NCBI RefSeq assembly: GCF_000702885.1
Contig: NZ_JNKO01000003.1
Span: 1-64,000 of the forward strand
Reading direction: 5' to 3'
Length of the DNA stretch: 64,000 bases
Source: Oribacterium sp. P6A1
GTDB lineage: Bacteria; Bacillota; Clostridia; Lachnospirales; Lachnospiraceae
Below are positions 1 through 64,000 of this stretch, piece after piece. A program made the translations under genes and the position numbers. The notes under the pieces were generated by a model. That model did not search any database. It was not told the DNA's origin and worked only from the letters and a program-made list of their open reading frames with translations. How positions within the stretch are numbered: the stretch's first letter is position 1; each line of letters starts with the position of its first letter.

Positions 1-150
<150 letters not shown>

Positions 151-350
151 TAAAATGTTAAGAGATTTCTCTCTTTAAGTTCTTCCCGTTCAAAACTTAA
201 GCTTGGCTTTTGTTCTGTCCGTTATTCTTTACTGCGAATAAATTCGCTTACGATTTGCATCGTTTCTGAAAATCTAATTCTTAGAATCTTCAGGGTCTGT
301 GTATTAATCGATCTTTGATTTTCAAGGTTCTTATGGGATGTTATCCCAAA
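151..350 (-). other. rRNA operon leader/spacer
   Basis: About 200 nt of AT-rich spacer separate the tRNA-Ser from the 16S gene on the same strand. I see no coding potential and no second convincing promoter, so tRNA-Ser and 16S are probably cotranscribed. The sequence next to 16S probably holds processing signals. Confidence 0.6.
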
Positions 351-436
351 CGCAGAGGGTGGGGTTCGAACCCACGTGCCCTTGCGGACAAACGGTTTTC
401 AAGACCGCCTCGTTATGACCACTTCGATACCTCTGC
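351..436 (-). tRNA. tRNA-Ser (anticodon TGA)
   Basis: On the minus strand GCAGAGG pairs with CCTCTGC to form the acceptor stem, with discriminator G. The anticodon loop CTTGAAA gives anticodon TGA. A long variable arm and a GGTTCGAACCC T-arm complete an 86-nt class II tRNA. The 3' CCA is not encoded. Confidence 0.96.
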
Positions 437-480
437 ATGATATTAAATATCTTTGCAAAACTTATTCAATTAAGTTTTCT

Positions 481-530
481 GTCGCTTTTGGCGACTTGCT
501 TACTATATACTATCCTTTTCTTATCGTCAA
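481..530 (-). promoter_or_regulatory. Stable-RNA promoter with TSS hairpin
   Basis: Minus strand: -35 TTGACG (525-530), 17-bp spacer, -10 TATAGT (502-507). A 5-bp stem-loop, GTCGC/GCGAC (481-495), begins 6 nt after the -10, so the transcript should start in or at this hairpin. It drives tRNA-Ser and presumably the rRNA operon. The same layout recurs at the three tRNA-Pro genes. Confidence 0.85.
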
Positions 531-903
531 GAGGTTTTTAAAAAAAGATATTTAGTAAATCTCAACATGGTTTTTCTTGCACTCTGCTACTGCTGCACAA
601 AAAGCATTAAAAAAAGCGACTATTGTATGCATGACTCTACTTCCTTTCTTCTGTAATTGCCTGTACAGTTATGACATTTTTTAGAAAAAAGTCAAGGTTA
701 AGGCAGCTTAAGATAAGGCAGGTGATGCATAGGCAGGTCGCTTTAAGATTTAAAACTATTCAATTTTATCGGATCAGATTTCTGCTTATCCGGTAATCTT
801 TCAACAGTTAATGTATACATCTTTGTTTTTACATTAAAGATGATCATCGAGCAGAAAGTTTGGCATAATAAATTATGCTAATTGACGATTTTATATGAAA
901 AGC
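531..903. other. Intergenic, no gene seen
   Basis: AT-rich sequence between the rRNA promoter and the end of ispD. I found no ORF with a ribosome binding site, no tRNA and no clear terminator. Confidence 0.6.
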
Positions 904-1722
904 TTATTTTGAAAGATAAGTTTCCGCTATTTTTACATCTTCAGGTGTTGTTATCTTTATATTTTCATATGTTCCGGCAACAACCTTTACTCTGGCTCCG
1001 GTGAAGGTCTCAACTACCATGGCGTCATCTGTTACCGGTATCATGAGGCGTCCTTCCTTCTCTTTTTTTATAAGTTTCGAATATGCACTGTATATGAGTG
1101 AAAAGTCGAAGCTTTGAGGAGTTTCCATAAGCCATACAGAGCTTCTTTCAGGTGTTGATTTTACAAAATGTTCTTCATCAATGATCTTGATGGTATCCTT
1201 AACCGGCATACCTATAACTGCAGCATGATACTTTGCTGCATAGTGCAGAGAATCATCGATTATTGCATGGGTAAGCATGGGGCGGGCACAATCATGAATC
1301 AGCACGATCGGATTTGTTTCATCTGAGACGGTTAAATCTGATGTAAAGTCCGTTTCAGGAAGGTGTTCTATCTTTCTGATCTCATTTAACCCGTTATATA
1401 CAGAATTGTATCGTTCTTTTCCTCCCGGAATGATGGCAGCCAGTTTCTGTAAAGGATATCTTTTTTCAGAGTCGCATGTGCAGTAGATGTCAGATGTTCC
1501 GTTTTTTTCGATTCCTGTCAATGTTTCCATATAGGGGATATCTTCTTCCGCTGTTGTGATGATGATACCGTCAATTGCAGAATGTGAATCGAACTGTTCC
1601 GCGCTCCAGGTATAGAGAGGTTTTCCAAGAATCTCCATAAATTGTTTCTTCTGCTTGCTGTGCATACGTCTTCCGCTGCCGGCTGCAAGAACTATGGCAT
1701 ATACTTTTCTTCCTTCGTACAT
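904..1722 (-). CDS. ispD: 2-C-methyl-D-erythritol 4-phosphate cytidylyltransferase
   Basis: IspD transfers CMP from CTP to methylerythritol phosphate, the third step of the non-mevalonate isoprenoid pathway, in the cytoplasm. The N-terminus has the nucleotide-binding LAAGSGRRM loop with the following lysines, the middle has IHDCARP, and VTDDAMVVE lies near the C-terminus. At 272 residues it exceeds the usual ~235 because of two hydrophilic inserts (about residues 68-90 and 118-135). The start has a GGAGG site 6 nt upstream. It is the last gene of a leftward housekeeping block, separated from tsaD by a terminator. Confidence 0.95.
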   Translation of the reverse strand: MYEGRKVYAIVLAAGSGRRMHSKQKKQFMEILGKPLYTWSAEQFDSHSAIDGIIITTAEEDIPYMETLTGIEKNGTSDIYCTCDSEKRYPLQKLAAIIPGGKERYNSVYNGLNEIRKIEHLPETDFTSDLTVSDETNPIVLIHDCARPMLTHAIIDDSLHYAAKYHAAVIGMPVKDTIKIIDEEHFVKSTPERSSVWLMETPQSFDFSLIYSAYSKLIKKEKEGRLMIPVTDDAMVVETFTGARVKVVAGTYENIKITTPEDVKIAETYLSK

Positions 1723-1746
1723 AAAATACCTCCGGATAATTTTTTT

Positions 1747-1809
1747 ACGACGTGAGTGTCATGATTTGACATTGAATCCTTCAGCGGGTTGCGCTCTCAC
1801 TTATGTCAT
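1747..1809. repeat. Dispersed 63-bp repeat, copy 1
   Basis: Aligns without gaps to 18293-18355 (about 46 of 63 positions identical by hand count). Both copies begin GACGTGAGT, contain GAATC.TTC.GCG in the middle and end ACTTAT.TCAT. A shorter relative lies at 49235-49280. Partial GTGAG/CTCAC pairing suggests a hairpin. It sits in the ispD 5' intergenic space. Confidence 0.6.
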
Positions 1810-1875
1810 TATACAACAAAATCATTAAATATTCAGATGAGATATTTGAATATAATATTATCAGCCTAATCGCAA

Positions 1876-1912
1876 AATAAAAAACGGCATCTGCAGATTG
1901 CAGAAACCGTTT
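1876..1912 (-). terminator. Rho-independent terminator after tsaD
   Basis: On the minus strand an AAACGG...CCGTTT stem is followed by TTTTATTTT. It lies about 65 nt past the tsaD stop, so it ends the tsaD transcript. Confidence 0.75.
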
Positions 1913-1977
1913 CGGATAATAGATTCTATTATACATGATAATGGATTATATGAAACATATAACAAAATGATGGTGAT

Positions 1978-2997
1978 TTATCGCTCGCCTAATTTCAGGT
2001 TCGGACAGGCGTTCAGTTCAAGACCGTCTCTCAGTCCTTTCAGATATTCGTAGTATCCGGCGCATCCTATCATGGCAGCATTATCAGTGCAAAGCACAGG
2101 ACTTGGGCGATAGAATCTGATTCCGTTTTCCTTACATTCCGATTCAAGTCTTGATCTGATATGTGAGTTTGATGCGACACCACCTGCGATGGCAAGCTTC
2201 TTAATGCCGCGTTCTTTGCATAAATTGATGGCTCTCGACACCAGAGAATCCGTTACTGCCTCCTGGAAAGAAGCACAGAGATCCGGAATATTGATTTCAG
2301 TACCGGTCATTTTCGCTTTATTGATGTGATTCAGTACCGCAGATTTGATTCCCGAAAAGGAAAAGTCATATGGATTTCCTGCGACTACACCTCTCGGAAA
2401 TTCGATGGCATGGGGATCACCGGTTCTGGCAGCATTGTCCACCTTGGGCCCTCCCGGGTAACCGAGGCCCACTGCTCTTGCAACCTTGTCAAATGCCTCT
2501 CCCGCAGCATCGTCACGGGAACGGCCGACGATCTCGTATTTTCCGTAATCTTCCACCATTACAAGATGAGTGTGTCCTCCAGAAACGATAAGACATGCGA
2601 ATGGCGGTTCCAGGTCTTTGTTCTCAATGTAGTTTGCACTGATATGTCCTTCGATATGATGTACACCGATGAGAGGCTTGTTAAGAGCAAAGCTGAGTGC
2701 CTTGGCTTCAGCCACTCCCACAAGGAGTGCACCAACAAGACCGGGACCGTAGGTGACTGCAATGGCGTCAATATCGTCAAATGTACAGTCAGCTTCCTTA
2801 AGAGCCAGTGATACAACATCGTCTATTTTTTCCAAATGCTTACGTGAAGCGATCTCAGGAACAACTCCGCCATACTCTGTGTGAATGGCTATCTGTGATG
2901 AAATGATGTTTGAACGTACCTCGCGGCCGTTTCGGATGACCGCAGCGGCTGTTTCATCACAGCTGGATTCAATTCCCAAAATATTGATATCATTCAT
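1978..2997 (-). CDS. tsaD: tRNA N6-adenosine threonylcarbamoyltransferase subunit TsaD
   Basis: TsaD transfers the threonylcarbamoyl group to A37 of ANN-decoding tRNAs (t6A), working with TsaB and TsaE, both encoded just upstream in transcription order. It opens with [15 protein letters not shown], carries the metal-binding HHIEGH motif (about residue 117), and has GGHTHL and IAGGVASNS motifs of the ASKHA fold. The length of 339 residues is normal. GGAGG precedes the ATG. Confidence 0.98.
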
Positions 2998-3130
2998 GTA
3001 TTTTTACCTCCATGAGACACCATTGTTTTCCGGTTATCAGAGCCCAATCCTGCCTCATTAATCAAGACTGAAAGTCTATGTTCGACCTTATCACCCCGGA
3101 TTCACAGATGTCAGAACGGAAAAAATTTCA

Positions 3131-4051
3131 TCAGTCTTTATCTTCATCATCAAAGGTAAGGTCCTTTGTCCAGCCGTCCCTGGCAAATTTTACGGGATGT
3201 ATTTTCCAGATATCGTCCTTGTAAATATCAGGACGCATCTCGCTTGGGGAATAGTGTGTGAACCACATCTCCCTTGGTTTTGCTGCAGCACCGATTTCCG
3301 CAGCTTCGTACATCATCATATGCCTGTTCTTTTTTGCATTGTCAAGCTTGTCTCTTTCACCGTACATACCTTCGCAGATGAAAAGATCCACATCCTTTGC
3401 CATTTCGGTAATGGCAGGAGTAGGACGGGTGTCTGTACAGTAGGTCACACTGAGACCTCTTCTTGCCTCACCCATGACCATATCAGGTGTATATATGACT
3501 CCGTCATCAAGAGTCACTGTCTCTCCATGCTGAAGTCTGTTCCAGTACCGTATGGGAATGTTCTGCTCCTGTGCTCTTGCGGCGTCGAATTTGCCAAGTC
3601 TCCTGATGCTTACACGATAGCCGTAGCAGGTAACCTTGTGGTTCACCTTAAAAGCATCTATGACAAATGGTCCGAAGCTGAGCTGCTGCACAGGCTCCTC
3701 AAGTTCATGATAAATGACCTCGAAGGGAAGTTCCGGTGCAACTATACGAAGTCCGTCCGCTACTCTTCTGAGACCCTTTGGGCCAATGATATGAATAGGC
3801 TCTGTACGCTCTGCATTTCCGATGGATAGCAGCATTCCCGGAAGTCCGGAGATATGGTCCGCATGAAAATGTGTGAAGCATATTATATCTATGGGCTTTG
3901 GTGACCAGCCCTTTTCTTTCATGGCGATCTGTGTGCCTTCTCCGCAGTCTATGAGCATATTGCTGCCGCTGCAGCGGAGCATAAGGCTGGTAAGCCATCT
4001 GTTTGGAAGGGGCATCATGCCGCCGGTTCCAAGTAAACAAAGATCTAGCAT
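3131..4051 (-). CDS. rnz: RNase Z family metallo-beta-lactamase-fold nuclease
   Basis: A 306-residue MBL-fold protein with the THFHADHISGLPG metal-binding motif at about residue 60, a later CTDTRPT segment and a C-terminal THYSP histidine. These are the landmarks of tRNase Z, which removes tRNA 3' trailers. The motif is HFHADH where many bacterial tRNases Z have HxHGDH. tRNAs here lack an encoded CCA, which fits a need for tRNase Z. It lies between rimI and tsaD; the RBS is weak (AAAGGA). A related MBL phosphodiesterase is the alternative. Confidence 0.8.
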   Translation of the reverse strand: MLDLCLLGTGGMMPLPNRWLTSLMLRCSGSNMLIDCGEGTQIAMKEKGWSPKPIDIICFTHFHADHISGLPGMLLSIGNAERTEPIHIIGPKGLRRVADGLRIVAPELPFEVIYHELEEPVQQLSFGPFVIDAFKVNHKVTCYGYRVSIRRLGKFDAARAQEQNIPIRYWNRLQHGETVTLDDGVIYTPDMVMGEARRGLSVTYCTDTRPTPAITEMAKDVDLFICEGMYGERDKLDNAKKNRHMMMYEAAEIGAAAKPREMWFTHYSPSEMRPDIYKDDIWKIHPVKFARDGWTKDLTFDDEDKD

Positions 4052-4147
4052 ATATAATTATCCTTTATAAATTGATAACAAAAGCATCATAAACTGTTGC
4101 TGCTTTTGTTTCGATTAAAAGCCGGAGATGGAACACATGAAGTCACA

Positions 4148-4603
4148 TCACAGTTTCAGTACCATTATAACGGCATCATCAACAGGATCCCGATAGTATC
4201 CTTTTCTTACGTAAGAATCCTGAAATCCCAGTTTTCTGTATAGTCCGATAGCAGCTTCATTTTTCGAGCGAACCTCGAGATAGATATTTCCGGCGTCTTT
4301 TTCTCTGGCGACGGAAATCATGTGACGAAGCAGACATTCGCCTATACCAAGTTTTCGCATATCTTCTGATACGCAAATGTCTTCCACCTCGGCTTCAGGT
4401 GCCAGGACCCGAAGAACACTGTAGCCGGCAACCCCTGAATCGGGTGCCTTATGTATTACAAAGGGATGATCATAAGACGAATTTATGGCAGATTCGAAAT
4501 CCTTTGAACTCCAGGCCATCTTTCCGAAGGCGTTACGTTCAAGCATAAGAACCTCGGGAATGTCATAATCAGCCATTTCTTTTATTTCAAAATCATTTGT
4601 CAT
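4148..4603 (-). CDS. rimI: Ribosomal-protein-S18-alanine N-acetyltransferase
   Basis: A 151-residue GNAT acetyltransferase. Acetyl-CoA-binding motif A is seen as VEDICVSEDMRKLGIGECLL (R-x-x-G-x-G type), followed by YLEVRSKNEAAIGLYRKLGF, typical of RimI. It lies directly between tsaB and rnz, the usual tsaE-tsaB-rimI-tsaD cluster. RimI acetylates the N-terminal alanine of S18; the substrate is inferred from the family and neighbourhood. Confidence 0.9.
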   Translation of the reverse strand: MTNDFEIKEMADYDIPEVLMLERNAFGKMAWSSKDFESAINSSYDHPFVIHKAPDSGVAGYSVLRVLAPEAEVEDICVSEDMRKLGIGECLLRHMISVAREKDAGNIYLEVRSKNEAAIGLYRKLGFQDSYVRKGYYRDPVDDAVIMVLKL

Positions 4604-4686
4604 AAATATGTCCTTTTTAAATCAGATTTCCGATGGGGAGTATAAAGCCGCAGTTATAATTCACACTTACAGGGCCTGATGGTATC

Positions 4687-5589
4687 TTACAGATTCTCGG
4701 GAAGAGACTCGTCTTCATAACCTGCATCGGTTCCGATCTTATAATTTCTGGCAGCAAGAACATCCACGGTCTTTCCTTTTTTCAGCTTATCCGGATCGTC
4801 ATGAGTGATGTCGAACTCTCTGAGTCCGGCCTCTTCTCTTTCGCGCTCAGCCTGAGGTTTTCTTATATAGCTGAGACGGAAATCCTGTCCGCTTACTGTT
4901 TCACCTTTTAAGAGCTTTTCGGCACCGATGATGGCAACGGAAGAAGCCCTCTGTAAAAGATTCTGAGGTCCGGCGAAGCTGTATGGCACAGAAAGATGTC
5001 CGGTAAGGAAGTCCTTATATACAGGAACAGCATCTCCGAGGAACAGATGTCTTCCGCCTGAGGCATTGATATGCTCCGTAAGTTCATCAACACCTATGGC
5101 CTCTTCCGAGCCTAAAAGTTTTCCGTTTACGAAGGCAGCGGTGTAAACCTGATTTCTGCGGGCGTCCATGATAGGGTGGACGAACAGACAGTCATCAGCT
5201 GCTTTTGCTTTCTGACATTCATTATCCTTTGACTTTACGTCTGTATAGTCTGAAGAACAGTAAAGTTCTGCTGTGTCAGAGACATTTCTTGCCAGTGCCT
5301 CAAGAGTGCTGACCTCAATAAGGGGGATTCCGTAGCCTAAAGCAAGACCTTTGGCAGTGGAAGCACCTATACGAAGTCCTGTAAATGAACCCGGGCCTGC
5401 GCTTACGGCGATGGCGTCAAGATCTTTGACCTCCCGTCCTGTACGCGAAAAAATCTCAGCCACCATTGGAAGCAGTGTCTGAGAATGTGTAAGCCCGATA
5501 TTTGTGGAATATTCAGAAAGGACGATACCGTCGCTGAAAAGCGCGCAGGAGGCGGTATGTCCTGAGGAATCAATACCTAAAATAAGCAT
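4687..5589 (-). CDS. tsaB: tRNA t6A biosynthesis protein TsaB
   Basis: TsaB is the inactive ASKHA-fold partner that scaffolds TsaD. The start LILGIDSSGHTASCAL and the signature AGPGSFTGLRIG (about residue 66) are clear. At 300 residues it is longer than the usual ~230. One charged insert lies near residues 112-135 (Cys, Ser, Asp, Lys rich), and there is a 40-residue acidic/lysine-rich C-terminal extension. Cotranscribed with tsaE and rimI. Confidence 0.95.
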   Translation of the reverse strand: MLILGIDSSGHTASCALFSDGIVLSEYSTNIGLTHSQTLLPMVAEIFSRTGREVKDLDAIAVSAGPGSFTGLRIGASTAKGLALGYGIPLIEVSTLEALARNVSDTAELYCSSDYTDVKSKDNECQKAKAADDCLFVHPIMDARRNQVYTAAFVNGKLLGSEEAIGVDELTEHINASGGRHLFLGDAVPVYKDFLTGHLSVPYSFAGPQNLLQRASSVAIIGAEKLLKGETVSGQDFRLSYIRKPQAEREREEAGLREFDITHDDPDKLKKGKTVDVLAARNYKIGTDAGYEDESLPENL

Positions 5590-5687
5590 AGTTTTATATC
5601 CGTTTCATGAATTTACTATCCCGGCAGATTCCTGAGAATCTGCCGGTGAACTAATTGATGTGAATAACCATCAGAAATTGCAGATGA

Positions 5688-6101
5688 TCAGTACTCGATC
5701 CTTCTGTAGTCAAAGCCCTTTTCCAGATCCTTTGTTATGCGGATCCAGTGGGCCTCCTCAGGAATGATATCCGGAATAAGCTCCGGCCATTCTATGATTG
5801 TGACTCCCTTACCATAGAAATAATCTTCATAACCGATTTCTTCCATCTCTGAAGAATCTCCGATTCTGTATACATCAAAATGATACAGAGGCAGGCGGCC
5901 CTCATATTCTTTTACAATGGTAAAGGTGGGAGAATTGACATAATCATCTATGTTCAATCCTGCGGCAAATCCCTGGGTGAAGACGGTTTTGCCCACTCCG
6001 AGATCTCCGTCGAGACAGATGATATCCCCGGGCTTTGCGGCTTCACCGAGTTTCTTTCCGAATGCGAATGTTTCATCCGCGGAATTACTTTCAAAAAGCA
6101 T
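5688..6101 (-). CDS. tsaE: tRNA t6A biosynthesis ATPase TsaE
   Basis: A 137-residue P-loop ATPase with Walker A GDLGVGKTVF (about residue 34), then FTIVKEY and HFDVYRI motifs, and IIEWPE near the end. TsaE drives cycling of the TsaBD complex. Its ATG overlaps the hom stop codon (TGATG), so translation is probably coupled to hom. Confidence 0.97.
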   Translation of the reverse strand: MLFESNSADETFAFGKKLGEAAKPGDIICLDGDLGVGKTVFTQGFAAGLNIDDYVNSPTFTIVKEYEGRLPLYHFDVYRIGDSSEMEEIGYEDYFYGKGVTIIEWPELIPDIIPEEAHWIRITKDLEKGFDYRRIEY

Positions 6102-7345
6102 CAGTTTTCTTCTTTCTCAGTACGAATGTAGTGGATGATGCGGCGTCCGGTTTTCTCTTCAAACGCCTTCAGATTATCAAGGAAATCACTTTCGAACATT
6201 ACATCTGTAATAAAAGCGAATTCGTCTGTTCTGCCGTTCAGAATTACAGGCTTCAGCTCTGAATCCTCAAGGAAGAACTCTTTAAGATCATCCTTTATTT
6301 CTTCGCAGGTTCCCTCAACACGAAGCAGATAAGTAAAAGCATTGGAACCCATAGGCTCGATCTCAAGCATTTTTTCAGACCAGCCGATACCCTGGAATTC
6401 ATCCTGGTGGCGTACGGCTGCAATGATGTCGGAAACAACAGCACTTGCGGTTGGAAGCTTTCCTGCACCCATTCCGTAGAGCATGGTTGTTCCGAGACAG
6501 TTTCCTACTATCTTGATTCCGTTAAAAACACCGTCAACACTGAAAAGCGGATCGGACTTTGGAACCACCATAGGTACTACATAGGCAAAATACTTATCTT
6601 CCACCTGCTGTACAGAACCAAGAAGCTTGATGGTCATACCGAGTTCTTTTGCATACTCGAAATCAAGCTTTGAAATATTCCGGATACCCTCTGTATATAT
6701 ATCCTCATGGCGGCAGCGGTTTCCCGAAGCCATACTGAGGAGAATGGCGGTTTTTCTGGAGGTATCGAAGCCGTCAATGTCTGAGGACGGGTCGCGTTCT
6801 GCATATCCGAGGCGCTGTGCCTCCGCAAGGACCTCGTCAAAATCCGCGCCCTTCTCTCTCATATTTGTGAGTATGAAGTTTGTGGTTCCGTTCATGATAC
6901 CGGTAATCTCAGTGAGATTTTCTCCGGCATAATTGTGATATATGGTGCGGATAACAGGTATACCGCCGCCAACGGAAGCTTCAAAATAAAAGTTGCAATG
7001 GTGCTCTTTTGCGATGCCTATAAGCTTTGAGCCAAAAGCGTCAACCAGAGCCTTATTGGAAGTTACAACATGCTTGCCCTTCTCAAGACAGGACTTTACG
7101 AACTCATAGGCAGGATGGATTCCGCCCATGGTCTCAACCACAAGTTTAATCTCTTCATCATTTTCGATAATGGAGAAATCATTTATAAGCTTGTCTGCGT
7201 CCTCAGGTATGGAGTCTCTTATGTCCAAAACATATTTGAGAGTTACAGGCTCACCAACCTTCTTTTGGAGCTGATCCTGATTTACCCTGAGAACCTCGGC
7301 AACACCTGAACCTATAGTGCCATAACCCATAATTGCGACTTTCAT
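6101..7345 (-). CDS. hom: Homoserine dehydrogenase
   Basis: Reduces aspartate semialdehyde to homoserine for threonine and methionine synthesis. It has an N-terminal NAD(P)-binding GYGTIGSGVAEV, the catalytic-domain motifs GTTNFIL and DPSSDIDGFD, and a C-terminal ACT-like region (from about residue 345) expected to bind a feedback amino acid. At 414 residues the length is typical. It lies 23 nt after the ACT-domain gene and overlaps tsaE by one base, so it links amino-acid and t6A (threonine-requiring) genes in one operon. Confidence 0.97.
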   Translation of the reverse strand: MKVAIMGYGTIGSGVAEVLRVNQDQLQKKVGEPVTLKYVLDIRDSIPEDADKLINDFSIIENDEEIKLVVETMGGIHPAYEFVKSCLEKGKHVVTSNKALVDAFGSKLIGIAKEHHCNFYFEASVGGGIPVIRTIYHNYAGENLTEITGIMNGTTNFILTNMREKGADFDEVLAEAQRLGYAERDPSSDIDGFDTSRKTAILLSMASGNRCRHEDIYTEGIRNISKLDFEYAKELGMTIKLLGSVQQVEDKYFAYVVPMVVPKSDPLFSVDGVFNGIKIVGNCLGTTMLYGMGAGKLPTASAVVSDIIAAVRHQDEFQGIGWSEKMLEIEPMGSNAFTYLLRVEGTCEEIKDDLKEFFLEDSELKPVILNGRTDEFAFITDVMFESDFLDNLKAFEEKTGRRIIHYIRTEKEEN

Positions 7346-7368
7346 AGCTTACTTCCTTTCTGATTTTC

Positions 7369-7824
7369 TTATCCCGGAGTATTTTCCTGGGATAAAATCT
7401 TTACATATTGTATGTTTTGCCACTCTTCGATTTCCCGAATCATGGTATTGATGTCGGAAGTATCTTCACGAACTTCGATAGATACTGTCAGTGTTACTAT
7501 TGAGTTAATGGGGATAGACTGATGAATGGTAAGGATATTGGCCCGATACTCGGATATCTTTGAACATATCTTGGAGAGATATCCAAGCTCGTCACGCATC
7601 TGTATAACCAGTGTCACAGTCTTTCCCTTTGTGCTGTCATAAAACGGAAAAATATCGTCTTTGTACTTGTAAAAGGAACTGCGGGAAAGCCCCGCTCTTT
7701 CGGTTGCTTCTGCTATAGATATACCTTTTTCCGATTCAAGAATGGTTTTTACTTCAACAACTTTTTTCAAAACTGTAGGTAATGCCTTTGTTCTTACAAC
7801 AAAATAATCGGATTCGCTATTCAT
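7369..7824 (-). CDS. ACT-domain regulatory protein (PheB/UPF0735 type)
   Basis: A 151-residue protein with an N-terminal helix-turn-helix-like part (ISIAEATERAGLSRSSFYKY) and a C-terminal ACT domain (VTLVIQMRDELGYLSKICSKI). This is the layout of PheB-type proteins that often precede hom. The start at 7824 is preferred to one 33 nt upstream because GGAGG lies 7 nt before it. It may sense an amino acid and modulate hom expression or activity; that is inference from family and position. Confidence 0.85.
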   Translation of the reverse strand: MNSESDYFVVRTKALPTVLKKVVEVKTILESEKGISIAEATERAGLSRSSFYKYKDDIFPFYDSTKGKTVTLVIQMRDELGYLSKICSKISEYRANILTIHQSIPINSIVTLTVSIEVREDTSDINTMIREIEEWQNIQYVKILSQENTPG

Positions 7825-7895
7825 TCTGAAGCCTCCAGATAAGTAATATAGCGGCACTGTTTTCCCGATGGAAAATCAGCCGCTTAGAGATTCAA

Positions 7896-9035
7896 TCAGT
7901 CGTCACCCTGTACTCTTCTGTCAGGACAGCCAAGCTGCATCCACTTAAGGTATGCTGTGATAAAACGATCTATATCACCGTCAAGAACAGCATCAGTATT
8001 GGAAGACTGCTCACCTGAACGAAGATCCTTTACCATGCGGTATGGCTGAAGAACGTAGGAACGGATCTGAGAGCCCCAGCCGTTATCCTTCACTTCTCCA
8101 CGTATGCCTGCGATCTTTTCATCCTGCTCAGCCTTCTCCTTGAGATAGAGTCTGGCTTTCAGCATCTGCATGGCCTTTGCACGGTTCTGAACCTGTGAAC
8201 GCTCTTCCTGACAGGCAACTACTATACCTGTTGGGATATGAATGAGACGAACTGCTGATGATGTCTTGTTGATGTGCTGTCCGCCGGCACCTGATGCACG
8301 GAATACTTCCATCTTGATGTCTTCGGGACGAACTTCGATGTCGATGTCTGTCTCGATATCAGGCATGACATCGCAGGAAACGAAGGATGTCTGTCTCTTG
8401 CCCTGGGCATTGAAGGGAGAAATACGTACAAGTCTGTGGATACCTGCTTCTGAACGGAGATATCCGTAAGCGTACTGTCCGTCGATCTCGATGGTTGCGG
8501 ATTTGATTCCTGCTTCATCACCCTCCAGGTAGTCGAGGATCTTGTATGTAAATCCATGGCGCTCTGCCCATCTTGTGAACATACGGTAAAGCATGCCTGC
8601 CCAGTCGTTGGACTCTGTTCCGCCGGCACCTGCATTGAGACGGAGGATGGCGTTCATACTGTCATATTCGCCTGAAAGAAGAAGTCTTGTGGACATGGCA
8701 TCAAGCTTTTCAGTGAAATCGTCAAGCATTTCCTTTACTTCCTGAACACTTTCCTGATCCTCTTCCTCTTCTGCCATCTCAATGAGGGCTCCGATATCCT
8801 CGTAAGCCTGAGAAAGGTCCTCATAAGCCTTAACGTCGTCCTTGAGACGGCGTGCTTCTGTTGAGTACTTGTTGGCAGACTCAGGATCTGTCCAGAAATT
8901 CGGCTCCTCCATCATACGGTCAAGCTCAACTATTCTTTTCTTCTTGTTTTCCAGGTCAAGGGATGCACCAAGATCCTTCAGTGACTGCTCCTTGCCATTA
9001 AGTTCAAATTTGTATTGCTCTAACTCTAAAATCAT
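7896..9035 (-). CDS. prfB: Peptide chain release factor 2
   Basis: RF2 reads UGA and UAA stop codons. The SPF specificity tripeptide lies in RISPFNAQG and the catalytic GGQ in RASGAGGQHINKTSSAVR. The coding frame is continuous: at the usual frameshift site the sequence is CTT GAC CTG rather than CTT TGA C, so the programmed +1 frameshift that autoregulates RF2 in many bacteria is absent. Length 379 is normal for a complete RF2. Confidence 0.97.
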   Translation of the reverse strand: MILELEQYKFELNGKEQSLKDLGASLDLENKKKRIVELDRMMEEPNFWTDPESANKYSTEARRLKDDVKAYEDLSQAYEDIGALIEMAEEEEDQESVQEVKEMLDDFTEKLDAMSTRLLLSGEYDSMNAILRLNAGAGGTESNDWAGMLYRMFTRWAERHGFTYKILDYLEGDEAGIKSATIEIDGQYAYGYLRSEAGIHRLVRISPFNAQGKRQTSFVSCDVMPDIETDIDIEVRPEDIKMEVFRASGAGGQHINKTSSAVRLIHIPTGIVVACQEERSQVQNRAKAMQMLKARLYLKEKAEQDEKIAGIRGEVKDNGWGSQIRSYVLQPYRMVKDLRSGEQSSNTDAVLDGDIDRFITAYLKWMQLGCPDRRVQGDD

Positions 9036-9125
9036 AGTTATTCCTTTTGTACTAACGGTTAATGGGTGTTGAATATCATAATGCCTCTCCGGACCGTTGT
9101 CATGTATATCCTGAGAAACCTTACG

Positions 9126-9155
9126 AAAAATGCCGCGAAATGAAGTTTCGCGGCA
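9126..9155 (-). terminator. Terminator between secA and prfB
   Basis: On the minus strand TGCCGCGAAA...TTTCGCGGCA forms a GC-rich 10-bp stem followed by TTTTTCG, about 45 nt past the secA stop. A second GC-rich inverted repeat (GGCGG/CCGCC) lies between it and the stop. Confidence 0.85.
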
Positions 9156-9198
9156 CAGTCGGACGGCGAATACTTATATCCGCCGCCTGACAAAATAG

Positions 9199-11829
9199 TT
9201 AGTCTTTATCTGATGTATCTTCGGAAGCATCTTCCTGACCGCTTACAGTCTTGAGATACTCGTTCCTTCCGTGACACTGCTTGTACTTCTTTCCTGAACC
9301 GCAAGGGCATGGATCGTTAGGATAAACCTTACGGATCTCACGCTTCTTAGGGGCTGCGACAGAGCTTGTGTCGCGGTTTGTACCTGTAACCTGTGCCACC
9401 TGCTCGCGTTCTACCTTCTGCTCAACCTTGATATGGTAAAGGATGCGAACGGTGTCCTCCTTGATGGCTGTTGTCATCTCTTCAAACATGGCGAAGCCCT
9501 GGATCTTGTACTCAACAAGAGGATCCTTCTGACCATAAGCCTGAAGACCGATACCGTCACGCATAAGATCCATATCGTCGATGTGATTCATCCACTTCTG
9601 ATCGATGACACGAAGAAGGATAACCCGCTCGATTTCGCGCATCTGCTCAGGATTTGCAAAATCGGACTCCTTCTGCTCATAAAGCTTGATGGCCTCTTCC
9701 TTCAGGAGCTGCTTGAACTCATTTTTGGTCATGGAGTTGTACTGCTCTTCTGTAAGCTTGATCTTAGGAAGAGGAATGATGGTCATGAGTGTATCATTGA
9801 GGCCGCTGAGATCCCAATCCTTTGCAGTAGAATCCTCTGCAACATTGGCATCAACATAGTTCTCGATGATGTCCTGGATGAAATTGATGATAAGAGGACG
9901 AAGGTTGTCTCCGTTGAGAACCTTGGCACGCTCTTCATAAATTACATCTCTCTGCTCGTTGTTTACCTCATCATACTTAAGGAGGTTCTCACGGATTCCG
10001 TAGTTGTTAAGCTCGATCTTCTGCTGAGCCTTTTCGATGGCACTTGAAAGCATCTTGTGGTGGATCTGCTCACCCTCCGGTACGCCCAGTGCTTCGAACA
10101 TGCTCATGAGACGATCTGATCCGAAAAGTCTCATAAGGTCATCTTCAAGAGAAATGAAGAACTGAGACTGTCCCGGGTCACCCTGTCTTCCGGCACGTCC
10201 GCGGAGCTGGTTGTCGATACGTCTTGATTCATGACGTTCTGTACCGATGATATGAAGTCCGCCTGCTGCAAGAGCTTCAGGATCAAGCTTGATATCGGTA
10301 CCACGTCCTGCCATGTTGGTGGCGATGGTAACTGCACCATGCTGTCCGGCGTCAGCTACGATAGCTGCTTCCATTTCATGGAACTTCGCGTTAAGTACGT
10401 TGTGCTTGATGCCGCGGCGCTTAAGCATACCGCTGAGAAGCTCTGATGTGTCGATGTTTATGGTACCGATAAGTACAGGTGCTCCTGTTTCGTGTACTCT
10501 GACTGCTTCATCTACTACAGCCTGGAACTTCTCCTTCTTTGACTTGTATACAGCATCATCAAGGTCGATACGCTGAACAGGACGGTTTGTAGGAATACAG
10601 ATAACGTCCATATAGTAGATGTTACGGAATTCCTTTTCCTCTGTCTGTGCAGTACCTGTCATACCGGCCTTCTTGTCGAACTTGTTGAAGAAGTTCTGGA
10701 AAGTGATGGTAGCAAGTGTCTTGGATTCACGCTTTACCTTTACATGCTCCTTGGCTTCGATTGCCTGGTGGAGACCGTCGCTGTAACGACGACCCGGCAT
10801 GATACGTCCTGTGAACTCATCTACGATAAGGATTTCATCATCCTTAACAACGTAGTCCTTGTCACGGTGCATAAGGTTGTTTGCACGAAGAGCAAGGATC
10901 ACACAGTGCTGGATCTCAAGATTCTCGGGATCTGCAAGGTTCTTTATATGGAAGAACTGCTCAACCTTCTGAACACCTTCCTGTGTGAGGTTGACTGTCT
11001 TTTCCTTTTCGTTAACTATGAAGTCACCTGTTTCCTCGATCTCTTCGCCGAGAAGTGCATCCAGCTTGTTGAATTCAGCTGACTCCTCACCTCTCTGAAG
11101 CTGCTTTGCCAGTACGTCACATACCTCATAGAGCTTTGTTGACTTTCCGGACTGGCCTGAAATGATAAGAGGTGTACGGGCCTCATCGATAAGAACTGAG
11201 TCTACCTCATCGATGATACAGTAGTGAAGACCGCGAAGAACCTGCTGATTCTTGTATACGGCCATATTGTCACGAAGGTAATCGAAACCGAGTTCGTTGT
11301 TTGTTACGTATGTGATATCGCAGTTATATGCTTTCTGACGTTCCTCTGTTGTCATAGAGTTAAGAACAACACCGACCTTAAGGCCGAGGAACTCATGGAT
11401 ACGTCCCATCCACTCAGAGTCACGCTTTGCAAGATAATCGTTTACTGTAACGATATGAACACCCTTTCCCTCAAGGGCATTAAGATATGCAGGTGCGGTA
11501 GAAACAAGAGTCTTACCTTCACCGGTTCTCATCTCTGCGATACGGCCCTGATGAAGTACTACTCCACCGATGAGCTGTACAGGGAAGTGCTTCATGCCGT
11601 TGACACGCTTGCCTGCCTCACGAACTGTTGCGAATGCTTCCGGAAGGATGTCGTCCAGAGTTTCTCCGTTTGCAAGACGCTCTTTGAATTTAGCTGTCTG
11701 TGCCTTCAATTCCTCATCAGACATGGCTGTCATCTCATCATCGTATGACAGGATCTTTTTGATAATCGGATCAATTCTCTTCAACTCACGTTCAGAGTGG
11801 GTACCGAAAACCTTCTCTAATAAACTCAT
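9199..11829 (-). CDS. secA: Preprotein translocase ATPase SecA
   Basis: The motor of the Sec pathway. Seen in order: Walker [11 protein letters not shown] (about residue 101), DEVDS with [33 protein letters not shown], and a C-terminal zinc-binding [14 protein letters not shown] for SecB or phospholipid/ribosome contact. The 876-residue length is within the normal range. It has its own terminator and probably its own promoter in the 200 nt to the right. Confidence 0.99.
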
Positions 11830-11969
11830 TTATATACTCCTTAATAACAGTGCGCAGACCTTTGACGCACAGATTTAGTCCTATTTTCGGCTATAACTAT
11901 GAAATAGTATCACTAAACCCTTTTTTATTCAAGTCAGCACAGGAACTTTAAATATATTTCATATTTTGG

Positions 11970-12010
11970 AAAAAATTCAGGAGGAGAACTGTATAAGTCT
12001 CCTCCTGAAT
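11970..12010 (-). terminator. Terminator after the small ORF
   Basis: Minus strand: TTCAGGAGGAG...CTCCTCCTGAA stem (11975-12010) followed by TTTTTT. It closes the metal-ATPase transcription unit 14 nt past the 32-codon ORF. Confidence 0.85.
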
Positions 12011-12023
12011 CATTAAACCGGTT

Positions 12024-12122
12024 TTAGTGTTTTGAAACCATTTTGTGTCCGGTCCAAAGACAGATGACTCCCGCGGTCAACATGATGATTGCACTCCATT
12101 TATGCCATTTGAAATAATTCAT
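12024..12122 (-). CDS. 32-residue membrane peptide downstream of metal ATPase
   Basis: Encodes MNYFKWHKWSA...SKH, 32 residues with one hydrophobic stretch (IIMLTAGVICLW) and basic, His-rich ends. AAGGAGC lies 5 nt before the ATG and a terminator follows at once, so the frame looks real. It is probably cotranscribed with the P-type ATPase 86 nt upstream. I believe similar tiny proteins (DUF6219-like) accompany such ATPases in Firmicutes, but could not check. Function unknown. Confidence 0.65.
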   Translation of the reverse strand: MNYFKWHKWSAIIMLTAGVICLWTGHKMVSKH

Positions 12123-12208
12123 AATATGCTCCTTGTTGAAAAACCAACACCATTTTACACTAAATAAGTTTATTCATTCCTGATGAAAAAATCTTTTTAC
12201 GTCAATCT

Positions 12209-14296
12209 CTACTTTTCCTCTGACAGCGGAGTCATACTATGCAGCCCGATGCCGATGGTAGACAGATTATGAAGCAGTGAAGCAGATGAAGGTGCCAGAA
12301 GTCCCATGGCGCCAAGTCCTATCAGTATACTGTTGAAGCCCATAATTCTTCTGTAATTTCCGTTGATTCTCCGGGTAAGAGCATCGGCGATCTGCTTCAT
12401 TCTTATGATCTCTTCAAGGGAACCGTTTGAGATCACTATATCCGCAACTTCCTGAGCTATGGGAGCACCGTTTGAAACAGCAAGTCCCACATCTGCTTCA
12501 GAAAGCGCAGGAGTGTCATTGATGCCATCTCCTACCATAATTACCTTGCGGCCCTTTTTATGCTCGGAACGTACAAAAGCAGCCTTGTCTTCCGGAAGTA
12601 CTTCCGCATGGAATTCATCCAGATTCAGCCTTTTTGCAACAGCTTCTGCAGTACGATAGTTATCGCCTGTCATCATACAGATCTTATTTAGTCCCAAATG
12701 ATGAAGACTTTCAATAACCTCTGCAGCCTCTTCTCTTATTGGATCCTCAATACAGAGAACTGCAGCGAGTTTTCCGTCAACGGCAAGATACAGAGGTGAA
12801 TACTGTTCCGGAATACTGTCGTATTTCTCCCGTTCAGCATCCGCAACCGCAATCTTCTCGTCTTCCATTATGAAATGGTGACTTCCGATAACAGCACGCT
12901 TTCCGTTTATGGTGGTTGCTATTCCGTGGGCAACGATATACTCGACTTTGGTATGAAACTCGTCATGGCTGATGCCTCGATCGGCAGCTTCCCTAACCAC
13001 GGCATTGGCGATGGAATGAGGGAAATGCTCTTCCATGCATGCGGCAAGGCGGAGGGCCTCTGTCTCAGACCATCCGTCAAAGGTGATTATATCTGCAACC
13101 TTTGGTGTGGCATGAGTCAGGGTTCCGGTTTTGTCAAATACGATAGTTTCAGCTTCCGAAACCGCCTCAAGGAATTTTCCTCCCTTTACTGAGATGTCGT
13201 GCTTTCCGGCATCACGCATGGCTGACATCACAGACAGCGGCATTGACAGCTTTAATGCGCAGGAGAAATCAACCATCAGGAAAGACATGGCACGGGTAAT
13301 GTTTCTCGTCAAAAGATATGTGAGACCCATTCCGATAAAAGCACCGGGAACAAGCTGATCCGCAAGATGATATGCTGCGGTTATAGTATTGCTCTTGAGC
13401 TTTTCAGAGTCCTCTATCATTTTGACGATCTGGTCATATTTACCCTTACCGGCTTTTTGCGTCACTTTGTAAACAAGTTCTCCCTCATTTACCACAGTGC
13501 CTGCAAAAACAGAGGCTCCTTCCGATTTGAATACCGGAGCGGACTCTCCTGTCATGGAAGCCTGGTTGACGCTTGCTTCGCCGGATATGACAACACCGTC
13601 CAAAGGGATAACATTGGAAGTACGGACTATGACCATATCGCCGGCGGAAACATCGCCTGTATCCATCAGGACTTCTTCGCCGTTTGCACACTTCACCCAG
13701 ACGCGGTCTGCGTGAAGGCTCATCATCTCAGCCAGATCATCAACAGATTTCTCACGGGTCCAGTCCTCCAGGATATCGCCTATGCCCTGCAGGAAGATAA
13801 CATTACCCGCTGTATCAGGATCACCGCGCAAGAGGGATGCTCCGATGGCAGCTGCGTCAAGAACCGTAACCTCGATTTTACCGTGAATAAGAGAACGTAA
13901 GCCTTTGGCAAAATAAGGAATGGCTGTTACCACTGTTATGGCAGTGTTCAGTACGGTGGGGAAAAACAGGGTTCGAAAGCCTTTATTTAGTATGCTGAAA
14001 ACCAGTTTTTCCTCATATTTGTTACGCATCTCACGTCCTGTGTGTTCAGGAACAAGAGCCCGGATCTTTTCGTCCTCGTAATCAAGCTCGGAAAGAGCCT
14101 TTATAACGGCGCGACGGTTGCCGCGTTTGTACTTGATGATGGCATTACCGGTACGTTCATAAACCCTGACATCCTCCACACAGTTTAAGCGTCGGATGGC
14201 ATACTCTGCCATATCCGCCTGCTGGGCAGTCATACGGAACCTGTCGATGTGGACACGCATACGACCGGAGGATTCATGTAAAATTCTGCAATTCAT
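12209..14296 (-). CDS. Variant heavy-metal P1B-type ATPase
   Basis: A 695-residue ion-pumping ATPase. It has TGES (249-252), the phosphorylated Asp388 in DKTGTL, and GDGIND near residue 595. The N-terminal ~75 residues resemble a metal-associated domain but have no CxxC. The membrane metal-binding motif, usually CPC or SPC, reads FSC (344-346, in DFSCALKLSMP), and the usual HP motif is PHS. The metal is therefore unclear. It is flanked by a DUF6110-like protein and a 32-residue membrane peptide on the same strand. Confidence 0.88.
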   Translation of the reverse strand: MNCRILHESSGRMRVHIDRFRMTAQQADMAEYAIRRLNCVEDVRVYERTGNAIIKYKRGNRRAVIKALSELDYEDEKIRALVPEHTGREMRNKYEEKLVFSILNKGFRTLFFPTVLNTAITVVTAIPYFAKGLRSLIHGKIEVTVLDAAAIGASLLRGDPDTAGNVIFLQGIGDILEDWTREKSVDDLAEMMSLHADRVWVKCANGEEVLMDTGDVSAGDMVIVRTSNVIPLDGVVISGEASVNQASMTGESAPVFKSEGASVFAGTVVNEGELVYKVTQKAGKGKYDQIVKMIEDSEKLKSNTITAAYHLADQLVPGAFIGMGLTYLLTRNITRAMSFLMVDFSCALKLSMPLSVMSAMRDAGKHDISVKGGKFLEAVSEAETIVFDKTGTLTHATPKVADIITFDGWSETEALRLAACMEEHFPHSIANAVVREAADRGISHDEFHTKVEYIVAHGIATTINGKRAVIGSHHFIMEDEKIAVADAEREKYDSIPEQYSPLYLAVDGKLAAVLCIEDPIREEAAEVIESLHHLGLNKICMMTGDNYRTAEAVAKRLNLDEFHAEVLPEDKAAFVRSEHKKGRKVIMVGDGINDTPALSEADVGLAVSNGAPIAQEVADIVISNGSLEEIIRMKQIADALTRRINGNYRRIMGFNSILIGLGAMGLLAPSSASLLHNLSTIGIGLHSMTPLSEEK

Positions 14297-14374
14297 TTTT
14301 GTTCTCCATAGTCAGGCATGGCTCGGAAATGTTCACACCCATACCTGACATACTGATCATATTAACTATGCAAA

Positions 14375-14413
14375 ACGTCAGCTCATATTCAAACTGTGAT
14401 AATGGGCTGACGT
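14375..14413 (-). terminator. Hairpin between DUF6110-like gene and ATPase
   Basis: Minus strand ACGTCAGC...GCTGACGT stem with a 23-nt loop, followed by only TTT. It is a weak terminator or a processing/attenuation hairpin between the two genes of the metal module. Confidence 0.5.
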
Positions 14414-14476
14414 CCGGTTTTATGGAATCCTATTTTTATATAAACCCCCTTATACTATAAGGCTTCTATCCAATGA

Positions 14477-14812
14477 TCAGTTTTCTGCATCTGCTTCATC
14501 AGCTTTTTTGGCAGCCTCAAGTTCCTCGAGATGTGCCTGTGCTTCCTCGATCTTTGCCTTTGCATCGAGGATGGCCTTCTCTTCTGCTTCCTTTGCGCGC
14601 TTCTCGTTAATGTCTAATGCATCAGCGTAGATATCGTCACAGTTCTCACGGATTGTTGTTCCGGTCTTCATAACCGTATCTTTGCATCTAAGAACTGCAG
14701 CTGTACAGTGAGTATATGCTTTCTTAAGGTCATTACTCTTGAGAATGCTGATACCTGCTGTGCCAAATAAAACTCCGCCTGCGAAACATGCAACTTTCTT
14801 CCAACTAATCAT
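14477..14812 (-). CDS. DUF6110-like helical protein
   Basis: 111 residues: a short N-terminal hydrophobic segment (VACFAGGVLFGTAGISIL), then a predicted long amphipathic helix rich in Ala, Glu and Lys (EKRAKEAEEKAILDAKAKIE). It resembles DUF6110 proteins that sit beside heavy-metal P-type ATPases; this is from memory. A GGAGG site precedes the start. It lies 180 nt upstream of the ATPase, suggesting a membrane-anchored partner or chaperone; function unknown. Confidence 0.75.
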   Translation of the reverse strand: MISWKKVACFAGGVLFGTAGISILKSNDLKKAYTHCTAAVLRCKDTVMKTGTTIRENCDDIYADALDINEKRAKEAEEKAILDAKAKIEEAQAHLEELEAAKKADEADAEN

Positions 14813-14960
14813 GGTTTATATCCTCCATATGATAAAAAAATTTTGTGGGCCGTTAGTCATATCTAACACATATTATAATCCATATTTGTTATTTTGACAG
14901 AATATACCACAAAAAATATCGTAATGATAAACTAACTTTTTTGAAAAATTGTATTTTTAT

Positions 14961-14989
14961 AAAAAAAGGACAGCCGGATCGGCTGTCCT
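14961..14989 (-). terminator. Terminator after hpf
   Basis: Minus strand AGGACAGCCG..CGGCTGTCCT near-perfect stem followed by seven T residues, 27 nt past the hpf stop. Confidence 0.92.
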
Positions 14990-15015
14990 GAATTCTGTGT
15001 TAAAATTCCGGGGTA

Positions 15016-15549
15016 TCAGTACTCCGGCTCGATAAGTCCGTAACTGTTTCCCTTTCTCTTATAAACTACGGCAACGTTTCCTGTATCGCCGTTCTGGAAT
15101 ACGAAAAATGCATGGCCTACAAGATCCATCTGGAGACATGCCTCCTCGGGAGTCATAGGTTTTAAGTCAAAATGCTTTGTACGAACGATGTTGATTTCTT
15201 CTTCTGCGATATCATCATCCGGTTCATCACCGAAAGCATCTGAGAATGAACCTGCTGCGAGCTTACGGTTCATGAGTTTTGTGCGGTGTTTACGGATCTG
15301 GCGTTCAATTATATCAACAACAAGATCCAGTGACTGGAATTTGTCTGAAGTTGTTTCCTCCGCGCGGATAACACCATCTCTGATAGGAATGGTGACCTCC
15401 ACCTTGTACATGTTTTTCTCGGTTGAGAGAGTGACATTGCAGATGGTGTCCTCTTTGAAGAACTTTGACAGCTTTCCGAGCTTTCTGTCAATCTGGTCCT
15501 TCATGCCATCAGATACGTTAATGTTTCTTCCCGTGATATTAAACTTCAT
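15016..15549 (-). CDS. hpf: Ribosome hibernation promoting factor, long form
   Basis: HPF dimerises 70S ribosomes into inactive 100S particles during stationary phase. Residues 1-100 form the S30AE/RaiA ribosome-binding domain (FNITGRNINVSDGMKDQI). An acidic linker (DDDIAEEE) leads to the C-terminal dimerisation domain (VRTKHFDLKPMTPEEA...MDLVGHAFFVF). At 177 residues this is the long form usual in Firmicutes. Monocistronic, with its own terminator. Confidence 0.95.
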   Translation of the reverse strand: MKFNITGRNINVSDGMKDQIDRKLGKLSKFFKEDTICNVTLSTEKNMYKVEVTIPIRDGVIRAEETTSDKFQSLDLVVDIIERQIRKHRTKLMNRKLAAGSFSDAFGDEPDDDIAEEEINIVRTKHFDLKPMTPEEACLQMDLVGHAFFVFQNGDTGNVAVVYKRKGNSYGLIEPEY

Positions 15550-15687
15550 GGAATCACGCTCCCTTTTCTATATTTCTCAACATCTCTGTTGAGATATTCT
15601 GATTATATCACTTAAAGGAAGATAATTCCAATTTTTCAACAGTATAAAAATGAAATTTTGGTGAAATCTGTGATAGACCCGGAGCCG

Positions 15688-16725
15688 TCAGTTACTGAGG
15701 AATCTTCCGTAGGCGTATGGCTCTCTGTAGTCGTACCTTCCGGTACAGATACCTGTCTTTGAACTTGCTGCGTGGATGATAACTCCGTTTCCTGCATAGA
15801 TGGCTACGTGGTTTACATAATCACCGGATGCATAGAAAACGAGATCACCGGGCTGGAGTTCTTCAAAGCTTATGGCCTGTGCATTCTCTATCTGATCTCT
15901 TGAAGATCTTCCGGTTGTTATTCCGAAATATTTGAATATCTGCTGCACGAAGCCGGAACAGTCAGCACCCTCAGTAAGGGAAGTTCCTCCATATACGTAA
16001 GGATTGCCGAGGAACTGCTTTGCGTAATTAATAAGTGCCTGTCTGCCTGCTGTGGTGGCTATGACCGGAACGGAAATATTTCCGGAAGTTACGGATGAAA
16101 TAGCGGATTTTACGGTTGATACTATGGAGGTTGTCTCAACCGTTGGTGCCGTATTCACTTCTATGGCAGAGTCAGAATCCGATGTACTGCGTTCAGATGA
16201 AGCAATGACGGTTGAGACCATATTACTTACATCCTGGGCTATGGTGGTTAAGCCTGAACTGAAAGCACTGAAATCATCAACATCATCAACTACCTCTAAA
16301 AGGTTATCTTCTCCGCCGGAAACCGCAGAGGACTCTTCCATGGTCTCCTTTGCGGTGGAAGTTCTGGCTTCGGTATAGTTTTCCGTAACAACATTGGCAC
16401 TTGTTTCATCAATGGTTGTTACGGAGTATTCCGGAATCATGGAGCCGTCAGTAAGTGCGGTTATATCCTCATCGGATGATATGCCAAGGGCTTCGTCATC
16501 CTGGGGAACGTCTCCTATGGCAAGGAGCAGCTCTTCCTCAGAATCAGCTTGAGAAGCAGCTTGAGAGGCACTCTGAGAACTATCCTGAGAATCAGCTTCG
16601 GTGGATATTTCAAGCTCTGAGATCACTGACTCGTCGGCAAAGGCTGTAAAGCCCGGAGCAAATGTGCCGGCGGTTATAGATAATGCTGTACATATGGCTA
16701 TATATTTGTATGATGAATGTTTCAA
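15688..16725 (-). CDS. Secreted NlpC/P60 endopeptidase
   Basis: A 345-residue secreted cell-wall hydrolase. An N-terminal signal peptide (about residues 1-30) is followed by ~200 residues of Ser/Thr/Asp/Glu-rich linker with an SQSASQAASQA run, then a C-terminal NlpC/P60 domain. The catalytic Cys is in DCSGFVQ, the His in NHVAIYAG, and IIHAAS follows. Such enzymes cleave D-Glu to diamino-acid bonds in peptidoglycan stems. No SH3 or LysM domain is seen, so wall targeting is unclear. Confidence 0.9.
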   Translation of the reverse strand: MKHSSYKYIAICTALSITAGTFAPGFTAFADESVISELEISTEADSQDSSQSASQAASQADSEEELLLAIGDVPQDDEALGISSDEDITALTDGSMIPEYSVTTIDETSANVVTENYTEARTSTAKETMEESSAVSGGEDNLLEVVDDVDDFSAFSSGLTTIAQDVSNMVSTVIASSERSTSDSDSAIEVNTAPTVETTSIVSTVKSAISSVTSGNISVPVIATTAGRQALINYAKQFLGNPYVYGGTSLTEGADCSGFVQQIFKYFGITTGRSSRDQIENAQAISFEELQPGDLVFYASGDYVNHVAIYAGNGVIIHAASSKTGICTGRYDYREPYAYGRFLSN

Positions 16726-16820
16726 ATTGTCTCCTTTAACTTATGTAACACCACGTGATGTGTTCCGGAAAGTCCGGTTACGTAACATTCGGCGGCAGTT
16801 TTACACTGTTATGGCCGATT

Positions 16821-16888
16821 AAAAATAAAAGCGGCAAATGTAAAACCACTTAATGTTTTAACTACATTAATGGTAGCACATCTGCCGC
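16821..16888 (-). terminator. Terminator after the amidase gene
   Basis: Minus strand GCGGCAGATGTG...ATTTGCCGC stem with an inner CATTAATG/CATTAAGTG helix, followed by TTTTATTTTT. It ends the amidase transcript 40 nt past its stop. Confidence 0.85.
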
Positions 16889-16927
16889 TGACGAATCTTT
16901 TTAAATTATTTAAGCTTTTTTTACAGG

Positions 16928-18259
16928 TCAGGAGTAGAAAATATCTACGCCGTCCGCAATGCCTTTGGCAAGCACAGAAACGCTTGCGTCGCTGTAATCG
17001 GAGGATCTGTCTCCAAGCTCCAGGTCGATGGATGGAATTTTTGAATAGCTGGTCTGGGTCAGATCCATCTGCATGGTGCCGTCTCCGAAGATTTTTACGC
17101 CGTTTCCGGACAGACCGTTTATGATTGAAGCACCGAGACGGTCACTTTCAGTCCAGATGGTGGATACCGGGTACATGTTTTTGATTCCGTCTGCAACAGT
17201 CATGAAGAATGCACCCTTGTTGCTGGTTGTGGAGTCATAGTGGATGGCAATATGGCAGCTGGCCTTCTCATTGGCCATAACGGTACGTGCAATGTTATCC
17301 AGCTGAACATCTTCGCTTTCGCGGATCATGAGGACATTGTAGCCTCTTTCAAGGAGTACTGATTTAAGAGCCTTTGCCACCTTGAGGTTCACATAAGCCT
17401 CTGAAGTGCCGTCAAGCATGGTGGTTCCGGATGATACAGCGGTGGCTTTTGTGTTGCCTGCTGCAGTGCTGCCTCCTGTAACCTTTGGAGTTCCGTCAGG
17501 GTGACAGAGAGTCTTAACGCTTTCGCCTCCCTTTGTACCGTGACCGGCATTGACACAAACGGTTTTGTTCTTTTTACTGCTGCCTGAAGCGTAGTAAAGA
17601 GTAGCTGTACCTGAATTGATCTTTGAATTGCCGCCAAACTCCCAGCCTGTGTTAAATGCCACAGCCTCGGAAGTCTTTTTCTCTACCACATCGGTTGTGG
17701 TGAATTCGGAACTGATATAGGCTGTTGCTCCGTTGTATTCGATTCGGCTCCAGCCGCTGCTGCTGTAACCGGTTCTGTGGAAACTGTCACCGGTATTTGC
17801 TTTTCCGAGAGGTTCTCCATCAACAGGTTCTTTTCTGATATTCACATCATCCTTCATGATGTATACCGTCTCATCTCTTGTTTCAAAACTGATGGGTGCC
17901 TTGGTTTCCTGTACAACGGTTTCTGCTGTCTGAGAAGTGGCTGTTGCTTTTGAAGCCGCAGAAGAGCCGGCAGATCCGGACTGGGATTCTGCTGTCTGAG
18001 AGCCTGAATTTGTCCCGGTTCCGGTTGAAGCTCCGGTCTCATTGTGATCTGCAGGAACCGTGGGACCGAAGCTGGTAACAGACTGAACTTCGGCTGCCCC
18101 CGTATTTGCTTCGGCATCTGTAAGAGTTCCCTCTTCCACTGAAACCTGAGCCTCATTGAACTCGGATTCATAACTCTTTTTGCAGGCGCTTAAAGAAACT
18201 GAAAGAGCCATGCAGGCTGCTGCAGATAATACTATTTTTTTCCTGATATTTCGTTTCAT
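16928..18259 (-). CDS. SH3-domain lipoprotein N-acetylmuramoyl-L-alanine amidase
   Basis: A 443-residue lipoprotein with lipobox LSAC (Cys26). A Thr/Ser/Gly linker is followed by a bacterial SH3 domain (about residues 130-190: VNIRKEPVDGEPLGKANTGD) and an Amidase_3 domain (about 235-443). The zinc-ligand motif is NAGHG, then SEDVQLDN, IHYDS and a terminal ELGDRSS. It cleaves the MurNAc-L-Ala bond in peptidoglycan. It lies next to the NlpC/P60 gene on the same strand but with a terminator between them. Confidence 0.9.
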   Translation of the reverse strand: MKRNIRKKIVLSAAACMALSVSLSACKKSYESEFNEAQVSVEEGTLTDAEANTGAAEVQSVTSFGPTVPADHNETGASTGTGTNSGSQTAESQSGSAGSSAASKATATSQTAETVVQETKAPISFETRDETVYIMKDDVNIRKEPVDGEPLGKANTGDSFHRTGYSSSGWSRIEYNGATAYISSEFTTTDVVEKKTSEAVAFNTGWEFGGNSKINSGTATLYYASGSSKKNKTVCVNAGHGTKGGESVKTLCHPDGTPKVTGGSTAAGNTKATAVSSGTTMLDGTSEAYVNLKVAKALKSVLLERGYNVLMIRESEDVQLDNIARTVMANEKASCHIAIHYDSTTSNKGAFFMTVADGIKNMYPVSTIWTESDRLGASIINGLSGNGVKIFGDGTMQMDLTQTSYSKIPSIDLELGDRSSDYSDASVSVLAKGIADGVDIFYS

Positions 18260-18292
18260 AACTGATTCTATCTCCTGTTTGGGTTTATATTA

Positions 18293-18355
18293 ATGACGTG
18301 AGTTTTAATAGTTTATATCGAATCGTTCCGCGCTATGCGCTCCGACTTATATCAT
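18293..18355. repeat. Dispersed 63-bp repeat, copy 2
   Basis: Ungapped match to 1747-1809. It fills the gap between the amidase gene and the SDR gene and overlaps the SDR stop codon by four bases, so the last codon of that gene may derive from the repeat. Confidence 0.6.
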
Positions 18356-19134
18356 ATCCACCCGCCGTCGAACTTTATGATCTGACCTGTGAGGTAGCGT
18401 GGAGCTTTTGTAAGAAGATAAATGAAGTCGGCCACCTCTTCCGGGGAAGCCATCCTTCCATAGGGTATCTCCTCTTCAAGTTTTGCTCTGTCCACAGGCT
18501 CCAGCCACTTGTTCATGTCTGTGTCCACGCATCCGATTGCCACTGCATTTACCGGGATATGATTTGGCGCCAGTTCTTTGCCGAGAGCTTCGGTAAAGGC
18601 ATTGACAGCTCCCTTGGTAAGGCTGTAGACAGATTCCATTGAAGCCCCCACAACTCCCCAGACGGAGGAAATGTTCACGATGCGGCCGTTCTGTGTCTTC
18701 AGGATATAAGGAATGACGGCTCTGGTGAGCTTGAACATGTCGGAGACATTGGCCTCCAGCATAGTATCGAACTCGTCGTCTGTTACGTCCTGAGCCAGAT
18801 TGAAAGTGGATATGCCGGCATTGTTCACAAGTACTATCTCGTCTGCATCGGCGCTTGAATCCTGATGAGATTTCTGACATATCTCTGCTTCATCTGAAAT
18901 AACCGACTGAAGGGCGCTTAGATCTATCCTGAGAGCCGAAGCCAGTATGTCGCCGGTTATAGATCCGTGTACCGGTATAACCTCCGTATATTTTGAAAGA
19001 TATGCCGCAACTTCATCAAGAAGCTCGAAATTCGAGCGGCAGTTTATGATGAGGCGGTAGCCCTTTTTTGCAAATGTTTCTGCCGTGGCGCGCCCCACTC
19101 CCCGGGAAGCACCGGTAATGATTGCAGTTTTCAT
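18352..19134 (-). CDS. Short-chain dehydrogenase/reductase (FabG-like)
   Basis: A 260-residue Rossmann-fold oxidoreductase. The cofactor loop TGASRGVGRA (residues 6-15), LVNNAGIS, the catalytic Ser in NISSVWG and YSLTKGA (Tyr-x3-Lys) are all present. A hydrophilic insert (residues ~72-98, containing SHQDSSADADE) precedes LVNNAG. FabG-like sequences reduce 3-oxoacyl-ACP, but the isolated position gives no pathway evidence. GGAG precedes the ATG. Confidence 0.85.
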   Translation of the reverse strand: MKTAIITGASRGVGRATAETFAKKGYRLIINCRSNFELLDEVAAYLSKYTEVIPVHGSITGDILASALRIDLSALQSVISDEAEICQKSHQDSSADADEIVLVNNAGISTFNLAQDVTDDEFDTMLEANVSDMFKLTRAVIPYILKTQNGRIVNISSVWGVVGASMESVYSLTKGAVNAFTEALGKELAPNHIPVNAVAIGCVDTDMNKWLEPVDRAKLEEEIPYGRMASPEEVADFIYLLTKAPRYLTGQIIKFDGGWI

Positions 19135-19341
19135 TTTTTTCTCCGGATGTAGATGGATTTGGATTGCTTACTTCAGAATGACGATGGTATATCATGTTTT
19201 CTGAAGCGAGAAAAGATTCGTGGATGTAAAATATCGAAGGCCACGAATGTTTATATGTAAGCAAAGCGAGATGACTCATGAGAGCCATCCCTTTCTATAG
19301 TAGAGTATTTCAAACACTCGGGCAATAATTGTAAAACCAGA

Positions 19342-20247
19342 TTATGATAAAGTTTTGTGATTTGTAAGTTTTTCTATAAATGTCTTCGCCATTTCGCTGA
19401 GCTCCTGCCCTTTTCTTACGATGTATCCGAAGGTCAGGGTCTCGTCTTCTTCCAGTTTAATGACCTTTATATCCGAAGAGGTGCTTCCTGAGCCGAGCAT
19501 GGCGGCACCGACTGCGTAGCCGTTAAGTCCCAGCATTAGCTCGATGGAGGTTGCTCTTTCGTTGGTGCTTATGACTTTTTTGTAATCATAGGTGGCAAGG
19601 GCCTCTTCTCTGTAATAAAAGGAGGTCTGGTCCCCCTGATCGAATACCATGCATGGATAGTCCTGAAGGTCCTTTAGGGAAAGTGTCTCCCTGTCTTTGA
19701 GGGGATGGTCCTTACTGAGATATACATAGGCGTCCCTTGTAAAGAGTTCATGGAACTCAAGGGATGCATCTGTGAAGATCTTTTTGAAGGTCTTTTTATT
19801 GAAGTCACTGAGAGCTATGACTCCAACTTCGCTTCTCATGGTTTTGACATCTTCAATGACTTCACCGGTCTGGGTCTCACGAATGGAGAACTGGTATTCG
19901 GCATGATCATATTCCTTTATGGTGTCGATGAAGGCATTGACAGCTATGGTGTAATGCTGCATGGAAACAGAGAAGGTTGGTTTTTCTTTTTTGGTATTCA
20001 GATACTTCTCTTCCACCTTCTCGAACTGCTCTACGGCGTTTCTGGCATAGGCAATAAAAGAAGCCCCCGCCGATGTGGTAACTACACCGTTGTGGACTCT
20101 TTCAAATATCTGTATGCCGAGCTCATTCTCAAGCTCTCTTACAGCACTTGAAAGGCCGGGCTGAGAAACATAGAGCCTGTCAGCGGCCTTTCGCATGGAG
20201 CTTTCTTCATCTATAGCGATAACATATTTTAACTGTAATATGGTCAT
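19342..20247 (-). CDS. LysR-family transcriptional regulator (probable cysteine regulon)
   Basis: 301 residues: an N-terminal winged helix-turn-helix (MRKAADRLYVSQPGLSSAVR) and a C-terminal periplasmic-binding-like effector domain. It lies just downstream of cysK on the same strand. Two promoters in this window, those of cysK and of the M20 peptidase, share an identical 16-bp site at identical spacing; this protein is the most likely activator. The effector (for example O-acetylserine) is inferred. Confidence 0.88.
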   Translation of the reverse strand: MTILQLKYVIAIDEESSMRKAADRLYVSQPGLSSAVRELENELGIQIFERVHNGVVTTSAGASFIAYARNAVEQFEKVEEKYLNTKKEKPTFSVSMQHYTIAVNAFIDTIKEYDHAEYQFSIRETQTGEVIEDVKTMRSEVGVIALSDFNKKTFKKIFTDASLEFHELFTRDAYVYLSKDHPLKDRETLSLKDLQDYPCMVFDQGDQTSFYYREEALATYDYKKVISTNERATSIELMLGLNGYAVGAAMLGSGSTSSDIKVIKLEEDETLTFGYIVRKGQELSEMAKTFIEKLTNHKTLS

Positions 20248-20308
20248 GACACAAAACCCTTTCCTTTAGTTTCCGTGTCATGATACCACATTGTTCCGGT
20301 ACTTTACA
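20244..20308 (-). promoter_or_regulatory. LysR gene promoter and start-codon hairpin
   Basis: Minus strand -35 TGTAAA (20303-20308), 17-bp spacer, -10 TATCAT (20280-20285). A 9-bp inverted repeat TCATGACAC/GTGTCATGA (20244-20252, 20275-20283) includes the start codon in one arm and encloses the AAAGGAAAGG ribosome binding site in its loop. It could be an autoregulatory operator or a translation-controlling hairpin. Confidence 0.65.
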
Positions 20309-20391
20309 GCACCATCCCATAACTCCCGTTGAAAAAACATGTTAAGTCTGAAAATACAATAAGATCTTCAGCAGCAGGAAGCATTTTTACT

Positions 20392-21327
20392 TCAGTCAGC
20401 AAAAAGTGCTGTTGAAAGGTATCTGTCGCCTGAGTCAGGAAGAAGAACTACGATGTTCTTGCCCTTGTTCTCCTCGCGGTTTGCGACGATGGTTGCTGCC
20501 TTAAGAGCTGCTCCGGATGAAATACCTACAAGGATTCCCTCTGAAATTGCGAATCGCTTGCCCTCTGCGAAAGCGTCCTCGTTATCGATGGCAATGACTT
20601 CGTCATAGATCTTTGTGTTGAGAGTATCCGGAACGAAACCTGCACCGATTCCCTGAATCTTGTGAGGACCGGCTGTACCCTTGGAAAGAACCGGGCTTGT
20701 TGCAGGCTCAACAGCGATTATCTTTACATCAGGATTCTGCTCCTTTAAGTACTCGCCTACACCTGTGATGGTTCCGCCTGTACCTACACCTGCAACGAAA
20801 ATGTCTACCTTACCGTCAGTCTGTTTCCAGATCTCGGGACCCGTTGTTGCCTTATGTACGGCAGGGTTGGCAGGATTTACGAACTGTCCGAGGATGATGG
20901 CACCATCGATCTCCTTTTCAAGCTCCGAAGCCTTCTCGATGGCACCCTTCATGCCCTTTGCGCCTTCTGTTAGAACGATCTCTGCACCGTAAGCCTTGAG
21001 AAGATTTCTTCTCTCAACGCTCATGGTGTCGGGAAGTGTAAGGATGGCTTTGTAGCCCTTTGCGGCAGCAACAGCGGCAAGGCCGATTCCTGTATTTCCG
21101 CTGGTGGGCTCGATGATTGTAGCACCCGGCTTAAGCTTTCCGCTCTTTTCGGCATCCTCTATCATGCTGAGGGCTACTCTGTCCTTTACTGATCCTGCAG
21201 GATTGAGATACTCAAGCTTTGCAAGGATAGTTGCGTTTTCAACGCCTGCCTTCCTGCTGTAACCGTTAAGCTTTAAAAGAGGTGTTCCACCTATAAGTTC
21301 AAGTGCGCTTTCTCTGATGTCTGACAT
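20392..21327 (-). CDS. cysK: Cysteine synthase (O-acetylserine sulfhydrylase)
   Basis: A PLP enzyme that makes cysteine from O-acetylserine and sulfide. [11 protein letters not shown], the PLP-lysine motif AGSVKDRVA, the substrate loop PTSGNTGIG, the phosphate-binding [10 protein letters not shown] and the C-terminal PDSGDRYLS are all present in 311 residues. It carries its own activated promoter (21442-21496) and is followed by the LysR gene. Confidence 0.97.
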
Positions 21328-21441
21328 AATGATACCGACCTTTCTTATGTACCAGTCCTTTGAATTTCGTTTAGCGATGGACTGTTTCTATGCCAATGTC
21401 TAAGTATTTAGATGTGGCAAATGCTTTTCTTTGATGGATAA

Positions 21442-21496
21442 ATCATAGCACGGTACGAAAGAAAGGGATATTACTTGAAGTTTATAGGTGGGTATA
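21442..21496 (-). promoter_or_regulatory. cysK promoter with TATACCCACCTATAAA operator
   Basis: Minus strand -10 TATGAT (21442-21447). A 16-bp site TATACCCACCTATAAA (21481-21496) lies exactly 33 nt upstream of it. The same site at the same distance precedes the -10 at 23085-23090. Position upstream of a poor -35 fits a LysR-type activator. Confidence 0.7.
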
Positions 21497-21569
21497 GTGT
21501 TTACTTATTGCTGCTTATCAGCCCCTATGCTTGTGTAAGGGAACTCCGTCAGGACACCGGCTGCAGAAA

Positions 21570-21605
21570 GAGAGGAGCGTTTAAGAACACCCGCTTCCTC
21601 CTCTC
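21570..21605 (-). terminator. Terminator after M20 peptidase
   Basis: Minus strand GAGAGGAG(ga)AGCG...CGCTCCTCTC stem with a two-base bulge, followed by TTTC. Lies about 55 nt past the stop. Confidence 0.7.
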
Positions 21606-21658
21606 AGTTGATATTATCTTTAGTTGTTTTATAAGTGATATTCATAATTAACTCCGGT

Positions 21659-22777
21659 TTATGACATCAGTAGTTTTATAAGCTCAGTGGTTTTTTGCAG
21701 CTCATCCACGGTGGTATACTCATTGACCGTATGTATATCATGCATGGCGTTGAATATGCAAAGACCGTCGATACCCCTTCTTTTGAGTATATTGTTGTCG
21801 CTGCCTCCGAAGGACTTTTTCGGTATTGGCTTCAGCGAAAGAGCGGCAAGGGCTTTTTCGTAGAGACGGAGACTTTCGGATTCGCTGTCTATCCTGTAGG
21901 TGAAGATCTTTGGAGCGCTGTTAATACGGATGTTTCCGCCTAAGGACGAAGCCTCCGCTTCAAAGACCTTTTTTATATTCGCTACTGTGGAGAGGGCTTC
22001 CTCATGAACAGAGCTTCTCACCTCTCCTGTCAGTGTTACTGCTGATGGAACAGCATTGCTTACTGTGCCGCCCCTGATGGTACCGAAATTCAGGGTGGTG
22101 TGGTCGTTTGTCCAGCCCTGCTTTATCTTGCTTACAGCCTGTGCCGCTATGGCCAGTGCATTTATGCCATTCTCAGGCTCAAATCCGGCGTGGGCGGAAC
22201 GTCCGGAAACCTCTATTTCAAAATAAATTAGTGTCGGCTCCTGAGATGAGTAGACTCCGAAATCACCGCTGGAATCGGGAACGAAGGCCTTTTTGGATTT
22301 AATCAGGGAATAGTCAAAGGCGTCTGCTCCCAATCCGTAGGTTTCTTCTGCGGGGGTAAATAAAAGCTCGATTGGAGGATGATCGAGCCCCTCTTCGAGA
22401 AGCTTTCTGTAGGCTTCATAGATACAGGTAAGTGCCGCTCTGTCATCGGCTCCGAGAACAGTGGTTCCGTCGCTTGTTATACGGCCGTCATCATGAAGTA
22501 TCACCTTTTTATCGAGACCCGGAGATACCGTATCCATATGTGCGCAGAAAAGAACCGGCTCATCATCCTTTTTTATCCCTGTTCCCGGGATAAAGCCGTA
22601 AAGATTACCGGTGTCACCGCCGAATTTTTCTCCGGCTGCGTCTTCTGTCAGGTTGACCGAAAGATCACCCCATATTTTTATGAGGTGATCTGCAACAAGT
22701 CGTTCTTTGCAGCTGATACCGTCGATTCGGCTAAGCTCCACAAAGGTGTTTACTATTCTGTTGTTTTCAATACTCAT
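21659..22777 (-). CDS. M20-family peptidase (PepT-like)
   Basis: A 372-residue zinc peptidase of the M20/M25/M40 clan. Metal-site motifs are [18 protein letters not shown] and [11 protein letters not shown], with the dimerisation domain starting near residue 180 (SGRSAHAG). It most resembles PepT-like amino- or tripeptidases; the substrate is unknown. The promoter carries the cysK-type operator, hinting at a sulfur-containing peptide substrate. The ATG lies inside the end of an upstream frame that has no start codon. Confidence 0.88.
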
Positions 22778-23066
22778 TTTTCAAAAGTCCCTTCAGAGGA
22801 TTTATGCTGGCATCTGCTCTCAGGATGCTGTTAGCTGGATTGACCGGACATCTGTCATCATGTGATTCGAAATTCCAGTGAGAAACAGAAATCTCGCTCT
22901 GATAGTCTTCCACTGTCTCTCCCTTTGGATGACGGAGATAAATCTCTCCCTTCGGGTCTGAAGAAAGTGCTGCACGCTGCCCGTCATCAGCCCATAGCTT
23001 ATCATAGTCAATCTGGCTTCCTATTCTTACATTCCAGATGGAAGGGCTTCTATAGAAGATGACACG
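22767..23066 (-). pseudogene. Start-less ORF upstream of M20 peptidase
   Basis: An open frame of 99 residues (RVIFYRSPSIWNVRIGS...LKGLLKNEY) runs from a TAA at 23067 to a TGA at 22767, overlapping the peptidase start by 11 nt. It contains no ATG, GTG or TTG at a plausible start, yet its composition (DYDKLWADDGQRAALSSD, GEIYLRHPKGE) looks protein-like. It is probably the C-terminal remnant of a decayed gene, or it uses an unusual start. I do not recognise the family. Confidence 0.5.
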
Positions 23067-23084
23067 TTATCTTTGCTGTTGGTA

Positions 23085-23139
23085 ATTATGACGCAAGAGG
23101 CAATTTTTGTATAAGACGGTTAATTTATAGGTGGGTATA
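23085..23139 (-). promoter_or_regulatory. M20 unit promoter with the same operator
   Basis: Minus strand -10 CATAAT (23085-23090). The site TATACCCACCTATAAA (23124-23139) is identical to the one before cysK and again 33 nt from the -10. The predicted start point falls about 12 nt before the start-less ORF. Confidence 0.7.
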
Positions 23140-23161
23140 AATTTTACCTAACAGATGACAG

Positions 23162-23201
23162 AAAAAGAGCGGTTCCGGGAAGAGATATCCTGGGAACCGC
23201 T
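23162..23201 (-). terminator. Terminator after the molybdoenzyme operon
   Basis: Minus strand AGCGGTTCC...GGAACCGCT stem followed by CTTTTTC, about 78 nt past the DmsA-like stop. Confidence 0.85.
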
Positions 23202-23278
23202 TTGTGCGTGGTAAAGAAATATAATGTGCTGCGCATCATAAGTGAATATCGGACCGCTTCGAGAGGTCCTCCCACATT

Positions 23279-25510
23279 TTAAGAAAGTTTTTTTACTTCC
23301 ACCAGATTTGTGTGCTGACCATTCCCGTGCGCATAGGGCGTAGGATGGGAAGAAGTCAGGACGTTGATGGATCCGCCCCTGTCCACGCCCTCTTCGTCTG
23401 CGTCGTACCAGGCGCCCTGAGAAAGGGCGGTCACTCCCGGCATGATCCGTTCGGTCAGATGGGCCGGAATTCTGGTTTTTCCTCGGTCATTGAATACAAG
23501 GACCATATCCCCATCGCGGATACCGCGGGAAGCTGCGTCCTTCGGATGCATCCAAAGTGCCTGCGGATCTATCGCGTGCATGGCGAGGTTGTTGTCGTGG
23601 ATGCTGTGACATCTCCGTGGCGTATGCCAGCCCACAAGCTGGAGGGGATATCGCTGAGTCAATGGGTCCTGAGGCCCCTCGGGAGGGGCTACATAGCGGG
23701 GAATGGGTGGGAACGGGTCCCGGAATGCGAGGTGGTTTACCCGATCAGAATAAAGCTCGATCTTCCCAGAAGGCGTCGGAAATGGATACCGTTCCGGATC
23801 CTTACACTCCATCTCAAAGGCAACTCCCCCATGCTTCTCCTTATACCGGTAGATTCCAGTCTCCTTGAAAACGGCGTAATCCGGCAGCTCTGGTTCGCTT
23901 TTTTGAAGCTCACTGTAGATATACTCCAGCCACTCCGAGTGGGTCCGACCTTCGGTGAAGGCCTGACGAAGTCCCAGCCGTTCCGCCACCTCCGAAAGCC
24001 ATTCGTACTCAAACCTGCCTTCATAGAGTGGCTCTATCACCTTATTGCAGCAGCCAAGAAATTCTCCGTACTGCCAGGGATTGGTGATATTGTCGCACTC
24101 GAACATTGAAATCCCCGGCAGAAGGATATCTGCAAATTTGGCGCTTGCGGTCATAAAGAGGTCACTGCATACGATGAACTCACACTTTAGCTCATCGCTG
24201 AGGATTTCTTTGGTGCGGTTGATATCCCCGTGCTGGTTGATCAGGGTATTTCCGGCAAGATTCAGGATCATCTTGATGTTGGACAGGGGGTGCTCACCGC
24301 CGCGGACACCGTCGGCCGCGCCCATCTCCGTGCCTCTAAGGATAGCGTCAGTCCACAGGAATACCGGTATCCGGTAAGGATAGGGATTTTTCGGCATGGG
24401 GAGGGAAGGACGTTTGTGCTCGGCGTAGTCTCCCGCTCCGCAGGCATATCCGCCATGTATACCCACGTTCCCCGTCATACATGCCAGCAGGATTCCGCCG
24501 CGAACGCATTGCTCTCCATAAGCATTTCTCTGGGGGCCCCATCCCTGATAAAGGATGGAAGGACGCGCTGTGGCGTAGCGAATGGCAAGGTTCCGGATAA
24601 CCGCGGCGCTGACACCTGTAATGGCCTCTGCCCACTCCGGTGTTTTGGGAACTCCGTCCTGTTCGCCGGTGAGATAAGATAGAACGGACTCTCCGGGATC
24701 TACCCCCAGGGGCATATGGTCGGGGTCAAAGCCGATACAGCAGCGATCCAAAAATTCATGATCCACAAGCCCCTCCTGAACCAGCACCCACGCCATGGCG
24801 TCCAGCATGGCGCTGTCGGTGGCAGGGCGAATGGGAATCCATTCGGCCTTAAGCTGACGGACAGTCTCATTCTCCCGGGGGTCTACCACAACTATAGGGA
24901 TGCCCTTATCCCGGGCCTTTCTAAGATAATACATGGTTTCGCAGTCGAATTTGGTGGCAGCAGGATTGTGTCCCCAAAGGATGATCAGATTACTGTTGAG
25001 CCAATCCTCCGGGGCGTTTCCTGTATTTCCGGTGCCATACATCAAAATACTCGCCTGACGTATGCAGGCAGAGCTGTAAGAGTTATAGTAGGACAAAAAG
25101 CCGCCGTCCAGACTCAACAGGCGCATGGCCAGGCGATCCGGGCGGAATACGGCGCTGACGCCGGTGGAATAGTTGACATAGCGTGATCCGGGACCGTAGG
25201 TATCACGAATCCTGATCCATTCCCGGGCGATGGTGTCCACAGCTTCGTCCCAATCGATACGGACGAACTTTCCCTCACCCCGCCGCCCTACACGTTTCAT
25301 CGGATAGCGCAGCCGGTCTTCGCTAAGGAAGGTCTTGTGGTAATTCATTCCCCGGGCGCATGCAGTCAAAGGGACGCCGGGTGCGGCGCACTCCTGTGTA
25401 TCGGTGGTCAGGCGAAGGATCTTTCCGTCACGCACATGGGCGTGAATGATGCAGCGACCTCCGCAGTTGTTTCTGCCTGTTGTATGTATTATCTTGATTT
25501 CATCGGACAT
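23279..25510 (-). CDS. DmsA-like molybdopterin oxidoreductase (orphan)
   Basis: A 743-residue molybdenum bis-MGD enzyme of the DMSO reductase family. The N-terminal Fe-S region has Cys16, Cys20, Cys41 and Cys51; the first Cys of the usual DmsA set is replaced. YNSYSSACIRQ holds a likely Ser Mo ligand, GWGPQRNAYGEQ and TGNVGIHGG are DmsA-typical, and a C-terminal dinucleotide-binding domain follows. There is no Tat signal, and no DmsB or DmsC gene nearby. The gene is visibly richer in G+C than its neighbours. Substrate unknown (S-/N-oxide or similar). Confidence 0.88.
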   Translation of the reverse strand: MSDEIKIIHTTGRNNCGGRCIIHAHVRDGKILRLTTDTQECAAPGVPLTACARGMNYHKTFLSEDRLRYPMKRVGRRGEGKFVRIDWDEAVDTIAREWIRIRDTYGPGSRYVNYSTGVSAVFRPDRLAMRLLSLDGGFLSYYNSYSSACIRQASILMYGTGNTGNAPEDWLNSNLIILWGHNPAATKFDCETMYYLRKARDKGIPIVVVDPRENETVRQLKAEWIPIRPATDSAMLDAMAWVLVQEGLVDHEFLDRCCIGFDPDHMPLGVDPGESVLSYLTGEQDGVPKTPEWAEAITGVSAAVIRNLAIRYATARPSILYQGWGPQRNAYGEQCVRGGILLACMTGNVGIHGGYACGAGDYAEHKRPSLPMPKNPYPYRIPVFLWTDAILRGTEMGAADGVRGGEHPLSNIKMILNLAGNTLINQHGDINRTKEILSDELKCEFIVCSDLFMTASAKFADILLPGISMFECDNITNPWQYGEFLGCCNKVIEPLYEGRFEYEWLSEVAERLGLRQAFTEGRTHSEWLEYIYSELQKSEPELPDYAVFKETGIYRYKEKHGGVAFEMECKDPERYPFPTPSGKIELYSDRVNHLAFRDPFPPIPRYVAPPEGPQDPLTQRYPLQLVGWHTPRRCHSIHDNNLAMHAIDPQALWMHPKDAASRGIRDGDMVLVFNDRGKTRIPAHLTERIMPGVTALSQGAWYDADEEGVDRGGSINVLTSSHPTPYAHGNGQHTNLVEVKKLS

Positions 25511-25525
25511 GATTGTAACTCCTTG

Positions 25526-26431
25526 TTAAAACAGATCCAGCATACTGTCAAGATAGGTTTCTTCCCGTACCTTTAGCTGATACTCCGGCTTTGTCATATA
25601 GTAGAGTAAGAATTCGAAGATCACAGCGCTTCCGAGACTTCTTCCCTCTATTTTGAAATGTGAAAAACCCTCCGGTACATATATGTTCTGAATATCCTCT
25701 ATTCCGATAAATCCGGGGTTTTTCATGGCATCGGAAAATCTGTAGCCTTTTTCAGCATCCGGTGATACACAGATGTGATCTTCACAGTCCTCGCCGAGAT
25801 TCTTTCTGCTGACATTTTCATAGCATCTTTTTCTGTCGTAGCAGCCGTACCAGCAGCACTCATTACAAAGAAATTCCACCTTTTGTTTTCGTGCCGCTGA
25901 CAAGGCATTAAGCCTTAAATGTTCCCTGTTCAGTCTGAAATCGGGTACTACGTAGCTGAAGTCGTCTCTGTTAAGTTCTTTTTCAAACTCATTGAAATCC
26001 GTCAGAACCTTTGTGGTGGAGGAAACAAAATAGTAATCAGGGTAGTTTGATCTTATATGGTTAAGCAGCAGATCAGAATGAATGATCACTCCGCTTTTTG
26101 AGGTTCCGCAGTGCTCAAACATTTCACATAATGCATTACAGTTCTTATCAGTTAAATGATTCTCTTCAATAAGAGAATTACTGAAAGTAAGACGGGGGGA
26201 AATATCATACTCCTTCATAAGTGAATAAACATCTTCAGGAGTTTCTTCTCCGAAACCGACCCGTCCGCCTCCCCAGAGACAGTCCTGAGGGGCGCCGTAT
26301 ATGGAGCCTATATCACACCAGTCATAGAAATACTCTCTGTGTTCACGAAAAAGCGATAAAAACACTTTATACAATTCATAGAACTCAAATAATCCCGGAA
26401 GGTGGTAGTAAGCCTTTGCGTTTTCTGTCAT
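25526..26431 (-). CDS. U32-peptidase-like Fe-S protein
   Basis: A 301-residue protein with a Cys-rich cluster in the middle (LCNECCWYGCYDRKRC, plus a later DHIC) and a C-terminal SHFKIEGRSLG. The KIEGR signature and four clustered cysteines are typical of the U32 family (UbiU/UbiV, RlhA), whose members bind [4Fe-4S] and act in hydroxylation or RNA modification rather than proteolysis. It lies 15 nt before the molybdoenzyme and 12 nt after the ABC ATPase, so it is in their operon. Its role there is unknown. Confidence 0.7.
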   Translation of the reverse strand: MTENAKAYYHLPGLFEFYELYKVFLSLFREHREYFYDWCDIGSIYGAPQDCLWGGGRVGFGEETPEDVYSLMKEYDISPRLTFSNSLIEENHLTDKNCNALCEMFEHCGTSKSGVIIHSDLLLNHIRSNYPDYYFVSSTTKVLTDFNEFEKELNRDDFSYVVPDFRLNREHLRLNALSAARKQKVEFLCNECCWYGCYDRKRCYENVSRKNLGEDCEDHICVSPDAEKGYRFSDAMKNPGFIGIEDIQNIYVPEGFSHFKIEGRSLGSAVIFEFLLYYMTKPEYQLKVREETYLDSMLDLF

Positions 26432-26443
26432 TTCATATTCCTA

Positions 26444-27547
26444 TCATAAAGTTACGTTTTTTCTTATTTTTATTTTGATGACATTGACCTGCTCCGCATG
26501 TTCTTCATAGAAATATTCGATTTCCTCTGCGGAGTTTTCGATCATGGTAAGAGACAGGGTGTTATCGGTATGCCTTATGTCGAATTTGTCTCCGCCGTAG
26601 GAAGCGCTTATGATGCAGTTCTCATCCTGCTCCGAATACTCCACAGTCAGGTTTATGGGAAGCCTTCCTCCCTGAGGTATAAGAATCTGCTGTATAAGTT
26701 CCTCTATGATGAGGCGAATACGGTACTTATCCGCTGCTGCAACATCGTTTTTCAGGAGATAAGCATCAAGCTCTGCATTGAAATGAATGAAGTCATAGGA
26801 GTTTGTATCAATGACTGCTTCAAATACCTTCAGTTTCCTGATGAATCTTCTGGTTAGCTCTTTCTTCGGAGCGTCAAAGATTTCCTCAGGGCTTCCCTCC
26901 TCATAGATTCCGCCTTCATCCATGTAGAAAACCCTGTTTGATATGCTTCTTGCCAGATTCATTTCATGGGTCACTATCATCATGGTGGTTCCGCCTCTTG
27001 AGAGGTCCCTTATTACCGCCTGTACCTCTGATACCATGGTTGGATCAAGGGCACTGGTAGGCTCGTCAAGAAGTATGACCTCCGGATCCATGGCAAGGGT
27101 TCTCGCGATGGCGGCACGCTGCTTCTGACCGCCGGAAAGTTCATACGGATAGCTCAGGGCCTTGTCCTCCATTCCCACTCTTTTCAGAAGTTCCATGCCC
27201 TTATCATAGGCTTCCTGCCTGCCTTTTTTCAAAAGATCCATGGGTGCCAGCATCAGGTTCTCAATGACCGTGAGATGCCCGAAGAGGTTGAAGGACTGGA
27301 ATACCATTCCCATCTTCTGTCTCGCTTTTTTTATGTCATAGCCTTTTCTGGTAATGTCTTCGCCGTCAAATATGATCTGCCCCGAGGTGGGTTTTTCCAG
27401 AAGGTTCATGCAGCGGATAAGGGTTGATTTTCCTGTGCCTGAAGGTCCGATCACAGCTATAACGTCTCCATCATTTATGGTGAAGGAAACATCTTTAAGC
27501 GGTGATACATTGTTGTATTTTTTTGTAAGGTTTCGGATCTCAATCAT
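26444..27547 (-). CDS. Amino-acid-type ABC transporter ATPase with fused C-terminal domain
   Basis: Residues 1-245 are a GlnQ/HisP-like ATPase: Walker A GPSGTGKST, Q-loop MVFQSFNLF, signature LSGGQKQR, Walker B VILLDEPTSALDP and the H-loop THE. Residues ~250-367 are an extra domain; RIRLIIEELIQQILIP and later Gly/Asp-rich segments suggest a GHKL/RsbW-like fold, which is speculative. GlnQ proteins are normally ~245 residues. The ATG overlaps the end of the permease gene by 8 nt, so translation is coupled. Confidence 0.88.
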   Translation of the reverse strand: MIEIRNLTKKYNNVSPLKDVSFTINDGDVIAVIGPSGTGKSTLIRCMNLLEKPTSGQIIFDGEDITRKGYDIKKARQKMGMVFQSFNLFGHLTVIENLMLAPMDLLKKGRQEAYDKGMELLKRVGMEDKALSYPYELSGGQKQRAAIARTLAMDPEVILLDEPTSALDPTMVSEVQAVIRDLSRGGTTMMIVTHEMNLARSISNRVFYMDEGGIYEEGSPEEIFDAPKKELTRRFIRKLKVFEAVIDTNSYDFIHFNAELDAYLLKNDVAAADKYRIRLIIEELIQQILIPQGGRLPINLTVEYSEQDENCIISASYGGDKFDIRHTDNTLSLTMIENSAEEIEYFYEEHAEQVNVIKIKIRKNVTL

Positions 27548-29843
27548 GAGTATTCACCCCCTTAAGTATATCTTCACGATTTCTCTTTTTCGGGTCAATG
27601 CCTGTTTCGATATGACCCACGATAAAGGTGAGAAGTCCGCCAAGAATAAAGTATATAACCGCTACAGCTATAAGCGGGAAAAATGCTTCATAGGTCCTTC
27701 CACGTACGATGTCTCCCATTTTAGTGAGATCCTGAACGGCTATGTAACCGACTATGGCGGTGGCTTTCACAAGTGATACTATGGAGCTCTTGAAAGCCGG
27801 CAGAAAATGAGGTACCGCCTGTGGGAGTATGATACGGAAGAAGGAATGTATATCTCCGTATCCAAGAGCAAAGGCGGCTTCAGTCTGCCCCTTATCGATG
27901 GCTCCGACTCCGGATTTAAGCATTCCGAATACACCGGAACCGAATACAAGGGTAAAGCCTATTATAGCCACAGCAGTTCCGCTCAGCTGTGATTTTGCGA
28001 AAATGATGTAGTACAGGATCATGAGAAGCACTACCATGGGCATGCCCTGTACCAGCCACACAAAGAAAACGGCAAAGGCATTGGCAGCCTTGTTTCCATT
28101 TCTGCATAACATGTAGATAAGAAAACCGAGGATCGTACCGAAAACTATGGAAAGTGAGGTTATGATGAGGGTAGTGAGAATTCCGGAAATGAACAGCTTG
28201 TACCGGTCCTCTCTTATAAAGGTTTTTTCAAAGCTTTCCTTAAGGCTGCCGAGGAAAGTGTTGTCTTCTGTTCTTCCGGCGGTGCTTGCACTTCTCACGA
28301 TAAGAACATAATATGCAGGAAGATATTCTATAAAGTTCAGAGATTCCTTTCGTTCATCCGTAACAACAAGTGAACCGCTGATGATATCTGCTTTTCCGGA
28401 TCCTATGGAAGAAAGAACGGCTGAGAGATCAAGAGGGATGAACTCAACATGTACATCCAGATCTTTGGCAATTAGGAGCAGCATTTCCACGTCAAGACCA
28501 AGAACCTCCCCGCCTGTACCCACATAGCTCATAGGCTGTAAAGCATCACCTGTCGCTACGGTCACAGTGCCGTTTTTACCGGGCCAATCCTGAACCGGAA
28601 CAGTTTTTACGGATTCATCGGCCCCTGTCCATTTTTTCCAAAGAGCATCTTTTGTGGATTCCGGGATCCTGTCATAGGCTGCCTGCCACTCTTCTATACG
28701 AGAATCATCTTTTGCGAAACCGAATCCAAAGGTTGTTTCACCTAGATTTATGGGGAAAAGGGCCAGCTCGTCATCTCTGTTTGCAGCCAGCTCGGCCACC
28801 GCATTGTTCATAAATCCGGCATCGGTCTTATGGGTTTTGATGCCAAGAATCATGTCAGCCAGGGATGTGAAGTAGGTATACTCCTTTGCGCTTTTTACCT
28901 TGGAGGAAATAAGTGATTCAAAGGGAGCTCCGTTAAGCATGGAAATGGTTTTTCCGTTCAATTCATCAAAGGTCTTATATTCAGCTTCTTTAGGGGAAGC
29001 AAGGTTTTCTGTGAAAGATGAAAGACTTTTTGCCGGAACGGCAAGCACTATACCGCCAGAGCTTGTGGGATCGGAAAACAGCACCTCTTCAGAGCGCTCG
29101 GGAGTGACATTCATATCCGTGGTGAAATCGTATTTACCGGACTGTATGGCAGGGATTCTGGCAGAAAAATCCACATCCCCAAGATCCAGAGCATAGCCTC
29201 TGTCACGGCAGAATCTGACTACCAGATCTATGTCATAACCAACATTTTTTCCGTCCTTTATGTAGGACCAGGGCATGTCTGTGGAGGTGGTGATGACATG
29301 GATGGTGCCCTTCTCTCCTGAGAGGTCATCCATGGGTACTGTTTTCTTCTCTTCGTCGACACCCATCCAGATGTCGTCTATTTCCTGAAGTGTACCGTCT
29401 GTGCGGATCTTCTTCAGGAATTCATTCAATTCCTCGCAGAGTGCTGCGCTCTTCTCGTCGTTTTTACGGAAAGCGAAGCTGTAGTCCTGACTGGTTATAC
29501 GGTCGTGAATGTAATCGATCTCAGGATTCTCTGCATGCATGGTCTTCAGGTTAGGCTCGTCTCCTAAGTAGGCATCTATCTTTCCTGCAAGAAGTGCTGA
29601 ATTACAGTCAGGATAATTGTTGTAATACAGGTACTCACAATCGGGAAAATATCTGGCCGCAGCATCCTCCATAAGAGTTCCCGTGAGGACGCCTAATCGT
29701 TTTACCTTATAGTCCTGCCAGTGTATGCCGGAATCGGAGCCGGGGGCGCCGCTGTCAGCCAGTGCTTTTTCGGAGAAAAAAACGGGCAGAAAAAGAAATG
29801 CCAGAGAAAAGATACAAAACAGTTTCTTAAAAACATTTTTCAT
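27540..29843 (-). CDS. Fused substrate-binding/permease protein of amino-acid ABC transporter
   Basis: A 767-residue protein from the start at 29843 (AAAGG upstream and signal peptide MKNVFKKLFCIFSLAFLF); an upstream in-frame ATG lacks both. In order: signal peptide, a lobe-2-only SBP_bac_3 segment (about 35-155), a complete SBP_bac_3 domain (about 180-430), a lobe-1-only segment (about 435-520), then a HisM/GlnP-type membrane domain with five or so helices and an EAAFALGYG coupling loop. The partial lobes at the ends could pair into one binding domain. It probably imports a polar amino acid with the ATPase encoded next. Confidence 0.88.
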   Translation of the reverse strand: MKNVFKKLFCIFSLAFLFLPVFFSEKALADSGAPGSDSGIHWQDYKVKRLGVLTGTLMEDAAARYFPDCEYLYYNNYPDCNSALLAGKIDAYLGDEPNLKTMHAENPEIDYIHDRITSQDYSFAFRKNDEKSAALCEELNEFLKKIRTDGTLQEIDDIWMGVDEEKKTVPMDDLSGEKGTIHVITTSTDMPWSYIKDGKNVGYDIDLVVRFCRDRGYALDLGDVDFSARIPAIQSGKYDFTTDMNVTPERSEEVLFSDPTSSGGIVLAVPAKSLSSFTENLASPKEAEYKTFDELNGKTISMLNGAPFESLISSKVKSAKEYTYFTSLADMILGIKTHKTDAGFMNNAVAELAANRDDELALFPINLGETTFGFGFAKDDSRIEEWQAAYDRIPESTKDALWKKWTGADESVKTVPVQDWPGKNGTVTVATGDALQPMSYVGTGGEVLGLDVEMLLLIAKDLDVHVEFIPLDLSAVLSSIGSGKADIISGSLVVTDERKESLNFIEYLPAYYVLIVRSASTAGRTEDNTFLGSLKESFEKTFIREDRYKLFISGILTTLIITSLSIVFGTILGFLIYMLCRNGNKAANAFAVFFVWLVQGMPMVVLLMILYYIIFAKSQLSGTAVAIIGFTLVFGSGVFGMLKSGVGAIDKGQTEAAFALGYGDIHSFFRIILPQAVPHFLPAFKSSIVSLVKATAIVGYIAVQDLTKMGDIVRGRTYEAFFPLIAVAVIYFILGGLLTFIVGHIETGIDPKKRNREDILKGVNTHD

Positions 29844-29914
29844 AATAAAAAACCTTTCATACTCGTGATTTTGTATATATATGAAATCGGCAGGAAAACC
29901 TGTTTGATTATGGT

Positions 29915-29969
29915 AAAAAAACTCATGACCATACGTAAGCTTAATTTTGAGCTTAAGCCGGTCATGAGT
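29915..29969 (-). terminator. Terminator of the uronate operon
   Basis: Minus strand ACTCATGACC/GGTCATGAGT 10-bp stem enclosing a TAAGCT/AGCTTA helix, followed by TTTTTTT. It lies 10 nt past the DUF2264 stop and separates that operon from the ABC/molybdoenzyme operon. Confidence 0.9.
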
Positions 29970-29978
29970 CAATCGGTT

Positions 29979-31850
29979 TTATAGATAAATAAACTCTGTT
30001 TTCAAATAATTATCTCCTGAGTTGATATCGTAAACACACATCGGTATCCTTGTTTTTGGATAAATCAGGTTAGTGTTAGGCTCAGGAATCAACAGTTCCA
30101 CTCTTCCTTCGCATCCCAGAGAATGAACAGTACAGGCATCTTCGTTTTCAGGTACTGCGAATCCGCAATCATAAGCTTTTATCTCAACGTCTTTATAAAG
30201 TTTCCCGGAAACTTTTACCATATGCTCTCTGATATGTCCCCTTTCTGTCGGGCGGAGTACTGTTATGACATCAATGCCTCTTACGGGGCTCCAGTGCATC
30301 TCTACATGGTCTTTATCGATTATATAGTCCTCTTCTGTCATGTTTTTTGTGTAAACGAAACCGTCTATTACAAATGCAAGGGTGGAGTCAGGGGCATTTT
30401 CCTGAAGGTTCATGTTTGAGCGGGCAATGCTGAAACCGAATTTACTGCTGTAGGCGAATTTCGAATACTTTTCAACATTATGGCTGTGGCCTTCATGGTT
30501 TGTCTTACCGGGAACCAGAGCCACTACCTGAGTACAGTGTCCATCCTTATAGCCACGCTGCAAAAGCATGGGTACATGGGGAAGGAATAATGTTTCGGTT
30601 TCACAGGTTGAAGAGGTAACTGAACCGGATAAAGATATATCTGTATTTGTGAAGTCCCAGATTTCATCATCATCTTTCAGAGCCAGATAGAAAAATGCCT
30701 GCAGAGCCCAGTATGGGGAACCGGGAGCATTGTAGCTTTCCGACATCTGAAGATTCGGATAACCGTAACCTATGGTTAGGATGCCGGCATTGTCAAAGAT
30801 AGGCCGGTTAAGCCACCATGATAGATTCCTGCAAAGAAGCTGAAGGATACGTGTCTTCGGTATAGGGTACACTTCTGTCATGAGACAGGTTGACCAGAAT
30901 GCACTCTGAGCAAAGCGGTAGGTCATGGATCTTCCGTAGGGGAAGCAGGCGCCGCTGTCATCAAAGAAGTACTCAAAATCCTTACCAAAGGCCATGGCTC
31001 TTTCGAGAAATCTTTCAGAATGTTCAGGGTCGACCTCCTTCATGAACTCTCTGTATATAAGTCCGAAGCTAAGCATCACAAAAGGATTGTAGTAGTCCTT
31101 GTCTCCGCCGTTACCGTCGTTGTACCATCCGCCTTTTCCGTAGTATTCGTCAATCATCCGGAGGCCGTTTTCCATATTTTCTTTGCTGTATGGAAGACCG
31201 CGAACCTTAAGGGCAAGGTTTGTGATGATCTGGAAGAACTGCCAGTTGCAGGCGCAGAGGTTGTGGCGGTTACATTCATTAAGCCAGTCAGAAAGATTTT
31301 CCTTTACTCTATCGGAAAGGGTATCAAAGAAAAATTCAGGGGCGTAAAGCAGGGCAAAACCAATAGCCGGCATTTCGCAGAATTTCTGATCAAAGTCATG
31401 ACAAAGTCCCCAATAGTCAGGAGACTCAGGATCGGTTCCTGCTTCTATTCCCCTGATATAGATTCTTACCAGTTCGGAAATCAGAGCCAGTAGTGAGGGA
31501 ATATGTTCAGAGTCCTTTGATGAAGTACATGCAGTATACGAATCGGAGCAGAAACCATCCTTGAGGGTTTTATTTTCCATTATGGCAGTTTTATTGACTT
31601 TAGTTAAAACTGTAGATTTCTCTTCTTCGGAAAGCCCTGCCAAAAGAGGAACCAGCCCCCAAAGAGGTCGTGCAAAGGCCTCCATCTCCTGGGAAGACAG
31701 TTCATAGTGGGTTCCGGTATCTCCTATGCGGAGTCTCGCTCCTGATTCTGAGTAAAACGGAATAAGTGATTTTAACAATTGAAGAAGTACCTTCTGCGCT
31801 TTTTGTTTATCTGACAGGTCAGATGGGGTTAAATCTTTAAATAATTTCAT
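29979..31850 (-). CDS. DUF2264-family protein (probable glycoside hydrolase)
   Basis: A 623-residue cytoplasmic protein starting at 31850 (AAGG upstream; the longer frame lacks a ribosome binding site). The N-terminal part has EMEAFARPLWGLVPLL and an alpha/alpha-barrel-like pattern (LSFGLIYREF, DFEYFFDDSGACFPYGRS); the C-terminal part looks beta-rich. DUF2264 occurs with uronate-processing genes, and I recall that some members are glucuronidases in CAZy. It is the last gene of the operon with GH88 and GH2, supporting a role on uronate oligosaccharides. Exact reaction unknown. Confidence 0.8.
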   Translation of the reverse strand: MKLFKDLTPSDLSDKQKAQKVLLQLLKSLIPFYSESGARLRIGDTGTHYELSSQEMEAFARPLWGLVPLLAGLSEEEKSTVLTKVNKTAIMENKTLKDGFCSDSYTACTSSKDSEHIPSLLALISELVRIYIRGIEAGTDPESPDYWGLCHDFDQKFCEMPAIGFALLYAPEFFFDTLSDRVKENLSDWLNECNRHNLCACNWQFFQIITNLALKVRGLPYSKENMENGLRMIDEYYGKGGWYNDGNGGDKDYYNPFVMLSFGLIYREFMKEVDPEHSERFLERAMAFGKDFEYFFDDSGACFPYGRSMTYRFAQSAFWSTCLMTEVYPIPKTRILQLLCRNLSWWLNRPIFDNAGILTIGYGYPNLQMSESYNAPGSPYWALQAFFYLALKDDDEIWDFTNTDISLSGSVTSSTCETETLFLPHVPMLLQRGYKDGHCTQVVALVPGKTNHEGHSHNVEKYSKFAYSSKFGFSIARSNMNLQENAPDSTLAFVIDGFVYTKNMTEEDYIIDKDHVEMHWSPVRGIDVITVLRPTERGHIREHMVKVSGKLYKDVEIKAYDCGFAVPENEDACTVHSLGCEGRVELLIPEPNTNLIYPKTRIPMCVYDINSGDNYLKTEFIYL

Positions 31851-31948
31851 GTTAATTACCTTCAATGTATGAGTATAGTCCAAAAGTGTGTTCAGCAGGA
31901 TAATACAGAGCCCTGTTGAACACACTTTGAACTTGAACATATCGTATT

Positions 31949-33838
31949 TTAATTACTCTTATATCCGAAATTCGGAAGGGTCTCCCAACGGCTCTTCAGG
32001 AAATGTGCAGCCATCTTCGGACGACGCTCTTTGGTGAAGACACCCTTTCTGTTACCGTCTGCCCGATACACTCCCTGGATGGTGCCGAAATCTGCAAAGG
32101 CCCAGCACTGCTCTCCCATAAAGAAGTCCCGCTTGTCAAACTCAGCATCTATACGACGATAGTATTCCGTCTGAAATTCCTCCGTCCACATCTCCGCAAC
32201 GGTTCCGTGAAGTCCCGGCAGGGTGTCGCAGCCGTACTCTGTTACCATCACAGGCTTTCCCTGCTCTGCCCAGAAATCAAGTTCCAGATTCCATGCATAA
32301 ATCGCGCTGTCCAGGTCTCCGCTTAAGTTGTACCAGCCGTAATAACGGTTAATGCAGACCACATCCATGGTTCTTGTGGTGATGTCCCTTGTGTAGTCAT
32401 TCTGGCAGCACACAAGAGTTACAGGTCTGTTCTGAGGATCCAGCTCATGGGTGTATTCGTAAAGTTCATGCCAGTACCTGTAGGCGGACTCCGGGAAATT
32501 CTCGGTGTCTGGCTCGTTTCCTAGAGACCACATTACCACTGAAGGATGGTTCTTGTCTCTTGCCACAAGGTCCCTTAGGATACTTTTATGGTAGTCCTTT
32601 ATGGGGAAGGTGTAGGGATCCGCTACTCCGCCGCCTGCGATGCCCACAGCCGGTGTTTCGTCAATGATTACGATACCCTCTCTGTCACAGAGCCTGTACA
32701 TCTCTTCTGCATAAGGATAATGACTTGTTCTGAAGCTGTTGGCTCCAATCCAGTGAAGAAGGCTCACATCCTTTACATTGAGTCCTTCGTTAATGCCTCT
32801 GCCGGAAACATAGAAGTCCTCATGCTTACCGAAGCCTTTGAAGTAGAAGGGCTTTCCGTTGATAAGGAATTTAGTGCCTTCGACTTTCACGGTGCGAATG
32901 CCGAATTCCTCAGTGTATTCGTCTTCACCGAAGCGTACCCGGAGGCTGTAGAGATAGGGATCCTCAGGCCATGGGTTCCAGAGATGTGCATCGGGAATAC
33001 GGATGGTCCCGGATGGACCTTTTGCTTCGGCGATGACTTCGCCATCACGATCCAGAACTGAAACAGTGATAAGACTTTCAGCCTCATCCTGTGAGCCGGT
33101 TTCTGATTTGCAGTTTTTTAAGGAGGCTTCACACCCATCAGCCGTAACTTTTTCAGTGGCATTGGATTTTGAAACCTCAACACTGTAATTCACAACCCCA
33201 TCATCCCCGTTCACTTCCGGCACTATGGTTACATCCTTTATGTAATCCGAAGGTGTTGTGTAGATGGAAACGTGGCGGTTGATTCCTGCATAGTTAAAGA
33301 AATCGAAATTGGGAAGGTTTACGGTGCCGCGGTGCTCCTTTGCCTTTTGAACTGCAGGAACCTGAGCATTGTCAGAACCGAAGAAGGCTGTACCCTCTTC
33401 ATTTCCCATAGGCAGAGTGTGGTGATCCACACGGTTGTTGCAGGAAACCGTCAGTTTTATTTCTTCACCGGGTGTCACAAGATCTGTTATTTCAGCTTCA
33501 AATGGAAGGAAGCCGCCTCTATGAGTCATGAGCTTTTCTCCGTTAAGCCACACTGTACTGTCGTGTGCTACGGCGTCAAATCTTAAGAACAGGCGCTGGC
33601 CTTTGAAAAAGCCGGGAACCACACAGGTTTTTTCATAATAGGCTTCTCCGGTGTGGTTTCTGTAAACCGGATCCTCCCGCTGGTCGTTGTAGGATGCAGG
33701 AACATAAAGCTCCTCCGCATCCTTTGGGAAATGCTTTTCCCACTGCCCGGTCTTGGCTTCACCTTTATCGATTTTAAATTTCCAGAGACCGTCAAGCTTC
33801 ATGACGGCCCTTGATTTATTTTCTATTGGAAATAACAT
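31949..33838 (-). CDS. uidA: Beta-glucuronidase (GH2)
   Basis: A 629-residue enzyme that aligns from MLFPIENKSRAVMKLDGLW with the UidA N-terminus; GGAG lies before this ATG, so 33838 is preferred to the upstream start. The acid/base Glu is in SLGNEPDTE and the nucleophile Glu in MVTEYGCD. GNRKGVFT supplies the Asn-x-Lys pair that binds the glucuronate carboxylate in UidA, marking it as a glucuronidase rather than a galactosidase. A Ser/Glu/Asp-rich insert (about residues 215-245) is extra. No signal peptide, so it acts on imported sugar. Confidence 0.93.
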   Translation of the reverse strand: MLFPIENKSRAVMKLDGLWKFKIDKGEAKTGQWEKHFPKDAEELYVPASYNDQREDPVYRNHTGEAYYEKTCVVPGFFKGQRLFLRFDAVAHDSTVWLNGEKLMTHRGGFLPFEAEITDLVTPGEEIKLTVSCNNRVDHHTLPMGNEEGTAFFGSDNAQVPAVQKAKEHRGTVNLPNFDFFNYAGINRHVSIYTTPSDYIKDVTIVPEVNGDDGVVNYSVEVSKSNATEKVTADGCEASLKNCKSETGSQDEAESLITVSVLDRDGEVIAEAKGPSGTIRIPDAHLWNPWPEDPYLYSLRVRFGEDEYTEEFGIRTVKVEGTKFLINGKPFYFKGFGKHEDFYVSGRGINEGLNVKDVSLLHWIGANSFRTSHYPYAEEMYRLCDREGIVIIDETPAVGIAGGGVADPYTFPIKDYHKSILRDLVARDKNHPSVVMWSLGNEPDTENFPESAYRYWHELYEYTHELDPQNRPVTLVCCQNDYTRDITTRTMDVVCINRYYGWYNLSGDLDSAIYAWNLELDFWAEQGKPVMVTEYGCDTLPGLHGTVAEMWTEEFQTEYYRRIDAEFDKRDFFMGEQCWAFADFGTIQGVYRADGNRKGVFTKERRPKMAAHFLKSRWETLPNFGYKSN

Positions 33839-34022
33839 AGCTGCTCCATTCTGGGAATCATCAGTGAGGGGGTGATTGACACTTATGATTACACTGCTGT
33901 TTTTCTTCATCATTAATTACTAAAGATTACACTGATGATTTTCTTTATCATAATCACTTAAGATCACACACTGCTGTTTTCATTTATCTTAAGCTTAATC
34001 TGAGTTTATCTTAGGTCTTTCA

Positions 34023-35225
34023 TTACCAGTAAATCTTCCAGTCCGGGACACTCAGTCTTGTCAGGGCTTCCATGTAGTAGTAGTCTCCCCAGATTATGCA
34101 TTCGTCCACACCTTCTTCCGTGCAGGTGTTGAAGGGAGTTTTTTTGCTGTAGGTTCCGTGAAGTATCTGACCGTTTGATTTTTTGCTGTCGGTCACACGG
34201 TATCCGTCATACAGAGCCTTCATTAACTTCTTTGCGATGGATCTGTAGTATCCGGCATCCTCTTCCTTCATGTACTTTGACATCTCAAGCATTCCGCAGG
34301 CGGCTATAGCGGCTGAGCTTGAGTCCCTGGGCTCTGAAGCCTCATCTCCGTCACCGAAGGTGAGATCCCAGAAAGGAACCAGGTCTTTAGGAAGATGATT
34401 CAGGAAATAGGTGGCGATACGCTTGAAATATGCGATGTACTCTTCTCTCTTTGTGTACTTGTAGGCCACTGCTGTACCGTAAATACCCCATGCCTGACCT
34501 CTCGCCCAGGCTGAACCGTCTTTGTAACCCTGACAGGTAGAACCATGAGAGAAATCCCCTGTCTTAGGATCAAGGAAAACCGTATGCCAGGTGGAGTCAT
34601 CATCCCGCAGAATATATTTCATTGTGGTATGTATATGTTTTTCGGCAATGTCTCTGTATTTCACATCACCGCTTACCTCTGATGCCCAGTATAAAAGCGG
34701 AAGATTCAGAAGGCAGTCTATGATGAACCTGTAGTTCCCGGGATCATCCATGGAACCCCAGGCCTGCAGGAATTCACCTACAGGATGGAATCTTCTTATG
34801 AGCTGTTCCGCTGCAAGTATGGCGGCTTCTCTGGCAGTTTCATTTCCTGTAAGCTTGTAGGCCGCAACACAGGATGGACTGAAAAGGAAACCCATGTCAT
34901 GGTTGTCTACATCGAATCTTTCTTTGATCCTTTTGTGAAAGGATGAAACCTGGGTAAGACCGGCTTTTAAAAGCTTTTCACGCTCTTCCCCAGAGGCTCT
35001 TTCATAGGATAGCCATATCTCTCCTGTCCAGAAGCCGGTGGTCCAGTTCCTGTTCTCTCCAGGTTTATAGAAACCGGAAAAGCTTGCAGGTCCCGGGAAA
35101 CTGTCTGTAAAATCCGGAAGATTCCTTTCCACCTGAGTGACTGCAAAATCCAGAGCGGCAGTCACCTCTTCCGCTGATATTTCTTTATATTGAGCTATAT
35201 TATGTTCGTTTATCCAAGTTGCCAT
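34023..35225 (-). CDS. Unsaturated glucuronyl hydrolase (GH88)
   Basis: A 400-residue alpha/alpha-barrel enzyme that removes 4,5-unsaturated uronic acid from lyase-produced oligosaccharides. RNWTTGFWTGEIWLSYE and DNHDMGFLFSPS hold the two expected Asp residues; GSAWARGQAW and DSSSAAIAACG follow. The start at 35225 (MATWINEHN) is chosen over a longer frame because it matches the family and has AAAGGA upstream. A long hairpin lies 30 nt before it. It implies that the cell sees lyase-cleaved glycosaminoglycan, ulvan or similar glycans. Confidence 0.93.
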   Translation of the reverse strand: MATWINEHNIAQYKEISAEEVTAALDFAVTQVERNLPDFTDSFPGPASFSGFYKPGENRNWTTGFWTGEIWLSYERASGEEREKLLKAGLTQVSSFHKRIKERFDVDNHDMGFLFSPSCVAAYKLTGNETAREAAILAAEQLIRRFHPVGEFLQAWGSMDDPGNYRFIIDCLLNLPLLYWASEVSGDVKYRDIAEKHIHTTMKYILRDDDSTWHTVFLDPKTGDFSHGSTCQGYKDGSAWARGQAWGIYGTAVAYKYTKREEYIAYFKRIATYFLNHLPKDLVPFWDLTFGDGDEASEPRDSSSAAIAACGMLEMSKYMKEEDAGYYRSIAKKLMKALYDGYRVTDSKKSNGQILHGTYSKKTPFNTCTEEGVDECIIWGDYYYMEALTRLSVPDWKIYW

Positions 35226-35257
35226 GATTTGATGGATTCCTTTCTGATATATCATAT

Positions 35258-35296
35258 AAAAGAAACCGAAGTTCAAATATGACTTCGGTTTCTTTT
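35258..35296. terminator. Long hairpin between permease 2 and GH88
   Basis: A 15-bp stem AAAAGAAACCGAAGT/ACTTCGGTTTCTTTT with a 9-nt loop, T-rich on both strands. In the operon direction it lies 30 nt before GH88 and could partly terminate, lowering enzyme relative to transporter expression. A second inverted repeat ACATACAC/GTGTATGT (35411-35445) lies nearer permease 2. Confidence 0.75.
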
Positions 35297-35474
35297 GAAA
35301 AAATGATACCGGATGATTAGTAAACATGAGGATCAATCATGAGTTAATAGGTTAAAAAAAGGTAGTTGATTTTATGAAAGATTCGTAAGCTGCCTGCCGA
35401 ATGCGGAGCAACATACACTTTCATTGAAATAGTGTTTGTGTATGTACCGGTACCATTATTTCATGGATTAATTA

Positions 35475-36311
35475 TCAGCCCTTTACACCGGAGCTTGCAA
35501 TTCCTGCTACGAAGTACTTCTGAAGCATCAGGAAAACTATGACTACCGGAATAAGGCTTATGCAGGAAGCGGCCATAATGAGACCGTACTCTGCGGAATA
35601 CTGTGATATGAACATCTTGAGACCGATCTGAAGAGTTTTCTTGCTTTCTGAAGTCAGATAGATAAGTGGTCCCAGGAAGTCATTCCAGGTATTTACAAAG
35701 GTGAAGATAGTTAAAGTTGAAAGAGCCGGCTTGGAAAGGGGAAGCATGATGCTGAGATATATCTGATACTCGCTCATGCCGTCGATTCTGGCTGCCTCAC
35801 AAAGCGAATCAGGGATGCCCTCATAGAACTGACGCATCATGAAAACACCGAAGGCTGTGAATGCCTGAAGTATGATGATGGACAGGTGGGTATCTGCAAG
35901 TCCAAGTCTTCTCATGAAAAGGAACTGGGGAACCATGTAGGACTGCCATGGGATAGCGATGGTTGCTACATATGCAAGGAACAGGAAGTCTCTTCCCCTG
36001 AATCTTAATTTTGCAAATGCATAAGCCGCAAAGCTTGATGTAAGAAGCTGGAAGAAAGTTACGATAAGTGTAAGCTTCACTGTATTCTTTGTGAAAGTAA
36101 GAAGAGGTATCTTGGTCCAGATATCAAGATAGTTTCTCCACTGTGGCTCATAGCCGAACCACTGATAAGGTATAACGAAGATGTCCTTGTTGAACTTAAG
36201 TGATGCTGTGATCATCCAAATGAAAGGAATGAGCATTATCGCTGCAAACACTATAAGTACTGTATATACAAGAGTTTTTCCGATTGTTTCATTGGTTGAT
36301 TTGCTTTTCAT
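35475..36311 (-). CDS. Carbohydrate ABC transporter permease (MalG type)
   Basis: A 278-residue inner-membrane subunit with six predicted helices and the EAA loop EAARIDGMSEYQIYLSIMLPL. It ends FVAGIASSGVKG, typical of sugar permeases. AGGAGG supports the start at 36311. It pairs with the permease at 36613 and the binding lipoprotein at 37877; no ATPase gene is in the operon, so a shared MsmK-like ATPase elsewhere is expected. Confidence 0.93.
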   Translation of the reverse strand: MKSKSTNETIGKTLVYTVLIVFAAIMLIPFIWMITASLKFNKDIFVIPYQWFGYEPQWRNYLDIWTKIPLLTFTKNTVKLTLIVTFFQLLTSSFAAYAFAKLRFRGRDFLFLAYVATIAIPWQSYMVPQFLFMRRLGLADTHLSIIILQAFTAFGVFMMRQFYEGIPDSLCEAARIDGMSEYQIYLSIMLPLSKPALSTLTIFTFVNTWNDFLGPLIYLTSESKKTLQIGLKMFISQYSAEYGLIMAASCISLIPVVIVFLMLQKYFVAGIASSGVKG

Positions 36312-36339
36312 TTTGAAATATCCTCCTGCCTCATTAATT

Positions 36340-36616
36340 GGGGAAAGCCGGCCCATTTAAGGTTCGCTTCGCGAAGGCCAGCGTTGGCGTTTCTGGGAAA
36401 GCCAGCCCATTCAAGGCTCGCTGTCGCTCGAGGGCCGGCGTTGGGTGCCAGATCCCTTCGGAATCTGCCACATTATCTGGGAAAGCCGGCCCATTTAAAG
36501 CTCGCTGGCGCTCGAGGGCCGGCGTTGGCGTTTCTGGGAACGTCAGCCCATTTAAAGCTCGCTATCGCTCGGGGCTGACGCTACATGCCAAGTTCTTACA
36601 GAACTTGCCACATCAA
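36340..36616. repeat. Four composite palindromic repeats between permease genes
   Basis: Units begin at 36340, 36395, 36479 and 36536 with GGGAAAGCCGGCCCATTTAA or a close variant and end with GGGCCGGCGTTGG or GGGCTGACGCTACATG. Each is an imperfect palindrome able to form a GC-rich stem. Units 2 and 4 are followed by a second hairpin (CAGAT..ATCTG; CAAGTTCT..AGAACTTG) and CCACAT. The array fills the whole intergenic gap and ends at the stop codon of permease 1. Confidence 0.85.
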
Positions 36617-37545
36617 TCATTAGCGTAATTCTTCTCGCCGCTGAACTGGATGATGGTGATGGCAAGAACGATGGCGAAAAGTACCAGAGAGCCTGCGCTT
36701 GCGATACCGAGATTCCAGTTTCTGAAAGCCTCTTCGTAAATGTAGTAAACAAGAACGATGGCGGATTTGTTAATGACTCCGTTGCTTCCTCCTGCCAGCA
36801 TATATACGATGTCGTATACCTTGAAGCAGTTGATGGTGAGCATGATGATGACGAAAAAGGTGGTAGGCTTTAACTGGGGAACAGTCACATATTTAAACTT
36901 CTGCCAGACATTGGCACCATCAAGTCCTGCCGCCTCATAAAGCTCTGTGTTGATGTTCTGAAGACCTGCAAGATAGATGACCATGTAGTAACCCATATTC
37001 TTCCAGATGGAGAACATGATGATGGTCATGAGAACCGTCTTAGGTGATGCGGCCCACTTGAGAGCGGGAATATGAAAAATATTCAGTAAAAGCTGATTGA
37101 TGACTCCGCCCTTTGCAGGTGTGAAAAGCATGTTCCAGACAGCGGCTACCGCAACAAGTGAAGCTACGTATGGGAAAAAGGTCACTGTTCTGAAGAAGTT
37201 CCTGCCTTTTATCTTCTGGTTGAGAAGGATGGCGAGGCCGAGAGCTATCATCAGTGTAAGAGGCACTGTAAAGATGCTGTAGATAACTGTGTTCTTGAGA
37301 GATGCCAGGAAACGGTCATCCGAAAAGATAGTTACAAAGTTTTGAATACCTACGAATTTCCACGGGTTACTACCGTCCCACTCCATAAATGCCATGATCA
37401 TGGCGAGGATGATGGGACCCAGAGTAAAGATGGCGAAACCGATGAAATTCGGAGCTATAAAGGAATAGGCAACCAGTGCCTGTTTAAATTTTCTGCGATT
37501 TGCTTCTTCTACGCCGGTTGTTCTTACAGTTGTAGCTGCTGTCAT
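36613..37545 (-). CDS. Carbohydrate ABC transporter permease (MalF type)
   Basis: A 310-residue membrane protein with six predicted helices (first at AYSFIAPNFIGFAIFTLGP) and the EAA loop YEAAGLDGANVWQKFKYVTVPQL. AGGAGG 7 nt before 37545 decides the start. It forms the translocation channel with the MalG-type permease. Palindromic repeats lie immediately on both sides of the gene. Confidence 0.93.
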   Translation of the reverse strand: MTAATTVRTTGVEEANRRKFKQALVAYSFIAPNFIGFAIFTLGPIILAMIMAFMEWDGSNPWKFVGIQNFVTIFSDDRFLASLKNTVIYSIFTVPLTLMIALGLAILLNQKIKGRNFFRTVTFFPYVASLVAVAAVWNMLFTPAKGGVINQLLLNIFHIPALKWAASPKTVLMTIIMFSIWKNMGYYMVIYLAGLQNINTELYEAAGLDGANVWQKFKYVTVPQLKPTTFFVIIMLTINCFKVYDIVYMLAGGSNGVINKSAIVLVYYIYEEAFRNWNLGIASAGSLVLFAIVLAITIIQFSGEKNYAND

Positions 37546-37568
37546 ATGGTGCCTCCTGAGTTTTGTGA

Positions 37569-37640
37569 TGTCAGCCGGTTGAAATTCGACTTCGTCGACG
37601 GCTGACGCTACATGCAGGGTTTTCATGGAAAACCTGAAAT
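37569..37640. repeat. Composite palindromic repeat, fifth unit
   Basis: GTCAGCC...GGCTGACGCTACATGC followed by a hairpin GTTTTC..GAAAAC and AAATATC. The GGCTGACGCTACATGC segment matches unit 4 in the 36340-36616 array. It lies in the gap between the binding-protein gene and permease 1. Confidence 0.75.
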
Positions 37641-37798
37641 ATCATTTGATTTAAAACTGCATTCAGCAAAAAACATCATAGGAAATAGATATGATCTCTT
37701 TTGCAGAATCCTGCCTTAAACCGTTTTGTATAGTCGGGGGAATTTAGAAATAAGCGATTAGATATCTTCTGATTTATCAGAAAGATTTTCATAGAATA

Positions 37799-37828
37799 AG
37801 GGCTGCCGCACTGTCGCACGACAGCCCT
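37799..37828 (-). terminator. Weak terminator/attenuator after binding-protein gene
   Basis: AGGGCTG...CAGCCCT stem with only TTATT after it on the minus strand, 49 nt past the binding-protein stop. Partial termination here would give more binding protein than permease. Confidence 0.6.
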
Positions 37829-37876
37829 GATAAGTTTTTGATTCAAGTGAATTATTCAGTCACAAAAGTGTAAGCA

Positions 37877-39247
37877 TTAGCCGATGATAGCCTGAACGCC
37901 CTCGTTCATAGCCTGAACTGCCTCATCGATTGTTGAAGACTCTGTCATGATGAGATCATGCTGCTCGTTGAGAACTGTCTCGATCTCTGATGACTTGTCA
38001 TTTGCAGGCATCTCAAGGTATGTGTGAGATGTGATGAGAGCTTCCTTGGAAGTATCGTCCTGAGGGAAACCATCCATAGATGCGATGGCTGAAACGATGT
38101 TCTCGTTTGTCATAGCAGGGATATTGCCTGTCTCGGCAAGAACCTGAGCACCCTTCTCTCCTGTTACGAACTTGATGAAGTCCCAGGCCTCGTCCTTGTG
38201 AGGAGCAGATGTAGGAAGTGCAAGAGCTGTGATGGTTGCAAGTGTTGAACCTGCCTCTACACCCTCAGCGTGAGGATACTTAACCATGCCCCAGTTTGTG
38301 CAGTCTGTGTACTCGCCTGACTTGATCTTGTTGATGAGAGTTGCGATGAACCATGAACCCATATTCATCATGGCAACATTACCCTGTGCAAATGCATCGC
38401 TGTAGTGAAGACCCTGTGTCTTAAGCGTTGCATAATCCATGCAGACACCGTCCTGCTGCTGCTTGAGAACCATCTCATAGTATGGCTTTGTGAAATCATA
38501 GTTGCCGCCTACGATGGTGTTCTTTCCGTCGAGGATACCGTCAAGCTGGATTGTTGATCTCCATGTGTGATAGTGAGCACCGTATACTTCGGAACCCGGT
38601 GTTGTATCTGTTACCTTGCGGGCCAGCTCATCGTACTGCTCCCATGTCATATCGTTTGTGGGATAATCAACTCCTGCCTTGTCGAAAACGTCCTTGTTGT
38701 AGTAAAGAACCCAGATGTCTGAACGGAAAGGAAGCTCATAGAGGCTGTCGTTGATAGTTACCTGATCTGTGATTCCGCCGTACTGCTTAAGATCGATTCC
38801 TGCCTCTTTGATCTTGTCATTCAGTGGTTCAAGAACGCCCTTGTTAACGAGTGTCATGTAACCCGGAACATCCTTGATGGTAACAACGTCGAAATCTGAA
38901 CCTGAACCGGAAAGCTGTGTTCCGAGAACAGTTGAATAGTCTGTTGAACCAAGGTCCACCATTTCAATGTTTACATTTGGGTGCTCAGCCTTGTAAGCAT
39001 CGATAAGCGGCTGATAGTAAGTGATGGATGATGCATCCCAAAGTGCCCACTTAAGTGTTACGGCTTCTCCGCCTGCTGCTTCTGTTGCAGCTTCTGTAGC
39101 CTTCTCTTCCTGTGCCTTTGTTTCGGCGGCAGCTGCTGTTGTTGCGGCAGCAGCTGCGGTTGTAGCAGTTGTTGAACTTCCGCCGCAAGCTGCAAGAGAT
39201 GTTGCAGCCATGGATGCAACAAGTAATGAACTAACGATCTTCTTCAT
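37877..39247 (-). CDS. Extracellular sugar-binding lipoprotein (SBP_bac_1)
   Basis: A 456-residue lipoprotein: signal peptide and lipobox LAAC (Cys21), an Ala/Thr/Glu-rich linker, then a family 1 solute-binding domain (TLKWALWDASSITYYQPLID start; NMGSWFIATL and a C-terminal helix). It delivers oligosaccharides, probably uronate-containing, to the two permeases downstream. First gene of the operon, behind a structured leader and opposite a sensor-kinase gene. Confidence 0.95.
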   Translation of the reverse strand: MKKIVSSLLVASMAATSLAACGGSSTTATTAAAAATTAAAAETKAQEEKATEAATEAAGGEAVTLKWALWDASSITYYQPLIDAYKAEHPNVNIEMVDLGSTDYSTVLGTQLSGSGSDFDVVTIKDVPGYMTLVNKGVLEPLNDKIKEAGIDLKQYGGITDQVTINDSLYELPFRSDIWVLYYNKDVFDKAGVDYPTNDMTWEQYDELARKVTDTTPGSEVYGAHYHTWRSTIQLDGILDGKNTIVGGNYDFTKPYYEMVLKQQQDGVCMDYATLKTQGLHYSDAFAQGNVAMMNMGSWFIATLINKIKSGEYTDCTNWGMVKYPHAEGVEAGSTLATITALALPTSAPHKDEAWDFIKFVTGEKGAQVLAETGNIPAMTNENIVSAIASMDGFPQDDTSKEALITSHTYLEMPANDKSSEIETVLNEQHDLIMTESSTIDEAVQAMNEGVQAIIG

Positions 39248-39292
39248 GTTTGTCCTCCTATTGTCGGGTTATTATAACCCTCTTTGATTTTT

Positions 39293-39369
39293 TGCCGGAA
39301 CCACGTACAGTCTTTGATACGACTGTGTCCAGTGGGTCAATGTCTACACTCTCTTGAGTGTTTCCGGCA
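39293..39369 (-). ncRNA. Candidate three-way-junction mRNA leader
   Basis: Upstream of the binding-protein gene, four helices nest: P1 TGCCGGAA/TTCCGGCA (39293-39300, 39362-39369), P3 (39301-39304, 39332-39335), P4 ACAGTC/GACTGT (39307-39312, 39321-39326), and P2 ACACTC/GAGTGT (39346-39351, 39356-39361). P2 and P3 stack directly on P1 and a 10-nt linker joins them. A further GGGTTA/TAACCC hairpin and AGGAGG follow. A weak promoter (-10 TACAAT at 39391-39396) would start the RNA just before P1. It matches no riboswitch class I recognise. Confidence 0.5.
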
Positions 39370-39572
39370 CATTGCCTTAAGTCTGAATTTATTGTAGAAT
39401 TTCTCTGTTTTTAACGGAATACAATTTTTTCAGAGTAATTTTGCTTTTTTTTAGCAGGTTTTTAAAAGATGTATTTTTATTTGAAAAAGATGTAGAAAAT
39501 TTCAATTCGGTTCTTTTGGCTACATTTTTTGATATAAAAGACTAAAACGAACTTATAAAGGACAGAGATCGT
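39370..39572. promoter_or_regulatory. Divergent promoter region of the polysaccharide locus
   Basis: A very AT-rich stretch between the two divergent units. Leftward -10 TACAAT (39391-39396) has a poor -35, as expected for an activator-dependent promoter. Rightward, GATATAAAA near 39531 may be the kinase -10. The AraC-type regulator encoded at 41813 probably binds here; no exact operator can be set. Confidence 0.45.
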
Positions 39573-41564
39573 ATGAAAATTGGTCCGGATATAAATAAAA
39601 GATTCAGTTCCATAAGATTTCAGATTGTGGTGTATTCCATGGGATTTGCCATTCTGATATCTCTCATGATCACAGCCATCAGCTTTTTTTACATTAGAGA
39701 TAATCTGAGACGAAATGTGAGGCAGACTGCTCTTAGCAGCCTGCAGCTGTTAGGCTCGGAGATGGATAAGTCACTGGATAATGCAACAAACTTTGCGCTT
39801 TGGACCACCATAGACAGTACCATAAACACCTACCTTAACAGGATGACAGCGTCGGGGAGAACTTCATCCGGAGAAGAACCACTGACTTATGAGGAGCAGC
39901 AGGAGAAAAACAGGGTTGAGAGGCGCCTTGCCCTTTCCACATGGGAGCATTTTAATGATGAATATAATGCCATGGGACGTACAAGGCATATTCAGAGAGT
40001 TCTGGTGAGCACCATGGATGGCAGACATTATCTCCAATCCATAAAGAATGCAGCCATCACCTCTTCTACCGGTGTCACAGGAAAGATAATGTCTACCAAT
40101 TACTTTTATCAGCTTCTTGATGCGGATGACTTCCGGTACTTCGGATTAAAGCAGAGTCCTGTCAATGCTCATTCAGAGGACAGCATTATCCCTATGGTGA
40201 GACCTATACAGTCTTCATCCTCCTCTGCCATTGTAGGCTTTGTTTATATGGAACTGTCACCCACCATCATTACATCCATCTTTAGTGATTACAGACTTGA
40301 ACAGGATGAAAGAGTCTTTGTGTCCATAGGTGAGGGTCATAAATATGAGTATAAAGAGGGCAGGCTCACGGAGTGTTCCGTGCCTGACGGGACTGTAAGT
40401 TACAGACTCAGGAACAAGGCATTTACACTGTATCTTCTTCCGTCACAGAGAAGCATGAACATCAGGATGAACTTCTATATAGCTGTCATCGGACTCATGG
40501 GATTTTTCATTATATGTATCGGACTTCTGCTTTGGTACCGTATGAATCATGTGATAAATGTTCCTATAACTAAGCTTCTCAAAAAGCTTGACAGGATAGG
40601 CAAGGGAGATTTCACCCGTGACGAGTCCATAGAGTGGGATTCGGAGCTGGGAGCTATAGGCGGAGGCATTAACACCTTGGCTTTGAATGTACAGAATCTT
40701 ATGGAAAAGAAGGTTCAGGATGAGAAGAAAAAGCAGGAACTGGAATATCAGATACTTCAGTCCCAGATAAACCCGCACTTCCTGTACAATACTCTGAATA
40801 CCATCAAGTGGATGGCCACCATTCAAGGGTCTGAGGGCATCGCTGACATGTCTACCGCACTTTCACGACTCCTCAGGAATATCTCAAAGAGCAAGGAGAA
40901 TGTCATCAGCCTGGAAAAGGAGCTTCAGCTGGTGAAGGACTATTTTACCATCATGAAGTATCGTTACGGCGGCACCATTGAGCTTGAATATGACATAAAG
41001 GATGAGTCGCTTCTGAAGGCTTCTGTGAACAGATTTTCACTTCAGCCCATCATCGAGAATGCTATCTTCCACGGTATCGAGCCTAAGGGCGGAGCCGGGA
41101 AGATAGTGCTCTCGGTTTATTTGAAAGATGATAGAGCAGCAATGGAGATTGATGCTGTGAACCGGGAAGTTAATGATGACAATGTTTCCGGCAAGAATTC
41201 TGTTAATGAAAAACATACCACTGAAAAAAGCGGTGATTTTGTCAGAGAAAATCATACTACTGAAGAAAGTGGTGAATCTGCAGGAATGGATTCGGATACA
41301 GTATCTGAAAGAAATACTAAGGAAAGAAAACTTCTCATCATCGAGGTCAAAGATAACGGTGTCGGCATGACTCAGGAGCAGATTGAAAAGACTCTTTCGG
41401 GTGAACTGGAAGGGGCTGATGATTTCTTCCGCCACATAGGAGTTGCCAATGTCTCTCAGAGGATAAAATATACCTTCGGAGAGGAATACGGGCTTTCCAT
41501 TGAGTCGGAGGTTTCAGAGTATACTGTGATGAGATTTACGCTTCCGTTTGTTGAAGCGGAATAA
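39573..41564 (+). CDS. YesM-type sensor histidine kinase
   Basis: 663 residues: TM1 (about 18-40), an extracellular sensing region (about 42-295), TM2 (about 302-322), HAMP, a His_kinase domain with His402 in NPHFLYNTLNTIKWMA, then an ATPase domain (N-box LQPIIENAIFHG, G-box DNGVGM). A Ser/Glu/Asn-rich insert of ~60 residues with an imperfect tandem repeat (KHTTEKSGDF / NHTTEESGES) splits the ATPase domain between N- and G-boxes. It faces the transporter operon and precedes its cognate regulator. Confidence 0.93.
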   Translation: MKIGPDINKRFSSIRFQIVVYSMGFAILISLMITAISFFYIRDNLRRNVRQTALSSLQLLGSEMDKSLDNATNFALWTTIDSTINTYLNRMTASGRTSSGEEPLTYEEQQEKNRVERRLALSTWEHFNDEYNAMGRTRHIQRVLVSTMDGRHYLQSIKNAAITSSTGVTGKIMSTNYFYQLLDADDFRYFGLKQSPVNAHSEDSIIPMVRPIQSSSSSAIVGFVYMELSPTIITSIFSDYRLEQDERVFVSIGEGHKYEYKEGRLTECSVPDGTVSYRLRNKAFTLYLLPSQRSMNIRMNFYIAVIGLMGFFIICIGLLLWYRMNHVINVPITKLLKKLDRIGKGDFTRDESIEWDSELGAIGGGINTLALNVQNLMEKKVQDEKKKQELEYQILQSQINPHFLYNTLNTIKWMATIQGSEGIADMSTALSRLLRNISKSKENVISLEKELQLVKDYFTIMKYRYGGTIELEYDIKDESLLKASVNRFSLQPIIENAIFHGIEPKGGAGKIVLSVYLKDDRAAMEIDAVNREVNDDNVSGKNSVNEKHTTEKSGDFVRENHTTEESGESAGMDSDTVSERNTKERKLLIIEVKDNGVGMTQEQIEKTLSGELEGADDFFRHIGVANVSQRIKYTFGEEYGLSIESEVSEYTVMRFTLPFVEAE

Positions 41565-41712
41565 GATTTCTTTATCAGGCTTCTAAATATCATTTGCGGG
41601 TGATCAGTCAGAATCGTTGTAGAATGATGAGATACGGATATCTATAATATAGAGCTGTATAATAAATGAAAAGTCTTTCATGAAATAAAAGGTTCTTTAA
41701 GGTGTGGTTTTC

Positions 41713-41783
41713 GGACGCTATCAAGTAAAAAGCGTCCCCCAATGCCAGTAGGGCTATCAAATTTTCGGTGAAATTCGATAGCC
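41713..41783. repeat. Paired hairpins before the response-regulator gene
   Basis: GGACGCT/AGCGTCC (41713-41737) and GGCTATC/GATAGCC with an inner AATTT/AAATT helix (41752-41783), then AATACATG. The layout resembles the composite palindromes at 36340 and 37569. They lie in the 248-nt gap between kinase and regulator and would be transcribed. Confidence 0.55.
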
Positions 41784-41812
41784 AATACATGTAAATATAG
41801 GAATGTTAATTT

Positions 41813-43285
41813 ATGTATAGAGTTTTGATTGTTGATGACGAGCCTCTGGTTCAGGTGGGGCTCAAATCCATGTTACAGGGATTTGAAAATGTTGAGGTGA
41901 TAGGTTCTGCTTCCAACGGAAAGGATGCTCTTGATATCATAGGGGCACAGAAACCGGACATAGTTATCGCGGATATCAAGATGCCTGTTATGACAGGTCT
42001 TGAGCTGCTTGCTGAATCCAGTAAGAATTTCGGACCGGTGCCGGCATTTATCATGCTGACAGCCTATGAAGAGTTTGATATGGTCCGTAAGGCCCTCTCC
42101 TATCAGGCTGTTGATTATCTTGTGAAGGTGGAGCTTGATAAGGAACAGCTGAGTGAGGCAATAAAGAAAGCTGTCGCCCGTGTAAATCAGGTGAGAAAGC
42201 CAGCTGTTCAAAAAGCTCCGGAGCTTTCACAGAATGCGGATACGGTTCAGCTTGAGGAACTGAGACAACGCTTTATGCTGAAGCTTTTACATGGAGAATT
42301 TCCGGATGAAGCTGCTCTGAAGCATGAAGCAACTAATGTCAGAATGGATTTCAAGTTTAACAGATATATCGCGGCATATGCGGAGATCGTGCTTCCGGGT
42401 GACAGTAAAAAACATCAAAACTGTACCTTTGATTCATTATCCCGAAATGATGCGGATATTGAGTCAGGGGATTTTGAAACAGATGAGAAAAACACTGATG
42501 ATATAAGTGCTGTGAAAGGTAAATGGCCGGGAGAAAGCCCTGATAAAAGCGGATATCATGCAAATGATATTTCTGAGAAAGTTATGGAAAGTGAAGCTGA
42601 CCGAATGATAACATTGTACCGCTCCTGCCTTTCCATGACGAGAGAAATCGTTGAACGCTACGCCCCCTGCTATCTTGTGTCAAATGATATCGAACACTTT
42701 ACAGTGATTTTCTTCTTTACTGAGAACACTCCGGTGGCGGAAAGCATGACCCACATTCAGGAAGCGGTGGAAAATGCCCATACCATGATAAACAATTATT
42801 TCAATGTTTCTCTCCGCTTTGGTATAGGAACTGCAGTCTCCTCTCCCATGGATATACATACCACTTTTGAAGAGGCTAAAACTGCTGAAAAAGAAACGGA
42901 TAAGGATGCGGCCATCAGACTGTTCAGCCACATCGTGGGTGCAAACCGCCGTTCCGGAAAAGATAAGCTTATAGCTATGATTCAGGACTATATAGATGAG
43001 AACCTGAAGGGAAAACTCCAACTTAATGAAATTGCCGATGCCTTTGGTCTTTCCCCGGCATATCTTTCAGTTCTCTTCAAAAAGAACACAGATATAGGTT
43101 TTTCCGAGTACGTTTATACGAGAAAGATCGAGCATGCAAAGAAAATGCTCCTCTCTGATGATATGAAGGTCTATGAAGTGGCGGATGCCCTCGGATTCGA
43201 GTCCGCCTACTACTTCTCAAAGGTCTTTAAAAAGGTGACGGGAGTTTCCCCCAGGGAATTTATTCAGGCAAAAAGTGAGGGATGA
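41813..43285 (+). CDS. YesN-type response regulator (receiver + AraC)
   Basis: 490 residues: receiver domain with phospho-acceptor Asp54 (VIADIKMP) and conserved acidic pair VDDE, a middle region, and two C-terminal AraC-type helix-turn-helices (ADAFGLSPAYLSVLFKK; VADALGFESAYYFSKVFKK). A low-complexity Asp/Ser/Lys insert lies in the middle (about residues 196-255). It probably activates the binding-protein operon when the adjacent kinase senses extracellular sugar. Confidence 0.95.
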   Translation: MYRVLIVDDEPLVQVGLKSMLQGFENVEVIGSASNGKDALDIIGAQKPDIVIADIKMPVMTGLELLAESSKNFGPVPAFIMLTAYEEFDMVRKALSYQAVDYLVKVELDKEQLSEAIKKAVARVNQVRKPAVQKAPELSQNADTVQLEELRQRFMLKLLHGEFPDEAALKHEATNVRMDFKFNRYIAAYAEIVLPGDSKKHQNCTFDSLSRNDADIESGDFETDEKNTDDISAVKGKWPGESPDKSGYHANDISEKVMESEADRMITLYRSCLSMTREIVERYAPCYLVSNDIEHFTVIFFFTENTPVAESMTHIQEAVENAHTMINNYFNVSLRFGIGTAVSSPMDIHTTFEEAKTAEKETDKDAAIRLFSHIVGANRRSGKDKLIAMIQDYIDENLKGKLQLNEIADAFGLSPAYLSVLFKKNTDIGFSEYVYTRKIEHAKKMLLSDDMKVYEVADALGFESAYYFSKVFKKVTGVSPREFIQAKSEG

Positions 43286-43298
43286 AAATACCCTATAG

Positions 43299-43445
43299 AA
43301 GGATGTGTCAGAACTTGAGCTGGGTATTCTTAAGTCCATAAGAAAATTCCTGGATAATGGCGGCACAGAGGAAATGGCCAGAAAACTCCTTGATGCTACA
43401 GACGAGCAACTGGAGATGGCCAAAAAGTTGAAAGTCTCGGAGTAA
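43299..43445 (+). pseudogene. C-terminal gene fragment or tiny ORF
   Basis: An open frame of 48 codons follows a TAG, reading DVSELELGILKSIRKFLDNG, then TEEMARKLLDATDEQLEMAK, then KLKVSE. It is strongly helical and ends 15 nt before the lipoprotein start. The only start candidate, a GTG at 43305, has no properly spaced ribosome binding site. Probably a remnant; family not recognised. Confidence 0.4.
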
Positions 43446-43460
43446 GAGGAAAATCAAAAT

Positions 43461-44258
43461 ATGAAAAAGAATTTACAAACCTTGGCACTGACAATGATTT
43501 TTGCAGCTACACTTGGGGCATGCGGTACTTCAGCAGATATTCCGGAAGCCGTAACGGAACAGGCAGAAACAACAAAGCAGATTGAAAAAACAGAAGAAGC
43601 AGTAAAATCAGTTATCACGGAGACATCCGATCATTCTGAATCTGCGGAAAGTGAAGAGAAAACCGGCCCTGCCGGAAACGAGCTTCAGAGTATCCCTGAG
43701 ACCATTTTAGATGCTTCAAGCAAGTCCGGGACTGATGCTCCCGATGAAGGTGAACACATTCCCGTGGATGTTTCAGAATGTAAAACATTTGATCAGGTAA
43801 TCTCTAAGCTTGCAAAGGATATGGGCTATGCAAATGTGAAGCTTGGAAATACGGATACTCTTTTAGTGGCATCAAAGACCATCAGCTTCGGGGAAAAAGA
43901 AACTGTGGAAGCTGTTGATGCTGATATTTACATGGCAGATGGGGATAAGATTCTGTACTGTGGTTATGTGACATCCGGGGGTTCGGCAAATCCCCTTGCT
44001 GTTTCAGAGGGATATCTCTATGCTGTTTCTCATCATTCAACAAAAAAGTATACCGTTACAGATGACGGAGTACTTGCGATTGATGAAGAAGTAACTGAAA
44101 AGTTTGATAAGGCTGGAAATGTTTCATACCATAGCTATTCGGATATTCATGTTCAGGATGCGTGTGAAAACGGTGTTGTGGAATATGATGCACCTTTACG
44201 GAGATTAAACAAAGAGTACTCAGATTCTGATGTTATTGAGTTTACTGTTGTGAAATAA
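43461..44258 (+). CDS. Lipoprotein of unknown function (intact paralogue)
   Basis: A 265-residue lipoprotein: lipobox LGAC (Cys21), a Glu/Thr/Ser-rich linker to about residue 105, then a C-terminal domain (TSGGSANPLAVSEGYLYAVS ... YDAPLRRLNKEYSD). The C-terminal ~150 residues are repeated almost exactly in the truncated copy at 45961-46419. AGAGGA precedes the ATG and a terminator follows. Function not recognised. Confidence 0.85.
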   Translation: MKKNLQTLALTMIFAATLGACGTSADIPEAVTEQAETTKQIEKTEEAVKSVITETSDHSESAESEEKTGPAGNELQSIPETILDASSKSGTDAPDEGEHIPVDVSECKTFDQVISKLAKDMGYANVKLGNTDTLLVASKTISFGEKETVEAVDADIYMADGDKILYCGYVTSGGSANPLAVSEGYLYAVSHHSTKKYTVTDDGVLAIDEEVTEKFDKAGNVSYHSYSDIHVQDACENGVVEYDAPLRRLNKEYSDSDVIEFTVVK

Positions 44259-44271
44259 AATAAACAGCAAA

Positions 44272-44300
44272 AAACCGGGCTTTGTGAGGCCCGGTTTTTT
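44272..44300 (+). terminator. Terminator, first copy
   Basis: AACCGGGC...GCCCGGTT stem followed by TTTTATTTT, 14 nt past the lipoprotein stop. It is nearly identical to the terminator at 46433-46465 and so belongs to the duplicated unit. Confidence 0.93.
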
Positions 44301-44303
44301 ATT

Positions 44304-44342
44304 TTAGCGATATTTATATTTGAATCTCAGTGCATTTGTGAA
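44304..44342 (-). pseudogene. Remnant 3' end of the secreted-protein gene
   Basis: On the minus strand FTNALRFKYKYR followed by a stop matches NNALRAKYKYR-stop of the secreted protein at 46531, in the same position relative to the terminator. Only about a dozen codons survive. It shows that the first lipoprotein copy once faced its own convergent copy of that gene. Confidence 0.7.
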
Positions 44343-44386
44343 TGGTGATTTGGATTTTATTTATGTAATGGTGTCAGCTATATTAC
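44333..44386. repeat. Short dispersed repeat, copy A
   Basis: CATTTGTGAA...TGGATTTTATTT.TGTAA.G.TGT is shared with 48339-48393, with a one-base gap. AT-rich, non-coding in both places. Confidence 0.45.
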
Positions 44387-44435
44387 TCAAACTACTACTA
44401 TGTATTTAGTGGTTACTCATATTTTATAAGTATGT

Positions 44436-45812
44436 TTAGCTTTCGGTTAGGGGATTAAATATATACTGATGTTCAAATTTGCCTGCATTAAAACCTAAAA
44501 CCATTTTTGTACCGCTGCAGGTTCCGCTGGCTATGAAGCTGTTGCATTTTGCCAGAAATCTTAGCGCATAGAAATAATTGACAGTAATGTCCTCGAGCGC
44601 CGCCTCATAAGCTTCTCCTGTCCTCTTTTCCTTTTCAAGATCTTTGATCAGATGTATATTTTTGAAATCCGATACTGAAAATCTCTCCTGTGCTATCACA
44701 CGAACTTTATCTTTGCCAAATTCGGAGAATATGGCATCCAGAGCATCATTATCTTCGGTTGCGAGAAAAATCTTGTCAAAATGATACTCTTCCATGAATT
44801 CTCTGATCTTAGGGATCAGTATCTTTGCGGAAGCCTGCTTATGGTTTGCACCAACTTCCGTTAGCTTGTAATCAGTTCCTCGGATCAGAACACCCAGTAC
44901 CTTGTCATCACCAAACACCGCCTCATAGTATTCATCAATCTGATTATTGAATTCATCATCGATAACCGTTTCCTTTAACGGAATCTGCATCATTTGGAAG
45001 GTCGGTATGACATACAGCTTGATAAAGTCGGCACAAATACAGGTATTGTCCTCATTTGCATCTGACGGCCTTTTCTTAAGAACAAAATATCTGTTCAGCA
45101 TCTCATCGCTGTATCTTGAACAATGCTCTTTCAGGAAGCATTCAATGCCGAATCCGGCAAGCAATGCCTCGATTTTGTTATAGGTATCCAGGATTGCTCC
45201 GATGCCGATGATTTTATCGAACTCTATTTGGCAATACTTTATTTTTGACAGGTCTTTGCCATCTGCAAGTCCCTGCACGAAAAATATCTCGCTGAAAAGA
45301 GGAATGGAGTGATTTTTTTTCACATCTCCCATGTATATACCGATCACAAAATCCTTTGTGATGATCATAGAGTCCTCGCGGCCTGGAAGCTCTTCTACTA
45401 TGTGTACATTGGCCATATCAGACATGAACAGGCTGATTCGGGAATCCGTTACGTAGACATGCATATCAAGCTTTAATGCTGCGAGCTTTGCGATCACAAC
45501 CGAGTACTCAGTTAATTCCTCAATCTCAAGGGAACCAAAGCGTTTTATCAGTGACAGATTCAGGGTGCGGTCATCATTTTCGTCGTAATTGTTGAAGTTG
45601 AAAAACAGCTCGGAGAAACCATTGTCCTGAGCGCCTTTGCTGGTCTTTATCGTGTAATTATTGTCGATTTTTTGGAGATCGTACAGCGGCTGATCATCCT
45701 TGTACACATGGCAGTATTCCAGCTGCTTTCTCAGTGCTTCATGAAATACATCCTCACCATGGCTCAGTTTGTCTCCGGCTTTCTCGCTGTCAAATTCCAA
45801 TACTTTGTACAT
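44436..45812 (-). CDS. Fucosyltransferase-like protein
   Basis: A 458-residue cytoplasmic protein. GVLIRGTDYK (about residue 295) resembles the H-x-R-R-G-D-Y sugar-nucleotide loop of GT-B fucosyltransferases (GT11/POFUT/NodZ group), and IFLATEDND plus SGTCSGTKMVLGF fit the same fold. The start at 45812 has AAAGGA 8 nt upstream. It separates two copies of a duplicated locus and so was probably inserted there. Donor and acceptor unknown. Confidence 0.65.
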   Translation of the reverse strand: MYKVLEFDSEKAGDKLSHGEDVFHEALRKQLEYCHVYKDDQPLYDLQKIDNNYTIKTSKGAQDNGFSELFFNFNNYDENDDRTLNLSLIKRFGSLEIEELTEYSVVIAKLAALKLDMHVYVTDSRISLFMSDMANVHIVEELPGREDSMIITKDFVIGIYMGDVKKNHSIPLFSEIFFVQGLADGKDLSKIKYCQIEFDKIIGIGAILDTYNKIEALLAGFGIECFLKEHCSRYSDEMLNRYFVLKKRPSDANEDNTCICADFIKLYVIPTFQMMQIPLKETVIDDEFNNQIDEYYEAVFGDDKVLGVLIRGTDYKLTEVGANHKQASAKILIPKIREFMEEYHFDKIFLATEDNDALDAIFSEFGKDKVRVIAQERFSVSDFKNIHLIKDLEKEKRTGEAYEAALEDITVNYFYALRFLAKCNSFIASGTCSGTKMVLGFNAGKFEHQYIFNPLTES

Positions 45813-45960
45813 CGTATCATTCCTTTCTGCCAATGTATCTCTAAGAGATACTGTATAACGTTATGATCTATATCGACGAAAGTGTCTAATACGATTAGTT
45901 TAGCATAGTACCGGGTTATAAAACTACAGGACATTCCTGCACAGTGACAGGCACCAATGG

Positions 45961-46419
45961 TTCCCTAAGCTTTCAAAGGATACGGGCTATGCCTATGTTA
46001 AGCTTGGTAATAAAGATACTCTTTTAGTTGCATCAAAGATCATCAGCACAGGGGAAAAAGAAACTGTGGAAGCTGTTGATTCTGATATTTACATAAAAAA
46101 TGGGGATAAGATTCTGTACTGTGGTTATGTGACATCGGGAGGTTCGGCAAATCCGCTTGCCGTTTCAGAGGGATATCTCTATGCTGTTTCTCATCATTCA
46201 ACAAAAAAGTATACTGTTACAGATGACGGAGTACTTGCGATTGATGAAGAAGTAACAGAAAAGTTTGATAAGGCCGGAAATGTTTCATACCATAGCTATT
46301 CGGATATTCATGTTCAGGATGCATGTGATAACGGTGTTGTGGAATATGATGCACCATTACGGAGATTAAATAAAGAGTACTCAGATGCAACAGTTATTGA
46401 GTTTACTGTTGTGAAATAA
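45961..46419 (+). pseudogene. 5'-truncated copy of the lipoprotein gene
   Basis: In-frame from about 45964 (PKLSKDTGYAYVKLGNKDTL) to the stop at 46419, nearly identical to residues ~115-265 of the lipoprotein at 43461. It lacks the signal peptide, lipobox and linker. The similarity starts abruptly, next to GTGACAGGCACC. A short ORF could start at 46066, but no ribosome binding site supports it. Confidence 0.85.
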
Positions 46420-46432
46420 AATAAACAGCAAA

Positions 46433-46465
46433 AAACCGGGCTTTAAGAGGCCCGGTTTTTTAAAA
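46433..46465 (+). terminator. Terminator, second copy
   Basis: AACCGGGC...GCCCGGTT stem followed by TTTTTTAAAA. Duplicate of the element at 44272-44300. Confidence 0.9.
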
Positions 46466-46530
46466 TATGTCTATTCCACTTATAAAAAAATCCGAGAAAA
46501 CAAGCAATATTACGTCAGATGTTTATGGCT

Positions 46531-47070
46531 TCAGCGATATTTATACTTTGCTCTCAGGGCATTATTACTTGCAGTTATAAATACCTGAAGATCTGAATAC
46601 AATTGCTTGATAGCGACATCAGCATTGCCAGAATTAAAGAAATAATAGTCTTCATAAAGATTAGCATATGTAGTGTAACTATTTCTGCCGTTAGAATTAT
46701 AGTAGTCTTTAAGGGCAAAATAATACGCATAATAGTACGGGAAATTATTTTGGAAATTATTGGCTACATCAGTTCCGAATACCCATTCATAGCTGTTCCC
46801 GATACCGGTACTCATAAGTATCAATTCTTCACTTGGAGTTTGGAGCTTATATAAAGCCCACGCCCCCAGTTGATATGCTTCTGTCTGAGTATCATGTTCG
46901 ATCTGCGGGTTAAACCAGTTTTCTTTCCTGAAGGGGACTAATATGTCTTCTTTAACTAAGCCGTTTAAAGGGTCTGCACTGTTAAGATAGCTGCTGTATG
47001 CAAAAGATGAGATAGCGGTTAAACAGGATAAAAGAAGTGTTAAGAAAAAGATTTTAAAACGACTTTTCAT
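46531..47070 (-). CDS. Secreted protein of unknown function
   Basis: 179 residues with a clear signal peptide (IFFLTLLLSCLTAISSFA). The mature part is rich in Tyr, Asn and Ser with YYYAYYFALKDYYNSNG and no recognisable motif. AGGAGG precedes the start. It is convergent with the truncated lipoprotein copy, and its last codons recur at 44304, so it was part of the duplicated unit. Confidence 0.75.
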   Translation of the reverse strand: MKSRFKIFFLTLLLSCLTAISSFAYSSYLNSADPLNGLVKEDILVPFRKENWFNPQIEHDTQTEAYQLGAWALYKLQTPSEELILMSTGIGNSYEWVFGTDVANNFQNNFPYYYAYYFALKDYYNSNGRNSYTTYANLYEDYYFFNSGNADVAIKQLYSDLQVFITASNNALRAKYKYR

Positions 47071-47149
47071 AGTAATAACCTCCTTTTTTGCTATGGAATG
47101 CTGAATTTACGGGGAAATTCAACATCCGTACTTGTGTCTTTAGGTTTTA

Positions 47150-47211
47150 GACAAAAAACCATCCGGCTCAGCGGGATTTCTGAACGCTTTTTCCTTGATT
47201 GCGTTCAGAAA
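47150..47211 (-). terminator. Hairpins after MBL-rubredoxin gene
   Basis: TTCTGAACGC/GCGTTCAGAA stem (47178-47211), then a short ATCC/GGAT hairpin followed by TTTTTTG on the minus strand. Probable terminator of the gene at 47213; the first stem starts at its stop codon. Confidence 0.6.
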
Positions 47212-47212
47212 C

Positions 47213-48148
47213 CTATGCTTTATTGAATTTATCCTTTCCCTGTTTGCATTTTGGGCACTTCCAGTCATCCGGAAGATCCTCAAAGGCTTTTCCGTCATGT
47301 TCTGCAGGATCGTATACATAGCCGCAAACGGAGCAGATATATTTACCGGTTGCTTTTCCCACGGAGATCTCTCCCACGGGCTTAGTCTCCGGAGGATTGT
47401 CGAGATATATGACTTTCTTTTCTTCAAGGTTTTCATAACCAAGGGGCGTATGGGTTGAAAGATATACGGTAGGATTGTTTCTTATGAACTCCCGAACAGC
47501 ATCAAGGGTCACTCTTGCTGCTTTAACATCCTCAAATACAATGGACAGCTTGTTTTCATAAAGGGCTTCATCCGTATATGTGACATCTCCATGGATCATG
47601 TAAAACAGATCCCCATCTTCCACGATCACAATGCTGTTGCCTTTTGTATGTCCCTTCGCTTCAATGAACCAGACGCCGTCTGTTATTTTCTTTGAAGCAG
47701 GAAAATTTTTGTAAGCCCCGTCAGTAAAGTCCACGGGTTCAACATTGGAAAAAGACTTAAGTTCATCAGCCATACACTCTTCTCTTGCAGCGAAAATCGT
47801 GGCATTTGGAAAAGCCCGCAGTTCCCCTGTATGATCGGCATGCTTATGGGTGATAAGGATTTTTGTGACCTGCGCAGGCTTATATCCTGCATCAGCAAGG
47901 GCGTCTACATAATTGCCAATCTTCTTTCCCATATAGATCATGGTTTTCTCATCCGGAACCTGTTCCGGCATTTCAGAAGGCACACCGGTATCCACAAGGA
48001 TGACTTCGTTTCCTGTGTCGATTACATAATTCTGGAGGCTGGACCGATACTTCATGGTTGGATCGATTCCCTCCATTCCTTCCCCGCCAAAAGCAAAGGC
48101 CTTTGTCATATATCCGTTTTCAAATAGTTTTACTGCTTTGATGATCAT
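47213..48148 (-). CDS. Metallo-beta-lactamase-fold hydrolase fused to rubredoxin
   Basis: 311 residues from the start at 48148, chosen because AGGAGG lies 8 nt upstream; the longer frame has none. Residues ~1-260 are an MBL hydrolase with [11 protein letters not shown], a GHTKGNS histidine, HGDVTYTDE and a terminal STHTPLG, most like lactonase/AHL-hydrolase groups. Residues ~268-311 are a complete rubredoxin ([15 protein letters not shown] ... [13 protein letters not shown]) that binds one iron. The fusion suggests redox chemistry, as in flavodiiron proteins, but no flavodoxin domain is present and the metal ligands are hydrolase-like. Confidence 0.9.
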
Positions 48149-48232
48149 AGTGTTCCCTCCTGTGTAATAAAGTACTATCCTCGGAAATCTGTCCAAATGG
48201 ATAGTCGGCTTCTTTTTCGGAAACATTAGACA

Positions 48233-48291
48233 TAAAAAAACAGTGGCTTTGATATGAAGGGATTTTTTATCCGGTCATACCATAAGCCACT
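48233..48291 (-). terminator. Terminator of hsp20
   Basis: Minus strand AGTGGCTT...AAGCCACT stem with an inner helix, followed by GTTTTTTT. About 170 nt past the hsp20 stop, with the short dispersed repeat between. Confidence 0.85.
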
Positions 48292-48338
48292 TTCATTGAA
48301 GATTAATCTTTATTCTGTATCCTTTGATGACAATAAAT

Positions 48339-48393
48339 CATTTGTGAAGTTTGTCTGGATTTTATTTTTGTAACGATGTTCGATTTATATCAC
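48339..48393. repeat. Short dispersed repeat, copy B
   Basis: Matches 44333-44386 with one gap; the longest common block is TGGATTTTATTT.TGTAA. It lies in the 3' region of the hsp20 transcript. Confidence 0.45.
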
Positions 48394-48460
48394 AGTTCAG
48401 CAGGGACACAAGCCGTTCCGAAAATAACAACTGAACTGTTACCGAACAGCAACTACCTTT

Positions 48461-48901
48461 TTACTTTATCTCGATGTAGCTAGGAGCTTCGATCTGCTTT
48501 ACTTCCTTCTTCGGAAGGTCGATCTTGAGTATACCGTCCTCAAACTTTGCTGCTATATCCTGTGGTGTGAAGTCATCGCCTACATAGAAGGTTCTCTGCA
48601 TGGAACCGCTGTAACGCTCGCGGCGGATCACTCTGCCCTCTTTATCTTTCTCTTCTTTGTTGTCGTTATGTGCTGCGCTTATCTTAAGATATCCATCAGT
48701 AAGCTCTAACTTAACATCCTCTTTCTTGTAACCCGGAAGCTCGACTGCCATCTCATAGGCCTTGTCGTTTTCTTTGATGTCGGTTCTCATGAGACTTGCA
48801 GTCTGTTTGTTCTGTGCAGACTTTGAATAAAAGTCTCTATCGAAGTCACCGAAAAGGTCATCCATTAAGTTCTCACCAAAAATACTAGGCATGTACAACA
48901 T
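48461..48901 (-). CDS. Small heat-shock protein (Hsp20/alpha-crystallin)
   Basis: A 146-residue ATP-independent holdase. The alpha-crystallin domain starts near residue 42 (DIKENDKAYEMAVELPGYKK) and ends with FEDGILKIDLPKKE, followed by a short C-terminal tail with an I-x-A/P-like anchor (QIEAPSYIEI). A CIRCE operator and sigma-A promoter lie 155-200 nt upstream. AGGAGG precedes the ATG. Confidence 0.95.
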   Translation of the reverse strand: MLYMPSIFGENLMDDLFGDFDRDFYSKSAQNKQTASLMRTDIKENDKAYEMAVELPGYKKEDVKLELTDGYLKISAAHNDNKEEKDKEGRVIRRERYSGSMQRTFYVGDDFTPQDIAAKFEDGILKIDLPKKEVKQIEAPSYIEIK

Positions 48902-49056
48902 ATCAATTCCTCCTTTGTATTATCAGATTCATGAAGATAATGTTTTGGTTTCGTTGCTTCTCATATGAAGATGTGAGTGTTTTAAATCCTTAACTCATCG
49001 TTATATGAGAAAATCAAAACCCTATCTTTTGAATCCCTCTTTTTGTTTACAACTAT

Positions 49057-49098
49057 GTTATAGTCTTATTGTTAGCACTTGTCAACGGTGAGTGCTAA
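49057..49098 (-). promoter_or_regulatory. hsp20 promoter with CIRCE (HrcA) operator
   Basis: Minus strand -35 TTGACA (49080-49085), 17-bp spacer, -10 TATAAC (49057-49062). The inverted repeat TTAGCACTT-N9-GAGTGCTAA (49072-49098) is a CIRCE element with one mismatch to the consensus and covers the -35. HrcA repression relieved by heat is expected. Confidence 0.93.
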
Positions 49099-49174
49099 CA
49101 ATAATTATAAATTTTTTGTAAACTCATAATAATAGAGACAGCCCTTCAAGAAGTTCGGGCCCCCTTTAATGATC

Positions 49175-49217
49175 AAAAAACAGGCCGGCACAGGGGAAAG
49201 CCCCGATGTACCGGCCT
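49175..49217 (-). terminator. Terminator of the 501-residue gene
   Basis: Minus strand AGGCCGG...CCGGCCT stem with an inner GGGG/CCCC helix, followed by GTTTTTT. About 78 nt past the stop. Confidence 0.9.
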
Positions 49218-49234
49218 ATGTAAAGCAATACTAG

Positions 49235-49280
49235 AATGTGAGTGGTCTATATCGGACTCCTTCGCACTCACACTTATGTG
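49235..49280. repeat. Dispersed repeat, short copy 3
   Basis: TGTGAGTG...CACTCACA (8-bp stem) with loop containing TATATCGGACTCCTTCG and flanked by CTTATGTG. It keeps the arms and loop of the 63-bp repeats at 1747 and 18293 but is shorter. Confidence 0.5.
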
Positions 49281-49294
49281 AAATTACTTGTGTT

Positions 49295-50800
49295 TCATTT
49301 AAAGAATCCGCGGTTAAGAAGTTCTCCAAAAGGATTAAACGGGGAGCGAGGTGTCAATGCTTCAGTTATGATCCTTCGTACAGATTTCATCTTTGTTTCA
49401 TCATCCTTTATGGCATCAACGTACTTTAACAGTTTGAACTGTCCTTCCATATCTATTCCAAGGGTTTCATTGTACTTCTTTGAAATAGCACTTATGGAAT
49501 CATAAGCCTGCTTCAAACTGCGTCTGTTTTCGATTGCAGCGCTTATGGTCTTTATGAACTCTCGCTTTGTAGTCATGTCAGACAGCTCATAAATAGCTTC
49601 ACGATTGTCGAAAATCTTGTGGGCAATATCACCCTCGGTGGCAGTCCAGCCATATTCTTCGGTCAACAGATAAACAGTTTCTTTTTCTCCGTAATAATAC
49701 AGTTCCTTATCCCGGACAATTGCTAAAAGACCTGTATGCGCCTCTGTGAAATAATTCTTAATCAAAGTCGGATCATTAAAAGGAAGTCTTACTATGCATA
49801 AACCGTTTTCGATACGCTTGGACTTTACGGCCATCGTTTCAAACTCATTCCATCCATTCTCGTCATAACGGTACAGAGCGGCATCCCTTGCCATATCTCT
49901 GATGGCTTTCTCGATTACTTCCATGCTGAGGGATCTCTTTTGTCCGACTCTGATCATTTCCCGGGCATGTCCTACAGCCTGAGCTTCCAGGAGTTCTTCT
50001 CTTGCATTCAGAGGATTCATGAGAAGTGAAGCAGTTTGAGAAATGACACTGCTATCTTCGGTCTGAACAATTGAAAGTGTATATGACGGTTCCGGACCTT
50101 CAACGCCCACTCCGATATTTATGGCGTTTCGGTAAAGTGACAGATATGAGCCGATGGTATTGTTCTGCCAGGTGATAGCGTCTCCGGTCTTTTCAGGTTC
50201 AATGTCAAAAAAATGCACATTCGCATAATTGTTATAGGCATTCTTCAACATTTCGTATGCAATCATGTTATACATACTGTTTTTGGCAATGAAAACATTA
50301 ACCTTTTTGCCCACCTGTATGTTTTTTATGAAATCTGTTCTGAGCTTCTTATTATTGTTGTTTCTGATTTCATTTGCAAGATCATCCATATCAATCTCGA
50401 TGGAGGGCCTTGCTTTTATATAAGCATACAAATCCAGACCGGTCTGAGGAACTACAAAATACTTCACACCTTTGTTTTTGGATTTTTGAAGGTCGGATGA
50501 TAAGACCTCCATCATCTTTTCGATTTCTTTTTTGTTATCTTGAGATGTATATTCGCAGGATAAAAAATCCGTCACTTCATTTTCACCGTCTTTTCTGGTG
50601 GTGACGGACATGATCAATGTACTGGTGGGGCCATCATCCCTTGTGGTTATGGCTGAATGGGAGTCAAAGGTGCATAAGAGTCGGCGCTCCAAAGAACAAA
50701 GCTCCATTGCATTTTCTAAACCGGATGCAGTTATGTTCCTGCTGATGTTATCGTCATCTTTGATTGAATCATCGTTTTTTTTGTCAAATAAGTTTAACAT
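49295..50800 (-). CDS. Large cytoplasmic protein of unknown function
   Basis: 501 residues, no signal peptide or membrane segment, no family recognised. The N-terminus is acidic (NLFDKKNDDSIKDDDN). Later parts alternate helices and strands (FVVPQTGLDLYAYIKARPSI, VNVFIAKNSMYNMIAYEML) and end NPFGELLNRGFF. Its start has AAAGGA upstream, and a palindrome (50823-50840) lies just before it. It has its own terminator. No neighbour suggests a role. Confidence 0.8.
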   Translation of the reverse strand: MLNLFDKKNDDSIKDDDNISRNITASGLENAMELCSLERRLLCTFDSHSAITTRDDGPTSTLIMSVTTRKDGENEVTDFLSCEYTSQDNKKEIEKMMEVLSSDLQKSKNKGVKYFVVPQTGLDLYAYIKARPSIEIDMDDLANEIRNNNNKKLRTDFIKNIQVGKKVNVFIAKNSMYNMIAYEMLKNAYNNYANVHFFDIEPEKTGDAITWQNNTIGSYLSLYRNAINIGVGVEGPEPSYTLSIVQTEDSSVISQTASLLMNPLNAREELLEAQAVGHAREMIRVGQKRSLSMEVIEKAIRDMARDAALYRYDENGWNEFETMAVKSKRIENGLCIVRLPFNDPTLIKNYFTEAHTGLLAIVRDKELYYYGEKETVYLLTEEYGWTATEGDIAHKIFDNREAIYELSDMTTKREFIKTISAAIENRRSLKQAYDSISAISKKYNETLGIDMEGQFKLLKYVDAIKDDETKMKSVRRIITEALTPRSPFNPFGELLNRGFFK

Positions 50801-50822
50801 ACTATCCTTTTTGTGTGATGAG

Positions 50823-50840
50823 TTTTACCGCGAGGTAAAA
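50823..50840. promoter_or_regulatory. Palindrome before the unknown gene
   Basis: TTTTACC-GCGA-GGTAAAA, a 7-bp inverted repeat with a 4-nt centre, 22 nt before the start codon. It could be a repressor operator or a 5'-UTR hairpin. Confidence 0.5.
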
Positions 50841-51154
50841 ATGTTTTTCTGCAATTGTAATTCTGTAATACTGATGTGTGCATTATTGCACTAATTTAAT
50901 TATAGATTTATTTTTCTTTTTTTCAATATCGACAAAATGAAAAGAGGAGGAAGAAAAGGCAGGGCTTAAATAATGGAATATTGCACAAAAAATTAATTGA
51001 AAATTGATGTAAATTAACGCCTCTGGTTATGAAATGAGATATAAATCATAACCAGAGGCGTTTTTGAAATGATTATGTAGTTTTAAGCTTGGTGTGCATC
51101 CATATGTTATGGGTAGCTCTTATATGAATCGTAAGAGCGGCTGTCGATTAAATC
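50841..51154. other. Intergenic region with orphan hairpin
   Basis: No ORF with a ribosome binding site. It contains a GTGCA/TGCAC mini-hairpin near 50875 and a long terminator-like stem at 51018-51065 that no upstream plus-strand gene explains. Confidence 0.5.
51018..51065 (+). terminator. Orphan terminator-like hairpin
   Basis: CGCCTCTGGTTAT/ATAACCAGAGGCG, a perfect 13-bp stem with a 17-nt loop, followed by TTTTT on the plus strand. There is no plus-strand gene for several kilobases to the left, so it may end a small RNA or read-through. Confidence 0.6.
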
Positions 51155-51259
51155 TTAAAGACATATCACTCGCGTCTTTGAACAGGGAGAAAAGGGTACA
51201 CTAACCAGAGACAATAGAAGCATCGCTGCCATCGTCTTATAAATATGCTTTTTCATCAT
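51155..51259 (-). pseudogene. Possible truncated secreted peptide
   Basis: Encodes MMKKHIYKTMAAMLLLSLVS then VPFSPCSKTRVICL, 34 residues, essentially a signal peptide and a short tail. The ribosome binding site is poor. It lies 33 nt past the heparinase stop and may be the start of a secreted-protein gene whose remainder is lost, or chance. Confidence 0.25.
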
Positions 51260-51292
51260 TACTTTTAGTAGCTTCTTTAATCGCACTATGTT

Positions 51293-53623
51293 TTATGTGA
51301 AAATCAAAGATACATCATTTACTGAAGCAGTAAGTTGAACCCTGTAGCAGGAATGCTTCCAGGTTTCTCCGAGACGGGGATCTGTTATGGGCAGCTCTTC
51401 TATTTTTATGTCTGAGAAACCGAAGGCTTTTATCTTTCCGACATTGCCGATCCTTAGGGTTCGTTCAGAGCATGCTGTATCACGGCAGAGTTCTTCTGGC
51501 TCCGGCTTTTCATAGCAAATTATATTTTCCGTGAATTTCAGCTTTCCATCGTAATGATCATTTATGACTACCGGAGCATTGCGAGATTCTGTGTCGATAG
51601 AAATATTGTTTACAGGCTCTGAGGAAGTGTCTGTGTTTTTTAAGAGCCTGACAGAACGCGTTAGTTTTCCGTCCAGCCCTGAGTATGCATCCTGAAGCTC
51701 CATTGAGAGTTCTGAGCTTTTTTCATCCATGCGGCAGGAAACATTGACAGCGCAGTACTTCTCTCCGTCATGCTCCATGATGATGTTTCCATCGCCGTCG
51801 CAGAAGCTCGGCAGGTTGTGATACTGCGACTGCATGGTCCAGATATCGTAGCGGTCTTTTGAAAATGTCTTCTGAGTGTAGCTGCCTACGCCAAGATCGA
51901 TGATGAATGGCTTACCGTTTTTGTAAAGAATGAAGCTGCCCACGTCGTTATGGTTATGGGAGTCGGCATTGTCTCCGGCCTTGACTGCCAGAACATAATG
52001 CTTATCCCGGGCTACCATAAGGCCCGTGCTTGGAAACCAGGCATCGGCTTTTTCGTGCTCGCAGATTTCCGGAGTATGTTCCATCATCTTCCTGTGGCAC
52101 CGGGCATTCAGAACATGATACCAGAGGTTCTCTTCCGATGGATTCAGGCGCTCTGTCCAGGATTCCGATCTGTAATCTTCTGCGGCAAAATCACACATGT
52201 TGGTATCGTGTATGAATGCTCCAAAAAGATATTCCCTGGCACCCCGTCTTCCGGCTTTAGGGGAACAGTCTGCAAAGTTTATATAATATTCCCCGCCCAC
52301 ATGGACCTTCATAATATATGTAGCGATGTTTTTGATCTTTTCTGTCTCAGAAGAAAACTCCTGTTGGAAATCGGGAAAATTCTCAGATGAATCATGTGTA
52401 TTTAAACCAGCAACCAAATGGTGGCTTCCTGCAAAATCACTGCCGGTAATCAAAGAGTCAGATTCATTAAATTGTGAACTATTATTATCTGACTGATGGA
52501 GATTCCCTTTCCTTTCCGAGATACTTTTCAGTATACTGAGGCACCCGAAAAGACAAAGCCCTGCGTGGCTGTAATACTGGGCTCCTTCATCACAGCATCC
52601 GTCCATTGCATATTCCGAAAGGAAATGATGAACTGATTTAACAGCCGAATCATAAATCTGATGCAGGTCTTCAGGTGTAGGTAAAAGATGCTTTGTTTCC
52701 CAATCAGGCGGATTAACTCGACCATCTTCATCAGAGAAACGTTCTGACAGTTTCTTTGATGACATTACACTGTTACTGAAAGCAGAAACATCACTTAACT
52801 CTGCATTCACATCATGAGAAGACATGATACTGTTGTTAGAGTCCGTGTTGCGGGAAGACTCATGAAATATTGATTTCCTGGTATTTCCGTTTTCCTGTGC
52901 TTCTTTTTTTGAGGATATGACATCTGAAAGGATGGCGGGCTCTTCCCCAACAGGTCTCGTAAATGCAGTCAGAAGTACATTCTGTGTTATCCAGGGAGTC
53001 CAGTTGCACATAGGCTCAAGTCCGTTGCCCATCCACCAGAAATGAAATCTGAGATACGGATCGAGCACTCTTTCGTGGAGTGCGTTGTCTATAGCTGCAG
53101 ATATAAAAGGGCTTTCGTTTGAAAGCGCCGGACGAAGCAGTTCCTCCGATACGGAAAGTATCGCTGCAGTTTCTCCGGAGAAGAGGTCTACCACTGGTCT
53201 TCCTGTGTCAGGGATGGTGAACTGCTTCGTATCTCTTATGTAGCTGTTGTGAGCAGGAAGGCACCATGTAGTCTCACCAAGTATCAGATAAATCCCATCG
53301 ATTATCTTTTGGAGAAATCTGCCATTCCCTTCTATGCACTCGCCCATGACGAGAGAAGTAAGCATCCTGCGCCGGGTAAAGTATTTGTCCTCAAATTCAA
53401 CACGATTCCCGTCTTTTGAGAATCGGAGATAGTCTGACATGAGTATCTCAGGCCAGTCTCTTTCATATGCATCTTCCGCCAGCTTCAGACGTTCATGACG
53501 ATAATCCTCAGGAAGACTTTCCCAGAATGAACGCTCTTTGATATCAGGAAGATATAGTGGATCGAAGTCAGAAAGACCCAATGGCATATCCGGGATGGTA
53601 GTTTTATATTTTGATGAAAGCAT
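51293..53623 (-). CDS. Heparinase II/III-family protein
   Basis: A 776-residue probable polysaccharide lyase without signal peptide. The N-terminal half is an alpha/alpha toroid (RRRMLTSLVMGECIEGNGRF, ETTWCLPAHNSYI); the C-terminal half has GDNADSHNHNDVGSFILYKN and QYHNLPSF, the His-rich region of heparinase II/III. Two Ser/Asn/Asp-rich inserts (about residues 240-310 and 355-420) make it longer than usual; one has an imperfect repeat (NNSIMSSHD / FSNSVMSSKK). The unsaturated uronates made by such lyases are substrates of the GH88 enzyme encoded 16 kb away. Confidence 0.85.
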   Translation of the reverse strand: MLSSKYKTTIPDMPLGLSDFDPLYLPDIKERSFWESLPEDYRHERLKLAEDAYERDWPEILMSDYLRFSKDGNRVEFEDKYFTRRRMLTSLVMGECIEGNGRFLQKIIDGIYLILGETTWCLPAHNSYIRDTKQFTIPDTGRPVVDLFSGETAAILSVSEELLRPALSNESPFISAAIDNALHERVLDPYLRFHFWWMGNGLEPMCNWTPWITQNVLLTAFTRPVGEEPAILSDVISSKKEAQENGNTRKSIFHESSRNTDSNNSIMSSHDVNAELSDVSAFSNSVMSSKKLSERFSDEDGRVNPPDWETKHLLPTPEDLHQIYDSAVKSVHHFLSEYAMDGCCDEGAQYYSHAGLCLFGCLSILKSISERKGNLHQSDNNSSQFNESDSLITGSDFAGSHHLVAGLNTHDSSENFPDFQQEFSSETEKIKNIATYIMKVHVGGEYYINFADCSPKAGRRGAREYLFGAFIHDTNMCDFAAEDYRSESWTERLNPSEENLWYHVLNARCHRKMMEHTPEICEHEKADAWFPSTGLMVARDKHYVLAVKAGDNADSHNHNDVGSFILYKNGKPFIIDLGVGSYTQKTFSKDRYDIWTMQSQYHNLPSFCDGDGNIIMEHDGEKYCAVNVSCRMDEKSSELSMELQDAYSGLDGKLTRSVRLLKNTDTSSEPVNNISIDTESRNAPVVINDHYDGKLKFTENIICYEKPEPEELCRDTACSERTLRIGNVGKIKAFGFSDIKIEELPITDPRLGETWKHSCYRVQLTASVNDVSLIFT

Positions 53624-53720
53624 AATAAATCCTTCGTAAAAGAGTTTTCTTTATTGCTGGTATATAGATTCTTATAAAGAGTCTTAGTCAGCACAATGGA
53701 ATTTCAATTTCTCCAAACAC

Positions 53721-54524
53721 TTAATCAATGCCGGAGTACTCCGTTCCAAACACCTTTATCTGTGTAAGGGCCGGGAAAGGACTGGGGTCCGAAGATTTTA
53801 TGAGATTGCACAAAGTGAGGCCTGTAACATTGTCCTCTGCAACTTTAAATTTCTGTGCACTTCCGTCTGCCCTCTTTTCAAGCTTCAGTATCTCCTTTTT
53901 ACCGTTTGAAAAGAGTACAGTTCCTTCCGTCCACCAGTTATCATGAGGAAAGTCGCAGCGTTCATAGATCCAGATCTCCCGGATGTTCACGGGACGTCCG
54001 AAATCGAGCCTGAACTCTGCGTCATCTCTGCAGTTTATGCCCCAGGACTCGTATGGCCATTCTCCATGGGAGCCGTGGGCAATGTTTCCGTTTATGGCAT
54101 TGGCGGCAGCAAAGACTGACTCACCACGGGTTTCGATATTGGCGCTTGAGTGGGGATAGACACCTATATCATCATGGGGATCAAAGCTGTTCTCTGAGAG
54201 ATTTCTGTATATCATGACCTCATGAGCCCCGGCTTTTCGGATGCTTACCACATGGCGGTTTCCGGAGAATGTGAGAGGATTTAGGTTTTCCCTCTTATCG
54301 TAAAAGGGAACCGGATAAAGCAGCTCCTCTTTTGTGACGTAAACCACGGAAGGGTTAAGTACGGCATCAAGCTGCATAACATAGAACTTCCCGGGGTCAA
54401 GGTCGGATATATGTATAACATCCCCCTTCCTGTACTCTCCGTTAAAGGAAAGTACGGCCTCGTCGATTCCGTTCGCTGTGTATTTAGGGATATGATCCCA
54501 GTCGTTATATATTGAAATATTCAA
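53721..54524 (-). CDS. Discoidin-like carbohydrate-binding protein
   Basis: 267 residues, no signal peptide. The C-terminal ~140 residues (AANAINGNIAHGSHGEWPYE, FRLDFGRPVNIREIWIYERC) look like an F5/8 type C (galactose-binding-like) domain; the N-terminal part is beta-rich. It lies 97 nt upstream of the heparinase gene on the same strand, so it is probably cotranscribed and may bind the same glycan. No catalytic motif seen. Confidence 0.7.
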   Translation of the reverse strand: MNISIYNDWDHIPKYTANGIDEAVLSFNGEYRKGDVIHISDLDPGKFYVMQLDAVLNPSVVYVTKEELLYPVPFYDKRENLNPLTFSGNRHVVSIRKAGAHEVMIYRNLSENSFDPHDDIGVYPHSSANIETRGESVFAAANAINGNIAHGSHGEWPYESWGINCRDDAEFRLDFGRPVNIREIWIYERCDFPHDNWWTEGTVLFSNGKKEILKLEKRADGSAQKFKVAEDNVTGLTLCNLIKSSDPSPFPALTQIKVFGTEYSGID

Positions 54525-54597
54525 AGTGGCCTCCGGAAAATAAGATATCGGAAATCAGTTTTCTCTGTTGATAAAATCCGATATCAGAGATTTAGGG

Positions 54598-54640
54598 CAA
54601 TAAAAAACTGCCCTTACTGTAATTGTATAAGGACAGTTTT
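54598..54640. terminator. Bidirectional terminator
   Basis: AACTG-CCTTA...TAAGG-CAGTT stem with T-runs on both strands. On the minus strand it ends the DUF3298-like lipoprotein gene about 105 nt past its stop. Confidence 0.85.
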
Positions 54641-54742
54641 TTTATACCATGTAAAATTTTTTCTAAATAATGTTAATTATTATACTTGATAAGCTGTGCA
54701 TCTTACGAAAAATGCCAATACCTGCCTTGTCAGATCAGGCAC

Positions 54743-56407
54743 TCATCCCGCAAAAACTATTCCGTCGAAGAGCTCTTCGATATCCACACCGTCCACAGTC
54801 TGAGGCCAGTCGGAATTGTCGATATATATACGGGCGTATCTTCCGTCTTCTGTTTCGGCATCAACCCAGGCAAAGCCGTTGGTGCGCTTTGGTTTAAGGA
54901 CGGTTCCCTTAGGAAGCTTTTCGTCTTTTCCGTTATCGATTCCATCCGGTGTAAGTTCATCCATGATGCTCAGAGTCAGATCCTTTTTCAGGGTGAGCTC
55001 ATTGTCGGTCTGAATCCACCACTCTTCGGTCTTCGCCAGAGGCCTTCCATCTGTATCAAGCTCGTAATGACGGAAAATTGAGAAGGTGCTTAAAAGAGCT
55101 GATCTTGTGAACATGATGAAGTCATCAGGGTCTGTAGGGGTTACGGAATAGAATGATCCGTCCATACTATCCTCTACCTTGGATGCCTTTTCACCGTTCA
55201 GGTCATAGATGCTTGTGAACTCATAGTCATTATCCGTTTTGCTGCGGACATAGAGGAATGCCTTACCGTTCTCATACATAAGATATGGGAATACACCATA
55301 GGTATACATGATGGTATCTTTGAACTCTTTGCCATCAAGAGATATGGTCAGGTCGTAGCAGTCATCCATGTAGTCGCCCTGAGCAGTTTCCAGATCAACT
55401 TTAAACGTCTTTGGAGAACCATCTTTTGCTACGAAGGTGTAAGGTGTAAGTGTGCTTACCTCATAAGCATAACTCTCTGCTGTTTTAATGAAGCGAGAGT
55501 CGATGATATCCTTACACTCCTCAAACGGCAGTACAGCTTCCAGAGGACCAACAGCGTATGGTGTCAGCTCGTAGGCTGCAAATGACACAACCAGTGAGTC
55601 ATAGGTCAGATTGTAGGTAAGAGACATGCCGTCTACTTCATCATACATGTCATTGAGGGTTTTATTAAGGTCAGGATCAAACAGATCCTTATCCAGATCG
55701 GGATAGGTTTCATGAAGCTTTTTATCAAGAGCATCTATGAAGGCATCCCTGTCAGTAACAACATCGGATATCTTCAGAACCTTTCCGGTTTCTGAATCTA
55801 TGTTGTAACAGTTAAAAACGGTATTCGGATGTGGGCCGCCCATGAAGGTATATGTGGTATCTGAAATACTGAATACGACACTGTCGGAACGAGTGACAGT
55901 AGTATCTGTGTCAACAGAGTAATTGTAGTCGTAGGCGTCCTCCGACTTATCATCAAACCTCGGGTCATCCTTTGCAAGTTCTCTGCATTCCTCTACTAAG
56001 GCTTCAAAGTTTTCTTTTCTATCCTTGTTGTAGGCAGAAATGCTGTCTGACAGTTTTTCGTAGAGCCCCTGATACTCTGAAAATTCACTGTCCTCGTAGA
56101 ATCCGAGTTTAATTGAAGGATAATGTCCTATGGCTATAAGTCTTGAGTCATCTCCTGCCTTTGGATCCATGTAAATGTAATCGTAATTCAGCTTACATTC
56201 AAAGCCGAGCTGCTCTATCTTGTCGGCTGCGTCCGGTTTTTCATTTTCTCCGGAAGCAGTGGTTTCCTCTGCCGCAGTGGTTTCAGCAGCTTCGGTTCCT
56301 GTTGTTGTGGATTCCGGAGCCTCCGGCGTATTCTGCGCTCCGCAGCCTGAAACAATAAGAGCCAGGGATGCGACTATTGCAAGTCCTGCAAAGTTTTTTC
56401 TACTCAT
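54743..56407 (-). CDS. DUF3298-like lipoprotein with SH3-like C-terminus
   Basis: 554 residues from the start at 56407 (GGAGG upstream). Lipobox VSGC (about Cys22), a Thr/Glu-rich linker, then a region like the RsiV/DUF3298 domain (FMGGPHPNTVFNCYNIDSET, YELTPYAVGPLEAVLPFEEC). The last ~70 residues (LPKGTVLKPKRTNGFAWVDA) look SH3-like. RsiV-type domains bind lysozyme in Bacillus, but no sigma factor is adjacent, so function is open. Confidence 0.75.
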   Translation of the reverse strand: MSRKNFAGLAIVASLALIVSGCGAQNTPEAPESTTTGTEAAETTAAEETTASGENEKPDAADKIEQLGFECKLNYDYIYMDPKAGDDSRLIAIGHYPSIKLGFYEDSEFSEYQGLYEKLSDSISAYNKDRKENFEALVEECRELAKDDPRFDDKSEDAYDYNYSVDTDTTVTRSDSVVFSISDTTYTFMGGPHPNTVFNCYNIDSETGKVLKISDVVTDRDAFIDALDKKLHETYPDLDKDLFDPDLNKTLNDMYDEVDGMSLTYNLTYDSLVVSFAAYELTPYAVGPLEAVLPFEECKDIIDSRFIKTAESYAYEVSTLTPYTFVAKDGSPKTFKVDLETAQGDYMDDCYDLTISLDGKEFKDTIMYTYGVFPYLMYENGKAFLYVRSKTDNDYEFTSIYDLNGEKASKVEDSMDGSFYSVTPTDPDDFIMFTRSALLSTFSIFRHYELDTDGRPLAKTEEWWIQTDNELTLKKDLTLSIMDELTPDGIDNGKDEKLPKGTVLKPKRTNGFAWVDAETEDGRYARIYIDNSDWPQTVDGVDIEELFDGIVFAG

Positions 56408-56490
56408 AATATTCTTCCTCCTATATATCACATCATAACATCAAATCAGAATAAAAAAATTAGAAGTTGTTTTAGAAATCATTACAAAAG

Positions 56491-56540
56491 AAGAAAAATC
56501 CTTCTGCGAGGATATAGCCCACAGCAGGGCTGCGGGCTAT
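56491..56540 (-). terminator. Terminator after soluble chemoreceptor gene
   Basis: Two consecutive minus-strand hairpins: ATAGCCCGCAG..CTGTGGGCTAT (56514-56540) and ATCCT..AGGAT (56498-56513), followed by TTTTC. They close the FIST-MCP operon. Confidence 0.8.
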
Positions 56541-56596
56541 TAAAGAAGGGGTATAAATATTTATGAAAGAGTGGATGTTAGGGTGCATCCGCTTTA

Positions 56597-57553
56597 TCAT
56601 CTGTTGTGCACTCTTGCAACTAAAGGCTCGATCTGTTCAAGAGCGTTGTTCAGATCCTCGAAAACGAAGCCTTTCTTTGTGATGTTGGTCATCATGGTCT
56701 GTATGTCGGCCTCAACCTTATCATAGTAGACTGCAGAGTCACGTACATTGGCAGCAACCATGTCGATGTTTCTGTTGCAGTCATCAAATACCTGGAGCAT
56801 CTCCTTGTTGCCGTTTGCGATGTCATCAGAAACAGCGTTTATACTGTCAACCACCGCATCGGTCTCATTGACCTGAGTCTGGGATTCATCGATAGCCGCT
56901 CTTGTATTGATGATGGCGTCCTTAAGCTTCAGGTTGTTTGAATTAAGATCGTTCATACTTCTGTCAATGGAACCAACGATCTCCTGAATGTTCTTGGAAA
57001 GTTTGTTTACTTCGGTAGCAACAACTGCGAAGCCCTTTCCTGCCTGACCTGCTCTTGCAGCCTCGATGGAAGCATTGATGGCAAGGAGATTTGTCTGGCT
57101 GGCGATTCTGTTGATAGCACCAACATTTTTTGAAATCTCGGCAAAGCTCTTTTGGAACTCTTCAAAAACCTGTTCAACGGCTGAAATGGTCTCGTAAACG
57201 TCATTGGACTTCTCTCTGACCATGTTCATACTGTTGTGAGATTCATTGACGGTAGATGCCATCTTGGAGATGATGCTGTCAAATCTGTCCACGATCTCCT
57301 GAACCCTTGAAAACTGGGTCTGGAAAGAGCTTACTGAATCGGAAATATCATCGGATTTCTGACGCACTATGTCGAAGGAATCCTGAATGCCCTGAAGATC
57401 ATCAGAGGTCTTGGTTTCCTCATTCTGAAGCAGCATTTTCTGCTTGAGAGCATATTCACCTATGGACCTGAGGCCTTCAAGTTCGTCCGTATGGAATGAT
57501 CTGCCAGAGGAAACGCTTGAGGTATCCTGATTATTTTTTCCAAATGCAAACAT
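56597..57553 (-). CDS. Soluble methyl-accepting chemotaxis protein
   Basis: A 318-residue cytoplasmic chemoreceptor with no membrane segment. The coiled-coil signalling domain has the conserved tip NLLAINASIEAARAGQAGKG followed by FAVVATEV, which contacts CheA and CheW. The N-terminal ~40 residues have no recognised sensor domain, so input likely comes from the FIST protein encoded 15 nt upstream in the same operon. Confidence 0.95.
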   Translation of the reverse strand: MFAFGKNNQDTSSVSSGRSFHTDELEGLRSIGEYALKQKMLLQNEETKTSDDLQGIQDSFDIVRQKSDDISDSVSSFQTQFSRVQEIVDRFDSIISKMASTVNESHNSMNMVREKSNDVYETISAVEQVFEEFQKSFAEISKNVGAINRIASQTNLLAINASIEAARAGQAGKGFAVVATEVNKLSKNIQEIVGSIDRSMNDLNSNNLKLKDAIINTRAAIDESQTQVNETDAVVDSINAVSDDIANGNKEMLQVFDDCNRNIDMVAANVRDSAVYYDKVEADIQTMMTNITKKGFVFEDLNNALEQIEPLVARVHNR

Positions 57554-57568
57554 CGTATATCCTCCTTA

Positions 57569-58663
57569 TCAATCAAATACGGCAACGACCATGGTCTGGT
57601 TTACATGCTGGTTATCTACCTGTTCACCGCCTCCGATGTTTCCGATGTGCGGTCCCAACGAAGCCATATTCTGAAGAAGTGTTCCGAAAAAGCCATTACC
57701 GGTATACAGCAGATATCTGTATATGCAGTTTACGGATATGAGAAGGGAAGGTCTGTTTACTTCCGACAAAATCTCCCTTACAGTATCCTTGTTAATGGCG
57801 TCATAGTCGTTTAACTGAAGTATGGATACTGCATCGTTTACATTAAGTCTCTTAAAGAAGGTCAGCGAGTTTCCGTCCTTTAACTCCTTTTGCGATGCGA
57901 TAAACACCTGATCCCCTACTATACGGCCGAAAGGATGTTCGAGAACGCTGTCAACAACCTTGTCCACAGGTACCTGCATCTCGTTGCTGTAGACATTGGC
58001 AACGGGACGATGATCAACTTCAAACACCTGCTTATCCTTAAGATTGACCTTGGTGACCTTGTGCATGGGATGACCATCCATGGCACCGTATGCGATCTCG
58101 GAATATACCTTTACTCCACCGTTTGTATTTTTAATAAGCATATATGCACAGGCATCGGGATAAAGCTGTCCGTTTACAGTGACAGCCGGTGTGGCATTTG
58201 CGGCATAACCGAACTCTGTACCGCCAACCACATGAATTCCGGTATCCCCCAGTGCGATGTTAAGTGTTGTTGTGAGACGCTCTTCATCATTGGTGCAGTA
58301 TTCAAGAAGGAGGGTATTGTCTCTGTTTCCGTTTACAACACGTATACTTTCTTTAAGTGTGGCAATGTCTGCGGCCGGGCAGGTTGACAGGTTTCTCATT
58401 ACGCCTGCATCAAGCACTGCATCCCCTGTGATGGCTGTTACGATAAGATTGTGATCGGAGTACTGCGTATTGTAATAGTTTATTCCGCTGACACCGATGG
58501 ACTGTGCTCTGGGATATTTCTTTTTAAGGAGTGTCGATATATCGGCAAGGCGATCATGATCAGTCATGATGATAAGACCGATAGGATTGGTTATATCACG
58601 AGTTGCTTCATCAACAGCGGACCTGGCATCATGATTTGAACTATAGCCTACTTTACTTTGCAT
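57569..58663 (-). CDS. FIST sensory-domain protein
   Basis: A 364-residue stand-alone protein with FIST N (about 25-200; IGVSGINYYNTQY, GDTGIHVVGGTEFGYAAN) and FIST C (about 210-350; LRE-like VREILSEVNRPSLLISVNC, ending IGGGEQVDNQHVNQTMVV). FIST domains are predicted small-ligand (amino-acid) sensors found attached to chemoreceptors or kinases. Here it is a separate gene paired with a soluble chemoreceptor. GGAGG before the start; sigma-28-like boxes upstream. Confidence 0.9.
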   Translation of the reverse strand: MQSKVGYSSNHDARSAVDEATRDITNPIGLIIMTDHDRLADISTLLKKKYPRAQSIGVSGINYYNTQYSDHNLIVTAITGDAVLDAGVMRNLSTCPAADIATLKESIRVVNGNRDNTLLLEYCTNDEERLTTTLNIALGDTGIHVVGGTEFGYAANATPAVTVNGQLYPDACAYMLIKNTNGGVKVYSEIAYGAMDGHPMHKVTKVNLKDKQVFEVDHRPVANVYSNEMQVPVDKVVDSVLEHPFGRIVGDQVFIASQKELKDGNSLTFFKRLNVNDAVSILQLNDYDAINKDTVREILSEVNRPSLLISVNCIYRYLLYTGNGFFGTLLQNMASLGPHIGNIGGGEQVDNQHVNQTMVVAVFD

Positions 58664-58796
58664 AAAAACCTCCTGAAAACGAGCAATAGTGTGAACTGCT
58701 CTTTGTTATGCACATCAGGCGTTATAATATAAGCGCCCGGGATTTGACGATGATCAGAGAACATTAACGACATTGTCACTTTAAGTCACAATAGTT

Positions 58797-58870
58797 CTAT
58801 CGGCAGAATTAAATAAAAATAATACCTTTTTGAAAAAAAATTCACATAAATCGGCAAAATTAAGGATATT
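58797..58870 (-). promoter_or_regulatory. Tandem sigma-28-like promoter elements for FIST-MCP
   Basis: Minus strand CTGCCGATAG (-10 CCGATAG at 58797-58803) and TTGCCGATTT (CCGATTT at 58848-58854) match the GCCGATAT core of flagellar sigma-28 promoters. The distal one has CAAA 15 nt upstream, one mismatch from TAAA. The -35 of the proximal one is poor. Confidence 0.5.
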
Positions 58871-58874
58871 TTGA

Positions 58875-58915
58875 CAAAAAAAGAAACAGACATTCACTGT
58901 CCCTGTGAATGCCTG
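58875..58915 (-). terminator. Terminator after yjfB
   Basis: Minus strand CAGGCATTCAC...GTGAATGTCTG stem followed by TTTCTTTTTTT, 30 nt past the yjfB stop. Confidence 0.9.
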
Positions 58916-58944
58916 CTTCAATCTCTGATCAGAACGGCTCTTTT

Positions 58945-59133
58945 TTATGCAATGGCATCAAAATTGGCACCTAAATCGGGGTTGGCGGACTGCTCAAGAA
59001 GCTTTACCATGTCCTCGCCTCCTGCTTCGGCCTGGCCCAATACCTTTGAAAAAATGGCTGTGCTTATGGCAGTAGCCACCTTCTGCATGGAAAAATTGGC
59101 CGCCACTGTGGAAATGCTTGAAATAATATCCAT
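58945..59133 (-). CDS. YjfB-family putative motility protein
   Basis: 62 residues from the ATG at 59133 (GGAGG 8 nt upstream; the earlier ATG at 59142 lies too near the site). The amphipathic N-terminus MDIISSISTVAANF and the C-terminal NPDLGANFD match the YjfB family, found in flagellated Firmicutes. A sigma-28-like promoter lies directly upstream. Molecular role unknown. Confidence 0.85.
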   Translation of the reverse strand: MDIISSISTVAANFSMQKVATAISTAIFSKVLGQAEAGGEDMVKLLEQSANPDLGANFDAIA

Positions 59134-59158
59134 CTCAGTCACCTCCTTGCAGAAACTA

Positions 59159-59184
59159 ATATCGGCAAAAGAATTAAAAATATA
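59159..59184 (-). promoter_or_regulatory. Sigma-28-like promoter of yjfB
   Basis: Minus strand TATA (59181-59184), 15-nt spacer, CCGATAT (59159-59165) preceded by TTG: close to the TAAA-N15-GCCGATAT flagellar consensus. The start point would fall about 20 nt before the ATG. Confidence 0.7.
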
Positions 59185-59226
59185 AGTATAAAAGCAAAAA
59201 AACAGTATAAAATAATTATCTGGATT

Positions 59227-59910
59227 TTAATTATTCTTGCCGAGAGGAAGGTATGGAATCAGGCTGGATGCAACCTGAGGAATAGGCATGGACTGGATCC
59301 ATATCCTGCCGGGACCGGTGAGTACGGTATTGAAGAGTCCTTCGCCGCCGAAGAGCATATTTTTAACACCCTTAATCATCTGTATATCTATAGAGCAGGT
59401 GTTATCCATAGCGGCAAGATATCCGGTATCTATGATCATCTGCTGTCCGGCCTGAAGTGTATACTCCTTGATATATCCGTCGAACTCAAGAAACGCCATT
59501 CCGTTACCGGAAATTCTCTGCATGATGAAGCCTTCGCCGCCGAAGAATCCGCTGCCCACCTTCTTCTGGAAAGCCACGGAAAGCTCCACACCGCTTGTTG
59601 CGGCAAGGAAAGCACGCTTCTGAGCTATGATCTCATTGCCGTTTCCTATCTCGTAGGCTCTTATGGAACCCGGAAAACTGGAGGCAAAAGAAATCATTCC
59701 GGGACCGCCCATTGCAGTATAACGGTTCAGGAAAATGGTCTCTCCGGATACCATACGGCCAAACATCTTTCCGAGGCCTCCGCCCTGAGTTGCCATATTC
59801 ATGTTGTTGCTCATCCATGCCATGGCACCGGATTCAGTGATCATCTCCTCTCCTGCATCAAGCTCACAGATTACCACAGGAAAAGGTTCGCCTTCGATAG
59901 AATATCTCAT
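59227..59910 (-). CDS. AIM24/TIGR00266-family protein
   Basis: A 227-residue beta-rich protein. GAMAWMSNNMNMATQGGGLG, GGPGMISFASSFPG and GVKNMLFGGEGLFNTVLTGP are characteristic of the TIGR00266/AIM24 family. No signal peptide. Biochemical function is not established for bacterial members. AAAGGAG precedes the start; monocistronic. Confidence 0.9.
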   Translation of the reverse strand: MRYSIEGEPFPVVICELDAGEEMITESGAMAWMSNNMNMATQGGGLGKMFGRMVSGETIFLNRYTAMGGPGMISFASSFPGSIRAYEIGNGNEIIAQKRAFLAATSGVELSVAFQKKVGSGFFGGEGFIMQRISGNGMAFLEFDGYIKEYTLQAGQQMIIDTGYLAAMDNTCSIDIQMIKGVKNMLFGGEGLFNTVLTGPGRIWIQSMPIPQVASSLIPYLPLGKNN

Positions 59911-60030
59911 TTTGATCTCCTTTCATGATTAGATTGAACGAACATAAAATATCAAATACAATTATACAGGACGTCAGTGTAAATGAACATTACATTTGTT
60001 TACAGATTGATTTGATTTTGGAGGATAATG

Positions 60031-60669
60031 ATGAATTTAGCGAAAATGATAGATCACACTGTTTTAAAGGCTGATGCTACAACGGAACAGGTAAAACGTC
60101 TTTGCTCTGAGGCCAGGGAATATGGTTTTCATTCTGTTTGTGTCAACAGCTGTCATATCGATACTGTGGTTTCGGAACTTAAAGGAACTGATGTGACCCC
60201 TTGTGTTGTGGTGGGTTTTCCTCTTGGCGCTATGATAACATCCGCAAAGGCATTTGAGGCGGCTGAGGCCGTAAAAAGAGGTGCCGGTGAAGTTGATATG
60301 GTCATCAATGTCGGAGGTATCAAGGATGGGAATTATGAGTTTGTCAGAGATGATATCAAAGCAGTGGTTGAAGCATCAAAACCGGCTATAGTTAAGGTCA
60401 TCATAGAGACCTGTCTTCTTACCGATGAAGAAAAGGTAAAAGCATGTGAGCTTGCTGAGGAGGCAGGAGCCGCTTTTGTAAAGACCTCCACAGGATTCTC
60501 AACGGCAGGCGCAAAGGTAGAGGATATCAGGATTATGAAGCAGACAGTAGGTGACCGTCTGAAGATTAAGGCAAGCGGAGGTATCCATACAAAGAAGTTC
60601 GCTGAGGAGCTCATCGCCGCCGGCGCAGACAGAATCGGTGCCTCAGACGGCGTGAGCATAGTGAAATGA
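60031..60669 (+). CDS. deoC: Deoxyribose-phosphate aldolase
   Basis: A 212-residue class I aldolase splitting 2-deoxyribose-5-phosphate into glyceraldehyde-3-phosphate and acetaldehyde. IDHTVLKADAT, GEVDMVIN, the Schiff-base lysine in VKVIIETCLL and the second Lys in KASGGIHT are present. The second of two adjacent ATGs is chosen because GGAGG is 6 nt before it and only 3 nt before the first. No other nucleoside-catabolism gene is adjacent. Confidence 0.96.
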   Translation: MNLAKMIDHTVLKADATTEQVKRLCSEAREYGFHSVCVNSCHIDTVVSELKGTDVTPCVVVGFPLGAMITSAKAFEAAEAVKRGAGEVDMVINVGGIKDGNYEFVRDDIKAVVEASKPAIVKVIIETCLLTDEEKVKACELAEEAGAAFVKTSTGFSTAGAKVEDIRIMKQTVGDRLKIKASGGIHTKKFAEELIAAGADRIGASDGVSIVK

Positions 60670-60814
60670 CAGAGATGGCTGTAATGACAGTTTATGATAT
60701 GACGATTCAAAGGTTAAAAGTACGTGAGTTATGTGTTGGAGCGAATCAGTGAGTGTCAAATGCTGACATCGGAGGCATGTCATGAAGTCTGTATCCAACT
60801 TATGGCAAAATCAA

Positions 60815-60842
60815 AAGCCGACGGGGGAAACTCCGTCGGCTT
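60815..60842 (-). terminator. Terminator of the tiny two-ORF unit
   Basis: Minus strand AAGCCGACGG/CCGTCGGCTT perfect stem followed by TTGATTTTG. It lies 21 nt past the 56-codon ORF and could also serve deoC on the plus strand. Confidence 0.8.
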
Positions 60843-60862
60843 AAATTAACTATGAAATTTTT

Positions 60863-61033
60863 TTACAATGCCCCGACCCTCACATCAAGACCTCTTTTTT
60901 TCGTGAATTTCTGAAAATCCACTATGACTGCTGTATCAAAGATTTGCTTTGGATAGGTTCCTGTCTCGATCCCGGGCTTTTGCCCTTTTTCGAATTTCCG
61001 GAGATGGAGCTCCCGGTTGCTTATTACATTCAT
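60863..61033 (-). CDS. Small protein, 56 residues, unknown
   Basis: Reads MNVISNRELHLRKFEKGQKP and ends KKRGLDVRVGAL: basic, soluble, no motif recognised. The start is separated by one base from the stop of the 19-codon ORF (TAGTATG), and GGGGAAT precedes it. A strong promoter and a terminator bracket the pair, so it is very likely expressed. Confidence 0.65.
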   Translation of the reverse strand: MNVISNRELHLRKFEKGQKPGIETGTYPKQIFDTAVIVDFQKFTKKRGLDVRVGAL

Positions 61034-61034
61034 A

Positions 61035-61094
61035 CTATTCCCCACTCTTTCTGACTGTATTGATATGGGATAATGAATAAAAATCCACGCCCAT
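61035..61094 (-). CDS. Tiny ORF, 19 residues (leader peptide?)
   Basis: MGVDFYSLSHINTVRKSGE, preceded by GAGGGGAATAGAT and followed by a stop one base from the next ATG. The translation-start contexts of both ORFs share GGGGAATAG. It may be a leader peptide or the N-terminal half of a gene split by a frameshift. Confidence 0.5.
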   Translation of the reverse strand: MGVDFYSLSHINTVRKSGE

Positions 61095-61116
61095 ATCTAT
61101 TCCCCTCTAGTTAATT

Positions 61117-61145
61117 ATTATAGCGCAATTTAAAAAGAGAGGCAA
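61117..61145 (-). promoter_or_regulatory. Strong promoter for tiny ORFs
   Basis: Minus strand -35 TTGCCT (61140-61145), 17-bp spacer, perfect -10 TATAAT (61117-61122), about 22 nt before the first ORF. Confidence 0.85.
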
Positions 61146-61493
61146 AATAAATTTGGACAATAAATTATGGGTTTTCCTAATTTATTAAAAATATGTGACA
61201 CTTTTGTGACAAAGAAAAGTCTATATTAAGTATAGACTTTATAAAGAATGGATGCTTTGTGATTTTGAAAAAAATAATGGCATATTTTCATAAAAAGGAA
61301 GAGTATTTTTTAAAATGTGCCGACATAATATACAACACCTAAAGATGCCCTAATCGGATGTGATCATCACAGTGTTTACTTATAATGTTTGAGCTCTATT
61401 CATTGAATATGATGCTCAGGGGGGAGTTACACATCTTATGATTTCGGAGCAGAACTATAGGAGGTAGGTTTTTTCAAGGAGGAAAAGGGTGTT
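61146..61493. other. AT-rich upstream region of lipoprotein gene
   Basis: No gene seen. It holds a perfect stem AAAGTCTATA/TATAGACTTT (61216-61240) with a 5-nt loop and the promoter described separately at 61358-61386. Confidence 0.6.
61358..61386 (+). promoter_or_regulatory. Promoter with TGTGAT-C-ATCACA operator
   Basis: -10 TATAAT (61381-61386) 17 bp from ATGTGA (61358-61363). The inverted repeat TGTGAT/ATCACA (61359-61371) covers the -35, as an operator for a repressor or a Crp-type activator would. It probably drives the lipoprotein at 61494. Confidence 0.6.
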
Positions 61494-61979
61494 ATGAGAT
61501 TTAGAGGAGCTTTTGTCTGTCTGTATTTGATTACCGTTCTGATTGCAGTTGGATGCGGTGTTATCAGCAATATCGATTTTAAAAAGTCTGTGATAGATAA
61601 TCAGAAATTCATTGCGGCTGCAGAAGCTGCAGGCTTTTCTGTAAAAGATGAAACGGAGTTGTATGCCAACGTCAGAGGATTAAACAGCGCTCTTTTGGCA
61701 AGCAGCAGTGACGGCAGTATGGTTTGTCAGTTTTATGTTTTTGATGATACCTATACCGCTAATTCCGAGTTCGATATATTTAAAAAAACTTTGGATAATA
61801 CTTATGTCAGCAGTGTTAATTCCAGTCTTGCCGGGGACAATTTTTCCATTTACAAACTGACGGGAAGAACCGATTACCATCATTTGTGCGCTGTTGACAA
61901 TACTCTTCTCTACGGCAGGTCTCCCAATGAGGAAATGGAAATGGTAAGAGAATTTGTGGTAGGTGTCGGGTATAACTAA
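61494..61979 (+). CDS. Small lipoprotein or membrane-anchored protein
   Basis: 161 residues; hydrophobic N-terminus (AFVCLYLITVLIAVGCG) with a lipobox-like AVGC, then a soluble domain without recognised motif (AAGFSVKDETELYANVRGLN, VCQFYVFDDTYTANSEFDIF). AAGGAGG upstream. Terminator 38 nt past the stop. Function unknown. Confidence 0.75.
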   Translation: MRFRGAFVCLYLITVLIAVGCGVISNIDFKKSVIDNQKFIAAAEAAGFSVKDETELYANVRGLNSALLASSSDGSMVCQFYVFDDTYTANSEFDIFKKTLDNTYVSSVNSSLAGDNFSIYKLTGRTDYHHLCAVDNTLLYGRSPNEEMEMVREFVVGVGYN

Positions 61980-62016
61980 ACTATCAGAAAAAAGCTTATA
62001 GGGGGAGTTTTTTATA

Positions 62017-62066
62017 AAAAGGCTGCACTGTTGCCGGATGGTTTACCGGAACAGTACAGCCTTTTA
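62017..62066 (+). terminator. Terminator after lipoprotein gene
   Basis: AAAGGCTG-ACTGTT...AACAGT-CAGCCTTT stem with an inner CCGG/CCGG helix, then TTATT. Confidence 0.85.
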
Positions 62067-62194
62067 TTGAAGGATCTCCAAAGTTTAGTAGGGTTTCCCA
62101 AAGTTATTGAAACTAATGTTATGATGTGGTGTTTTCAAAATAATTCAGGCTAAGACACCGAGGGGTGGCCGCCTGACAGTATGGCCCTTTCACG

Positions 62195-62226
62195 AAAAAA
62201 GAAGTCCGGAACAAGTCCGAACTTCT
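62195..62226 (-). terminator. Terminator of tRNA-Pro 1
   Basis: Minus strand AGAAGT-CGGA...TCCGG-ACTTCT stem followed by TTTTTTCG, 10 nt past the tRNA 3' end. The 130 nt to its left show no feature. Confidence 0.85.
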
Positions 62227-62235
62227 TTTAAATCA

Positions 62236-62310
62236 TCGGGGTGACAGGATTCGAACCTGCGACCCCCTGGTCCCAAACCAGGTGCTCTAGCCAAACTGAG
62301 CCACACCCCG
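62236..62310 (-). tRNA. tRNA-Pro (anticodon TGG), copy 1
   Basis: CGGGGTG/CACCCCG acceptor with discriminator A, anticodon loop TTTGGGA, T-arm GGTTCGAATCC. No encoded CCA. Identical to copy 2. It has its own promoter and terminator. Confidence 0.97.
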
Positions 62311-62318
62311 AGCTTTGT

Positions 62319-62373
62319 GCTGTCCGTTTCAAACAGCTTAGACATTATATAATCCTATGTCCGCTTTTGTCAA
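62319..62373 (-). promoter_or_regulatory. tRNA-Pro 1 promoter and TSS hairpin
   Basis: -35 TTGACA (62368-62373), 18-bp spacer, -10 TATAAT (62344-62349), then a GCTGT/ACAGC hairpin (62319-62337) beginning 6 nt after the -10. Confidence 0.88.
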
Positions 62374-62407
62374 GGACTTTTTTGATTTTTAATTTAATTT
62401 GAATTCC

Positions 62408-62447
62408 AAAAGAGCGGGAACCCTTGAAAACAAGGATTCCCGCTCTT
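62408..62447 (-). terminator. Terminator of tRNA-Pro 2
   Basis: AAGAGCGGGAA/TTCCCGCTCTT 11-bp stem with an inner CCTTG/CAAGG helix; the following minus-strand T run is short (TTTGG). Confidence 0.8.
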
Positions 62448-62456
62448 CTAACATCG

Positions 62457-62531
62457 TCGGGGTGACAGGATTCGAACCTGCGACCCCCTGGTCCCAAACC
62501 AGGTGCTCTAGCCAAACTGAGCCACACCCCG
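62457..62531 (-). tRNA. tRNA-Pro (anticodon TGG), copy 2
   Basis: Identical to the tRNA at 62236-62310 over its whole length. Separate promoter and terminator. Confidence 0.97.
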
Positions 62532-62539
62532 AGCTTTGT

Positions 62540-62593
62540 GTCGCCCGTCTCAAGCGACCGTTGTATATTACAAAAATTCCCAACTGTTGTCAA
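62540..62593 (-). promoter_or_regulatory. tRNA-Pro 2 promoter and TSS hairpin
   Basis: -35 TTGACA (62588-62593), 17-bp spacer, -10 TAATAT (62565-62570), then GTCGC/GCGAC hairpin (62540-62558) beginning 6 nt after the -10. Confidence 0.88.
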
Positions 62594-62631
62594 CATATAT
62601 TTTAAAAAATATAATCTTGCCGGATTTATCG

Positions 62632-62670
62632 AAAAAAAGACGAGATCCCATCAACATGGTCTCTCGTCTT
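62632..62670 (-). terminator. Terminator of tRNA-Pro 3
   Basis: AAGACGAGA...TCTCGTCTT stem followed by TTTTTTT on the minus strand. Confidence 0.88.
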
Positions 62671-62679
62671 ATGTATCAA

Positions 62680-62754
62680 TCGGAGTGACGGGATTTGAAC
62701 CCACGATCTCTTGGTCCCTAACCAAGCGCTCTAGCCAAACTGAGCCACACCCCG
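62680..62754 (-). tRNA. tRNA-Pro (anticodon AGG)
   Basis: CGGGGTG/CACTCCG acceptor (one G-T pair), discriminator A, anticodon stem CTTGG/CCAAG with loop TTAGGGA, so anticodon AGG. The first half is nearly identical to the two TGG copies, showing common origin. An unmodified or inosine A34 is unusual for a bacterial proline tRNA. Confidence 0.93.
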
Positions 62755-62762
62755 GAATTTTT

Positions 62763-62816
62763 GTCGCCCTCATCAGGCGACTAAGTAATAATACAAAAAT
62801 AATTGTCACTTGGCAA
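62763..62816 (-). promoter_or_regulatory. tRNA-Pro 3 promoter and TSS hairpin
   Basis: -35 TTGCCA (62811-62816), 17-bp spacer, -10 TATTAT (62788-62793), then GTCGCC/GGCGAC hairpin (62763-62781) beginning 6 nt after the -10. Confidence 0.85.
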
Positions 62817-62846
62817 TGCTTTTTTCATTATTTTTGAAATTTTCCT

Positions 62847-63180
62847 TTATTTATGCATGAATAACCCTGTTTCGGAAAGCTCAAGTTTAACTGTTTCCGG
62901 ATGAATAGCCATAATCATGGAGGTTTCCATCTCTCCGCCATGGAAGTCCCAGTGATTTTCAGGGCTTATGGTTGCCTGAACTTCGGGATCCAGAAAGGCA
63001 CCGGAAGCAAGGACAAATACGAACATACCGGGGCATGGCCTCTGCTATCATTGAATCCGTGCCGAGAGGGGCCTGGGAACCATGCTGTTCAATGGCACCG
63101 AGCGGGATCATAACGATAGTATTCTCCTTGTCTACAGCTTCCATTTCTTTTCTTGTCAAATCTCTGTAATTCTGAATCAT
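62847..63180 (-). pseudogene. Creatininase-family amidohydrolase pseudogene
   Basis: The start at 63180 (GGAG upstream) reads MIQNYRDLTRKEMEAVDKEN and then IPLGAIEQHGSQAPLGTD, the metal-binding N-terminus of creatininases. After about 55 codons the frame shifts and a large middle part (including the usual N-G-H-G-N histidine) is missing. The remaining frame gives FHGGEMETSMIMAIHPETVK and ends at 62847. Intact members have ~240 residues; this one cannot form the active site. Confidence 0.85.
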
Positions 63181-63195
63181 ATCAACTCCTGAATA

Positions 63196-63228
63196 AGGCG
63201 AATGTCCCGCTGATGGAAACATTCGCCT
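63196..63228 (-). terminator. Hairpin between ribU and creatininase remnant
   Basis: AGGCGAATGT/ACATTCGCCT perfect 10-bp stem, 16 nt past the ECF gene stop. The minus-strand T run is weak (TTATT), so termination may be partial. Confidence 0.6.
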
Positions 63229-63243
63229 CTTAATAAACATGAC

Positions 63244-63867
63244 TTATGCGTTAGTTGTCTTCACTGTTCGAAACCCCGGAACAGAAACTCTGAGTCTGGA
63301 GAAAAGAACAAATGAAATAGCATAGACAAGACTTAATTTGATAAGGTTGAAAGGAATAGTTGCAAGGATGATGAATGTAGGAAGATCCTTGATCATCGGA
63401 TTTACTGAGGAAACCATAACAACTACATCGTTAATGCTTAAGCCCATTGCAGCTGCGTACATCGGGAGTGTGATGAAAGCATTGCAGAAACACATCCAGG
63501 CTGTGCGGATGAAAATGTTGGCAATGAGTGATGCTGCGATACCCTTATCTGTCTTTCCGGTTTTCTTATAGAGGAACCATAAAGGAAAGATGAAAAGGAA
63601 TGCACCGAGAATATTTGAAACCTCTCCGACATACATACTGTTTGTTCCCACAGTAATAAGCTTGATAACAAGCTTTGCTATCTCAACGAAAAGTCCTGAT
63701 AAAGGTCCCATGGTAAAAAGTGCTATGACGCTGGGAACATCGCTGAAGTCTATCTTGTAGAAGGGCGGGAAGAAAGGAATACTGAACTCAAAAGACATGA
63801 GCACTCCCGCAAGGGCTGTAAGAAGTCCTGTATAAACAAGTTTCTGAACATTGATCTTATTTGACAT
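63244..63867 (-). CDS. ribU: ECF transporter S component, RibU-like
   Basis: A 207-residue membrane protein with about six helices. SIPFFPPFYKIDFSDVPSVI followed by GPLSGLFVEIAKLVIKL matches the riboflavin-specific S component RibU, which works with a shared EcfA/A'/T module. GGAGG precedes the ATG. The leader is partly outside the window; the visible part shows no FMN-riboswitch core. Another vitamin specificity cannot be excluded. Confidence 0.85.
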   Translation of the reverse strand: MSNKINVQKLVYTGLLTALAGVLMSFEFSIPFFPPFYKIDFSDVPSVIALFTMGPLSGLFVEIAKLVIKLITVGTNSMYVGEVSNILGAFLFIFPLWFLYKKTGKTDKGIAASLIANIFIRTAWMCFCNAFITLPMYAAAMGLSINDVVVMVSSVNPMIKDLPTFIILATIPFNLIKLSLVYAISFVLFSRLRVSVPGFRTVKTTNA

Positions 63868-63888
63868 GATGTTGTCCTCCTTTTATGT

Positions 63889-63936
63889 GGAATGTCGGCG
63901 GAACCGGACTATCTCGTAGTCATCCATAGACATTCC
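63889..63936 (-). promoter_or_regulatory. Structured leader of the ECF gene
   Basis: GGAATGTC/GACATTCC (63889-63896, 63929-63936) encloses GGA/TCC and a GACTA-TCTCG-TAGTC hairpin (63907-63921). This extended stem lies 22 nt before the start codon. It could be a regulatory RNA domain or terminator-like structure; the upstream part is cut by the window edge. Confidence 0.4.
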
Positions 63937-64000
63937 TGAATGATTTTTGAGGAAACAAGCTCTTTGAGAAATTGTATCGGGCAGCGGATTTCCTCCGGCC

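Follow-up and report, generated by a model that had tools for sequence, protein, structure and literature searches.

A stand-alone DmsA-like gene at the end of an amino-acid importer operon in Oribacterium, and a candidate system for molybdenum-cofactor import

The DNA analysed here (the window) comprises positions 1-64000 of contig C3 in the 3.70-Mb, 95-contig genome of Oribacterium sp. P6A1 (G000), and contains a four-gene unit that is best explained, with good though not complete confidence, as an importer operon of a subclade which in one species captured a stand-alone cytosolic DmsA at its 3' end by horizontal transfer. The captured gene encodes a variant of a known enzyme, and its capture is a rather ordinary explanation of a real gene arrangement. 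Several parts of this explanation were directly observed: where dmsA is inserted, how foreign its composition is, that its product belongs to a clade of bare DmsA proteins, and that no DmsB, DmsC or TorD gene lies next to it. As for the course of events, a GlnPQ-like transporter and a U32-like gene would have formed the original importer operon, a stand-alone cytosolic dmsA would have been inserted after the U32-like gene by horizontal transfer, and the newcomer would be expressed from the promoter of the transporter. The enzyme itself may act as a soluble Mo S-oxide or N-oxide reductase that receives electrons from a cytosolic donor; no electron donor gene is encoded beside dmsA. As to the substrate, free methionine sulphoxide or a similar sulphoxide amino acid is our best guess, because the operon encodes an amino-acid importer and because E. 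coli DmsA and the cytosolic BisC reduce free methionine sulphoxide, according to the accessible part of one report (PMC7402097).

The importer operon and its U32-like gene

All four genes are open reading frames on the minus strand, as the sequence-only reading had described them, and their coordinates return the spacing that it gave: 15 nt between the U32-like gene and dmsA, 12 nt between the ATPase gene (ATP) and the U32-like gene, and an 8-nt overlap of the permease gene (PERM) with ATP. The intrinsic terminators that it had placed at the two ends do fold, one 5' of the unit (29905..29978, minus strand; -25.1 kcal/mol, z -6.1) and the other 3' of dmsA (23155..23215, minus strand; -18.8 kcal/mol, z -4.0); both were found by folding and are absent from the output of a simple terminator scan. 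A longer alternative start of PERM, a TTG at 29972, would overlap the upstream terminator. Downstream of the operon and outside it, the next unit carries a PepT-like M20 peptidase (21659..22777, minus strand), which scores 249 bits against TIGR01883, below the cut-off of 274. Co-transcription of the four genes is possible.

The amino-acid ABC transporter recognised from the sequence is borne out by Pfam domains, which mark PERM and ATP as an importer of the GlnPQ kind. In the GlnPQ architecture the substrate-binding domains are fused to the permease and the ATPase is separate. Likewise, PERM (27540..29843, minus strand) joins secreted amino-acid-binding domains (SBP_bac_3, three stretches) to a GlnP-like ABC permease (BPD_transp_1), and ATP (26444..27547, minus strand) is a separate ABC ATPase of the polar-amino-acid type (ABC_tran); unlike GlnPQ-type importers, however, the window ATPase carries an extra C-terminal domain of ~128 aa, and no NCBIfam equivalog cut-off is reached. 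The best whole-protein NCBIfam matches of PERM are to lysine/arginine/ornithine, glutamine and cystine families, every one of them below cut-off, and the nearest to ATP are TcyN (271 bits, cut-off 406) and GlnQ (269 bits, cut-off 379). The C-terminal extension has no match in a Pfam search and is present in 11 of the 200 genomes of the family, with the window genome counted.

The third gene (25526..26431, minus strand) had been read as encoding a U32 Fe-S protein. This assignment stands in part: the window protein itself has no significant match in Pfam, the Peptidase_U32 family (PF01136) included, or in NCBIfam, but 3 of 15 members of its family match PF01136 (best E 3.9e-5), and we base its membership in U32 on these relatives, on a set of cysteines conserved in the alignment and on an FKIEGR motif close to the C-terminal end. 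The cysteine set and the motif are features shared with UbiU/UbiV and other U32 proteins, from which the window protein differs by its strong divergence. In a 15-row alignment C193, C197 and C221 are invariant and C98 is almost invariant; the four are possible Fe-S ligands, and the protein is probably an iron-sulphur protein. A profile comparison was weak (probability 21%), the single-sequence structure model (pLDDT 37) was too poor for a fold search, and no stretch in the viral contigs searched for relatives fits the patterns.

The earlier reading had also proposed a new catabolic or respiratory route for an imported compound. This proposal finds no support in co-occurrence, which had been named beforehand as the refutation test: the four genes are adjacent in the window genome alone. 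The U32-like gene is matched in 47 of the 200 family genomes and in 9 of the 17 genomes of the genus (the window genome counted in both). Around this gene we read 36 regions, drawn from 35 of the family genomes in which it is matched. All gave a U32 match by tblastn (36/36), and none had a PERM or DmsA match (0/36). ABC ATPases of other kinds (26-46% identity) occur in 10 of these regions and lie directly beside the gene in L096 and L091. When the neighbouring ORFs were clustered across 44 loci (the 36 from the family and 8 from the genus, with L074 lacking a called U32 ORF), ABC ATPases of mixed kinds were seen in 11 loci and every other family in at most 3. Within the genus, the transporter adjoins the U32-like gene in 3 of the 17 genomes, namely the window genome, G203 and G204: G203 keeps the order PERM-ATP-U32 with an ATP-U32 gap of ~135 nt versus 12 nt in the window, and G204 keeps ATP-U32 with PERM mostly deleted, leaving the ATPase. 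The U32 orthologues of G203 and G204 in this synteny are 87-89% identical, and the six remaining of the eight genus loci fetched have U32 and no transporter. As the adjacency is confined to these three genomes of the genus, the importer-U32 link is a subclade feature. Neither PERM nor U32 is found in the flanks read of 16 close relatives with a bare DmsA (0/16). Together, the U32 neighbourhoods, the genus synteny and the bare-DmsA flanks rule out a conserved four-gene pathway as a general rule, and there is no sign in the genomes compared of selection holding the four genes together.

The same comparisons weigh against a selected pathway in which the importer would take up an amino acid in sulphoxide or N-oxide form, the U32-like protein would modify or sulphurate something, and DmsA would reduce the compound as an electron sink. 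Its attractions are the tight spacing within a single pair of terminators, the sulphur-amino-acid genes nearby (cysK in the window and in G203, which also has a Cys/Met-metabolism PLP enzyme and a PatB-family C-S lyase at 469 bits, cut-off 340), a second amino-acid-type transporter nearby in G204, and the reduction of free methionine sulphoxide reported for the E. coli enzymes in the accessible part of PMC7402097. We nevertheless regard it as quite improbable, given that the four-gene order occurs in one genome only, that apart from the mixed ABC ATPases no family neighbours U32 in more than 3 of the 44 loci, and that PERM and U32 are missing from the bare-DmsA flanks read. The 15-nt gap and the intact frame of dmsA would equally be expected of a selected, co-expressed gene.

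The bare DmsA and its site of insertion

The last gene of the unit, dmsA (23279..25510, minus strand), encodes a protein that scores 851.1 bits against TIGR02166 (DmsA/YnfE), above the cut-off of 777.7. The sequence-only reading had correctly noticed that it has neither a Tat signal nor a DmsB/DmsC partner: its N-terminus reads MSDEIKIIHTTGRNNCGGRC, with no Tat leader, and DmsB, DmsC and TorD genes are all absent from the unit. A search of named genomes returned 219 relatives, of which 80 were kept, and in a quick tree of 82 rows (the window protein, the 80 relatives and E. coli) the window protein lies in a 17-row clade of bare proteins (SH-aLRT 100), nearest to those of Clostridiaceae A68, Hungatella and Clostridium MCC353 (69-71%). 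The relatives outside this clade comprise 35 TorD-DmsA, 9 flavin-oxidoreductase-TorD-DmsA and 3 DmsB-TorD-DmsA fusions, 10 Tat-type proteins and 7 further bare ones, the bare and fused classes being set by the length of the N-terminal extension and L148 being assigned to the Tat type by hand. Domain scans confirm one example of each fused class. The Tat-type loci have DmsB and TorD matches in all 10 cases and a DmsC match to each query in 5 of 10. Beside the 16 other members of the bare clade, DmsB, DmsC, TorD and flavin oxidoreductase are each found in 0/16 of the flanks read, several of which are short at contig ends; MobA is present in 5 of the 16 loci and an ABC ATPase of another kind in 1.

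E. coli DmsA has a CxxxCxxxC...C cluster motif. The changed first cysteine that had been pointed out in the window protein is real when measured against E. coli DmsA, since a Gly takes its place in this motif, but it is not peculiar to this protein: the column holds Gly in 69 of the 80 relatives, Ser in 8, Cys in 2 and Asn in 1. Among the relatives without Cys at this column, 13 have a Cys one residue earlier, 9 of these being Gly-bearing; all 16 other members of the window clade have Gly at the column and no Cys one residue before it. The columns of C16, C20 and C51 are kept in 80/80 relatives, as is a Ser column (S146), which was placed by alignment with DorA and which we take to be the Mo ligand. 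The ORF is intact across 743 codons with the invariant residues kept. With Gly as the norm at this column and with partner genes missing from the flanks read of all 16 relatives, neither the changed cysteine nor the orphan state sets the window protein apart from its clade. The changed cysteine can likewise be dismissed as a sign of decay, being the norm of both the subfamily and the window clade.

In sum of features, the window protein resembles the DmsA of DmsABC in passing the TIGR02166 cut-off and in keeping the Ser column and three of the four cluster cysteines, whereas it departs from it in the missing Tat leader, in the Gly for the first Cys and in having no adjacent DmsB, DmsC or TorD gene. 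The biotin sulphoxide reductase BisC is not known to carry the iron-sulphur cluster. Like BisC, the window enzyme is likely a cytosolic, stand-alone S-oxide reductase without partner subunits; unlike it, the window enzyme keeps three cluster cysteines, and it reaches just 406 bits against TIGR00509 (cut-off 1018). A third point of comparison is offered by the catechol dehydroxylases of Gordonibacter (e.g., Dodh), which the accessible part of PMC7028382 presents as Mo enzymes without a Tat leader that likely form soluble complexes. The window enzyme is similarly a Mo enzyme without a Tat leader; it differs in belonging to the DmsA subfamily and in lacking a partner like the small 4Fe-4S protein with which the Gordonibacter enzymes co-localise.

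The separate origin that had been suspected for dmsA is supported by its composition, by congener synteny and by the tree. Among the 38 window ORFs of at least 200 aa, dmsA is indeed richer in G+C than its neighbours, with the highest GC (0.554) and GC3 (0.621) of all, and it has the poorest codon match. The gene is absent from the syntenic site of the congeners G203 and G204, and the DmsA query has no match in the congener G178. In the window it lies between the U32 stop and a palindromic element, TTTATACCCACCTATAAA (23124..23141, minus strand; exact match), which is common to the window, G203 and G204 and forms the far edge of the insertion slot. The slot is occupied by dmsA and a terminator differing from that of G204 in the window, and by a gene for a rhodanese/cyclophilin-like protein and a macrodomain gene in G203; in G204 a terminator stands within 50 nt of the U32 stop and is followed by shared sequence with the element. 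Compared with G204, the window lacks ~2.8 kb after the element, and of the gene that precedes pepT a remnant is left (22778..23037, minus strand), homologous to the 3' part of a 440-aa gene that is whole in G204 between the element and pepT (blastn, L125 10881-12379 versus window 23037-21566, 82%). The differing contents, the missing stretch and the gene remnant therefore make the slot a site of repeated remodelling.

The palindrome has 2 matches in the window with up to 3 mismatches allowed, versus 0.04 expected, and it precedes cysK in G203 (L124) and the second amino-acid-type transporter in G204 (L125); from this placement it looks like a sulphur-regulon site. Neither a plasmid nor a phage was found as a vehicle for dmsA, all matches being below 60% identity (the best among the plasmid matches listed 48%, the best-ranked in the phage collection 44%). 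The capture would show a route by which a bare DmsA spreads into a new host and attaches itself to an available promoter. Taken together, the bare and fused forms are ready material for studying the wiring of cytosolic S-oxide reductases.

Cofactor supply and a candidate import cassette

Profile searches of the window genome gave no match to MoaA, MoeA, MoaC or TorD; the same profiles match 11 of 14 known genomes each for MoaA, MoeA and MoaC, and 5 of 14 for TorD. As MoaA, MoaC and MoeA were not found in its own genome, the captured DmsA would either work on imported cofactor or stay inactive. MoeA was searched in the window genome and MoaC across the 17 genomes of the genus, in which MoaA and MoaC are each present in 9 and are both missing in the same eight, including the window genome, G202, G203, G204 and G210. 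A divergent MoaA missed by the profile is unlikely, because the profile matches 9 of the 17 genus genomes and the eight without MoaA are also those without MoaC; a missing contig is a less likely cause of the absences, as G202, G203, G204 and G210 lack both genes too.

These absences, in the window genome (where a TorD match is lacking as well) and in the four relatives alike, lend themselves to the view that dmsA is an inactive passenger, recently captured by a host that makes no Mo cofactor, its protein remaining empty until the gene decays. We think this rather unlikely, since the 743-codon frame is unbroken with its invariant residues retained, and since the genome keeps a formate dehydrogenase and a MobA of its own, which argues that the cofactor is obtained somehow. 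The formate dehydrogenase (902 aa, L104 5147-7855; 861 bits against TIGR01591, cut-off 666) is the second bis-MGD-type enzyme of this genome.

A candidate for a supply of cofactor begins 24 nt after the formate dehydrogenase gene, where three overlapping genes encode a membrane protein, a small exported protein and MobA. The chances appear to us evenly balanced that the species makes no Moco and imports it, with an S component, a PruR-fold protein and MobA capturing extracellular Mo-molybdopterin and supplying the formate dehydrogenase and DmsA. The recurrence of the S component with the PruR-like gene, the riboswitch link and the occurrence in MoaA-less genomes suggest, at the level of sequence, a bacterial Moco import system. 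Since MobA is kept while MoaA, MoaC and MoeA are missing, we infer that the cofactor would be taken up as Mo-molybdopterin, which lies between the MoeA and MobA steps. If true, this would be to our knowledge the first molybdenum-cofactor importer known in bacteria. Among the literature matches listed (titles and abstract openings, with subscription papers mostly outside their scope) there is no description of bacterial Moco import, and the accessible part of one paper states that uptake of Moco from outside had been neither examined nor observed beyond C. elegans (PMC9793310). Such uptake becomes directly testable with a candidate importer that occurs in Firmicutes and is mostly linked to a riboswitch.

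The membrane protein of the window genome aligns at 39-42% with DmsA-adjacent proteins of Solobacterium, Oscillospiraceae and other Clostridia. We regard it as a candidate ECF S component: the copy in L189 scores 25.1 bits against PF09819, which we take to be the YkoE type of ECF S component, just under the gathering score of 25.2, and the window-genome copy has no match to this family. All 12 loci that carry the S component (one each in the window genome and G175, and 10 of the 80 DmsA loci) have the PruR-like gene next to it in a constant order, with flanks of up to 8 kb read at Solobacterium, Oscillospiraceae and others; MobA is matched in 9 of the 12, in one of them on the opposite strand.

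The small protein has an N-terminal membrane helix, and its copy in L202 was modelled at pLDDT 81. This model aligns with PruR (7kom) at Z 10.9 and an rmsd of 2.5 over 99 residues (Foldseek E 8.5e-4, TM-score 0.51) and with the molybdopterin domain of sulphite oxidase at Z up to 10.3; the L189 copy scores 18.0 against PF00174, below the cut-off of 24. The protein is accordingly modelled, and predicted, to be a membrane-anchored protein of the PruR fold and a putative pterin binder. No cysteine is common to all ten PruR-like sequences checked, and the window-genome copy has none at all; PruR too is without a Mo-ligating cysteine, as given in the accessible part of PMC13259868, which also describes PruR as pairing with DcpA or DTB regulators. 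The cassette protein is thus like PruR in its predicted fold (matches at Z 10.9 and 10.3), its small size, its N-terminal membrane helix and its want of a shared cysteine, but its gene, unlike that of PruR, is found together with MobA and a candidate ECF S component, in most cases downstream of a Moco riboswitch.

The DmsA query finds a match in 36 of the 200 family genomes. MoaA scores above the cut-off in 72 (74 at E <= 0.001), and the S component (E <= 1e-5) occurs in two, the window genome and G175. If a DmsA-query match at E <= 0.001 is taken to mark a genome as molybdoenzyme-positive, a definition that leaves xanthine-dehydrogenase-type enzymes uncounted, 32 of the 36 positive genomes also carry MoaA and four do not, namely the window genome, G048, G054 and G175. 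The S component is found in 2 of these 4 genomes versus none of the 32 with MoaA (p 0.0095), and in 2 of the 4 versus none of the other 196 family genomes (p 0.0003, two genomes being few). It is absent from G048 and G054, the molybdoenzyme match of the latter being weak; with G048 and G175 at 93% completeness and G054 at 96%, some absences may be gaps.

The Moco RNA precedes molybdate transporters, Moco synthesis genes and Moco enzymes, according to the accessible part of PMC2408646. A Moco riboswitch (RF01055) stands directly 5' of the cassette unit and on the same strand in 10 of the 12 loci (L238, L186, L189, L191, L193, L202, L164, L198, L162 and L174). None is found at the cassette of the window genome, also by an E-value search, or at L180, where the contig ends inside the MobA-like gene, and the 64-kb window has none at the gathering score. 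Of the 70 DmsA loci in which the S component has no match, we picked 22 by hand, not at random, as controls, and 1 of these has the riboswitch. The difference (10/12 versus 1/22) gives a Fisher p of 5e-6, uncorrected for kinship, four of the positives being close relatives (the Solobacterium group) and L162/L174 and L164/L198 being sister pairs. In the single positive control, L192, the riboswitch lies beside a MobA gene, in a locus that also has MoeA, MoaA and MoaC matches.

Formate dehydrogenase cassette and recurrence of its trio

Outside the window, in the genome of Oribacterium sp. P6A1 (G000), the genes that come after one for a formate dehydrogenase encode a candidate ECF S component, a membrane-anchored small protein with a predicted PruR (pterin-binding) fold, and MobA (region L104 5147-9465, G000:C14); no match to MoaA, MoaC or MoeA, which function in molybdenum-cofactor synthesis, was obtained in this genome. 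The trio of S component, PruR-like protein and MobA recurs in the family genome G175 (L238 6254-8041, G175:C76), with a Moco riboswitch between the MobA and S component genes. MoaA was not found in the G175 genome, which has a DmsA match besides the trio.

Fused and bare DmsA forms

A flavin NAD(P)H oxidoreductase, a TorD chaperone and DmsA are combined in a single polypeptide of ~1356 aa in L189 (6102-10172), where this three-part make-up was domain-scanned, and in Solobacterium relatives. Domain scanning likewise identified a DmsB-TorD-DmsA fusion in L155 (6711-10229); judging from length and a DmsB match, L151 and L170 appear to encode the same. In L185 (3725-10166), hydrogenase maturation genes (HydE, HydG and HydF by reading) directly precede a bare DmsA.

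Transporter and U32-like genes

The ABC ATPase of the window operon bears a C-terminal extension of ~128 aa (26444-26830), which gave no match in Pfam and is present in 11 of 200 family genomes. A fused permease of the same kind as that in the window adjoins the extension-bearing ATPase in five of six fetched regions. In the congener G204 the fused permease gene is mostly deleted (L125 5678-5955), while the ATPase and U32-like genes remain. Distant U32-like paralogues (30-35% identity) occur in L100, L101 and L102, as tandem pairs in the latter two; the two genes upstream of them resemble, by reading, sugar ABC permeases.

Palindromic element and gene remnant near pepT

The palindromic element TTTATACCCACCTATAAA lies close to cysK and pepT (window 21481-21498 and 23124-23141), occurs in two congeners too and is likely a sulphur-regulon operator. 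Immediately before pepT is a gene remnant (22778-23037), intact in G204 as a 440-aa gene with a GST C-terminal domain, whose product reads as a putative glutathionyl-hydroquinone-reductase-like protein.
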